DNA from: Methanobacteriota archaeon
GTDB lineage: Archaea; Thermoplasmatota; Poseidoniia; Poseidoniales; Poseidoniaceae
Assembly (NCBI GenBank): GCA_004195635.1
Contig: PSPT01000012.1
Span: 1 to 43,718, forward strand
Length of the DNA: 43,718 nucleotides
Reading direction: 5' to 3'
How positions within the stretch are numbered: position 1 is the first letter of the stretch; each line of letters opens with the position of its first letter. Below are positions 1 to 43,718 of this stretch, piece after piece. A program made the position numbers and the translations under genes. The notes under the pieces were generated by a model that worked only from the letters and a program-made list of their open reading frames with translations, searched no databases and was not told the origin of the DNA.

Positions 1-163
1 CGTTGAGGTGGATAGTCAGGAAACTATTGATAATCCAATTACCTTACCCTCGTTATCTGAATTGGGAAAAATGAAGAAGGCAGAATTGGTTCAACTTTGC
101 GAAAATGCAGGCCTTGAAACAAAAGGAACAAAAGCAGTACTGATTGAGCGTTTGACTCAATAA
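1..163 (+). CDS. SAP-domain protein, C-terminal end (partial)
   Basis: The stop-free frame beginning at base 2 runs to TAA at 161-163; the start lies outside the window. The last ~35 residues match a SAP motif: a helix starting at LSELGKMKKAEL, a glycine turn (LETKGTK) and a second helix (AVLIERL). SAP motifs usually bind DNA. A second SAP domain of similar pattern sits inside the membrane protein at 19787-21583, so the two may be related. The rest of this protein, including any membrane segments, cannot be seen, so its overall role is unknown. Confidence 0.7.
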   Translation, partial: VEVDSQETIDNPITLPSLSELGKMKKAELVQLCENAGLETKGTKAVLIERLTQ

Positions 164-292
164 TTGATTCATTTCTGGTAAATCAATGGGTATTATGTAC
201 TAACCCTTTGCTTCTATGTGAAACAATATGAACAGGGATTCAAATCCTTGTACCCTTGAAAAAATTAAGTACTATTGAGTAAACCAATTACC

Positions 293-517
293 ATGAACCA
301 AGGTAAGTTGATACTCAACATAGGGGGGGTATGTTTATTCAGCGGACCAATTTTCTTTATCATTCCCTTCTTCATGAGTCATGATGATACCACTTGGGGA
401 ATTGCTCTTGCGTTATGGTCAATCGGTTTAGTTTCAGTTTTCTTCGGTATAGTCTTAGTAATTACAGGTTTTCTCATGAAACCAGAAACAGATGATAATA
501 CGATAACAGTTGATTAA
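293..517 (+). CDS. small two-helix membrane protein, unknown function
   Basis: This encodes about 74 residues from ATG 293; an in-frame TTG at 275 would add six residues. Two hydrophobic stretches are visible, roughly residues 7-28 (LILNIGGVCLFSGPIFFIIPFF) and 36-62 (ending GIVLVITGFLM). A short polar hairpin (SHDDTTW) joins them and the tail is acidic (PETDDNTITVD). No family is recognised. A run of seven G lies in the coding sequence at 323-329. It follows the SAP-domain gene on the same strand after a ~130-base gap, so it may be transcribed separately. Confidence 0.55.
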   Translation: MNQGKLILNIGGVCLFSGPIFFIIPFFMSHDDTTWGIALALWSIGLVSVFFGIVLVITGFLMKPETDDNTITVD

Positions 518-696
518 GTGTAGTCGAACTGATTGAATTTCTGGTCAAGTCATTGTGAGCCTGAACCCCAGGGGTAAAGGCCCCCCTCTAGTTCGTATGC
601 AACAAAAGGATTGCGGATAGACTCATGCGAATGGTCATATTTATTCTTAATATTATTTTTTTATCACGAGCGTCTCGGTGGCCCATTGTGTAATGG

Positions 697-1263
697 ATGG
701 TTGAAATACCCCCCTCGGTATTCGCTATCATCAGGGAAGGGTTGCGCATGGGAAACTGGCAAAGGATCACACAAATATCCATAGAATCGGATAGCGGAGT
801 GTTGTATAGGAGTTGTCTCCCAGGATCCTCTCGATATGACCCTGACTCCCTCGTTCTCGATGAATGGACTCTTCGTGGAATTGACGTAGTATTCACTCTG
901 ATGCCAGTTGAAGAGATGGTTGCGCGGAGAGGTGATGATATTATCAACGACATCAGCGAGCATGGTTTTGAACAACGCCACCATCCAATCAAAGACTTTG
1001 GTGCTTGGGAGGAGGGGGCTTTCAGAACATTGGTCATTGAACTCGACGAAGTTCTAACGAATAATCAGACTGTGGTGGTGCATTGTCATGCTGGTGTTGG
1101 TCGAACTGGGACTTTAATTGCGGGTCTGTTGATACACAGAGGCCACGAAATAGAGAGTGCAATCGACATCATCAATATCCACGGTATGTCGGTAGAATCT
1201 CATGGGCAACGGGAACTTCTGGAACGCTTTTTTGCTACAAGAAACTTTCATGATAACCCGTAG
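697..1263 (+). CDS. dual-specificity / protein tyrosine phosphatase family protein
   Basis: This 188-residue protein carries the CX5R phosphatase loop, VHCHAGVGRTGT, with nucleophile Cys130 and Arg136. A general-acid candidate, Asp100, lies in PIKDFGAW, where the WPD-type loop is expected. The N-terminal half (LYRSCLP, LMPVEEM) fits compact archaeal or CDKN3-like phosphatases. The family removes phosphate from Tyr or Ser/Thr in the cytoplasm; the substrate is unknown here. No membrane segment is seen. ATG 697 follows an AT-rich TATA-like stretch near 643-656. A later in-frame ATG at 748 would drop 17 weakly conserved residues. The next gene on this strand is the Q-rich-tailed membrane protein at 1345. 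Confidence 0.85.
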   Translation: MVEIPPSVFAIIREGLRMGNWQRITQISIESDSGVLYRSCLPGSSRYDPDSLVLDEWTLRGIDVVFTLMPVEEMVARRGDDIINDISEHGFEQRHHPIKDFGAWEEGAFRTLVIELDEVLTNNQTVVVHCHAGVGRTGTLIAGLLIHRGHEIESAIDIINIHGMSVESHGQRELLERFFATRNFHDNP

Positions 1264-1344
1264 ACGCTCGGATATTCATTCATGAAAAGATAGTGAGCGG
1301 ACTGCTAGAAATCTTCATAGTTAGACACTCCTCCTGTGTAACTG

Positions 1345-2004
1345 ATGGCGAGAAGTAAGAAATCAATGTTGATTGTCGGCGGAGTGGTTTTGGGAATTGC
1401 TCTAGTGGCGATTTTGTTTGGATACATGAAAATGCAAGATGGATTGGATTTCGACCCTCCCACTGATAATTTTTGGAGTGGAGAGGCAAGTGACACTCCA
1501 GATTCACTTTCAGACTTCTCAGTGACTGGAAGCCTATTGTACAATGTTTGGACCGAGGATGACGGTGCTTTACCAAATGTAAGTATCGTTGATTCAAATG
1601 GAATTGAAATCTTTACCGAATGTGCGGGAGATAGTTGTAGTGTCCAAGAGGGTTTCAGGGAATTGGGCACTTTCGGAATACCCACCAACGATACCCAGAC
1701 CTACACAATCACTGTGACTGGTGAAGGAAATGCATATGTTATGACCCCCGCCCAAGGGCTGGGTGATAGTTTACTAGGTGTCATTTCCATAGCGGCAGGA
1801 GTTTGCTTTTCATTATGTGGATTAGTCATACTCATCATTGGCCTTGGGATGAAGGGTGGAGATGAACAATTGGTGCACATGGTTCAACCCGGAGTGGTTG
1901 GCCAACAACCAATGCAACAACAGTATCAACAGCCAGTGCAGCAACAGTATCAACAACCGGTGCAACAACCAGTTCAACAACAGTATCAACCACCTCAGCA
2001 ATGA
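1345..2004 (+). CDS. bitopic membrane protein with Q/P/Y-rich cytoplasmic tail
   Basis: The 219-residue product has a hydrophobic helix at residues 8-26 after a basic start (MARSKKS). An exposed region of about 115 residues follows, with two cysteines (ECAGDSC) that could form a disulfide. A second helix lies at about 145-167 (ISIAAGVCFSLCGLVILIIGLG). The tail of ~50 residues is low-complexity, built from repeats of the type QQQYQQPV. With two helices, both termini should face the cytoplasm. The tail resembles Q/P/Y tails of other archaeal and bacterial membrane proteins and could self-associate, which is inference. No enzymatic motif is seen. Confidence 0.65.
   Translation: MARSKKSMLIVGGVVLGIALVAILFGYMKMQDGLDFDPPTDNFWSGEASDTPDSLSDFSVTGSLLYNVWTEDDGALPNVSIVDSNGIEIFTECAGDSCSVQEGFRELGTFGIPTNDTQTYTITVTGEGNAYVMTPAQGLGDSLLGVISIAAGVCFSLCGLVILIIGLGMKGGDEQLVHMVQPGVVGQQPMQQQYQQPVQQQYQQPVQQPVQQQYQPPQQ
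1903..2000 (+). repeat. short tandem repeats encoding the QQ(Y/P)-rich tail
   Basis: Imperfect repeats of a CAACAACAGTATCAACAG-type unit encode QQQYQQPV, in frame with the gene at 1345-2004. The units differ at synonymous positions (CAA/CAG, CCA/CCG), which suggests selection on the amino acids rather than very recent duplication. Confidence 0.7.
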
Positions 2005-2468
2005 TAGAATTAACTATTTGCTTCCGGATAGTTTGTAATAATATCATATCCATTCTACACCATAAGCCAATTCTTTAGACTTTCAGTGGGTCTATACAGA
2101 CGCTAGCATAGCACTGGATTTTGAATGTGTGCCTCAAAAACGCAAGGGCTCACATCATTAATTATTGGCAATACAATAATGTTGACACAACGCAAACAAA
2201 CAGGCTCAGAAAACCAAACCTAAATGTTTAAATCAAGCCTCAACGTATTCCTCATATTCCCATTCATCTGTTTCCAATCGTAGTTTCAGCTCTCGCAATA
2301 TACCACACACCTCTCCCTCATCTCCCCTAGAGGAGAAGGGCCCCCACGGCCACGGAAGTAAACTTGACTTGTAACAGTCTACTTATGAACTTTCAGCATA
2401 ATTAACGGATTATCCGCCCTATGGTCTGCGAAATGATTGCCAACTGAGGAAACATCCAAAGTACCTAT
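2005..2468. other. 464-base gap without a confident gene
   Basis: No ATG-initiated ORF with recognisable content lies here. The left part (2005-2230) is AT-rich and featureless. On the minus strand, 2382 down to 2233 is stop-free for 49 codons. It reads like protein, ending ELKLRLETDEWEYEEYVEA, but has no ATG; only an internal GTG or TTG could start it. An overlapping frame from about 2379 to 2280 is also open. The GC-rich block around 2325-2360 might hide an indel. I see no tRNA, SRP or RNase P signature. Confidence 0.5.
2233..2382 (-). pseudogene. coding-like stretch without an ATG start (possible gene remnant or frameshifted small gene)
   Basis: The 49 sense codons end at TGA (2235-2233) and are bounded upstream by TAA (2385-2383). 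The composition is protein-like: LPWPWGPF near the start, then a charged amphipathic region and an acidic aromatic tail (DEWEYEEYVEA). The only start codons in frame are GTG (codon 25) and TTG (codons 29 and 36). It lies just downstream of the large secreted protein gene on the same strand. It could be a decayed or frameshifted small gene, an unusual start, or chance. No family is recognised. Confidence 0.3.
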
Positions 2469-4892
2469 TTACTCGATTTTCCTTATTGCTGGTGGGCTGA
2501 ATACTACAAAAAGTGCGATAAGAACGACTAACCCAAGTATTGTCCCACCCCACATTGCTGTTGGTGAAAGGCTAATTCCTTCGATGACTCCATCGTTACT
2601 ACCTCCTCCATTATCCTCGGGTGGGAATACATTTACTGCCTTGGTTAAGATATTGTTATCATCATCGGTTTCTGCAATGTCATTGCCCTTGTCAACAGTT
2701 GCCTTAAGCAATACTGCAGAATCATCAATTGGCACCATCCAAGCACAAGTTGCTGTCCGAACTTGTCCTGAGTTTATCTCAGCAATCGTTGTTGCTCTAA
2801 TTAATTGGCCATCCCCTTCACATCTAATTTCGATCAGTGTTGCACTTGCTTGCCCCGTATTGCGTACATGCACCTGAATCTCTACTTCAGTGCCCGCAAT
2901 TACATCTCCAATTACGTCAATCCCCTCAATAATCAATTCAGCAAATGCAGCCACTTCTATGCTGATGTGACGAACTGCGGTTAAATCTCCATCGTCAATA
3001 ATAATTTCAAGGTCAAAAGTACCTTGTTGTGTTGGAGTCAATACTAGATGACCTGCAGTTTCATCCCAAACTGCCCAAGAATATGATGTCCGAACATCCA
3101 ATGAAGAAACAGGTGAATCAATGTCAGAGAATGAAAGGTCAAGGAACGCGTATTCACCATGGCCAATAATCATGCTTGATTGAATTTGATCCAATACTGG
3201 AGCATCATTCACCGAAGCAACATTTACCGAGAAAGTGTCAAACCACTTATTGCCTGCCTCATCGGAAACTTCTATTGAAACAAGGGTGCTGCCACTTGTT
3301 TCTGAAAGTAATCGTATTCGCAATTGGTCGTCAACCATATCAACTTCAATGCTATCAGTATTGTCTTGAGATACTGAGACTCCCAAGTTTGCAGTTAATG
3401 TTCGATCATCACTGCAGGTAAGAAGCATTGGAATCAATCTGCCACCTCCGTCCTCGGTCAATTGCAGGTCCTCATTGGCCGTGCAAACTGGATTATCATC
3501 CCATTCAACATGGAATCCTCCGCTGATTGAAACTCCTTCAATTTGAACTAGAGCATCACCTGGTGTGCCATCGCTTTCCCAAGTATATACTGCAGCAAAC
3601 ACTAGGTCAAGGTCATCTCCATCAGCAGGTAGGTATTCGCCGACTTCAAGTGTTTGAGAAAAATTTCCATTGCTGACTAGGAATTCCTTGAAAATCAAAT
3701 CTCCTTCAAGTGTAAGTTGAACCCAAGATGCACTATTATTCAATCCAACATGATTTCCACTAACCATCCAGTCAACTGTTAATGTGGGGTCGTTGTAGTC
3801 AATCTTTAGGGATTCCAAACAACCTCCTGCTAATTCTATCTCAATTTTCAAGAATGCTCCCGTAGGCAGCATTTGAGTGTGCTCCAATACTAGTGTTGGA
3901 GATGTCCAGGAATTACCATCCTCGCTTACTGAAGCATAAATATCACCAGTCCAACTTCCAGTAGAGTGTATGCGCCCCCAGTTTTGGCTGGGTGGAAGAG
4001 AAAGTGATTCTGAATCCCAAGTGCCAGAAATACTTCCCGCAGATAACTCGAGCCCACAAGAAGATTGAATGATTTCTTCATGGCCTCCGGTTGCCAAATC
4101 TAATTCAACAACTGGCCATTCACCATTGACATACGACTCTGCAGTAGCCGATTCAATACCAAACCACATTGACTGAAAGGTAACGCGAAGTCCAACTGCG
4201 TCCAATTCTAAACGCGAGTCATCAGTCCCTCCAACTGAAACATAGTCTGCTGTAACCCAAAGGTCTGGTAATTCGGCCCAAGTGAGGTTTAAATCAGAAA
4301 TATCAATGCTCCAATAAGGTGAATCCAAATAGCTCAAAGCAGACTGTGTGTGACGGAACTCCTTAACCAGATCATTTGTACTGCCATTCCAATTGAGGGA
4401 AATCCGCACACTATCTTGCTGCAGGGCATCTGGGACGCTAAAAGAAAGAACTAATTCCATCTGGTATAGTGGATTAGAGGCTAGCCCATTTGTAGCAAAA
4501 GAACCAACTGTAATCTCAGGCCCTGCTGACCATGCATAATTGCCGTCGGCAGCACCAGTCGCATATCCATGCCCTTCAGTGGTATTGGTCGTTGCCCACA
4601 AGGTGGTTGATTGGGTATTCAAAGGTCTTTGGTGGGTAAAGGATAGATGGTTATCTGTCACCATTGCAGTAGTGTAGTCGGCAGAGGTACCAGGGGAATA
4701 AGCAACCTGCGTGGATAGATTCCAATCGTTTTGATCAGCAAATGGCGCAGGTGGTAATAAGTCAAAAGTATCTATGGAATGAACACTTCTCGCTGCAACA
4801 TTTCCGGTGGAAACAACAAGACTTGAAACGAAAATCAACATGACAAAGGTTGCACGAAAGGAGGCGGTGCTTTGCCGCATTGTTGTGCCCAT
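2469..4892 (-). CDS. large secreted, C-terminally anchored protein with CARDB domain
   Basis: The gene encodes about 807 residues from ATG 4892; an in-frame TTG at 4922 and an ATG at 4880 are alternatives. A signal peptide is clear (FVMLIFVSSLVVSTGNVAARS). The body is beta-rich and Thr/Ser/Asp-rich. In the longest-frame numbering, a cadherin/Ig-like segment with a VNDAPVLD linker precedes a CARDB-type adhesion domain at ~662-766 (NTGQASATLIEI, ETDDDNNI). A Gly/Asn linker and one transmembrane helix (~787-809) lead to a tiny basic end (AIRKIE). It should face outward and be tethered to the membrane. CARDB domains are usually adhesive or structural. No protease or glycosidase motif was recognised. 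Confidence 0.75.
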   Translation of the reverse strand: MGTTMRQSTASFRATFVMLIFVSSLVVSTGNVAARSVHSIDTFDLLPPAPFADQNDWNLSTQVAYSPGTSADYTTAMVTDNHLSFTHQRPLNTQSTTLWATTNTTEGHGYATGAADGNYAWSAGPEITVGSFATNGLASNPLYQMELVLSFSVPDALQQDSVRISLNWNGSTNDLVKEFRHTQSALSYLDSPYWSIDISDLNLTWAELPDLWVTADYVSVGGTDDSRLELDAVGLRVTFQSMWFGIESATAESYVNGEWPVVELDLATGGHEEIIQSSCGLELSAGSISGTWDSESLSLPPSQNWGRIHSTGSWTGDIYASVSEDGNSWTSPTLVLEHTQMLPTGAFLKIEIELAGGCLESLKIDYNDPTLTVDWMVSGNHVGLNNSASWVQLTLEGDLIFKEFLVSNGNFSQTLEVGEYLPADGDDLDLVFAAVYTWESDGTPGDALVQIEGVSISGGFHVEWDDNPVCTANEDLQLTEDGGGRLIPMLLTCSDDRTLTANLGVSVSQDNTDSIEVDMVDDQLRIRLLSETSGSTLVSIEVSDEAGNKWFDTFSVNVASVNDAPVLDQIQSSMIIGHGEYAFLDLSFSDIDSPVSSLDVRTSYSWAVWDETAGHLVLTPTQQGTFDLEIIIDDGDLTAVRHISIEVAAFAELIIEGIDVIGDVIAGTEVEIQVHVRNTGQASATLIEIRCEGDGQLIRATTIAEINSGQVRTATCAWMVPIDDSAVLLKATVDKGNDIAETDDDNNILTKAVNVFPPEDNGGGSNDGVIEGISLSPTAMWGGTILGLVVLIALFVVFSPPAIRKIE

Positions 4893-4961
4893 GTAACCGA
4901 TGCTGACGAGCCACTCCTTCAATGCGTTGGTGATTTGTTCTAGCAGTAGCCATACGGATGG

Positions 4962-4970
4962 TTTGAAATA
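4962..4970 (+). promoter_or_regulatory. TATA-like box of tRNA-His
   Basis: The AT-rich element TTTGAAATA lies about 30 bases before the tRNA-His gene, the usual spacing for an archaeal TATA box relative to the transcription start. It lies in the short divergent gap between the tRNA and the minus-strand secreted-protein gene. Confidence 0.4.
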
Positions 4971-4999
4971 CCGTGCCTCTGTGGGTCAAAATACAAGTG

Positions 5000-5071
5000 G
5001 CTGTGGTAGTGTAGGGGTTAGCACGGTAGGTTGTGGTCCTGCCGGCCCGGGTTCAATTCCCGGCCACGGCC
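5000..5071 (+). tRNA. tRNA-His (GTG anticodon)
   Basis: The cloverleaf folds by eye. The acceptor stem is GCTGTGG with CCACGGC (one T-G pair) and the D stem is GTG with CAC. The anticodon stem GTAGG/CCTGC encloses loop TTGTGGT (anticodon GTG), and the T arm is CCGGG-TTCAATT-CCCGG. The discriminator is C73, and a G directly before position 1 (base 4999) supplies the genome-encoded G-1 typical of histidine tRNAs. CCA is not encoded and there is no intron. Confidence 0.95.
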
Positions 5072-5097
5072 CTCCTTAACTTCGAAGTGCGTAATGC

Positions 5098-5119
5098 GGA
5101 GAGCAATTCTCTCCCTTTT
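5098..5119 (+). terminator. hairpin with T run after tRNA-His
   Basis: GGAGAG and CTCTCC form a perfect 6-bp stem around the loop CAATT, followed by CTTTT. It sits 27 bases past the tRNA and just beyond the end of the converging ribA gene. The complementary strand has only a weaker A/T pattern, so it more likely serves the tRNA transcript. Archaeal termination depends mainly on the T run, so the hairpin itself may not be needed. Confidence 0.4.
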
Positions 5120-5137
5120 GCAAAAAACCCCATATCT

Positions 5138-5770
5138 TTATTTTAGGTCTTTCTCCGAAATTTCGTGACCCATTCGGTTAGCCTTAGTTTGTAAATATCC
5201 ACGATTGTCATCAACAACGCCAACTACCCAAGGGGTCCGTTCAACAACTTTTATTCCGTGTTCAGATAGTTGATTTTCCTTATCCGGATTATTTGATAAC
5301 AGATTTACTGCCTCTACTTTCAAAGCACTCAGCATTTCGGCAGCGATTCTATAGTTACGTGCATCAGCAGGTAGCCCGAGCATCAAATTCGCCTCTAAGG
5401 TGTCGGCACCTTCGTCCTGCAAATGATAAGCTTGGATTTTTGCATGCAGGCCAATCCCCCTCCCCTCTTGACGTAAATATAGCAATACACCCCAGCCCTT
5501 TTCCTGAATTCTGTCCAATGCTTCATTTAATTGCCGTCCACAATCACAACGCACACTACCCAAAACATCTCCTGTCAAACACTCCGAATGTATTCTAACC
5601 AAAACGGGATCAGGTCCAGCCATTTCACCAAGAGTCAATGCGACATGGTCAAGTCCTGTATTTGCTTCATGAAAAATTCGAATCCTAAACTCACCATGTA
5701 TGGTGGGAAGCCTAGCCTCAGAAGGAATTTCCGCCTTTTCAACTAATTCAACATCAACTTGTTCAATCAT
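5138..5770 (-). CDS. ribA: GTP cyclohydrolase II
   Basis: The enzyme opens GTP to 2,5-diamino-6-ribosylamino-4-pyrimidinone 5'-phosphate, formate and pyrophosphate, the first step of riboflavin synthesis. The 210-residue length matches single-domain RibA. Zinc ligands Cys64, Cys75 and Cys77 stand in VRIHSECLTGDVLGSVRCDC, followed by the GTP-binding segment RQEGRGIGL (100-108). A C-terminal block, LLSNNPDKENQL, matches the family's TNNP-K region. Its ATG directly follows the stop codon of the upstream TusA-like gene, so the two are probably cotranscribed. Most archaea make flavin through the unrelated GTP cyclohydrolase III (ArfA), so this bacterial-type gene may have been acquired. No DHBP synthase domain is fused. 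Confidence 0.93.
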   Translation of the reverse strand: MIEQVDVELVEKAEIPSEARLPTIHGEFRIRIFHEANTGLDHVALTLGEMAGPDPVLVRIHSECLTGDVLGSVRCDCGRQLNEALDRIQEKGWGVLLYLRQEGRGIGLHAKIQAYHLQDEGADTLEANLMLGLPADARNYRIAAEMLSALKVEAVNLLSNNPDKENQLSEHGIKVVERTPWVVGVVDDNRGYLQTKANRMGHEISEKDLK

Positions 5771-6046
5771 CTAGACTCCCCCTTGTTGTACTTGAATTAG
5801 CAGGCGATATTCGCCGATACGCTCCTCAACTGATAACAGGCTATCGCCACAACGCTTTAGCAATAATGGCATATCGTGCAATACCTCTGGGTCATCAGCC
5901 CAAACTTCAAGTATCTCGCCAATTGACATTTGAAGTAAGATTTTACGCGTTTCAGCAACAGGAACTGGGCAAAAAAACCCCAATACATTGAGTGAATGAG
6001 TCGGTTTGAGGGGAGAGCCCTCGCCGAAGGGTACTACTTCTAACAC
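5771..6046 (-). CDS. TusA/SirA-like sulfurtransferase family protein
   Basis: This small protein (91 residues, GTG start) has the TusA signature CPVP, with the candidate sulfur-carrying Cys26 after a beta strand (LNVLGFF). An amphipathic helix (VAETRKILLQM) and a strand (EILEVWADDP) follow, as in the TusA fold. Family members relay persulfide sulfur for tRNA thiolation, molybdopterin or sulfur metabolism. The partner here is unknown. The stop codon touches the ribA start, so translation may be coupled. The gene is divergent from the archaeosortase at 6128 across an 81-base gap. The N-terminal ~18 residues are not typical of TusA and the GTG start is not certain. Confidence 0.75.
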   Translation of the reverse strand: MLEVVPFGEGSPLKPTHSLNVLGFFCPVPVAETRKILLQMSIGEILEVWADDPEVLHDMPLLLKRCGDSLLSVEERIGEYRLLIQVQQGGV

Positions 6047-6127
6047 AACATGCGCTTACGCTCGGTACTTTTGAATGCATTTATGCCGCTGAGGAACAGA
6101 CTCTAGGCGTTAGGGCGCTTTTTCACA

Positions 6128-7186
6128 GTGAATACCGCACGCTTTGAAGGTGATGACCTACCTCAAGCAATTATGCGGGGGGGGTTGGCTAAGTCGGATA
6201 ACTTGTCTCGTACAAGCAAACCAAAAGGTGCGAGTGAGCCTGATGACCTTTCTTGGCGCGAGGTTGGGCAATTAGGCTGGACCTACCTCAAAATCCCTGC
6301 TACTTTATTACTAATTGAAGCATTATACTGGTTTATTACCCAACCGAGCGATACTCTTGCTCCGATCCAAGTAACAGAAGCATGGATTTGGTCACACCTG
6401 ACAAACTTAATTTTTGGCGAAGGTACTGCCACCCTTTCATATCATAATGATTGGCTAACGCGGGTTGATTTTAACAATGCTGTTTTCCCACATGGAGTCG
6501 TCGCTCTCTACGTTTCTGACGAATGCGCTGGAATCCATGAAATGTTGTTCATTTCCACTCTTGTTCTATTAACCGAAAGAGTCCCTTGGAAATTAAAGAT
6601 GCGCACCATTGCCGTAATGTGTGGTGTGGTATATGTTCTCAATATTGTTCGACTATTGGTGCTTTATCCACTGGCGTATGATGGCTGTGCTGCCGATCCA
6701 CGAGGGCTGCATTGTGTCCATGATATGTGGTATTTCCACAAATTTGTCTATGAATGGGGATTTCTTGCTGTGCTACTACTAATGTGGGTTGCATGGTTTT
6801 ACTGGGTTGGCGGGCCTAAGCGTGTCAGTGCCGCAAGTGCTGAAGCGAAGGGCCCATTACAAATCCGCTGGAATGACACCTGGACTAATTTACAATGGGC
6901 AACGGCAATTCTTGGAATTATTTTGGTGCTCATTGCCTTTGAAATAGTTCTCACCGACTCCGATTTCGCAACGGCTCGAGTTGCTATGGACCAATGTGAT
7001 GCATTCGCAGAAGTCTCACAATCGTGTGCAAATGCTGAGCAGACTTGGAATGACGAATTAGGTTATATTTGGTCAATGCTAATTATTGGAGGAATTGGAA
7101 TCGGTTATTCAGTTCTTGACATTAGTAGGCGGGACGAGAGTGAGTCCGTGGATATCGGTTCAGCCAATTCTGAAGGCGAAGAATAA
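6128..7186 (+). CDS. exosortase/archaeosortase family transpeptidase
   Basis: The 352-residue integral membrane protein has the exosortase triad: Cys133 in SDECAGIHEM, Arg175 in LNIVRLLVLY and His204 in WYFHKFVYEWGFL. The order and spacing match the family. Archaeosortases cut C-terminal sorting signals of surface proteins and pass them to a lipid or other anchor. Several transmembrane helices surround the triad. After the core (~residue 230) come two more helices around a loop with two cysteines (DQCDAFAEVSQSC), then an acidic cytoplasmic tail. The start is GTG 6128. A run of eight G at 6177-6184 lies near the N terminus. No nearby surface protein ends in an obvious PGF-CTERM or PEF-CTERM signal, so its substrates are unknown. 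Confidence 0.85.
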   Translation: MNTARFEGDDLPQAIMRGGLAKSDNLSRTSKPKGASEPDDLSWREVGQLGWTYLKIPATLLLIEALYWFITQPSDTLAPIQVTEAWIWSHLTNLIFGEGTATLSYHNDWLTRVDFNNAVFPHGVVALYVSDECAGIHEMLFISTLVLLTERVPWKLKMRTIAVMCGVVYVLNIVRLLVLYPLAYDGCAADPRGLHCVHDMWYFHKFVYEWGFLAVLLLMWVAWFYWVGGPKRVSAASAEAKGPLQIRWNDTWTNLQWATAILGIILVLIAFEIVLTDSDFATARVAMDQCDAFAEVSQSCANAEQTWNDELGYIWSMLIIGGIGIGYSVLDISRRDESESVDIGSANSEGEE

Positions 7187-7257
7187 TCCACACAAGCCCA
7201 ACCTTTGAAAATATCATTCGGCTTTAGTAAGCCGCTGGTAGTCAATAACGCAACTAA

Positions 7258-8676
7258 TCAAAGTGAAGTGCTTGCGGAAACTTTTTGCCCGCCAATATCC
7301 TTGCCGTTAAGCCCATCAATTACATAACTCACCTTGGTTTTGTGAATACAAACAATTGAATCATTCTGGTTAAGGTAGATTTCTCCAACTGCCATTTCAT
7401 CCATTTTCACAGCACTCAACACTGCTTCAAGAAGTGATAATTTTGACAAACCATGTTCTTTACCTACATTGATTCCAATCTTCACCATGCCGAAAACATC
7501 TGATAATTCTCCAAAATCCTCTCGCCATTTTACTGGATCCTTGTCAACACCTTCAGGCAATTCTGGTGTCTCTACTTCTGGGATAACCAAATCGTAAGTC
7601 CCTTGAATTTTATTGAGTAAAGGGGCATCGTCTCGTGAGGTAAATGACCAAGCCTCTCCTCTACGACCTGCTCTTCCTGTTCGACCAATTCGGTGAATGA
7701 ATGAATCAACATCGTTTGGAATATCGTAGTTTACCACCATTGTGACGCCTTCCACATCTAAGCCTCTTGCTGCAACATCAGTCGCTACAACGGTTGCAAA
7801 TTCACCAGCCTTGAAACTGTTGAGAACCTTTTCCCTCTTGTTTTGCGCTAAGTCTCCGTGTAATCCGGTTGCCTCGATTCTACACTTTCGCAGGCGTTCT
7901 ACGATAAGGTCAACCATTCTCTTTGTATTGGTAAATACAATTGTTTGTCCATCTCTTTGTTGCTGAATGGTTAAGAGTCGCCCGAGTGCCCACAATTTGT
8001 TGCCTCGGCCGATATTAATATTGAAAAGATCAACCGGTGGCAAATCAATTTCCATATCGCCGATTTGCACAAATTCAGCATCACTCATGAATTGGTTTGC
8101 CGCATCAAGAATTTCGGGAGGGAAAGTAGCGCTAAACAGGAGAGTGCGTGAACGGCTTGTCATTTTCTCTAATACCCAAAGGATGTCAGGCATAAATCCC
8201 ATGTCAAGCATGCGGTCTGCTTCATCAAGTGCCAGAATTTGCGGATTTTCTAAATTAATGTGTCCCCGTTTTGTCATATCCATTACTCGGCCAGGTGTTC
8301 CAACGATGATGTCAACACCTGAATCCAATTGTTTGGCCTGCTTGTCAATATCAGTGCCTCCGTAAACAGTGGCGATAATAATTCCCTTGGCACCTTGGAT
8401 TTGTCGCATCTCCTCAGCAACTTGGTTCGCCAATTCACGAGTCGGACAAAGAAGCAATGCTTGTAATTCACCACTTGCATTAACAGATTCTAATATTGGA
8501 ATTCCAAAAGCGCCGGTTTTTCCAGAACCAGTGCGAGCTTGCCCGATAATGTCGCCGCCTTTACGTGCAACTGGAATCGCTTCAATTTGAATGGGAGTTG
8601 GCTCTATCCAACCGAGGGCAGCAACACCCTTTTGAATATCATCATCTAGGTCCCAGTCTGTGAATTTTTTTTGCAT
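7258..8676 (-). CDS. DEAD-box RNA helicase with DbpA-like RNA-binding domain
   Basis: This 472-residue ATP-dependent RNA helicase has every core motif in order: Q motif (F5, PTPIQ to Q30), motif I ARTGSGKT (K53), PTRELA, GTPGR, DEAD (151-154), SAT (182-184), then VFTNTK, DVAARGLDV and HRIGRTGRAG. After residue ~395 a C-terminal region (KIGINVGKEHGLS ... VIDGLNGKDIGGQKV) fits the RRM-like domain of bacterial DbpA and CsdA, which binds rRNA hairpins. It probably remodels rRNA or mRNA in the cytoplasm. The gene stands alone on the minus strand between the archaeosortase and a small basic protein. DbpA-type tails are far better known in bacteria, which suggests transfer. Confidence 0.93.
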   Translation of the reverse strand: MQKKFTDWDLDDDIQKGVAALGWIEPTPIQIEAIPVARKGGDIIGQARTGSGKTGAFGIPILESVNASGELQALLLCPTRELANQVAEEMRQIQGAKGIIIATVYGGTDIDKQAKQLDSGVDIIVGTPGRVMDMTKRGHINLENPQILALDEADRMLDMGFMPDILWVLEKMTSRSRTLLFSATFPPEILDAANQFMSDAEFVQIGDMEIDLPPVDLFNINIGRGNKLWALGRLLTIQQQRDGQTIVFTNTKRMVDLIVERLRKCRIEATGLHGDLAQNKREKVLNSFKAGEFATVVATDVAARGLDVEGVTMVVNYDIPNDVDSFIHRIGRTGRAGRRGEAWSFTSRDDAPLLNKIQGTYDLVIPEVETPELPEGVDKDPVKWREDFGELSDVFGMVKIGINVGKEHGLSKLSLLEAVLSAVKMDEMAVGEIYLNQNDSIVCIHKTKVSYVIDGLNGKDIGGQKVSASTSL

Positions 8677-8740
8677 TATGGATCACCTTTTTGCCTCATT
8701 GGTCTAAGGGGCCACTGAGGCGTTGCGGCCCAGGAATAAC

Positions 8741-8950
8741 TCAAAGTTCGGCGTCACGGAGTTCCTCTTGTAGAGTGCCCATCCAGTACTTTTTTGCGTT
8801 CTCACGAGTGAGTGGACGCCGAGTCTGACGGACGTGTTCTAATATGTATTGGCGGAATTTAAGAGACTTAGTTCGGTTGTAACCTTTTGGGGTCACTCCT
8901 TCCCATAGTTTCTCGAATTGGTCAGCCTTATCGTTGAATTTGACAGCCAT
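8741..8950 (-). CDS. small basic protein of unknown function
   Basis: From ATG 8950 the product is 69 residues (MAVKFNDKADQF...). A longer frame begins at 8983. The shorter start is favoured because AGGTG lies about 9 bases upstream of it. The protein is rich in Lys, Arg and Glu (KGYNRTKSLKFRQY, RQTRRPLTRENAKKYW), looks helical, and has no membrane segment or cysteine motif. It could bind nucleic acid, but nothing proves this. It lies upstream of the DEAD-box helicase gene on the same strand with a 64-base gap, so the two might share a transcript. Confidence 0.6.
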   Translation of the reverse strand: MAVKFNDKADQFEKLWEGVTPKGYNRTKSLKFRQYILEHVRQTRRPLTRENAKKYWMGTLQEELRDAEL

Positions 8951-9215
8951 GAAAGTACACCTAGCGAAGCGGCGACCGAGCAAGCCTTCTTAACCCTGCC
9001 GAAGTAAATATGCACATTCATATTTCATCATTAGTACAATAATGACATCCGAGCGCTCTTTCTTGAGGGAAAATTTGTGAGTGTAGGGTTGTTTCTCAAA
9101 GCACTCGTGAGAAAATCGCGGAGGATAATAGGCGTCGAAGGTGACGGGGGTAAGTAGCATCGGAAATTAAGAGATTGATGCAGAATTTCATTTAAGTAAG
9201 TAATTACATACTCGG

Positions 9216-10691
9216 TTAATACAAGTCGGAATCATCCAATCTATCGCTCTTTTCGGGATCAGTAAAGTCATTGTCAAAATCATCATCATCCAAATAATCA
9301 TCTTGGCTAATACTCTTGTACCCCTTGAATTTGTTGGCAGATTGTTTAGATTTATTATTACCCTCAGATGCATTATCCTTAGATTCATCTTGAGGGTCCG
9401 CCGCTTGTTTTAGATTCTTTCGCTTGTAGAGATTGCGGTGTGCGGTATTTCTCTCGCCACCACCTGTGCTATCCGCGCTATTTGACTCGGGGAATTCAAT
9501 TATTGGAGCATCATTTTTGGGCTCAGGTGAAATTGATTTGCCATCAAGGACTCCCTCTTCCAAAGCCATAATTGCCTTATCTCTATCAGGGATTGGAATT
9601 GCTGGTTGGAGGAAGCGATTCTTTGAACTTTCATCCCCTTCCAACTCTTCATCAAAGATCATAGCTTCAAGTCGCTCAATAATCTCAGGGTTCAATTCCT
9701 GACGGATTAATTCGTTCGCTAAATCTCTAGCCTCTATCTCGCTCAAGAACCGCGGCACTAAGCGGATACAAGCCATGCGGACAGAGATCTCGCGATGGCG
9801 TACACCCTGCATGACGAGACTGCGGAATCGCATTGAAGTGGTGTCGAGAACATTTAGGCATTTTACAATCCTATCTCGTACTTTATTATCATCGTCAAAT
9901 ATTCCAATTTCAACAACTAATAGAGCAACTTTTGGATAATGATTTGCAAGTGTGGATAATGAATTAGCAGCAGAACGCCGAACTTGTACATCCTCATCTT
10001 GCATAGACCATGTGATTAAATCCCAAACTGCTGAACCACCCTTTTCAATTAAGCCACGAAGTAATTTTGCTGACTCCCGTCTCAACTCCACATTATCTTC
10101 TTGAAGAATATCGTCTAAATGTCCAACCACAACGTCGGGCCACACTTTTACCATTCCGCGCAATCCTCGCCACGCTTCTTTTCGCCGCCCTTTATCTGAA
10201 TGGCGCAATTCATCAATCATCATGTAATGAGTTGCAGAAGGAAATACTGAAGCAACATCACCTAAACATTTGCTTGCAGCTTGGCGCACTTCTGCAACAG
10301 GGTCATCAAGAAGCACTTCCATCACCTCAAAAAGTTCGCCAGAATGTTGTTCTGCAACCAAGGGTAATGCTTGAAGCGCAGCAATTCGCACCTCATCATC
10401 TTGATCAATCAACGCCTCCTCAAGAATTTTGTGAACGATATGAATCTGAATTCCAATTAGCCGTGATAATGCTCTAACGCCAGAGGCCTTGCCCAATTTC
10501 ATATCGTTCCATTTCCAATTAACTGTGACTGATTCAATCTCGCCACTTGCGAGTGAAATGATGTCTTCAGCCCTAATAATTGACCAAGGTCCTTCATCAA
10601 TTACTGTCTCAACCTTCTTGCGCTTTGGTGCGTTGCCGACATTCAGCGGCAAACCTGTTCTCGGGTCCCGGGCGATATATTCACGTGACAT
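9216..10691 (-). CDS. HEAT-repeat protein with acidic disordered tail
   Basis: The 491-residue protein has about six to eight HEAT-like helical pairs from residue ~70 to 340. Typical repeat cores are DQDDEVRIAALQALPLVAE, DPVAEVRQAASKCLGDVA, EDVQVRRSAANSLSTLA and DDDNKVRDRIVKCLNVL. Such solenoids bind protein partners. The last ~125 residues are polar and acidic (DDYLDDDDFDNDF, DRLDDSDLY) and look disordered. No signal peptide or membrane helix is present, so it should be cytoplasmic. The gene is divergent from the Kelch surface protein across a 113-base gap. The partner and process are unknown. Confidence 0.8.
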   Translation of the reverse strand: MSREYIARDPRTGLPLNVGNAPKRKKVETVIDEGPWSIIRAEDIISLASGEIESVTVNWKWNDMKLGKASGVRALSRLIGIQIHIVHKILEEALIDQDDEVRIAALQALPLVAEQHSGELFEVMEVLLDDPVAEVRQAASKCLGDVASVFPSATHYMMIDELRHSDKGRRKEAWRGLRGMVKVWPDVVVGHLDDILQEDNVELRRESAKLLRGLIEKGGSAVWDLITWSMQDEDVQVRRSAANSLSTLANHYPKVALLVVEIGIFDDDNKVRDRIVKCLNVLDTTSMRFRSLVMQGVRHREISVRMACIRLVPRFLSEIEARDLANELIRQELNPEIIERLEAMIFDEELEGDESSKNRFLQPAIPIPDRDKAIMALEEGVLDGKSISPEPKNDAPIIEFPESNSADSTGGGERNTAHRNLYKRKNLKQAADPQDESKDNASEGNNKSKQSANKFKGYKSISQDDYLDDDDFDNDFTDPEKSDRLDDSDLY

Positions 10692-10770
10692 AGGAGGTCC
10701 TGTCCGAGGCCCGCAGAGTGGCCACCCTCCTTGAACCCTTCACTTAATTTACAATATTATTTTTTGCTAA

Positions 10771-10782
10771 TTATTATATTTT
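10771..10782 (+). promoter_or_regulatory. TATA-like box before the Kelch surface protein
   Basis: TTATTATATTTT ends 22 bases before ATG 10805. This spacing suits a nearly leaderless archaeal transcript. It supports ATG 10805 as the true start rather than the later in-frame ATGs. Confidence 0.45.
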
Positions 10783-10804
10783 TGCGTCAATTATTCGTAG
10801 TATT

Positions 10805-13800
10805 ATGCACGCAATGCAGGTTTTGAATCCCTTTTCAAATGAACACCCGTCCGAAATGCACAAAGTCGGCACACGCAGCCAAATGGTTATGCGAGGGTGC
10901 CGGATTCAACAGATTCTAGTTTCGGCAATTTTTTTGCTGCTGGCAATTAATCCTTTGTTAATTGACAAAGCAACTCAGAATGATGGTGATTTTTTCGGCC
11001 CAGCAGGTATATTTTCTGACGGTGGAAGCGAGTCAAGTGATGATGGCAAAGATAAATCGCCCCGAGGGGGTAATGCGGTTCTTTCAGACGTTTCCACTTC
11101 TCAGGTATCATTTTACGAGGATGACTGGAATGACACAGGTGTTATCAAAGTTGGATTATCCGTTGGAGATGACGGAAAGGCAATCCTAAATCGGCCGGGG
11201 ATAACTTGGAACAATCCGCAATTTTCACTAGCAATAAGCCGAACTGGTGCAGCTGTAGTTGCTATCCCGGGCTCAAATCTCACTTGGATTATGGGTGGAA
11301 AACATGACCCTGATCCAATGCAAAGTGGAGATGAGTTTTTTTCTTCAGAAATTGAAATCTATAATATCGAAACTGAAACGACACAGAATATTGCACCGAT
11401 GCCTAAACCTGCTGCCTATGCAGATGCGGTAATAATGAATGACAATATTGTAGTAATTGGCGATTGGTGGCCGGGTTCGAGCAATCCTTCAATTACAAGT
11501 AAAGGCCAAGTGTTGATTTATAATTTCACCAACTCTTCATGGTGGAATGGCTCTTCAATGCCCAATGGTAAGGAGGTGGGACATGCCGGAGTCGCAGCTT
11601 TGGGGCAATATATCTATGTGGCGGGGGGTGTGAAAAATTCCCAAGGTACTGATGCCGTAAATCGGACTTTAAGGTATGACTTAGCAAATGATTCATGGGC
11701 CGAAGTGGCTCATATGAATCGCTCCAAATTTGCCCTCGCTCTTGTTCCCTTTCACGGCAAATTATATGCGCTTGGAGGGGGAGTAAAAACCATTTCGTGG
11801 GGTGCACCCACTCCTTCGAAAGTGATTGAAGTATATGATCCAACTTTGGATAATTGGACTCACCTTAATTCCACAATGCCCTTTACTTCTTCAGGATTGA
11901 GTGGTGTTGTAAGGCATGATGAGATTCTCGTTATGGGTGGAACTGGGGTCAAGAAAGTCGCCTCATGGAATCCAGAAACGGATACTTGGCGCAGTTTCCC
12001 AGATATGCTGGTCAGTTCAGCAGACAGCGCTGTTCTTGCAATAAATGGCACAGTTCATACATTTGGAGGAGATATGTCAAATAATCCTTACTCTGCATGG
12101 GGGGCTCAATTTATGGATGATATTCAACGAATTGAGAAGGTAATAATGATAGATGGCTTCCTTATCAGTAATATGCTTGATTTAAGGCCAGCGACTTCGG
12201 CAAATGCACAACTGCGTTCAATAAACATCAGTGCCATCGAGCCGGAAAACACCAGTGTGACTTTCCAAATTAGGTATGGATATGATGCAATTACAGCCGG
12301 ATTACGCTCGTGGGAAGGTCCGGATGGTACTTCACAATCTTGGTATGAAGCCGGCGAGTATGCCCTGAATGTACCTGGAATTACGAATTCCTTGCAGTAC
12401 AAGGTCCGCCTGGCGACAACAGCCCTTGATAATTGGATAATTCCTACACTTTCAAACGTAAGCGTTGAGGCTGCTCACGCTGCATTTTATGCGCCACTAC
12501 CGGCAGTCATTCACCCGTTGGGTCAGAGTTTCTTGGTGAGTACTGAGCACGCTGATGACGCAGGTACTGAATTTTGGCTGACTTTGCAACCTTCTGCTTC
12601 AGGAGGAGGGGGTATAGGTGCTGCGACCACCTTGATGCTGAATGGCAGTGTCATTTCAATCGATGATCCGCAAGGCTTGCTTAATTTGCTTCCTTCGGCT
12701 ACAACTTCAGTTGTTGGCGACACAACCTTTGTAGATTGGAATTTGAGTATCTCTGATACTCAGCCTTCTACTCATATCATGTTTAGGACTGGAAATTTAG
12801 TTCCAGGTCAAGATATTGTCAGCGCATTGAATTATCTAGAACTGGTGCCAGTTAGCATTGACCAAAATCTAGTTGTCGGTATTTCAAATTTGACAATAAA
12901 TAGTACTGCGGTTGAGATTCATGATGGTGCAGTAATGACTGACGGGCAAATTTTGGATATGCAAATAAGTGCTGCATTTGCTGACGGAAGTACAATAGAA
13001 CATGGTAATTTTGAATGGCGGGTAATCGGAACAACCGAATTAACAAATGGAACCGGGTGGGATAATTGGACTGAAGAATGGGGTATAGAGAATAATTCAC
13101 TGGTATTTTTGCCTAGCGAGGTATCCGGCTTCATCAACCTGCAACTGGAGGTTAGAACTGGATTAGGTATTGACCTTGTTTGGGATGGAGTTGATATTGA
13201 TATTACGAGCGATGGTGACAATGCCCTTCTTCTTTCGAGTGTACCTGCAAATGACTCATATGTTAATTCACATCAAATGCAAAATGTCACGGCATTGATT
13301 GGTGATAGCGGTGGCCCCGATCCTAATGAAACAGAGGTGTTCGTTTGGATTGAGGGTAATAACGACACCAACTCCGATGGTATAGCTGATTTTGGCGAAT
13401 ATTACTCGAGCCAATGGGGCCTTGAGGGTGGTAATGGACTTTGGTTTGTCAATCTCTCATTGGATGATTCAAATAATCCTGACCATGGCACCGTTAAAGT
13501 AAAGATAGAGGGAATGGATAAAGCAGGTCGACCAATTGGTGAAATGGGTAATGGAGTAATTGAATTTGAATGGCAAACACGCGATGCAAGACTTGCTCAA
13601 GTCCTCAGTCTGCGTAATCTTACTGAAGAAATCCTCGGGGTGGGGCAGTTAATTGAGCCTAATCAGATAGTTGGTTGGTCTATTGATCTTTCAGACTACA
13701 ACTCCGTTTCGGATATCACAGAACTGACTCTAACACTTGGTGGGGACGAGGACTTGGGTATACGTTATGTTGTTGAGACGGGAGTTTGTATGAATTTGGA

Positions 13801-15727
13801 TGGCCGATTGATTCCCGACAAGACCTCCTGTCATTCAACAATAATATCTGAAGTACTAACTTTGGATGTGGAGTTTGCAGCTGACTGGTCTTTCGAAAAC
13901 CAGGGGCTAATTCCTGGACAGATTGATATTTCTGCAGTCGATATTGATGGCGTTAATGATACCTGGAGTAAAAATTCATCATGGTATCTCTCTAAAGAGG
14001 TGACCTCAAACACAATATCTTTGACCGAGAACTCCGGCTTAGTACAGGGTTCTATAGTGAATGATTATTATGCAATGCCAAGTGATGAGGTAGCATGGTT
14101 AATAGAATTGATTCATAGCGATTCGGGGAAATTGGTAAATGGGCCATTTTCACTGTACTGGCAAGGTACCATTCAAGGTGAAACTTGGATAGGAGTTAGT
14201 ACAGTATTTGCAGAAAATGGTACAATTACTGCTGTTTTTCAACTGCCACAAAGTGAAGGTCTACTAGATGCAACAATCTCAATAAGAGACACTGCTGATT
14301 CAACTGAAATAGCATCTCTATATCTACCAGCAATCCATATTGATGGTACTGCACCAATTCTTCAAGATTCGCAAAAAGTAATCATGGAGAGCCGGTATGC
14401 ACTTAATGATGTATCAGTAATTGTCAATATATTAGAAGCGGAAAGTTGGACCGGTAATCTTTCAATCTCCTGTCAAGTAAGGGCGATTAGTGGCGATTGG
14501 TCTATTGTTACCTTCGCAGCCACCCCAGATACTATTTTTGGCGAATTGGTATTATTCCAATATGACATGGATATCCAAAACATTGGTGATGCTTCGCAAT
14601 TGTCTGACGTTGCAAATTTCGCTTGTTGGGTGGAGGGATTTGATGACGCAGGTAATGCTCTTGAATTAGTAGAAGATGGAAGTAATCACCAATCATCCCC
14701 ATGGTTTTCCCTGTTAATGCCATCTAACGGACCCGATCTTGACGTGAAATTGAATTGGAAGCAGTCGATGTCTGAATTGTCAATTGATAAGGAAATACTT
14801 GCTGAGGTTGTTGTGACGAATCTCGATGAAACAATAGACCGCCAATTTAATCTTACAATTTGGTTACAAAACGGTGAGGAAGAACCGGTAGTTGCATTCC
14901 GCAACACTCGCACAAATGGATTAGTGTCGGGGCGTGAGTGGATAATGGGATTCGGCATTACCCCCAATGCAACGGGCGATTGGACACTCACAGCAATGAT
15001 TGATAGTGGCGAAAAAATTGCTGAACTCAATGAATCAAATAACGTTGCAAGGGCAAATTTTTCGCTCAATCCAGAATCTCAAGGAATCATTGACATTCTC
15101 CTGTCACCTTCTGGGCTAGGCGGCATTTCTCTCTTAGTATTAGTTGCTATTACACTTGTAATTCTTCGCAATAAACGTGAGGCTGATGGCTCATTGACGA
15201 AGGCAAAATCTAGCGCAGGCCCAAGTTCAGGTCCGCCGAGCGGCCCTCCTGCCCCGCGTACAAAATCTAGTGAGGGCGACAAAGGTGGAAGGAAAGGACC
15301 CCCTCCAAATCTTCCGCACAAATCTACCTCTGCGGCTGTTTCCGAGGAGCTACTTCCCACAATGGACATCGCCAGTGCTGCTGATGCCTTGGCTTCTATA
15401 TCCCCTTCTATAGAGGATATTATGCCATCTTTTGGCGTGGATAATTCCGCCCAACTAATTTCACGAGCCGAAAATGATGGCGTTGAAGATGCTCAAGATG
15501 CAACAGACGTTACGACTGGCGATAATGGCAACGATGCAAATAATGCAAATACAAATTCCGTCGCTTCAAGTCCTTCTGTGCTCACGGTTGGGGCGACGGT
15601 TAGCGATTGGGAGCAACTGCCGTGGGGTGGCGAATATGAATATCGTCCCGAAGGCACTTTCTATGTTGGCGAAAATATTGGTATTTGGAAGTCAATTGAT
15701 GAGGGGAAATTTATTCGCGTTGAGTAA
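10805..15727 (+). CDS. giant surface protein: Kelch propeller, CARDB domain, cytoplasmic WE-LP-GGEY tail
   Basis: The 1640-residue protein has a long N region and a hydrophobic signal or anchor helix at about 37-53 (LVSAIFLLLAINPLLI). Kelch repeats span ~160-424 (YVAGGVKN, LYALGGGV, ILVMGGTG, HTFGGD, with W and Y at blade positions), likely a six-bladed propeller. A long beta-rich stalk follows, then a CARDB domain (~1309-1421; ELNESNNVARANFSL). One transmembrane helix (~1437-1455) precedes a Pro/Ser/Gly-rich cytoplasmic tail. The last 39 residues, starting with W1602, form a conserved-looking module (WEQLPWGGEY) also found at the end of the protein at 29628. It probably senses or binds outside and contacts a cytoplasmic partner. 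No catalytic motif was found. Confidence 0.85.
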   Translation: MHAMQVLNPFSNEHPSEMHKVGTRSQMVMRGCRIQQILVSAIFLLLAINPLLIDKATQNDGDFFGPAGIFSDGGSESSDDGKDKSPRGGNAVLSDVSTSQVSFYEDDWNDTGVIKVGLSVGDDGKAILNRPGITWNNPQFSLAISRTGAAVVAIPGSNLTWIMGGKHDPDPMQSGDEFFSSEIEIYNIETETTQNIAPMPKPAAYADAVIMNDNIVVIGDWWPGSSNPSITSKGQVLIYNFTNSSWWNGSSMPNGKEVGHAGVAALGQYIYVAGGVKNSQGTDAVNRTLRYDLANDSWAEVAHMNRSKFALALVPFHGKLYALGGGVKTISWGAPTPSKVIEVYDPTLDNWTHLNSTMPFTSSGLSGVVRHDEILVMGGTGVKKVASWNPETDTWRSFPDMLVSSADSAVLAINGTVHTFGGDMSNNPYSAWGAQFMDDIQRIEKVIMIDGFLISNMLDLRPATSANAQLRSINISAIEPENTSVTFQIRYGYDAITAGLRSWEGPDGTSQSWYEAGEYALNVPGITNSLQYKVRLATTALDNWIIPTLSNVSVEAAHAAFYAPLPAVIHPLGQSFLVSTEHADDAGTEFWLTLQPSASGGGGIGAATTLMLNGSVISIDDPQGLLNLLPSATTSVVGDTTFVDWNLSISDTQPSTHIMFRTGNLVPGQDIVSALNYLELVPVSIDQNLVVGISNLTINSTAVEIHDGAVMTDGQILDMQISAAFADGSTIEHGNFEWRVIGTTELTNGTGWDNWTEEWGIENNSLVFLPSEVSGFINLQLEVRTGLGIDLVWDGVDIDITSDGDNALLLSSVPANDSYVNSHQMQNVTALIGDSGGPDPNETEVFVWIEGNNDTNSDGIADFGEYYSSQWGLEGGNGLWFVNLSLDDSNNPDHGTVKVKIEGMDKAGRPIGEMGNGVIEFEWQTRDARLAQVLSLRNLTEEILGVGQLIEPNQIVGWSIDLSDYNSVSDITELTLTLGGDEDLGIRYVVETGVCMNLDGRLIPDKTSCHSTIISEVLTLDVEFAADWSFENQGLIPGQIDISAVDIDGVNDTWSKNSSWYLSKEVTSNTISLTENSGLVQGSIVNDYYAMPSDEVAWLIELIHSDSGKLVNGPFSLYWQGTIQGETWIGVSTVFAENGTITAVFQLPQSEGLLDATISIRDTADSTEIASLYLPAIHIDGTAPILQDSQKVIMESRYALNDVSVIVNILEAESWTGNLSISCQVRAISGDWSIVTFAATPDTIFGELVLFQYDMDIQNIGDASQLSDVANFACWVEGFDDAGNALELVEDGSNHQSSPWFSLLMPSNGPDLDVKLNWKQSMSELSIDKEILAEVVVTNLDETIDRQFNLTIWLQNGEEEPVVAFRNTRTNGLVSGREWIMGFGITPNATGDWTLTAMIDSGEKIAELNESNNVARANFSLNPESQGIIDILLSPSGLGGISLLVLVAITLVILRNKREADGSLTKAKSSAGPSSGPPSGPPAPRTKSSEGDKGGRKGPPPNLPHKSTSAAVSEELLPTMDIASAADALASISPSIEDIMPSFGVDNSAQLISRAENDGVEDAQDATDVTTGDNGNDANNANTNSVASSPSVLTVGATVSDWEQLPWGGEYEYRPEGTFYVGENIGIWKSIDEGKFIRVE

Positions 15728-15807
15728 TGGAATGGCGAGTAATTATTTCTATTAATTCCAATCTTCAAGGGAATTCATGCGATGGAAATGCGGCTATGTT
15801 CATCAGT

Positions 15808-16311
15808 TTACCATTCGGCAAGGGCAGGATTATTAGATAGATTTTTTTGCACAATCGGGTTGCTAATGTATCTTAGGCGCAACCATTCTTGATACACTGC
15901 GTCAATTTCAACATATTCGTGTGAAATTGTGGCTAATCTTGCATTGAATTTTTTCTGAAAAGAATTTGAATAGCGTTGCAATTCATTTTGGATGTCCTTG
16001 ACACCGATATAATCGCCATGCTCTACCGACCGCACAATGTACCGAAAGCCATCACCTAGACCGGCTCTCGCCATTCTATCGTGGATCTCAAGTGACCGAG
16101 ATACAATGCCTGGAGCATCATTTTCAACGACCATATTTCTTAACTCTGTGAGCAATGAGACTGCCTGGAGTTCCTCTGAGATATAATCGATTACTCTTTC
16201 ATCTCCTTTCATCATTTCTACAATACGCGAATTGCTTACTCCTGGGTATTTGCGAATGAGTTGATAGACAGCACGAAGATGAGGAGGAACCCTATTTCTT
16301 CGCGGCGGCAT
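15808..16311 (-). CDS. hypothetical protein with N-terminal winged-helix-like region
   Basis: This 167-residue soluble protein starts with a basic MPPRRNRVPP. A stretch resembling a winged-helix DNA-binding domain follows (LRAVYQLIRKYPGVSNSRIVEMMKGDERVIDYISEELQ, residues ~12-50). The remainder is helical and charged, ending with aromatic residues (YQEWLRLRYI). No cysteines or membrane segments are present. It is divergent from the gene at 16385. A regulatory role is possible but unproven, and no family is recognised. Confidence 0.6.
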   Translation of the reverse strand: MPPRRNRVPPHLRAVYQLIRKYPGVSNSRIVEMMKGDERVIDYISEELQAVSLLTELRNMVVENDAPGIVSRSLEIHDRMARAGLGDGFRYIVRSVEHGDYIGVKDIQNELQRYSNSFQKKFNARLATISHEYVEIDAVYQEWLRLRYISNPIVQKNLSNNPALAEW

Positions 16312-16384
16312 ATACTCTCCTTATCTTCTTCAAGCGAGAAGTTATCGGAACAGTTTTTTTGTTAAGTCCCTTTCGCAGCACTTA

Positions 16385-16960
16385 ATGGCACTTTTATCCG
16401 ATGGCGGTATCATTCGCCGATATGTGCTATTTGGCGGCCATCTGCAGCCAGGAAACATACCCATTACTGCAAGAGAAATTGCAGGGCAAAAAATATTCTT
16501 GGAAATTCGAAATGGCGCACATAAATTACCTATTGAAAAGATAAGGATACTTTCACAACATTGTGGTTATCTCATTGTTGATTCACACACGACAGACCAC
16601 CGAATTGCCATGGATTGCATATTGCTTGGAGCCGATGAAGCCTGCATTGACCATTCAACAACTTCGCAAGAGATTCAGATGCTACATGCGGCCACTGATA
16701 AATCGCTGATAAAAATCACTTTGGATCATTGGCCTCCGCTGAACTCAAGTTCAGATTCACATCATCAAGACTTGCTTCGTATTGCAGCAATTACTGGCAG
16801 AAATGCAGTAGTAATGACGACATCTAATGGCGTGCTACAAAAGTGGTGGGAGGATTTACCAGAGAATATCGCCAATGATTTTGACTGGCATTTTGCACCA
16901 AATGAAGGTAGAGTAATATCTTTAGAAAAGGACTTTCTTATTTCTGCTTGGTTGATATGA
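16385..16960 (+). CDS. uncharacterised alpha/beta protein (possibly TIM-barrel-like)
   Basis: The 191-residue product alternates predicted strands and helices: KIFLEIRNG, GYLIVDSHTTD, AMDCILLGADEACIDHS, LIKITLDHW and GRNAVVMTTSNGVL. The ILLGADEACID stretch recalls phosphate-binding barrels of the HisA type, but the family's usual N-terminal Asp motif is missing and the protein is short. It has no signal peptide. It lies 68 bases before the DUF2240 gene on the same strand, so the two may be cotranscribed. The function is unknown. Confidence 0.6.
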   Translation: MALLSDGGIIRRYVLFGGHLQPGNIPITAREIAGQKIFLEIRNGAHKLPIEKIRILSQHCGYLIVDSHTTDHRIAMDCILLGADEACIDHSTTSQEIQMLHAATDKSLIKITLDHWPPLNSSSDSHHQDLLRIAAITGRNAVVMTTSNGVLQKWWEDLPENIANDFDWHFAPNEGRVISLEKDFLISAWLI

Positions 16961-17028
16961 AAATACTGCCTTCGATGACTTGGCAAATAATTGAGCAAGT
17001 TAATGAATATCGCCTATTAGGATAGGGC

Positions 17029-17667
17029 ATGGCGGATGACTCGGTTAGTCTTACCATCCGTCGTGTACTTGCGGCTACTTGGAGGGGTGACAATACACCC
17101 ATTCCTTCTGCTGATATTTCTCGCACTTGGTGCCTTGACCTACAATGGTTTTCGACTGATGATGCTGAATCAGCAGTTACTGCTCTCGCTGAATCTGGTT
17201 GGTTTGTTCAATGTGATGAGGGATATGCTCCGGCAATTTCTACCAAGGGGATTACTGCACCCCTAGGTTTTTGCCCAAGAATTGAGTATCTTATCAATCC
17301 TACAACATTTTCTGAAAGCATTGCTACAGGTTCCTCTGCTGCCGCAATCAATCCACCTCCTACTTCCTCAATTGCCATTTCCAACGTAGAACCTAATCCA
17401 GGTTCTCCTTTACCCACGACTATTTCGTCTTCCACGACTTCCGAAACAGATACTGATGATTCCCCTGTAGACCCACGTATGAAATTAGTTCCCCGGTTGA
17501 TAAAATATGTTGGCCGTAAAGCTGGTCTAGAAGTAATGGAGATTGAAAGGCGAATGGAGAGGAAACAACTTGCACTTGGGCCGATTACTCCTTGGATGTG
17601 TCTCATCTTAATTGCCAAGGAACAAGGTTTACCAGTCGATGATATTGTTGTAATGTTCCAAGGATGA
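17029..17667 (+). CDS. DUF2240 family protein
   Basis: This 212-residue archaeal protein matches DUF2240. The N-terminal part has the LDLQWFSTDDAESAV block, followed by a helix ending LAESGWF and GYAPAISTKGITAPLGFCP. The C-terminal part (~145-212) holds the second conserved helical block ending ILIAKEQGLPVDDIVVMF. Between them is a Pro/Ser/Thr-rich insert of ~40 residues (~105-145) that I do not expect in shorter family members. DUF2240 proteins resemble winged-helix or nucleic-acid-associated proteins, but their role is not established. A T run after the stop may end transcription. Confidence 0.75.
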   Translation: MADDSVSLTIRRVLAATWRGDNTPIPSADISRTWCLDLQWFSTDDAESAVTALAESGWFVQCDEGYAPAISTKGITAPLGFCPRIEYLINPTTFSESIATGSSAAAINPPPTSSIAISNVEPNPGSPLPTTISSSTTSETDTDDSPVDPRMKLVPRLIKYVGRKAGLEVMEIERRMERKQLALGPITPWMCLILIAKEQGLPVDDIVVMFQG

Positions 17668-17689
17668 ATCGAAATCACACAGTTTCCAA

Positions 17690-17696
17690 TTTTTTT
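17690..17696 (+). terminator. oligo-T terminator after the DUF2240 gene
   Basis: Seven T in a row lie 23 bases after the DUF2240 stop and before the TATA-like box of the next small gene. Oligo-T tracts are the main archaeal intrinsic termination signal. Confidence 0.4.
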
Positions 17697-17717
17697 CATT
17701 CTACGACATCATTTCTG

Positions 17718-17729
17718 CTAATTATTCTT
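17718..17729 (+). promoter_or_regulatory. TATA-like box before the 37-codon ORF
   Basis: TAATTATTCTTA lies 24-35 bases before ATG 17753. With normal archaeal spacing, transcription would begin at or close to this ATG, giving a leaderless mRNA. Confidence 0.4.
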
Positions 17730-17752
17730 ACTTAGGAAGAGAATTGCTGAAA

Positions 17753-17866
17753 ATGTCTAAAGCGGGTAGAATTATTTGCTTGCCAAAACGGCCTCCAATC
17801 GGTTTCATCTCGGGTAATAGTTATACCACCGTCAGCGCCGCTGATGGCTGGATGGGATGCAAATGA
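17753..17866 (+). CDS. 37-residue small ORF overlapping the next gene
   Basis: ATG 17753 opens MSKAGRIICLPKRPPIGF and runs to TGA 17864-17866. The TGA overlaps ATG 17863 of the next gene in an ATGA arrangement, a common sign of coupled translation. A TATA-like box about 26 bases upstream fits a leaderless start. The peptide is basic at its N terminus, with three Cys or Trp residues toward the ends, and no membrane helix. No family is recognised. It may be a real small protein or a leader whose translation controls the downstream gene. Confidence 0.45.
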   Translation: MSKAGRIICLPKRPPIGFISGNSYTTVSAADGWMGCK

Positions 17867-18342
17867 GTGAGCGTAAGCAGGATGCAATGACTAGAAAATT
17901 TCTATTTTCTATTATGGAAGATATGGTTGAAGAAGAAACTAAACACCTTCGTGGGGATACCACTGAAGTTCAAAAGGATAAGACTGCGATGGGACATATG
18001 GATGCCTCGTTATCTGTTTTGATGGGTGTGACAAGAGATTCGAGTGCCGTTCCAACGAGGCCAACGAGTACAACTGGTTGGGCCAAATCTGTTCTTGAGA
18101 GAGTTGATGCATTACCACCTGAAGCGAAACCACTTGGAGTTCGCCGGGTAAAGCGTCGAAAGGTACGTGCACCACCTAGCCAATCTAGCGATGACACCTC
18201 AACTCTCAGGCCTCATTCAAATCCGCCATCTGATTTTTCAGCAATACCTCATGGTCATGTCGAAAAAGCCGCTCAACCGGCAAGACGCGTCCGAAAAGCC
18301 CGAGTCAAGGCCACAAGGGCAAAGATGAATGCAAGGCGCTAA
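17863..18342 (+). CDS. basic hypothetical protein with disordered C-terminal half
   Basis: Starting at ATG 17863 gives 159 residues; an ATG two codons earlier (17857) is also in frame. The later start is preferred because it forms an ATGA overlap with the preceding small ORF. The first ~60 residues look helical (MTRKFLFSIMEDMVEEETKHL). The rest is Pro/Ser/Arg-rich and strongly basic (GVRRVKRRKVRAPP, ARRVRKARVKATRAKMNARR). Such a tail is likely to bind RNA, DNA or the ribosome, by inference only. No catalytic motif is seen. Confidence 0.65.
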   Translation: MSERKQDAMTRKFLFSIMEDMVEEETKHLRGDTTEVQKDKTAMGHMDASLSVLMGVTRDSSAVPTRPTSTTGWAKSVLERVDALPPEAKPLGVRRVKRRKVRAPPSQSSDDTSTLRPHSNPPSDFSAIPHGHVEKAAQPARRVRKARVKATRAKMNARR

Positions 18343-18540
18343 CCGTCTGCAACATTTCCGAAACTACGGTAGCAGATTTTTTGTTCCGTAGCGATTGAGT
18401 GCTGATTCTCATATCAATATTATTTTCTCAGTTTAAGGTTGGTAATATTAGGATAGTGAGTTCACCCTTAGTATCAGATGCGAATTCGTTGGTAAGTATC
18501 AAAGCATCAGCACAGTTGCGCAGTAATAGAGGGAACTCTC

Positions 18541-19734
18541 ATGGACATTGCAAACCCAAGTGAAGAACATTTAATGTTGCGCGAAATGGTTAGAGGTTTT
18601 GTGACTGAGGAAGTAGAACCTCAGGCACTTGAATTTGACAAGAAGGAAGAATTCAATCGCGAACTTTTCAACAAATTAGGCGACTTAGGTTTACTTGGAA
18701 TTACAGCTCCAGTTGAGCATGGTGGTTCGGGAATGGATGCAATTTCTGCAGCCATTGTACATGAGGAATTATCCTATAGCGACCCTGGGTTTGCACTTGC
18801 TTACTTAGCGCATAGCATGTTATTCGTCAATAATCTGTCTTTCAATGCAAATGAGGAACAAATAGCAAGGATTGTCCCCTTAGTAAGTTCAGGTGAATGG
18901 GTTGGAGCGATGGCTTTGTCTGAACCAGATGTTGGGACTGATGTACTTGGTTTGTCCACAACTGCTGAACAAAGAGAGGATGGTTCTTGGGTTATTAACG
19001 GCCGTAAAATGTGGATTACAAATGGTTGTGTGGATGAGATCGGAACTCCCGCAGATGTAGTGTGGGTATATGCGCGCACTGGGTATGACGAGAAGGGGAG
19101 AGTTGAAATTTCCACTTTCTTAGTCGAGGCAGGAATGCCTGGATATTCAGTCGGGCAGAAGATTGAGGGCAAAACTGGAATGAGGGCATCAAATACCGCT
19201 GAACTGGTCTTTGACGATTGTATTGTACCTGAGACTGCTCTCGTAGGCGAGGTTGGGCATTCACTTATTCACATGATGCGAAATTTGGAGTTAGAAAGGC
19301 TCACTCTTGCTGCAATGTCGCTTGGAATTGCGAGGCGTAGTTTGGATATGATGAATAATTATGCAACAGAACGTGAGGCATTTGGCAAGAGTATCAGAGA
19401 CTTTGGGCAAATGCAAAAATATATTGGAGAGTCTTGGGCTAAGTATCGGGCAATGAGAGCCTATATCTACGATACGGCTGCAAACATGTCTTTAGGAAAA
19501 GCTGGACATCGTCTTGATTCAGATGGCGTAAAATTGTTCGCTACAACTGCTGCTAAAGAAATTGCAGATGCGGCGATGCAAGTAATGGGCGGTTACGGCT
19601 ATGTTGCAGAATATGTTGTCGAACGCTTATGGCGCGATGCGAAGTTGCTGGAAATAGGCGGTGGTACACTTGAGAGTCATCAGAAGAATATCACCAAGGA
19701 CCTTAGTAAGGACCCAGATGCAATTAACCGCTGA
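18541..19734 (+). CDS. acyl-CoA dehydrogenase, isovaleryl-CoA dehydrogenase-like
   Basis: This 397-residue flavoenzyme oxidises an acyl-CoA to the 2-enoyl-CoA, passing electrons to an electron-transfer flavoprotein. Family landmarks are AMALSEPDVGTDV, NGRKMWITNG, KTGMRASNTAELVFDDC, QVMGGYGY and RLWRDAKLLEIGGGT. The position that holds the catalytic Glu in most relatives (E-G-T near the C terminus) is Gly here. A Glu at 252 in LELERL sits where isovaleryl-CoA dehydrogenase carries its catalytic base. This favours a branched-chain substrate from leucine breakdown, though the exact substrate is not proven. The start is ATG 18541. No other beta-oxidation gene is adjacent. Confidence 0.9.
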   Translation: MDIANPSEEHLMLREMVRGFVTEEVEPQALEFDKKEEFNRELFNKLGDLGLLGITAPVEHGGSGMDAISAAIVHEELSYSDPGFALAYLAHSMLFVNNLSFNANEEQIARIVPLVSSGEWVGAMALSEPDVGTDVLGLSTTAEQREDGSWVINGRKMWITNGCVDEIGTPADVVWVYARTGYDEKGRVEISTFLVEAGMPGYSVGQKIEGKTGMRASNTAELVFDDCIVPETALVGEVGHSLIHMMRNLELERLTLAAMSLGIARRSLDMMNNYATEREAFGKSIRDFGQMQKYIGESWAKYRAMRAYIYDTAANMSLGKAGHRLDSDGVKLFATTAAKEIADAAMQVMGGYGYVAEYVVERLWRDAKLLEIGGGTLESHQKNITKDLSKDPDAINR

Positions 19735-19786
19735 AGATGTTGGTTGAGGTGAAAAACCTCATTTATCACACCACTATCGGAGATAC

Positions 19787-21583
19787 ATGACTTCGGTTGA
19801 TGACAATGCAGATTCAGTTTCCACCGACGAAATAGACTCCACTAATATTGAGGACGAAGAGTCAGTAGTCATTGTCATTGAGGATACAAAACTTTCCGAA
19901 AAAATAAAGCCTGTTGTTGATAAGACTGTTGAACTTGGTTCTGCCTTTGGTGGAAAGATGAAATCATTTGGAGGTGGCATTTCAAAATCCGCAAAGCGAA
20001 TGAAGGACAAGTTGAAATCTTCAACTTCTTCTGCAAATGAAGGTACTGCCTCAACTATGTCATCCAGCCCGAAAACTCCGACTTCTTCGACTGAAAATCA
20101 AGGTTATGCTACCCCACAACCAATGGAGTTGGAGGAATTGACTGTTGCAATGTTACGGGAAATGTTAAAGATTCAAGGTATGAAAGTTAGTGGTACAAAG
20201 AGTGAACTTATTGAACGCCTAAAGTCATCTCAAATTATACCCTCTCCCGAAATCCAAATGGAACCAATACAACCAGAAAATGATCTCCCGGAAATCTCCC
20301 AAGAAACTTCCCAAACGAGTCAAAATGAAAGCCAAAGTGATGACCATAGCGATGACCATAGTGAGGACCATAGTGAGGTCCATAGTGAGAGCCATAGTGA
20401 GGAATCTGCTGAAAGTGAACCTTCACCTCAAAAACCACTTGAAACATCTACTCCAGAACCTGAAGAGAAAAATCGAATTGCTAAGGACAAAAAGAAAGTT
20501 TCTAAGCGAATACGTGAACTCGAGAGAACACTTGGGCCACAATTGAAAAGCGGTCTTTCAACTGCATACAAAAAAGGATTAATTCCAGTATCTATTTCCT
20601 TATTATTCATCCTAAGTGGATTAATTGCAATTGGATATGCGGCACTATTATTTGCGGTAGTAAAACCCGAATTATTTTCTGGTTTGGGAATAGATTGGTT
20701 AGTAAATTTGAAATTCCTACTTCCTGAGACCTTAGTGGGGAGCGGCACTGCTCCATTAGACCAAATTACTACCACTTCACTCAGTTTGGGCATTTGTGTT
20801 TGCCTTCTATTTGGGGGGGTTCTAATATTTTTGCAATCAGAAATAGGAGTGATGCTTTGTTGTGCTATTTTAGTCGGCGTAAATGTCATTATGCGTTTTA
20901 TTCTCATTAGGTTTTCTTCAGAGTATATTTTGGCTGAAAGTATGATGGTTCTTTTCATCGATTTTATTAAGGGTATTATTTTCTGCTACATCGTATATAT
21001 TCCATTCTTCATGTTCCCTAAGGGCGCCTTCAATACAAGTAGAAAGATAGGTCCTTTTGAAATAATCTCTGAAAATGAATCCATTGCAGGGGATATTTCA
21101 AATAATACGCCATTGGTGGACGAATCGGAAGAGAGTGTGTATAGTATGGATATAAGAAATGAAATTGACAAACCAGATTTGCCACGCCCCCGTGCGAAAT
21201 TGGAATTTTATGAGAAATTGTTGTTGTTTTTGGGTGTCATGCCCATGTGGCCAATCGCTATTGCAATAACTGGATTTTCGGGCAATAATAAATCTATTCC
21301 ATGGGTTGATGATTTTGTAGTTTCAGAGCAACTTGTCGCAGTAGTTTGGCTCGCAACATTATTGCTTACTATGATAGTTTACCGCTTGGATAAATCTGCC
21401 AGAGATGATGGGATGTATTCCAAAGAAAAAGAGACCTATATGGAATTAATGGATCAATATAAAGCTGCTCATGGTAAGTATTTCGAATATATTCAACTTA
21501 AGGCTGAAGCCGGTAAACTGGATATTTTGGATAAATACCCCGGCCTCAAAAATGATGACAGTTCTACCTCAACAAGTAGTTAG
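19787..21583 (+). CDS. multi-spanning membrane protein with cytoplasmic SAP domain and S-x-x-H repeats
   Basis: The 598-residue protein has an acidic N terminus, a Lys-rich stretch (~57-77) and a SAP motif at ~114-148 (ELEELTVAMLREMLKIQG, then VSGTKSELIERLKS). An acidic His-containing repeat and a basic coiled-coil-like segment (KDKKKVSKRIRELERTL) follow. About six transmembrane helices begin near residue 264 (PVSISLLFILSGLIAIGYAALLF) and end near VVWLATLLLTMIVYRL, followed by a short C-terminal domain. SAP motifs bind DNA, so the protein could tether chromosome to membrane; this is inference. A run of seven G lies at 20813-20819. Acyl-CoA dehydrogenase ends 52 bases upstream. Confidence 0.75.
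   Translation: MTSVDDNADSVSTDEIDSTNIEDEESVVIVIEDTKLSEKIKPVVDKTVELGSAFGGKMKSFGGGISKSAKRMKDKLKSSTSSANEGTASTMSSSPKTPTSSTENQGYATPQPMELEELTVAMLREMLKIQGMKVSGTKSELIERLKSSQIIPSPEIQMEPIQPENDLPEISQETSQTSQNESQSDDHSDDHSEDHSEVHSESHSEESAESEPSPQKPLETSTPEPEEKNRIAKDKKKVSKRIRELERTLGPQLKSGLSTAYKKGLIPVSISLLFILSGLIAIGYAALLFAVVKPELFSGLGIDWLVNLKFLLPETLVGSGTAPLDQITTTSLSLGICVCLLFGGVLIFLQSEIGVMLCCAILVGVNVIMRFILIRFSSEYILAESMMVLFIDFIKGIIFCYIVYIPFFMFPKGAFNTSRKIGPFEIISENESIAGDISNNTPLVDESEESVYSMDIRNEIDKPDLPRPRAKLEFYEKLLLFLGVMPMWPIAIAITGFSGNNKSIPWVDDFVVSEQLVAVVWLATLLLTMIVYRLDKSARDDGMYSKEKETYMELMDQYKAAHGKYFEYIQLKAEAGKLDILDKYPGLKNDDSSTSTSS
20337..20400 (+). repeat. 12-bp tandem repeat encoding S-(D/E)-x-H
   Basis: Five full units of a GTGAxGACCATA-type 12-mer plus a partial unit encode SDDH, SDDH, SEDH, SEVH, SESH, in frame with the membrane SAP protein. 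The low divergence suggests recent expansion. The His/Asp pattern could bind divalent metal or change charge with pH. Confidence 0.85.
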
Positions 21584-21620
21584 TCAGAAACTAGTCCTCT
21601 TTCTTTTTCAGTAGATTGCC

Positions 21621-21673
21621 GGAGGTATTGAATGCAGGCCTCTCTTGGGCTGTTCTGTGTCAGAAGATTTTAG
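21621..21673 (+). promoter_or_regulatory. strong ribosome-binding site and ATG opening a 13-codon ORF, out of frame with the HD gene
   Basis: GGAGGT at 21621-21626 sits correctly before ATG 21632, but that ATG opens only MQASLGLFCVRRF and stops at 21671. The HD gene lies in another frame (+1) and overlaps it. Closely similar contexts (GGTGATTGA directly before the start) serve the genes at 33958 and 43420. Either the mini-ORF is a leader that couples translation, or a base has been gained or lost near 21640-21670. Confidence 0.45.
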
Positions 21674-22202
21674 GGGGTTGTTACTCAAGTGCCTATCACT
21701 GAAGGATTTACCTCGCGCTGGTTGGGTTAATCGAGGAGTCTCCAATCCCGAGAGCGTCGCCGCACACTCATGGGGTGTCGCGTTCCTTGCCCTGTCCTTA
21801 TGCCCGCCTTCCTTAGACAGAGGGGTTGTTGCAAGTATTGCCATTATTCATGATTTACCGGAAATTATTGTTGGTGACATTACCCCCACTGATGGCGTTT
21901 CAAGTGCGGAAAAGTCGCGGCTTGAAGGTGATGCTTCGGCGAAGATTTTTGCTCAACTTGGCGAATATTCTTTGAATGGCGAAAATGGTGTAAAAAACGC
22001 CCAATATTTGCACGAATTATGGCTAGATTATGACCATTCTCGGACTCCTGAAGGCCGCTTTGTAAAGGCCTGTGACAAGTTAGATATGGCTCTGCAAGCC
22101 TCACTCTATAGTACTCAGCAAGAACTTGACTTGGATGAATTCATCGAATCTGCACTTTCTCGCCTTGATGACCCTATTCTAATCACACTCATCGGGAAGT
22201 AA
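21657..22202 (+). CDS. HD-domain phosphohydrolase (YfbR/HDDC2-like 5'-nucleotidase family)
   Basis: The product is 181 residues from GTG 21657; TTG 21645 is also possible. Family features are LPRAGWVNRGVSNPESVAAHSW, which holds the first His, then IIHDLPEIIVGDITP (HD pair) and a late Asp in KACDKLDMAL, giving the metal-binding H...HD...D set. Relatives remove phosphate from deoxynucleoside monophosphates in the cytoplasm. The true start is unclear, because the best ribosome-binding site points to an ATG in another frame. The catalytic part is complete, so the enzyme is probably functional. tRNA-Gln lies 45 bases downstream. Confidence 0.82.
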   Translation: MSEDFRGLLLKCLSLKDLPRAGWVNRGVSNPESVAAHSWGVAFLALSLCPPSLDRGVVASIAIIHDLPEIIVGDITPTDGVSSAEKSRLEGDASAKIFAQLGEYSLNGENGVKNAQYLHELWLDYDHSRTPEGRFVKACDKLDMALQASLYSTQQELDLDEFIESALSRLDDPILITLIGK

Positions 22203-22246
22203 TTAACCAATATCCACAAAAACCCTAAGCACTCCGCCGTGACTAC

Positions 22247-22319
22247 AGTCCCTTAGTGTAGAGGTCCATCATTGTGGGTTTTGGTCCCGCAGACTCCGGT
22301 TCGAATCCGGAAGGGACTA
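22247..22319 (+). tRNA. tRNA-Gln (TTG anticodon)
   Basis: The acceptor stem AGTCCCT pairs perfectly with AGGGACT. The anticodon stem GTGGG/CCCGC (one T-G pair) encloses loop TTTTGGT, giving anticodon TTG for glutamine. The T arm is TCCGG-TTCGAAT-CCGGA. The discriminator base is A, CCA is not encoded, and no intron is seen. Confidence 0.93.
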
Positions 22320-22450
22320 CCTCAAATTCTTGCATTCCATTTGTGAGCCATTGCATATCGTTCCAGAACTCATCAACCTTCTCGCAATGAATCTATTGAA
22401 TGATAACACCAATTAGACATCCCTAAAGGCTTCACGGAAGTAGGCGCCCT

Positions 22451-25400
22451 ATGGGCGCAGTTAATGCTGGCAAGGCAATATTGGTTCTCGCCTTGATGCT
22501 CCTCACCTCGCAATCGACTTTATTGACATCCTCTAACATCCAAACTCAGGAAAGCATACCTACAAATTTAACTCCTGTTTATGATGGTGAAAGTATTATT
22601 GAAACTCCTCAATCAAATGAAAACTCCATCCCTCGAATAACCGTTTTCACCCCTTCTCTTGAGCACTGGACAGATCAAGGTTTTTTTCTTGTCGAAGTTG
22701 TAGTAATCACTTCCGATATCCTTGCACTACACCATTGGCAGGGGCGAAATAATCTCCTCCCCACGCAAGCGGAGGGGCAAAACAATGCGGCTGGAACTGA
22801 TTTTCCAAACGCTGGGACCTCCTCCCGCCTCGTGCCTTCAAATGTTGAGTCTCTGGCTGGTGTATTACAGCATCGCTCTCTCACTCTCCCCGGCTGGCAA
22901 GTTGCGAAATTGGCTTCTGTTGCTGGCACTTTAGCAGTATTTCCGGTTCTTGAGGACCCCGCTCCTGCTTCTGGTTTTCCCGAAACATGGGATTCTTCAG
23001 TTGATGAAAATGGCTTTGATGATGGTGATGCAGGTTCGGCGGGTGAAGGTTCAGAGGCTGACCCTGAAACTTGGGCCGCTAAGGATTTACATGGCGCAAC
23101 TAATGCTTGGCAGCGTAATGTCACTGGAAACGGAGTAAATGTGGCTATCGTTGATAGTGGTGTTGATTTCGCTCATCCTGACTTAAATGGCACTCAAGCC
23201 CGAGTAAATGATGCCTCCAGTCCTTGGGACGGCTGGCCGATAATGTTTGACCCACGTTCAATCAATGAATGGATTGAAGATGGTGATACATATCCTTCTG
23301 ATGGTAATTCATGGTACTCAGACACTTCAACCACCGATGTGGATGGCGATGGAGATGGTTTTTTGGATTCATCAGGATTGAATATTTCTGGACTTAATTC
23401 CGTTTCGGGTGTATTCCACATAGGCGAGCACCCCGACAATAATTTGCAATCAAGAGTTGGCGGAGATGTTGATATTATTGTCGTTGATGAACAAGTCAAC
23501 TCATCATATGATACAGTATATGTCGACCTAGATGGAGACGGTCAATTCTCCGATGAAGTACCTATGCGAAAAGGTTCCGAAACCGCAGGACTTGATCTCA
23601 ACAGTGATGGCCTTTGGGACCGTTCGGCAGGGCTGATATACTTCATTGCCGATGGCAACTTAAGTCTGCCTTACGCACCAACTTTCTCGGCTCGTCAAGG
23701 TTTGTCTGACCGCATCCCTAACAACGGTGATTTAGTCGCCTTCATGATAAACGAGAACGGTGGGCCAGCCGGAAGCCACGGCACTTTATGTGCCTCCTCA
23801 GTTTCTGCACAAGGAATAATTGCAAGTGGGAAAGTGCAAGGAATGGCACCAAATGCAAGTGTGATTGCAGTTGCAAATTATTACGCAGGCGGCTCAGGTT
23901 TTGATGCTTGGAGATTTGTCGCCGAAGGGTATGATGGTCAAACCGATAGTGGAGACGAAGCGCAAATCGGTTCTTTCTCTTTTGGATATTCATCTGTTGT
24001 CGATGCAGGTAGCGACCAAAATTCTCTCTACTTAGACTGGCTAACTCGAGTTCATTCTCAAAATACTACCTATCTCGTTGCCTTAGGAAATGGAGGTCAC
24101 GGTTATGGCACAGTTGCTAGCCCAGGTGGAGCTGCCGGTGTGGTTAGTGTAGGCGCATTTTCCTCGCGTACAAGTGGATGGAATGTGGCCACATATGGCG
24201 AGAGTGCATCATGGTCCGACCGCGGACCAAATAGTCAAGGTAGAATGGACCCCGACCTCGTCACTATTGGTTGGTCGGCAACTGGTGATGTAACTTTGAA
24301 TGAAAAAACCGATGCTAATTCTGCTTACCGCTCTTGGTCTGGTACATCTTTGGCTACACCTGTTGCGGCTGGATTAATGGCTCTGCTTTATGATGCCTGG
24401 TTTGTGGAACATGGTTCATTTCCCAATTCCCAACTAATCCGTGATTTGGCTATGTCAACTGCTGAAGACCGTGCCTATGATGGAAATGTGCAGGGCGCCG
24501 GTTGGTTTGATGCCGACCGAGCAACTGCTTCAATTTCCGGCGAGAATGGTACTTGGTGGACAGAGCCTGGTGCATGGATGCCTGGGCAAAATAACGGTGC
24601 TCACCGTTTATCGAATATTAATTGGCTCTTGCCGGGCGGAAATGATACTTTGCAATATAGTATTCATAACCCGACTCAAGATATTTTGAACCTGCAGATG
24701 AATGGAACTACTTGGCAGGCAACCTCTCATTTCAATCAATCGTGGGTCTCGCAGGAAAGTGGTGGTGATTGGGACGGCTATCAGTCCTCAATGCCTGATA
24801 TTGTCGTGCCGATATTAATTCACGGTGATGCCAATAACACCTCAATTGCCAGCGATGCTACTTTGGTTAGAGCAAGAGCGGTTATTGATGCGGCCGGATT
24901 TGATGGAGACAAAAATTATGCCAGCGAAAATAATGTTTATGTTCGCATTTATCGTTGGAATGATACCGATGGCGATGGATCTTGGTGGACAGACTCTGAT
25001 GGTGATGGATTAGTCGATAGTGGAGAATGGGAATCAAGTGGGGAATATTCAACGATTACTGAACACATGTATACCTCCTCACAGGTTGAAGCAAGGGTTG
25101 GAAATCCATGGGATTTGCCCGCTGATGGGATCCTACTCGGAGTATTTAGACGAAATGTAAGAAGCAGCCAAATTGACCCTTTAACTATCAATTATGATAT
25201 TACTGGATTTAGTAAGCGAATTGATAGTTGGTTGACCGTTCCTATTGCTATCACAGTGCCCCCTATGTCCACAATCACCGTCCCAATAGATATTGATATT
25301 CCACTAAATGCAACCCCTGGGCTTCATTTGTCATCCGTAGGAATACTTGATCAGAATAATCACTCGTGGAATTTACAGGTTGTAGCGACGATTGCTGGTT

Positions 25401-28400
25401 CTGGGCCTACCTCTTGGCAGGCACCATTAATAGACGGTAATTTGAGCAATCAAACTCTCTACCGAGAAACTTGGATGCAGGGTGCACAACGTTGGGGCTG
25501 GCGCGCTGAATCGGGAGATTGGAAGGCGTTTGCAGTGGAATGGCCAAGTGGTCTTGTCAATGGAACGATTATTGTCGATGTTGATTGGGACGACAACATA
25601 TATACGGATATTGATGCATTTTGGCTTTCCCAAACACCTCACCCCTACTATCAAGATGCTCCGGATGCTTATGGGCCATCGGGCATGGCAATTGAGAGTG
25701 CTTCGGTGAATAAGCATAGAGGCTCTGGTATTTGGGGGCATCAAACCAGCACTGGCTCATCGCATGAAATGCTTACTGCTAACCCTTCATCGGGGCTCAA
25801 ACAGTTGATTCTTCATTCAACTACCCATGGAGTTTCAACAAATGACAATCCAATAAATGTTAGTATTGGTTTTGCTGCTGCTATTGCTGGTAATTTGACC
25901 TATACTACTGATGACTGGAGGCAAAACAATATTTCTGATAGTCTAGTTTTTGCTAGCACAATAGATATTTCAGCAAGCGATATGGATGCTTGGGGTTGGA
26001 CTCAACCAATGTATTGGCCGAATGAAACTGCATATCAGGATACTGTGGGGAGCCTAAGTACATCCTCATATATCCGTGAAGTGCAATTACAGGATTTGCG
26101 CAAATTCCGCGTGGAAATTGATTCTCACACCCCCATGGATGACCTTGACCTGTATGTCTATCGTGATAATAATGGCAATGGTGCTCTCGACTGGGGTAGC
26201 GAACAAGTAGGTTCGTCGGGCAATGGAAATAGCGACGAGGAAGTTAATCTTGAAAATGTGCAAGCAGGTACATTTTGGATCGTAGTTCACGGTTATGAAG
26301 TACCTGCCTTAAACACTCAATTTTGGTTGAGGGCAACTTCAATTGGTGGCAGTGGAATTAGTGTTGATGATTGGAATGAACTGAACGAATCACAGATTTT
26401 GGCTCTCTGCCCAGTTGGTTGTGCAGCATTAGGTGGAGCAATGCCAAAGGTTGCTTGGCAGGTTAATCACACCATGCAATTGCCTGAATCCGCCGGACAG
26501 TGGCAGGGTTACTTTGAGTTAGTATTAGCAAACGGTGGTGGAGTGACAATTCCTTATCAATTTAATTTGCAAGAGGGCGCACCGAGTGTTGAATGGTTTG
26601 GGGCCATTGACGGACAACAGAATAATACTGCAGTTAATCTAAGTGCATTCTTCTCAGATAATCAAGCCGGATTCAATATTTCGGGTATTGATTTGTTCAG
26701 TATAATCAAGAGTAAATGGGATATGCCAAACATATCTGTTGACTTAGCTGAAATTTTGCAACAGGTAAATGGAACCTTATTGAATGGGACTCAAATTAAC
26801 TTGAGTGCAGAACTACTCGCTTGGGATGACTATAATCGCGTGATAAGGCCTACGGATTACTTGCCATATGACACTTGGAATCTTCAAAATTGGTGGGCTA
26901 TGAATGAACAATCGGGATTTGTAGAAGACTATGCGTTACTTGGTGATTATGACTTTGATGCACAATTGATGGGTGGAACTGCTTGGGTTGAAGATGGGTT
27001 ACGAGGTAATGTGGTAGATTTTGACGGGCTACCTGGTTCGCACCTCACAGTTTCCTCCTCAGCGCGTAATTCGGCAAAAGATTATTCTCAGGGTTTACAG
27101 TTGTTTGAAGATACTACGATGGCATTTTGGATAAACACAACGCAAATGGGCAACGATACTCCTTTGGATGCACCGAAAATAGCCGGTTATGACGGACTCA
27201 TTGGCAATGATTTACACTTTGGATACATTAATTCCTCTGGGCACATCGGAATTGCCCGATATAATGGAATTCCGGCAATTTCTACTACAAATATTTCGGA
27301 TGGCCAATGGCACCACATCACATTGGTAAGAACTGGTATCTCAGGAACGATGCAGGTATTTGTTGACGGAGTGATGGAAAGTCAATCAAGTGGGTTTGTT
27401 GATTGGGCTTCAAGTGGTTGGTCCGAAATGAGTCACATTGGTTGTACGTCATCTGTTCCATCGACCACCTGCTTTGAGGGGATGCTTGATGAAGCACGTA
27501 TTTATTCAACTTTCTTTAGTGAGGAAGAAGTCGGAATTATTTACAATGCAACAAGGCATGATTTACCTCCTCCAGCAATGGATTACACTTTGCGAAATTT
27601 ATCAGTAAACATTACTTTGCCTAATGGGCAACTTATTCAGGGATTGTATTCTAGTCGGGCAATAATAGGTGATCTCTCTGGGCAGACTTCTTCAGCAATG
27701 ATAGGTATTGTATATGATACTGATTTCCCGATTTTCTCCCTTGAAATAGAGTCCCATTTGGTTAATACAACTTCAATTGCCATTTCCCTATTGGCTGAAA
27801 ACAACTTGGATATTTCTATTAATTCAGTGCCCGTTTATCCGCAAGAGTTTGCAACTTCTGCAGAACAAAATTGGACAACATTGGCAACTATTGGGCGCCC
27901 GATGTGGTATAATCAAACTTTCAATCTTCCACTTGAAGGATCAAACGAATTCCTAATTTCTTCCACAGATCTTGCTGGAAATGTCCGCAATAGTTCTTTC
28001 TATATTATTCGTGATACAACTCCTCCTCCACTTTCATTAAACCACAGTTATGAGTTTGAAGTAATAAATGAAACTGAATTATCAATTGAGGTAATGACCG
28101 AAGTAGGTGTTGATTTATGGGTGCAAGGGCAGAACTTGGCAAGTCCAAATACCGCTGATTGGTTCTCAGTAGATATTTCCCTCGAAGAAGGGCAAAACAT
28201 TGTGGATGTGTTCGTGCGCGACCCTGCTGGTAATTGGGCAAGCGAACAATTGCAATTTAATATTGATAGTATTATGCCAGTTGTTGAATTATTATCTCCC
28301 AATCACAACGAAACATTACGCCATCACATGGTTGCCCTTCGCTGGAATTCCTCAGAGCAAACAATAGCCCATGTAGCCGTTGATGGTGGCGATTGGCTGA

Positions 28401-29566
28401 GTGTGCCCGGACAGGCAGGATTAGCAGATTGGGTAATCACTCTTGATGTGGTAGGATGGCATGAATATTGTCTGCGATTTGAAGATGAAGGGCGTAATGA
28501 ATTAATATTATGTCGCAGTTTTGCTATTTCGGCTGAGGATTATTCACCCGTATTTAGTCCAAATTGGCAGGGGAATATGACAAATAATTCCAATTTATTT
28601 GGCACTTTATATCTCGGTCCAGAACAAGTTTGGGAATTATATTATTGGCATAATGAGGGCTGGACGAGGGTGCATACTGGTATTTCTCCTATGGGTGGTA
28701 ATCACACAATTCCATTCTCATTAATTGAAGGGATAAACCAATTCAAATTGATTGCTGGCGGTTTTGGAATTGAGGAAACTTGGCTCAGTAATGTCACTCT
28801 AGATTCACTTGACCCACTAATTAATATCACTTCTCCAGTTGCTAATTCTCGTTTTGCTTTCTCTGATGGACGTCCATTTGACTTATGGATACGAGGTGAA
28901 ACTGAAGCCGGATTGATTGTAAATTGCTCTGAATATCCGAGTGGCCATTCCTCGCAGGCAGTTGCTGATTCCACTGGGTTGTTTTCCGTTGCCCATCCGA
29001 GACAGCGCCCTGATGATGTCTATGATGGAATGGAGTCAGTAATTACCTGTTCAGTTGAGGATGCAGCTGGTAATGCAGCAAGTACTGAACTTTCCATGAC
29101 ATTTGATGGCACATCTCCAAATGGGGCTGCAGACTTTATTGTTGAGGGACAAAATCTTTGGCTTTCTTGGGAATTATCAACAACCGATGATTTAGATTCT
29201 TGGCGCATTACAATTGTACATGATGGTGTGTTGTATTATAGCGAGAGTGGTACATTTAACGGCTCATGGCCCGATGAGTTCATTGAATTTGGCGAGGTTG
29301 AGGCGGGTGATTGGAATGTCACATTGATGGCATGGGATTCAGCCGGAAATATGCTACTAATTGAAAATGGGGCCGTGGTAGAAGAACCAGTAACTGTCCT
29401 TGATACTTTTGCAAATGTTCCAGGAGGGACATTCGGGGTTTTTGCTATGGTCTTCATCCTCCTCCTAATATTGGTTTATTTTGACCGCCAAAGAAAGAAA
29501 CAGGCAAAGGAAGACCTATTGCTTGATTCGCTAGCCCAAGAGCCGATGGAGCATTATTTTCAATAG
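22451..29566 (+). CDS. giant subtilisin-like (S8) surface protease with LamG domain and C-terminal anchor
   Basis: The 2371-residue protein starts with a signal peptide (KAILVLALMLLTSQSTLL). The S8 triad is visible: Asp235 in VAIVDSGVDFAHPDL, His443 in GSHGTLCAS and Ser633 in SGTSLATPVAAG, with the oxyanion Asn in ALGNGG. About 200 residues separate Asp and His, including an acidic DVDGDGDGF loop that may bind calcium. Later come a PPC-like domain (~1208-1303; DDLDLYVYRDNNGNG), a LamG/concanavalin-like domain (~1475-1702; DGQWHHITLVR, FVDGVM, MLDEARIY) and several Ig-like repeats. One transmembrane helix (~2331-2349) and a short charged cytoplasmic tail end it. It likely digests external protein while tethered to the cell. 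Confidence 0.92.
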   Translation: MGAVNAGKAILVLALMLLTSQSTLLTSSNIQTQESIPTNLTPVYDGESIIETPQSNENSIPRITVFTPSLEHWTDQGFFLVEVVVITSDILALHHWQGRNNLLPTQAEGQNNAAGTDFPNAGTSSRLVPSNVESLAGVLQHRSLTLPGWQVAKLASVAGTLAVFPVLEDPAPASGFPETWDSSVDENGFDDGDAGSAGEGSEADPETWAAKDLHGATNAWQRNVTGNGVNVAIVDSGVDFAHPDLNGTQARVNDASSPWDGWPIMFDPRSINEWIEDGDTYPSDGNSWYSDTSTTDVDGDGDGFLDSSGLNISGLNSVSGVFHIGEHPDNNLQSRVGGDVDIIVVDEQVNSSYDTVYVDLDGDGQFSDEVPMRKGSETAGLDLNSDGLWDRSAGLIYFIADGNLSLPYAPTFSARQGLSDRIPNNGDLVAFMINENGGPAGSHGTLCASSVSAQGIIASGKVQGMAPNASVIAVANYYAGGSGFDAWRFVAEGYDGQTDSGDEAQIGSFSFGYSSVVDAGSDQNSLYLDWLTRVHSQNTTYLVALGNGGHGYGTVASPGGAAGVVSVGAFSSRTSGWNVATYGESASWSDRGPNSQGRMDPDLVTIGWSATGDVTLNEKTDANSAYRSWSGTSLATPVAAGLMALLYDAWFVEHGSFPNSQLIRDLAMSTAEDRAYDGNVQGAGWFDADRATASISGENGTWWTEPGAWMPGQNNGAHRLSNINWLLPGGNDTLQYSIHNPTQDILNLQMNGTTWQATSHFNQSWVSQESGGDWDGYQSSMPDIVVPILIHGDANNTSIASDATLVRARAVIDAAGFDGDKNYASENNVYVRIYRWNDTDGDGSWWTDSDGDGLVDSGEWESSGEYSTITEHMYTSSQVEARVGNPWDLPADGILLGVFRRNVRSSQIDPLTINYDITGFSKRIDSWLTVPIAITVPPMSTITVPIDIDIPLNATPGLHLSSVGILDQNNHSWNLQVVATIAGSGPTSWQAPLIDGNLSNQTLYRETWMQGAQRWGWRAESGDWKAFAVEWPSGLVNGTIIVDVDWDDNIYTDIDAFWLSQTPHPYYQDAPDAYGPSGMAIESASVNKHRGSGIWGHQTSTGSSHEMLTANPSSGLKQLILHSTTHGVSTNDNPINVSIGFAAAIAGNLTYTTDDWRQNNISDSLVFASTIDISASDMDAWGWTQPMYWPNETAYQDTVGSLSTSSYIREVQLQDLRKFRVEIDSHTPMDDLDLYVYRDNNGNGALDWGSEQVGSSGNGNSDEEVNLENVQAGTFWIVVHGYEVPALNTQFWLRATSIGGSGISVDDWNELNESQILALCPVGCAALGGAMPKVAWQVNHTMQLPESAGQWQGYFELVLANGGGVTIPYQFNLQEGAPSVEWFGAIDGQQNNTAVNLSAFFSDNQAGFNISGIDLFSIIKSKWDMPNISVDLAEILQQVNGTLLNGTQINLSAELLAWDDYNRVIRPTDYLPYDTWNLQNWWAMNEQSGFVEDYALLGDYDFDAQLMGGTAWVEDGLRGNVVDFDGLPGSHLTVSSSARNSAKDYSQGLQLFEDTTMAFWINTTQMGNDTPLDAPKIAGYDGLIGNDLHFGYINSSGHIGIARYNGIPAISTTNISDGQWHHITLVRTGISGTMQVFVDGVMESQSSGFVDWASSGWSEMSHIGCTSSVPSTTCFEGMLDEARIYSTFFSEEEVGIIYNATRHDLPPPAMDYTLRNLSVNITLPNGQLIQGLYSSRAIIGDLSGQTSSAMIGIVYDTDFPIFSLEIESHLVNTTSIAISLLAENNLDISINSVPVYPQEFATSAEQNWTTLATIGRPMWYNQTFNLPLEGSNEFLISSTDLAGNVRNSSFYIIRDTTPPPLSLNHSYEFEVINETELSIEVMTEVGVDLWVQGQNLASPNTADWFSVDISLEEGQNIVDVFVRDPAGNWASEQLQFNIDSIMPVVELLSPNHNETLRHHMVALRWNSSEQTIAHVAVDGGDWLSVPGQAGLADWVITLDVVGWHEYCLRFEDEGRNELILCRSFAISAEDYSPVFSPNWQGNMTNNSNLFGTLYLGPEQVWELYYWHNEGWTRVHTGISPMGGNHTIPFSLIEGINQFKLIAGGFGIEETWLSNVTLDSLDPLINITSPVANSRFAFSDGRPFDLWIRGETEAGLIVNCSEYPSGHSSQAVADSTGLFSVAHPRQRPDDVYDGMESVITCSVEDAAGNAASTELSMTFDGTSPNGAADFIVEGQNLWLSWELSTTDDLDSWRITIVHDGVLYYSESGTFNGSWPDEFIEFGEVEAGDWNVTLMAWDSAGNMLLIENGAVVEEPVTVLDTFANVPGGTFGVFAMVFILLLILVYFDRQRKKQAKEDLLLDSLAQEPMEHYFQ

Positions 29567-29588
29567 TTCTCCCCCCATCATCGTTAAT

Positions 29589-29601
29589 AATTATAATATT
29601 T
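29589..29601 (+). promoter_or_regulatory. TATA-like box before the beta-propeller/TSP3 protein
   Basis: AATTATAATATTT ends 26 bases before ATG 29628. This spacing points to a leaderless transcript and supports this early start even though the signal helix begins ~48 residues later. Confidence 0.45.
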
Positions 29602-29627
29602 TTATTGCATTCTTTGGGTTTTAATCA

Positions 29628-32600
29628 ATGAACGGGAAACCACTATTACTATGTCTAATGGTGTATTCGGATAGTTTAGGTGAGACTAGCATGGCTTTGA
29701 AACTAATATTTTCTTGGTTGCGCCACCCCCCCGAATCTAAAGATAGTAATTCACATTCATTCCAAGCACAAAAGAGGGCAATATTCCTCGTAGCCCTAAT
29801 GATTGCGAGCGTAATGGTTGTCTCTTTTCCCGTAAGTGCAAACGATGCTGATAGTGATAGTATACCTGACATTCTCGACCAATGTCCATATTCTTGGGGC
29901 AATGCTACTTCTGTTGATGGCGAAGGTTGTCTTGATAGCGATGGGGATGGGCTGGCCGATTGGGAAACAGGAGTCATTAAGGATTGGCCCTCTGCCTCTT
30001 CGGAATACTACAACTCAGTAGGAAGCGTTTCAAGGGCAGTAGCATGGAATCCCAATGGAGCGTCATATGCGAGCGGAGGATCTTCTGGAATATTAGAAAT
30101 ATTTGATGTACCAGGGAATACAATTGCGGTATTGGCTAATTTTAATGATGATATACGTGATTTGGATTACTCCGCCGATGGAAGTATGATATGTGCATCT
30201 GGTGGAAATGCTGAAGCATATGTTTTGGATTCAACTAGTGGAAGCATTATTTACAATTTGAGCACTGCACATTTCATCGAAAACACGGCGCATGCTTGCC
30301 ATTTTAGTCATGACGGTCAATATGTTTTCACAGGAGGGAGCGATTCGGCAATATATCAATATTGGATGTCAAATGGCACCCTGCATAAAAATTATTCTAC
30401 ACCCGGCACCGTTTATGATATTGATACAACTCCTGATGGTTCATTATTTGTTGCTAGTAGTGGCGATAGCGTCTTACTTTATTATGCTCACAATGGTACT
30501 GAAATTAATTCATTCGATAATTCAAGTCAATCCATCCTTTCAGTTGAATTCTCTCCCACCGGGCGTGATTTCATTACTGGTTCTGCAGATAATTACTGGC
30601 GAGCATACGGTATCTTAAATCAAACATTATTTGCATACGGAAACGGTGGTTCGGATGTATATGACATTCAGTTTTCTTCAGACTCAAGTACGATGATACT
30701 CGCTAGAGGTAGTAGAAGTGAATTGTATTATTACGATGTTCAGGACAATTATTCATATATTGGGGATTTTGGCAGCTTCGGCTCAAGCTGGAGTAACCGC
30801 GGCACTCGTGATTTAGCAATTCATCCCGATGATGCAATGTTATTAATCGCATCACGTAGAGGGCGAACTTACCTATATGTTGAGCCTTCTGGATATCTAC
30901 AAATTCACGGAGATTGGACTGTAAATGTAATGGAATCTCATTGGCAAAATAGTTGGCCCAGCGATGGAAGAATTCTCAATTATGTCAATTCAACAACATT
31001 TGAATCCACTCAATATCTCTGTGACAATGATGGTAGTATTGCTGCTTTGACTGAAGGCCATAATCCCATTTGGGTTGACCAAGATCCAAACTTTTCCACA
31101 AATGGTAGAGTTGATTGTAAGGGTACTGGGGAATCACTAATTGAGTTCCCGATAGGAAATGTGGCTGGCGCATTTGCAGTCAAGGCAGGCGGGGATACAC
31201 AAGCCTGTATTGAAACATTAGGCGGCCTAAGTATCGGGCAATTGCGTTGGATGATGTCCTCCAAATCAGGCAGTGAGTTACAAAATACTGGCGAATACCC
31301 AGGGATTGACATTTCCTCAGTAGTCAAGGATAATGATGGTGACCAGTATCGTGAATGGTCTGATTTAGACAATTCCTGTGCCAACAGCGAAATAATTCTT
31401 GTTCATAGATGGGAAAACCGAAGTGAAGTGGGGATGTTGAAGGAGCAATTCCTTTGCAACCATTGTGCGGAAAAGGATTCATTATATCCTAATACAAATG
31501 ACCGCCCACGCGTAACTTATGGCCTGCAAAATGAGGTTATTGACTCATTGACTGGCCCCTCTAGTGAAACTTTGATTGCTTTTTCTGAACTTGAATATTT
31601 GATGGATTATAATAATGGGACTTTCTTGGTTCCAATCGTAAATAATTGGACTCATAGTGCGGCGGATGCTTTGGCTGAAGGAGGTGGAAGCGAATCCTCC
31701 TATAGCGTCCTTGGTGCCAACTCGATAGTATTACCTTCAAGTGAAAATGTGACAAATAATTCATGGCCAATAAAGTCATATTTGAGGGCACTTATCCATG
31801 AAGATGACCTTGGAGATAAAATGAATGTTGCGAATTGGTTTTTGACCGAAACAGGACAAATGGCCATGGATAATGGGGGATATACTCGCTTATCCGTCCA
31901 CGACCGGGTATTATCATGGGCGAGAATTGGAATTGACATGATACATCTATTGCCAGATACTGACCTTGATGGTGTATGGGATGGAGATGATGATTGCCCC
32001 AATACTATTACTGGGCTATCTGTTGATGCGGTCGGTTGTGCTGATAATCAACTTGATAGTGACAATGATGGGGTCACTAATGATATTGACGATTGCGTTG
32101 ATGTATATGGCACCGCTACAGAATCTCCATACATTGCTTGCCCTGATTCGGATGGTGATGGTTGGGCTGATATTGATGATGCATTCTCAAGTGACCAAAG
32201 CCAATGGCGAGACCAAGATGGCGATGGCTTTGGCGATTCCACATTGAATAATGCAACCACGCCAGACGATTGCCCAACAACTGTTGGCAACTCAACAATA
32301 GACCGTTATGGTTGCGTTGATTCCGATAGTGATGGTTACTCCAACGCTGATGAAACTCACCTTGCTCACCCAATGGGCATTGCCGATGCATTCCCTGACG
32401 ACTCAAGTCAATGGAGGGATGCAGACTCCGATGGTTTTGGAGACAACTACACTTGGAATGGAACAACGGATGCTCGCACTGATGAGAACGGTGACGCATT
32501 TCCTTTAGAATCAACTCAATGGCATGACCAAGATGGTGATGGCTTCGGAGATAACTCGTCAGGTTTTGCAGCCGATTCTTGCCCAACTATCCTTGGCACT

Positions 32601-33863
32601 TCTACTGAGAACGGTACTCGCGGATGTGCTGATTCTGATGGTGATGGTTGGGCCGATTCCGTCGATCATTTACCATCCAATCAATGGCAATGGTTTGACA
32701 GTGATGGTGATGGCTATGGAGAAAATCTCGACGGCCAATATGCAGATTGGTGTCCTAGCACACCACTTGATGAAATTGCTGATGTCAATTTCGAAGGTTG
32801 TGGGCCTTCCGAAAGAGACTATGATGCCGATGGGATTACAGATAACTTTGATCTTTGTTTAAATACTTCACCATTTGAGGCAACTAAGGTTGATGAGAAT
32901 GGTTGCGCTCCTTCAGAGCGCGATGCTGACTCCGATGGAGTCTCGGAGGACAACGACTTCGATGATTCCGACCCAACTCAATCTTCAGATACAGATGGAG
33001 ATGGTTATGGTGATAATATTACTGGTACCAATGGAGACCAGTGCCCATGGCAAAATGGTAACTCATCCAAGGATAGAAGAGGTTGTATTGATTCAGACGG
33101 GGACGGATATTCTAACCCTGAATCAGTATGGACGACTGACGATGGTGCCGACCGATTCACTTCTGAAAAGACTCAATGGGCGGATTCCGATGGAGATGGT
33201 TATGGTGATAATTGGGGTGACTCTTCATGGAACGAAAGTCGTGTGTCAGGTCTTCCTGGTGAATTTATTTTTGGTGCCAAAAAAGCAGATCGGTGTCCGA
33301 CTACGAATTACATTTTCGCAGATAGTAATGGTTGCCCCCCTTCAAACAGTGGCTCAGGTGGCAACTTAAATGTTGATGGCGCAGGCAGTGGAAATGATGG
33401 TTCTTCAAACACCTTGTTAATTATTGTAGTTATTGCTGGAGTATTATTGTTGGGTGGGCTTGGTTTTGCCATAACAATTTTACTTCGCAAACCAAAATCT
33501 TCAGCCTCAAAGGGACGTAGGAAGAAAAAGAAAAGAAGCAAATCTTCTTCACAAGGTAAGAAAACCTCTTCTCCTTCAGGTGAAGATGGAATAAAGACGG
33601 AGGAAAAAATCCAACCTGAAATTGTAGATATTGAAACACCATCAGAATCACCTTCCGATGCTGAGGCTTCATCTACTGGTGAGCCTCAGGCCTCCGATAC
33701 AGTTGCGGGAGATTCCCCACAAACGGTGTCCTCTTGGGAAGAGTTGCCTTCCGGTGGAGAATATACCGACCCTGATGCTGATGGAGCTGTTTGGTACAAA
33801 GATGGAACCGGTATTCATTGGTTCCAAAATGCTGATGATTCTTGGAGTCAATGGTCAGATTGA
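29628..33863 (+). CDS. giant surface protein: WD-like propeller, thrombospondin type 3 repeats, cytoplasmic WE-LP-GGEY tail
   Basis: The 1411-residue protein has an unusually long N region and then an export helix (~50-68, FLVALMIASVMVVSFPVSA). A single TSP3-like motif (DADSDSIPDILDQCP) leads into a WD40/YVTN-like propeller (~125-430; VAWNPNGASYASGG, CHFSHDGQYVFTGG, VEFSPTGRDFITGS). A region of ~340 unrecognised residues follows, then an array of thrombospondin type 3 calcium-binding repeats (~775-1225; DSDGDGWADIDD, DQDGDGFGDN). A transmembrane helix (~1263-1285) and a Lys/Arg-rich cytoplasmic segment lead to a terminal 42-residue module from W1370 (WEELPSGGEY). The same module ends the protein at 10805. 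It is probably a calcium-stiffened receptor or adhesin. An alternative start is ATG 29691. Confidence 0.85.
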   Translation: MNGKPLLLCLMVYSDSLGETSMALKLIFSWLRHPPESKDSNSHSFQAQKRAIFLVALMIASVMVVSFPVSANDADSDSIPDILDQCPYSWGNATSVDGEGCLDSDGDGLADWETGVIKDWPSASSEYYNSVGSVSRAVAWNPNGASYASGGSSGILEIFDVPGNTIAVLANFNDDIRDLDYSADGSMICASGGNAEAYVLDSTSGSIIYNLSTAHFIENTAHACHFSHDGQYVFTGGSDSAIYQYWMSNGTLHKNYSTPGTVYDIDTTPDGSLFVASSGDSVLLYYAHNGTEINSFDNSSQSILSVEFSPTGRDFITGSADNYWRAYGILNQTLFAYGNGGSDVYDIQFSSDSSTMILARGSRSELYYYDVQDNYSYIGDFGSFGSSWSNRGTRDLAIHPDDAMLLIASRRGRTYLYVEPSGYLQIHGDWTVNVMESHWQNSWPSDGRILNYVNSTTFESTQYLCDNDGSIAALTEGHNPIWVDQDPNFSTNGRVDCKGTGESLIEFPIGNVAGAFAVKAGGDTQACIETLGGLSIGQLRWMMSSKSGSELQNTGEYPGIDISSVVKDNDGDQYREWSDLDNSCANSEIILVHRWENRSEVGMLKEQFLCNHCAEKDSLYPNTNDRPRVTYGLQNEVIDSLTGPSSETLIAFSELEYLMDYNNGTFLVPIVNNWTHSAADALAEGGGSESSYSVLGANSIVLPSSENVTNNSWPIKSYLRALIHEDDLGDKMNVANWFLTETGQMAMDNGGYTRLSVHDRVLSWARIGIDMIHLLPDTDLDGVWDGDDDCPNTITGLSVDAVGCADNQLDSDNDGVTNDIDDCVDVYGTATESPYIACPDSDGDGWADIDDAFSSDQSQWRDQDGDGFGDSTLNNATTPDDCPTTVGNSTIDRYGCVDSDSDGYSNADETHLAHPMGIADAFPDDSSQWRDADSDGFGDNYTWNGTTDARTDENGDAFPLESTQWHDQDGDGFGDNSSGFAADSCPTILGTSTENGTRGCADSDGDGWADSVDHLPSNQWQWFDSDGDGYGENLDGQYADWCPSTPLDEIADVNFEGCGPSERDYDADGITDNFDLCLNTSPFEATKVDENGCAPSERDADSDGVSEDNDFDDSDPTQSSDTDGDGYGDNITGTNGDQCPWQNGNSSKDRRGCIDSDGDGYSNPESVWTTDDGADRFTSEKTQWADSDGDGYGDNWGDSSWNESRVSGLPGEFIFGAKKADRCPTTNYIFADSNGCPPSNSGSGGNLNVDGAGSGNDGSSNTLLIIVVIAGVLLLGGLGFAITILLRKPKSSASKGRRKKKKRSKSSSQGKKTSSPSGEDGIKTEEKIQPEIVDIETPSESPSDAEASSTGEPQASDTVAGDSPQTVSSWEELPSGGEYTDPDADGAVWYKDGTGIHWFQNADDSWSQWSD
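31955..33300 (+). repeat. array of thrombospondin type 3-like repeats
   Basis: Many copies of a D-x-D-G-D-G-(W/F/Y)-G/A-D module, often followed by a C-P or Q-W element, encode calcium-binding loops. The DNA copies (GATGGTGATGG-type) are diverged, so this is an old coding repeat and not a CRISPR or satellite. Confidence 0.85.
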
Positions 33864-33948
33864 CAAAACCATTTTTCCCACAGAAGAATATTTTTGCCTA
33901 ATTGAAACTAGCAAAGAGTCATGAACCACAAGCCTCGCAGGTCGGTTT

Positions 33949-33957
33949 GGTGATTGA
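33949..33957 (+). promoter_or_regulatory. ribosome-binding site deciding the GTG start at 33958
   Basis: GGTGATTGA lies directly before GTG 33958. The same layout (GAGGTGATTGA then ATG) precedes the gene at 43420. It supports the GTG as the true start of the dehydrogenase. Confidence 0.5.
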
Positions 33958-34806
33958 GTGGAAATCAGCAGCATAGCAGTATTAGGTTCTGGGCAAATGG
34001 GAAATGGAATCGCGCAGGTGGCTGCTTGTGCGGGTTATGATGTAGTAATGATTGATATTGCTCAAGAATATGTTGACAAAGGTCTTGCAACCATTGAACG
34101 CAGCCTCGGCAAATTGGTTGCTAAGGGACGCCTACCTCAAGAAGATGCAGATGCTGCATTAAGTCGCCTAAGCACTGGTATTGACAGAACACTTTGTGCT
34201 AATGTAGATTTAGTTGTTGAAGCAATACCAGAAATACCTGATTTGAAATTCTCAACTTTTGCCGAACTGGACCAAATATGCAAGTCAAGCACTATCCTCG
34301 CAAGCAATACCAGCAGCATTAGCATCAACGAAATTGCCGCGGCGACAAATCGTCCCTCTCAAGTAATTGGTATGCACTTTATGAATCCGGTGCCAATCAT
34401 GAAATTGGTTGAAATTATCAATGGCAGTCAAACTAGCGAGGAAGTCAATTCAGCAGTTGTTGCTGCTGCCGCACAAATGGGTAAAACTGCCCTTTCATGC
34501 AATGATTCTCCTGGCTTTATTTCAAATAGAATCCTCTGCCCGATGCTCAATGAGGCTATTATTTGCTTGCAGGATGGAATTGCTGAGCCTGAAGCAATTG
34601 ACGGAATAATGAAATTGGGAATGAACCATCCAATTGGACCTCTTGCACTAGCCGACCTAATTGGTCTTGACACCTTACTACACATTATCAATGTCCTTCA
34701 TGATGGCTTAGGTGATGATAAATATGCACCTGCCCCCTTGCTCTTACAAATGGTCGAAGAGGGTAAACTTGGTCGCAAAACCGGTCAAGGATTTTACAAA
34801 TACTAA
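33958..34806 (+). CDS. hbd: 3-hydroxyacyl-CoA (3-hydroxybutyryl-CoA) dehydrogenase
   Basis: The enzyme interconverts 3-hydroxyacyl-CoA and 3-oxoacyl-CoA with NAD(P). The 282-residue length matches stand-alone short enzymes such as Hbd/PaaH. The Rossmann motif is [12 protein letters not shown] (residues 8-19), followed by the substrate loop SNTSSISI (~117-124) and the catalytic His140 in GMHFMNPVP. The C-terminal domain has [18 protein letters not shown] and [11 protein letters not shown]. It could act in fatty-acid or amino-acid breakdown together with the acyl-CoA dehydrogenase at 18541. The start is GTG with a good ribosome-binding site. It converges with ppsA, with one base between the two stop codons. 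Confidence 0.95.
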
Positions 34807-34807
34807 T

Positions 34808-37456
34808 TTATGAATTATTCCCTAGGGACTGTTCTGCAGCTGCAATTGATAGTCTTACGGCCATGACGGTATCTGGAGTAACCGAGATGCTTGTTATTCC
34901 ACATTCAATGAGGAAGGATGGAAATTCTTCAGGGTAGTCCGAAGGTGCTTGCCCACAAATCCCTATTTCAAGCCCTGCCTGCTTAAATTTGCTTACCGCC
35001 TCTCTAATCATCGCTTTTACTGCTGGTGAACGGGCATCTACTGGATACTGATATCCCTCAAGATCATCACGTGAAACAGCATAAACTGTTTGAACGAGGT
35101 CATTAGAGCCAATCGAACCCCCGTGTAGTTCCATCTTAGTAATGAAATTATCAGCATCTATGATATTTGATGGAAGTTCAACCATGACAAATAGAGGCAC
35201 ATCCGAGGCAGGCCCCACATTGTATTCATCGAGGAGATTCTTTACTGCCTCTCCTTCTTCTGGAGAACGGCAAAAAGGAACCATCAATTGCAAATTGTCA
35301 AGGCCAAAATCATGCCTTACAGAGGCCATTGCCTCCAATTCCATTTCAAATGCGGGCTTGAATTTAACATCCAAATACCTCGAGGCACCCCTCCAAGCAA
35401 TCATCGGATTCTCCTCTTTTGGCTCAAATAGTCTTCCACCAATTAACTCCCGATATTCATTTGACTTGAAATCAGAAAGACGAACTAGAACTGGCCTTGG
35501 GTGGAATGCGGCACAAATCAACCCAACCCCCTCGCGCAACTTGTCAATAAACAATCCTCTTTTATCCTCATATGACCAAGCCCTTGTCTCAACTGCCTCA
35601 ACAGCAAGACGAATAATTTTTTCATTTTCAGCTAATGCAGATGAATAGGTGGCTAAAGCCGAAGAGATTTCCCCCGACTCAAGATATTGTTTCAAGGCTT
35701 CATGATGTATGAACGCAAGGGGATGAATTCCGACCTCGGAGGATAGGACGAATTCAATCCTTGCTAACCCAACTCCATCAACAGGGAGTTGGGAATCAAC
35801 TAGGGATTTTGTTGGGAAGCCAACATTCAATTTGATCTTGGTTTGTAATTCCATGTCGGTATCTATTTCAATTTCTTCAATTTCAAAAGGATGGATACCT
35901 GAATAGATAACACCTGTGTCTCCTTCGGCACAACTACCTGTGACCTCAGTAAGATTTTCCAATTGCATTGCTCCGGCACAACCAACGATTGCAGGGATTC
36001 CGAATTCACGTGCGATGATGGCAGCATGAGATGTTCGACCACCTTTTCTGGTAATAATCAAGGAAGCCTGTTTCATTAGAGGCTCCCAATCAGGTGTTGT
36101 CATCCCAGTAACTAGTACATCTCCCTGTTCAAATACTCGCTTTTCCGAAGGAATCTCCTCAAACCGGAGGCCATCGGCAATCTGCTTTCTAATTCTCCTC
36201 TTACCCTCTAATACTTCCTCATAAGAATTGTAAGAACGAACCTTGCCCGAACCGATTCTCTTTCCAACTGCTTGACCGGTTGCAAGAATCAAACCCTTTT
36301 GTTTTAGGCTCTTGGTTAGATTAACATCCATCTGATAGCGAATTAATGTTGCCTTATTTGAACGCGAATGAACGGTTTCGGGTCGTGCTTGAACAATGAA
36401 CAATTGCCCAGTAATTCCATCCTTAGCCCATTCAATATCCATCGGCTGGCCATAATGCTCCTCAATAGCAAGAGCCATTTCGGATAGTTGGCGACACTCT
36501 TGATGAGTGAGTGACCAAGATTTTCTCTCGGTGAGAGATACCGGGACAGTAGTGACTTCGTTATCTGTTCCCTCTGCATAGATCATTCTCCTATCCTTGC
36601 TTCCTAAAACTCGATGCACCACTGCGAAATTACCTCTCCTCAAACCCTCCTTCCAAACTGTATAGGTGTCAGGAGTAATACTGCCTTGAACTACCAACTC
36701 TCCGAGCCCATATGCTGAGGCGATATGAATAACGCCATTATGCCCCGAATCGGGGTCAATGGTAAACATGACACCAGAACATGCGCAGTCCGACCTAACC
36801 ATCTTCATAACTACAACTGCCAAAGCGCTTTCAAGGGGATTCATATCCTTTTCAAGTTGGTATCCGATAGCCCGCTCAGTGAAAAGGCTAGCAACACACT
36901 GTCGCCATTTCTGAATAACTGCTCTTTCTCCACTAATATTTAGAAACGATTCATATTGACCGGCAAATGAAGCCTCTGCGGAATCTTCTGTTGTCGCAGA
37001 AGAACGAACTGCGACATCAACGCCTTGACCATATTCTTCACAAAGTTGAGAATAGGCAGCAATAATTGCCTGCCTAATGCTCTCTGGAACCGGTGTATCT
37101 CTAACAAGTGCCCTTGCGAGTGAAGCCCTTCCGTGCAAATTGAGATGATCTTCAATGTTTGCTCCTTCAAGACAAATGTTCAATGCTTCAGATAGTGTTG
37201 AAGAGCCAATCGCACTTGCTCGTAGTTTTTCAACTCCTTCGGGATTTGCGACATTATCCCAAGTAGCAGAAGGAACTTTAGCATTAACAAATTGATGATA
37301 TGCATCTACGGTAACAGTAAAACCATTCGGAACGTGGACACCAGCAGTGGTTAGTTTCTGATGCATTTCACCAAGCGATGCACCCTTTCCACCTACAGAG
37401 CCGACACTATCTATTTTTGCACTTTCAAACCACTCGATTAGAACATTGTTGGACAT
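34808..37456 (-). CDS. ppsA: phosphoenolpyruvate synthase
   Basis: The enzyme converts pyruvate, ATP and water to phosphoenolpyruvate, AMP and phosphate, feeding gluconeogenesis. The N-terminal ATP-grasp part opens with VGSVGGKGASLGEM and has VAVRSSATTEDSAEASFAGQ. The phosphohistidine is His477 in TRKGGRTSHAAIIAREFGIPA. The C-terminal barrel carries GSNDLVQTVYAVSRDD and the catalytic-Cys motif GICGQAPSDYPEE. ATG 37456 gives 882 residues, beginning MSNNVLIEWF as in known PpsA proteins. The open frame extends 39 codons farther upstream, but those residues do not resemble the family. It is ~90 residues longer than the usual ~790, partly by insertions in the ATP-binding half. Confidence 0.95.
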   Translation of the reverse strand: MSNNVLIEWFESAKIDSVGSVGGKGASLGEMHQKLTTAGVHVPNGFTVTVDAYHQFVNAKVPSATWDNVANPEGVEKLRASAIGSSTLSEALNICLEGANIEDHLNLHGRASLARALVRDTPVPESIRQAIIAAYSQLCEEYGQGVDVAVRSSATTEDSAEASFAGQYESFLNISGERAVIQKWRQCVASLFTERAIGYQLEKDMNPLESALAVVVMKMVRSDCACSGVMFTIDPDSGHNGVIHIASAYGLGELVVQGSITPDTYTVWKEGLRRGNFAVVHRVLGSKDRRMIYAEGTDNEVTTVPVSLTERKSWSLTHQECRQLSEMALAIEEHYGQPMDIEWAKDGITGQLFIVQARPETVHSRSNKATLIRYQMDVNLTKSLKQKGLILATGQAVGKRIGSGKVRSYNSYEEVLEGKRRIRKQIADGLRFEEIPSEKRVFEQGDVLVTGMTTPDWEPLMKQASLIITRKGGRTSHAAIIAREFGIPAIVGCAGAMQLENLTEVTGSCAEGDTGVIYSGIHPFEIEEIEIDTDMELQTKIKLNVGFPTKSLVDSQLPVDGVGLARIEFVLSSEVGIHPLAFIHHEALKQYLESGEISSALATYSSALAENEKIIRLAVEAVETRAWSYEDKRGLFIDKLREGVGLICAAFHPRPVLVRLSDFKSNEYRELIGGRLFEPKEENPMIAWRGASRYLDVKFKPAFEMELEAMASVRHDFGLDNLQLMVPFCRSPEEGEAVKNLLDEYNVGPASDVPLFVMVELPSNIIDADNFITKMELHGGSIGSNDLVQTVYAVSRDDLEGYQYPVDARSPAVKAMIREAVSKFKQAGLEIGICGQAPSDYPEEFPSFLIECGITSISVTPDTVMAVRLSIAAAEQSLGNNS

Positions 37457-37678
37457 ACGACCCGACCCCACTAGCACTTGCCAGCGGCAAATGCTACATA
37501 GGACGGTAAATAAATACAATGTGATGCAAAAAAGAAACCGCGCATGAATTTTCCATCCATTCTTTTCACACATTTCATCACGGATTGTATCACTTGAATA
37601 CCCGAAGTGGTTCTTAATTTCACTTTTTTGGATTATTTGATGTGAATCTCAATAGGCTTGCTACATCTCGCACATCTT

Positions 37679-38440
37679 ATGGAAGGCCTATCCGAATCAA
37701 CATTAAGCCCGTATTTGGTGACTGGTGCAAGTCGCGGCTTGGGGCGTGAAATCGCCCTAAAGTTGGCTGCAAATGGCCTGCCGGTAATTGCCATGGCAAG
37801 ACCTTCAATGGACTTGAATGCAGTAGGTAAGGAATTACTTGCTTTGAGCCCTACCGCAGAAATTATTGCCTGTGACTTATCTTCTCGTGACTCAATTGCC
37901 TCTGCTGCAGAGGACATTCTTGAACGCTATTCCTCTCTTTCAGGAATTGTTCATAATGCAGGAATAATCACTCCAATTTCGCAAATGATTGATTCCGATA
38001 TAGAAACTTGGTCGCGTAGTATTCAAGTTAATTTGTTAGCAGTACAAGATCTCACCATTCGCTTGATGCCGTTATTATTATCTGCAGTTCGTTCTAGAAT
38101 TACTGCTATTTCCAGTGGAGCCGCAGTAAATGCAATATCGGGTTGGTCCGCATATTGTACATCTAAAGCGGGACTTGAGATGTGGGTGCGTTGCCTTGCT
38201 GAAGAGGTTGCAGATAGCAACTTGTCGGTTGTGGCGGTCGCCCCCGGAATTGTAAATACGGAAATGCAAACTGAAATTAGACAGGCAAGTAAAAAGGATT
38301 TTCCTCTTGTGAACAAGTTTGTTAGTTTTCATGAAGAAGGTGAATTGGTTTGCCCAATGATAATTGCGGAGAAATTACTGCCAATTATTCTCGGCGAAAG
38401 GGGTAGAAATGGTGAGCGCTTAGATGTACGTGATATGTAA
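37679..38440 (+). CDS. short-chain dehydrogenase/reductase (SDR) family oxidoreductase
   Basis: The product is 253 residues from ATG 37679; a TTG at 37658 would add seven. Classical SDR landmarks are the cofactor motif TGASRGLG (15-22), HNAG near residue 93, a Ser at 145/146 (ISSGAAV) and YCTSK with Tyr159 and Lys163. A PGIVNTEM loop follows the active site. The family uses NAD(P)H to reduce or oxidise alcohols and ketones. The overall look recalls sepiapterin-reductase or benzil-reductase-like members, but the substrate cannot be told. It is divergent from ppsA and 65 bases before aIF5A. Confidence 0.88.
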   Translation: MEGLSESTLSPYLVTGASRGLGREIALKLAANGLPVIAMARPSMDLNAVGKELLALSPTAEIIACDLSSRDSIASAAEDILERYSSLSGIVHNAGIITPISQMIDSDIETWSRSIQVNLLAVQDLTIRLMPLLLSAVRSRITAISSGAAVNAISGWSAYCTSKAGLEMWVRCLAEEVADSNLSVVAVAPGIVNTEMQTEIRQASKKDFPLVNKFVSFHEEGELVCPMIIAEKLLPIILGERGRNGERLDVRDM

Positions 38441-38505
38441 AATACATCAACTAAGCAAGCAAAGCGTCTTAAGCCACTACAATTGCGGAGGGTTGAGGAT
38501 GGAAT

Positions 38506-38892
38506 ATGCCAGGCACTTCAAGAGTAGAAATCCGCACATTAAAAATTGGTAGATATTGTTGCGTAGATAATGAGGCTTACAAAATCTTGAGTATTTCAAC
38601 ATCCAAGCCCGGAAAGCACGGAAGCGCAAAAGCACGTATTGAAATGGCAAATATTTTTTCCGGACAGAAGAAAAGTCACGTCGGTTCAGTTACCGACAAT
38701 ATTCAAGTTCCAATTATTGAGAAAGGCAGTGCTACAGTCACCCATATCGAAGGTAATGATGTCCATGCAATGGATTCAAAGTCCTATGCGATGATGGTTC
38801 TTCCAGTTGACTCAGAAATGAATATTGAGGCAGGTCAGGAGATTCAGTGGATGGAAGCTCTTGGTCGTTTCAAGATCACCAGAGATCACTGA
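38506..38892 (+). CDS. eif5a: translation initiation factor aIF5A
   Basis: aIF5A binds the ribosome at the E site and helps peptide-bond formation at difficult sequences such as proline runs. The 128-residue product has the hypusination loop STSKPGKHGSAK, where Lys37 should receive the deoxyhypusine/hypusine modification. An N-terminal SH3-like domain (VEIRTLKIGRYCCVDNEAYKI) and a C-terminal OB-fold (KSYAMMVLPVDSEMNIEAGQEIQWMEALGRFKI) fill the rest. GAGGAT upstream of ATG 38506 may be the ribosome-binding site. The factor places the window in Archaea, since bacteria use EF-P instead. Confidence 0.96.
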   Translation: MPGTSRVEIRTLKIGRYCCVDNEAYKILSISTSKPGKHGSAKARIEMANIFSGQKKSHVGSVTDNIQVPIIEKGSATVTHIEGNDVHAMDSKSYAMMVLPVDSEMNIEAGQEIQWMEALGRFKITRDH

Positions 38893-39018
38893 TACTCTCT
38901 ATATTATTGTTCACGCCTGCCGTGAAATCTACTTCCACTTTATTCTTGGTTCACTTTATTGCGTTTTCATCACTTTTCCGTGTGTTAGTTTATACCGGAT
39001 GTTTAGGCATCCCTAATT

Positions 39019-40815
39019 ATGGGGCTCAATATTCGCAACTGGGGTATGATTGCTGAACATTCCGATGAAGAACGCAAAGCACTTCGAGGATGGTACTTTT
39101 TTGATTGGGCAAATCAAGCCTACGCTCTCACTTGTATGACTGTGGTAGTGCCGGCATTAATGGCTAACTTGTACAATCAGGCAACTGGTGGTGGAAGTGA
39201 ATGGGCGGGCCTCAATGTTACTGGTGATTCGTTTTATGCAATCATATTGGCTATTTCTATGGCTATCGTTGCACTAACTGCACCAGCCCTTGGAGTCATT
39301 GCAGACAGGGTACCTATTAAGAAGAAAATGTTGTATTGGTACACAGTTGTTGGAATAATATTTACTGCATTAATGGGTATTGCTCCTTTCTTGGGAAATC
39401 AAGGTTACATGTTTTTAGCCCTTACTTTCGTTATTGCCACTGTTGGTTTTTCCGGTGGTAACACGATATATTACGCATTTATGCCCTACATGGCAAAGAA
39501 GGAGCACATGGATAAAGTTTCAAGTTGGGGTTATGCCTATGGTTTCATTGGCGGGTCTATTCTACTTCTCTTTCATTTGGGAGTAATTTTAGCCTCTCCC
39601 CTTGAGACAAATGTAAATCTAGCGATTGTCTTTGTTTCTTCTTCCCTTTGGTGGTGGGGTTTTGGTGCTCTAATGTTTAAGTGGACACCTGAACCAGATA
39701 TCCCTAGTCCTGCTGAATTCGCAGGAGAAACATCATTCGCCAAGACCCTTAGTGCGGTAAAAATGGCTTATGTACAGGTATGGACTACCTTGCGAGAGAT
39801 TCGTCGTTTCAAAGTTCTTGCATTTTTCCTCCTCGCATATTTGTTGTTTTATGATGGCGTGAATACAATTAATGGCATGGCAAGCGCATTTGGCGAATCG
39901 GTATTGCGAATAAATCCGGTCATGAATATCGCCCTATTGCTCACGGTAAATATTGTAGCGATTCCGATGTCTGTCGCTTTCGGTGCCTTAGCCGAGAAAT
40001 GGGGTACAAAGCAATCTTTAATGACTGCTCTAGTGATATATTGCCTTGTTGCAGTTACTGCAATTGGTTTTGCGCCTCTAACTCTTGATGGTGATGCTGA
40101 CCACCAGCGCTATGATTTCCAGTATGACTGGGATGATTCGGATAATTCGTACCACCTTACTACTCTATACGATCGAGGAGTTGAAGGTTGGGTGAGTTCT
40201 GAGGGAGATGGTGATACTGTATTTAGGAATGCATTCAATATTTATTTAATGGATGATGATGGAGAAGAACGCACTACTCTTGGCCTTGTTGATGCTACAT
40301 TGTTGGTTGCGGCATTTGATGACGCTCATGAACATAGATTTTCCTTCCACTTTTCCGGAGGCGCATTAGATGGGTCTGCGACAGTTGGCGATCAACATCC
40401 AACAAACTTGGACCAAGGAGGACCTATGGATTGGTGGCCTCAAGCAATGAGAGATAATGTATGGGAGCCCTTAGACATTAGTGTCTCTTTGCAATGGATC
40501 ATTTTAGGTTTCTTTATCGGGTGTGTAATGGGTGCTGCAGGTGCTCAAGCAAGGTCTATGTTTACGATGCTAATTCCCGAAAGTCGAACAACCGAATTCT
40601 TCGGCTTTTTCGGCTTCATTGGCAAAGCGGCTGCTATGGTCGGACCAATTCTCTATGCACTTTCAGTAGGAATGTTTGATAGTCGAGTAGCAATCCTTTC
40701 AATCGTTGTCTTGATCATCGTTGGAACATTATTAACTAGCAAGGTTGACCTTGAAGAAGGAATAAAAGTCGCCGCTGCGGAAGATGCTAAGTGGCGTGAA
40801 TCTCAGAAATCGTAA
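39019..40815 (+). CDS. MFS transporter, UMF1/Atg22-like, with an extracytoplasmic insertion
   Basis: The 598-residue polytopic protein begins with the UMF1 signature RGWYFFDWANQAYALTCMTVVVPALM and has about twelve transmembrane helices. Family members export or import small solutes such as amino acids from vacuoles, but the substrate is unknown here. Between two C-half helices (residues ~354-488) is an acidic, polar segment of about 130 residues (YDWDDSDNSYHL, DDDGEER, DDAHEHRFSFHFSGG). Ordinary UMF1 proteins of ~430 residues lack this. The insert looks beta-rich and should lie outside the membrane, so it may capture a ligand. An in-frame ATG at 39046 is an alternative start. Confidence 0.85.
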   Translation: MGLNIRNWGMIAEHSDEERKALRGWYFFDWANQAYALTCMTVVVPALMANLYNQATGGGSEWAGLNVTGDSFYAIILAISMAIVALTAPALGVIADRVPIKKKMLYWYTVVGIIFTALMGIAPFLGNQGYMFLALTFVIATVGFSGGNTIYYAFMPYMAKKEHMDKVSSWGYAYGFIGGSILLLFHLGVILASPLETNVNLAIVFVSSSLWWWGFGALMFKWTPEPDIPSPAEFAGETSFAKTLSAVKMAYVQVWTTLREIRRFKVLAFFLLAYLLFYDGVNTINGMASAFGESVLRINPVMNIALLLTVNIVAIPMSVAFGALAEKWGTKQSLMTALVIYCLVAVTAIGFAPLTLDGDADHQRYDFQYDWDDSDNSYHLTTLYDRGVEGWVSSEGDGDTVFRNAFNIYLMDDDGEERTTLGLVDATLLVAAFDDAHEHRFSFHFSGGALDGSATVGDQHPTNLDQGGPMDWWPQAMRDNVWEPLDISVSLQWIILGFFIGCVMGAAGAQARSMFTMLIPESRTTEFFGFFGFIGKAAAMVGPILYALSVGMFDSRVAILSIVVLIIVGTLLTSKVDLEEGIKVAAAEDAKWRESQKS

Positions 40816-40864
40816 GCCGCATGAAACCTTACTGCTTTTGAGTGAATAGAGTCGGTGGGAATTG

Positions 40865-40882
40865 ACCAACATTAATGTTGGT
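40865..40882. promoter_or_regulatory. 18-bp perfect palindrome upstream of the OPT transporter
   Basis: ACCAACATTAATGTTGGT is identical on both strands. It stands in the 229-base gap between the MFS and OPT transporter genes, 50 bases after the first stop and about 160 bases before the second start. Its symmetry suits a dimeric regulator. It is not followed by a T run, so it does not look like a terminator. Confidence 0.45.
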
Positions 40883-41044
40883 ATTAGCGCAAGCATCAAT
40901 TTCGGATGGCAATTTGAGAGATAGTATAGAATATTATTGCCATATGATGCTAGTAATAATCCATATTTTTGCAGGTATTTGATATTTAGTTAGGGGTAAT
41001 GGTCATGAAGCAAGTGGTCTTGGAGGTGTTGTTGAGGGACTACT

Positions 41045-43390
41045 ATGGGTGTCAAACAAAGTGCTTATCGCCAACCCGTTACTGCCAACGGCATCAAAGC
41101 CATTGAGGAGGGCACTCTCACTTGGCTAGATGACGAGATGTACAATAATCTCAACTCCGGTGTGCTTGAGCAGTATCTTGAGGAGAAGAACCTAGAGGAA
41201 TCCTTTGAAGTATCGCATTGGAATACCAAGAGAGTTCTAATCGGTGTAATGGTCGGTGCAGTATTCTCAGGTGTAACTGCATATATTGCCTTAAAAATCG
41301 GCCTCGCAGTTTCAGCGGCTTGGTATTTTGCTTACTTACTTGGAATGGCACTAAAGTGGTCACCTTCTGAAGTTAACATTTCAACATCAGCAACTACTGG
41401 AGCAACTCACGCTTCTACTGGCTTCATATTCACCTTCCCTGCCATCTTTTTGCTGGCGACGTCAGCCGATTATACACTGACCGGCGGAACGCATTTGATT
41501 AATAACCCAGATACTTTTAGACTAGCATTTATCGGTATCATTGCCAGTATGTTTGCCGGTTTCTTGGGAATTATGTACTTCATTATCTTTAGGCGAGTTT
41601 GGTTAGTAGAAGACCCCTTGCCTATGCCTGGGTTTGAGGCGACATTGAAGATGTTAGATATTTCTTGTGATGTTAGCACAGGTGCTGTTGAACACGCAAA
41701 AGATTCGTTAAAGACAATTGGTATTTGGACATCATTAACAATGGTTGTCCTTTTCCTTGTCGAATATCCACTAATCAAATTCCATGGTGCCTACATCGCC
41801 GTCTTTGACTGGTTCGCCGAACTGGCCCATTTCGGAGAATTTGGGCTAGCATCTATCTATGGCCATGGAATTCTTCACCAACCGGCTGGAATAAATCCAG
41901 ATACTGGTGCTGGAAATGGAGTCTCATTATATGATCCAAATTCCGGTTTCATTGACAAAGCATTGGCTCACACTTATGTTGGTGTTGCACTTACTCCTAC
42001 GATGTTTGCAATAGGTTGGTTCATGCGCACAAGAGTTGCTTTCTTGGTCAATTTGGGTACCTTTGTTGGTTGGCTCTACTTGGTCCCAATGGCTGTATTT
42101 TTCAACTATCCTGTATTCGATGCAGCAGCAGGAGACAAAATTGCGATTCACGATTATTCCGCTGACGCTCCCGCACCATTGCAAATCATTGCATTTAAGT
42201 CAGTAGTTCGGCAAATCGCGATTGGTTCAATCGTTGGTGGTGGAATATTCGGATTGCTGAAGATGTGGCGAACCTTCCTCGATATTGGCAAGGATATCAA
42301 GGCGGCATTTGCTGGCGAGACCGGTCAAGAATATATGCCGGGTAAGGGCTGGTATGAGTGGCCTCTTATGCACATTCCAATCTTCATGGTGATTACATTT
42401 GCAGTGATGTTCCTGGTGTTTTGGTTGGGCGGATTTGGTATGTTGCCAGCACTTATTTTCGCAACAATATTACTTCTTACAACCTTCCTCCTCGGAGCGA
42501 TTGCTGTTCGCGTCATGGGTGAGACCGGCATTGAGCCAGTTAGTGGAACATCATTCATCGTATTGCTGATGCTGATGGGAATATTCCTTTCCTTTGACGA
42601 AGCATTATCATTGTCAAAAGAGGAGGCAGTATTACTCGGACTAGTTGGAACTACTGTGTTTGGTTCTGCTATTTCACTTTCCGGCACTGTAGTCGGCGAT
42701 TACAAGAACTCGCTTTACATTGGTAATCGACCCTATCACATTTCTAAGGGGAATATTTTGGGGGTTGTTCCAGGGGCGATTTTGGGTGCAGGCGTTGCAA
42801 TTTTCCTTTCAATTCAGTTGGCCAACGGCACTATTGATCTCAAGGCCCCACAGGCAAATGCATTTGCGACATTTTCCATTATTTTGGCTGAAGGCCAAGG
42901 TGATATGTGGTTACTAGCGCTTGGAGCAGCAGTAGGAATCTTTGTTGAGATGGCTACTGGAATGGGTACTTCTTTCGGCTTAGGAATGTATCTTGACCTG
43001 CCTCATACCCTGCCAATGCTAATTGGCGGCGTGGCTCGCGATAAGTGGGAGGAAAAGAAACTGAATCCAAAAATTGAGGAAATTAAACTCGAGAAGGGTG
43101 CATCTGAGGCAGAAAGGCGCCGTGCACTTATTCTGCTCGGAACATATATGGTGGCAGCAGGTCTGTTAACAGGTGAGGCTTTCTTTGGCACTGAGTCAGC
43201 CGTATTTGCATTTATTGACACCCTCTCTTTTGCAACTGCAATGGACCCATCAATATGGTATGGTGTTCGTTTGATAGGATTCATAGGCTTCAACCTCATT
43301 CTCGGCGGTGCCCTATACCTTGTCTTCAAGAAGGCCGGAATTATCGGTGGTGTAGAAGAAGAAAAGACTATTGATGCAGAACTCGCATAA
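41045..43390 (+). CDS. OPT-family oligopeptide/metal-chelate transporter
   Basis: The 781-residue protein has roughly fifteen transmembrane helices and no ATP-binding motif, as expected for the proton-coupled OPT family. Recognisable stretches are the N-terminal GVTAYIALKIGLAVSAAWYF, the small-residue-rich NISTSATTGATHASTGF, the conserved GETGIEPVSGTSF and GDYKNSLYIGNRPYHISKGNILG. Family members import oligopeptides or metal-chelator complexes. With a surface protease encoded in the same window, peptide uptake is a reasonable role, though substrate specificity cannot be read. A palindrome and AT-rich promoter-like sequence lie upstream. The DMT-family gene follows after 29 bases. Confidence 0.9.
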   Translation: MGVKQSAYRQPVTANGIKAIEEGTLTWLDDEMYNNLNSGVLEQYLEEKNLEESFEVSHWNTKRVLIGVMVGAVFSGVTAYIALKIGLAVSAAWYFAYLLGMALKWSPSEVNISTSATTGATHASTGFIFTFPAIFLLATSADYTLTGGTHLINNPDTFRLAFIGIIASMFAGFLGIMYFIIFRRVWLVEDPLPMPGFEATLKMLDISCDVSTGAVEHAKDSLKTIGIWTSLTMVVLFLVEYPLIKFHGAYIAVFDWFAELAHFGEFGLASIYGHGILHQPAGINPDTGAGNGVSLYDPNSGFIDKALAHTYVGVALTPTMFAIGWFMRTRVAFLVNLGTFVGWLYLVPMAVFFNYPVFDAAAGDKIAIHDYSADAPAPLQIIAFKSVVRQIAIGSIVGGGIFGLLKMWRTFLDIGKDIKAAFAGETGQEYMPGKGWYEWPLMHIPIFMVITFAVMFLVFWLGGFGMLPALIFATILLLTTFLLGAIAVRVMGETGIEPVSGTSFIVLLMLMGIFLSFDEALSLSKEEAVLLGLVGTTVFGSAISLSGTVVGDYKNSLYIGNRPYHISKGNILGVVPGAILGAGVAIFLSIQLANGTIDLKAPQANAFATFSIILAEGQGDMWLLALGAAVGIFVEMATGMGTSFGLGMYLDLPHTLPMLIGGVARDKWEEKKLNPKIEEIKLEKGASEAERRRALILLGTYMVAAGLLTGEAFFGTESAVFAFIDTLSFATAMDPSIWYGVRLIGFIGFNLILGGALYLVFKKAGIIGGVEEEKTIDAELA

Positions 43391-43419
43391 GCAGTATGAG
43401 TCGCAACTGAGGTGATTGA

Positions 43420-43718
43420 ATGAAAAAGGGTCAAAGTGGCCCACTACCAATCTCCACAGGCTCTAGCGTGGGTGGGAATACAATGTCGAAAAAGGAATCC
43501 TTGACAAAGTACCCATGGTATGCTTGGCTATTATTGGCAACCGGTTTACTCGCAGTAAGTACTGCAGGAGCCACATTTCGTACCATTGAGGGCGTCGGCC
43601 CACTTCTCAAAGCTTCTTGGAGATTGCAAGCCACAACTCTTGTGTTGATTCCAGGATTTCTGTATCAATGGTTTAATGCTGATGAGCAAACCAAATTACA
43701 TTGGAAGAGCGAAGAATC
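43420..43718 (+). CDS. DMT/EamA-type permease, N-terminal part (cut by window end)
   Basis: ATG 43420 follows GAGGTGATTGA, a good ribosome-binding site. The 99 codons visible have a polar start, a hydrophobic helix (YAWLLLATGLLAVSTAGATF), the family-like block VGPLLKASWRLQATTLVLIPGFL (two helices with W-R between) and a polar end. The layout fits the first helices of ten-helix drug/metabolite transporters. It probably forms a transcript with the OPT gene 29 bases upstream. The substrate is unknown, and the remainder lies outside the window. Confidence 0.7.
   Translation, partial: MKKGQSGPLPISTGSSVGGNTMSKKESLTKYPWYAWLLLATGLLAVSTAGATFRTIEGVGPLLKASWRLQATTLVLIPGFLYQWFNADEQTKLHWKSEE

Follow-up and report, generated by a model that had tools for sequence, protein, structure and literature searches.

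A small C-terminal module shared by unrelated giant surface proteins of Poseidoniales and predicted to face the cytoplasm

The two host genes

The window, meaning the whole stretch of 43,718 nucleotides that was analysed, carries on its plus strand two genes for giant surface proteins that end in similar tails. The first gene, P0001 (10805..15727, +), encodes a Kelch/CARDB protein of 1640 amino acids, in which an N-terminal hydrophobic signal or anchor (10907-10963, +) is followed by a Kelch propeller, CARDB, a transmembrane helix, a linker and the C-terminal module. Pfam assigns Kelch_6 with an E-value of 2.5e-21 and CARDB with 3.7e-6. The transmembrane helix comprises residues 1436–1454 (15110..15166, +; Kyte-Doolittle mean 2.48 over 19 residues) and is followed by the basic sequence RNKR. 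The linker contains the motif RKGPPP (15290..15307, +) and a short Ala/Leu stretch, ASAADALASIS (15371..15403, +); similar stretches can be made out by eye in several other Kelch-family linkers. The module itself, in its Kelch-type form, has 44 residues, ATVSDWEQLPWGGEYEYRPEGTFYVGENIGIWKSIDEGKFIRVE-stop (15593..15724, +), and is placed on the cytoplasmic side by prediction.

The second gene, P0002 (29628..33863, +), encodes a WD40/TSP3 protein of 1411 amino acids, composed of a signal (29778-29840, +), a WD40 propeller, TSP3 repeats, a transmembrane helix, a linker and the module. The WD40 match in Pfam is strong (8.1e-14) and that to TSP_3 is weak (0.012). The helix spans residues 1264–1282 (33417..33473, +; Kyte-Doolittle mean 2.86), the part of the linker that follows it is rich in lysine and arginine (33486-33542, +), and the TSP3-type copy of the module, also predicted to be cytoplasmic, forms the last 47 residues, QTVSSWEELPSGGEYTDPDADGAVWYKDGTGIHWFQNADDSWSQWSD-stop (33720..33860, +). 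Both modules were located from the translations, sequence profiles and AlphaFold2 models. Just upstream of P0002 lies a giant subtilase of 2371 residues (22451-29566) with Ig-like and weak laminin-G matches, which carries no module and stops soon after its helix.

Homology and limits of the module

The initial annotation had aligned the tails of these two proteins, and the alignment holds at the place and in the frame described: a single BLASTP comparison of tail against tail gives 14/31 identities with E = 3e-6, and a score as high as the real one did not arise in 20,000 shuffles. The window's genome contains four copies of the module, the other two being at C25:26091 and C31:39656. A profile built from these four tails returns, by construction, all of them at E <= 1e-22, with the window copies at about 1e-23 to 1e-25, and a profile of 44 sequences, the majority of them taken from other genomes, recovers the window copies at 8e-19 and 5e-18. 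Judged by sequence comparison, the two tails are homologous modules of about 45 residues. Their location was given correctly at the outset, but each begins some five residues earlier than had been marked (15593 instead of 15608, and 33720 instead of 33735), and the module includes a fourth strand that reaches the stop codon.

Predicted fold

The consensus of the module is roughly WExLPxGGxY...G.xWYxx..G..W....DGSW, with many conserved aromatic residues, and the module is strongly acidic, with a mean net charge of about -7. For both subtypes AlphaFold2 predicts a four-strand meander preceded by a short turn in the WE-x-LP segment, with a mean pLDDT of 90.1 for the TSP3-type (alignment of 44 sequences) and 91.2 for the Kelch-type (39 sequences). 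The models are confident for both tails, and the module is apparently a small folded four-stranded β meander.

The view that the module corresponds to no named domain has stood up to wider searching. Sequence searches of Pfam, NCBIfam and the PDB gave no credible match, and the best Foldseek hit against the PDB and viral models had E = 0.26 and was judged to be due to chance. A Pfam scan of 44 members up to an E-value of 10 had neither WW nor SHOCT among its matches. None of the 44 module sequences, scanned apart from the helix regions, matched an NCBIfam CTERM model, and the open-access literature yielded no description of this module.

There is another aromatic tail, shorter than the module, with the approximate pattern DEDGxEWYxDxxGxWWxRxPxxxDW, which is similar to the module's second half. 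It ends the 283-codon frame of L017, apparently a soluble cytosolic protein whose gene family is also found in L209-L211, and it also ends two further giant membrane proteins of the same genome, L078 and L079, whose open frames have 3012 and 1786 codons.

Position in the hosts and side of the membrane

Among the 59 C-terminal hosts with a clear transmembrane helix, which are mutually related so that the counts given here are not independent events, the median number of residues after the module is 0, six or fewer are present in 56, and the linker between helix and module has 26–118 residues. Lysine and arginine are more frequent after the helix than before it in 55/59 of these hosts (means 2.85 versus 0.49). 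N-glycosylation sequons number 988 outside versus 704 expected, and 21 inside versus 27 expected. The initial description of the tails as following one transmembrane helix and a low-complexity linker holds, and the distributions of charge and of sequons both support its placing of them in the cytoplasm.

The extreme C-terminal placement claimed for the module applies to most hosts, but a second class of multi-span and single-span membrane proteins carries it at the N-terminus, ahead of the first of 1 to 8 transmembrane helices. These proteins (L192-L200, L206 and L208), in which the module is followed by an acidic linker and the helices, comprise a multi-span family without a Pfam name and a few single-span proteins. 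Around their first helix the positive residues are mostly on the module side: this is clearest in the single-span proteins and holds in several others, and the signal is weak in the remaining multi-span ones. The module is predicted to be on the cytoplasmic side in the C-terminal hosts and apparently also in the N-terminal ones; because of the latter, what all hosts share would seem to be the module's cytoplasmic side and not its place at the C-terminus.

Host families and conservation

Clustering of the host exteriors yields seven C-terminal families of several members each, without mutual similarity at the thresholds used, together with one such N-terminal family and six singletons. Some of these single-linkage clusters may join multidomain relatives. 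The claim that the external parts are unrelated holds beyond the two proteins: no fewer than seven families of C-terminal hosts are unrelated to one another. According to Pfam, their representatives contain Kelch and CARDB domains, TSP3 repeats with WD40 or SBBP propellers, bacterial-type TSP3, repeated CARDB, a GDSL lipase or DUF4886-like domain, or TSP3 with a Gln/Pro-rich linker, and one has no Pfam matches. A single host combines RCC1 with ephrin-receptor-like repeats. None of the hosts examined places the motif in a secreted context.

The grouping of the modules coincides with the host family in 64/66 cases, with a few resemblances across families (L205, L184), and the attachment of the module is for this reason considered ancient and mostly vertical. 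The module appears usually to have been inherited with its host and not freely swapped, so the description of it as a plug-in is apt over deep time only.

In Kelch orthologues from different genera the module is 40–60% identical, the exterior 28–32%, and the helix and linker can hardly be aligned. Since the module is here conserved above the exterior, selection for an intracellular role is indicated. The TSP3 group is less uniform: in close orthologues the module is not better conserved (about 55% for both module and exterior), at larger distances it holds 48–50% where the exterior drops to about 30%, and in one remote pair the order is reversed (module 33%, exterior 39%).

Distribution

The module is found in 55/58 genomes of the window's family, in 41/60 genomes of its order with a 31-sequence profile, and in 60/293 genomes of the phylum with the 44-sequence profile, all 60 belonging to the window's order, Poseidoniales; it is thus present in many hosts and not just in the two proteins of the window. 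A genome that has the module carries 1–5 copies, usually each on a different host, and some genomes have just one. More than half of the sampled sister-family genomes lack the module, and its function is consequently not essential across the order.

A scan of 84,980 named species genomes with one sequence pattern, which remote relatives would escape, gave 29 loci, all of Poseidoniales-type or unspecified Euryarchaeota bar two; L116 is a near-identical relative (92% in the tail). Two loci recorded under bacterial names were rejected as outsiders. L121 (AH-558-G13, ‘Deltaproteobacteria’, JAOMAZ010000013.1) matches G043, a genome of the window's order, at 100% identity across 3,135 bases and is probably that same genome under a wrong record title. 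L139, a 3.3-kb contig of an ‘Ilumatobacteraceae’ MAG, shows 88% identity with Thalassarchaeum betae along its length and is on that ground regarded as misbinned. No module copy was confirmed in viral contigs. As far as searched, the module is limited to Poseidoniales (Marine Group II archaea). These are described as the planktonic archaea of highest abundance in ocean surface waters and as being without cultured representatives (PMC6461757), which makes their surface organisation hard to study.

Proline motifs in the linkers

The motif [KR]GPP is present in all nine Kelch-family linkers (9/9), with 0.17 expected after shuffling. In one cluster of the sister family, PPPPG[FYL] occurs upstream of the module in 11/14 linkers (0.01 expected), and the other three have the looser form PPVP-x-G. 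Linkers of the TSP3 group are mostly without motifs of the KGPP or PPPPG type. In the sister-family linkers of L126, L127 and L133, repeated PPPPPGF units lie between the helix and the module, their number varying by species. PMC12171015 describes a PPG-hydrophobic motif to which a GYF protein of eukaryotes binds; the GYF_2 domain, a candidate reader of PPG, was found in 0/60 genomes of the order.

Possible functions of the module

The occurrence of the same inner-side domain on many unrelated membrane proteins, mostly giant surface proteins, suggests docking to a common partner. The module is most likely, with a probability of about 0.58, a docking handle for one shared cytoplasmic partner, where we infer the partner, its sharing among the hosts and its purpose. 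Tethered to the inner face of the membrane by a flexible linker, the module would be recognised by one cytosolic or membrane-peripheral partner, which would localise, cluster or regulate surface proteins with unrelated exteriors (Kelch, WD40/TSP3, TSP3, CARDB, GDSL, RCC1) and would also serve some multi-span membrane proteins. The homology of the modules, the at least seven unrelated host families, the predicted membrane side, the conservation of the Kelch module and the same predicted fold in both subtypes argue for docking; against it stands the fact that the candidates searched (archaellin, Band_7 and GYF_2) gave no partner. The subtypes track host family, so they could bind different partners. 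The equal conservation of module and exterior in close TSP3-group orthologues and the absence of the module from over half of the sampled sister-family genomes also count against the docking model.

The archaellum was rejected as the partner, as archaellin and the module are not associated within the sister family: among 30 sister-family genomes, four have both archaellin and the module, nine the module only and four archaellin only. Band_7 (flotillin-type) did not emerge as the partner either; its near-universal presence makes it of little use as evidence, and it is undetected in two module-bearing sister-family genomes. Thrombospondin and flotillin genes have earlier been linked to adhesion in Poseidoniales (PMC6461757).

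It is also conceivable, as a tentative extension of the docking model, that Poseidoniales possess an intracellular adaptor system of their own, in which a β domain without a known fold relative would connect giant adhesin-like proteins and some multi-span proteins to one cytoplasmic scaffold, possibly by way of the tails' own proline motifs, in a role comparable to that of adhesion-receptor tails inside eukaryotic cells.

A separate partner would be unnecessary if the modules paired with each other, within or between subtypes, and so gathered the surface proteins in patches. The presence of 1–5 copies per genome on usually different hosts and the flexible linkers of 26–118 residues would suit such self-association, and small aromatic β sheets may pair edge to edge, but the net charge of about -7 disfavours packing of like with like and some genomes have a single copy, which makes this explanation rather unlikely. 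Somewhat less probable again is a role in biogenesis or quality control, where the module would cap long exported proteins and mark their completion, stop transfer, protect the cytoplasmic end or be read by a protease or chaperone. In exported proteins of 1000–2000 residues it nearly always stands directly ahead of the stop codon, as such a tag should, but the N-terminal copies on other membrane proteins cannot report completion, and the neighbouring giants at 22451-29566 and 2469-4922 end soon after their helix with no module.

The proline motifs raise the question of whether the module itself reads them, as a WW-, GYF- or OCRE-like binder of KGPPP or PPPPPGF in the linkers of its hosts that would join the tails together or connect them with other proline-rich proteins. 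The frequency of these motifs in the Kelch-family and sister-family linkers, their likeness to the cited GYF ligand, the lack of a GYF_2 reader in the 60 genomes and the conserved aromatics on a small predicted β sheet are all consistent with such a reader. We nevertheless consider it improbable, as hhalign gives a probability of 1.2% for WW and 0.1% for OCRE (with tiny reference sets), Pfam gives no match, and most TSP3-group linkers are without the motifs. Least probable by far, and already disfavoured, is an extracellular or cleaved C-terminal sorting signal comparable to PGF-CTERM; the C-terminal place on surface proteins would fit it, but the module is on the positive-inside side, 26–118 residues past the helix, is conserved and predicted to be folded, matches no NCBIfam CTERM model and has N-terminal copies.

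If the docking model is preferred to these alternatives, the module marks those giant surface proteins that would connect to the cell interior, and the question of the partner reduces to what 45 residues bind. Applied to metagenome-assembled genomes, a profile of the module would likewise flag surface proteins that are connected to the cytoplasm.

Comparison with known systems

SHOCT is a helical domain. PMC3581485 presents it as a short domain of unresolved function that is found, mostly at the C-terminus, on a wide variety of host proteins. The module is likewise short, mostly C-terminal and found on many different hosts, but SHOCT is widespread in bacteria, whereas the module is restricted to Poseidoniales, predicted to be all-β and located on transmembrane proteins.

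The WW domain resembles the module in size, in an LPxG close to its beginning, in a strand that contains G-x-(Y/W)-Y, in a Trp further on and in its small antiparallel sheet. The module differs in its predicted four strands instead of three and in the predicted WE-x-LP turn preceding the sheet; no conserved Pro follows its last conserved aromatic residue, and the Trp-Pro clasp is absent. Membership in the WW family was rejected, with no Pfam WW match among the 44 members and the low hhalign probability obtained against six reference sequences.

OCRE domains contain repeated D-x-x-G-x-Y-Y units. PMC5127646 and PMC12171015 describe OCRE and GYF as readers of proline motifs with small folds rich in aromatic residues. 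The module, small and aromatic-rich as well, differs from both in that Pfam scans returned neither of them and no fold match was significant, and OCRE membership was rejected, the hhalign comparison in this case resting on two reference sequences.

The anchors of the PGF-CTERM type consist of a motif, a helix and a short basic tail, and are processed outside. They resemble the Poseidoniales module in being a common C-terminal element of many unrelated archaeal surface proteins, and differ from it in that the module, whose side and fold are predicted, would be intracellular, folded and positioned far beyond the helix.
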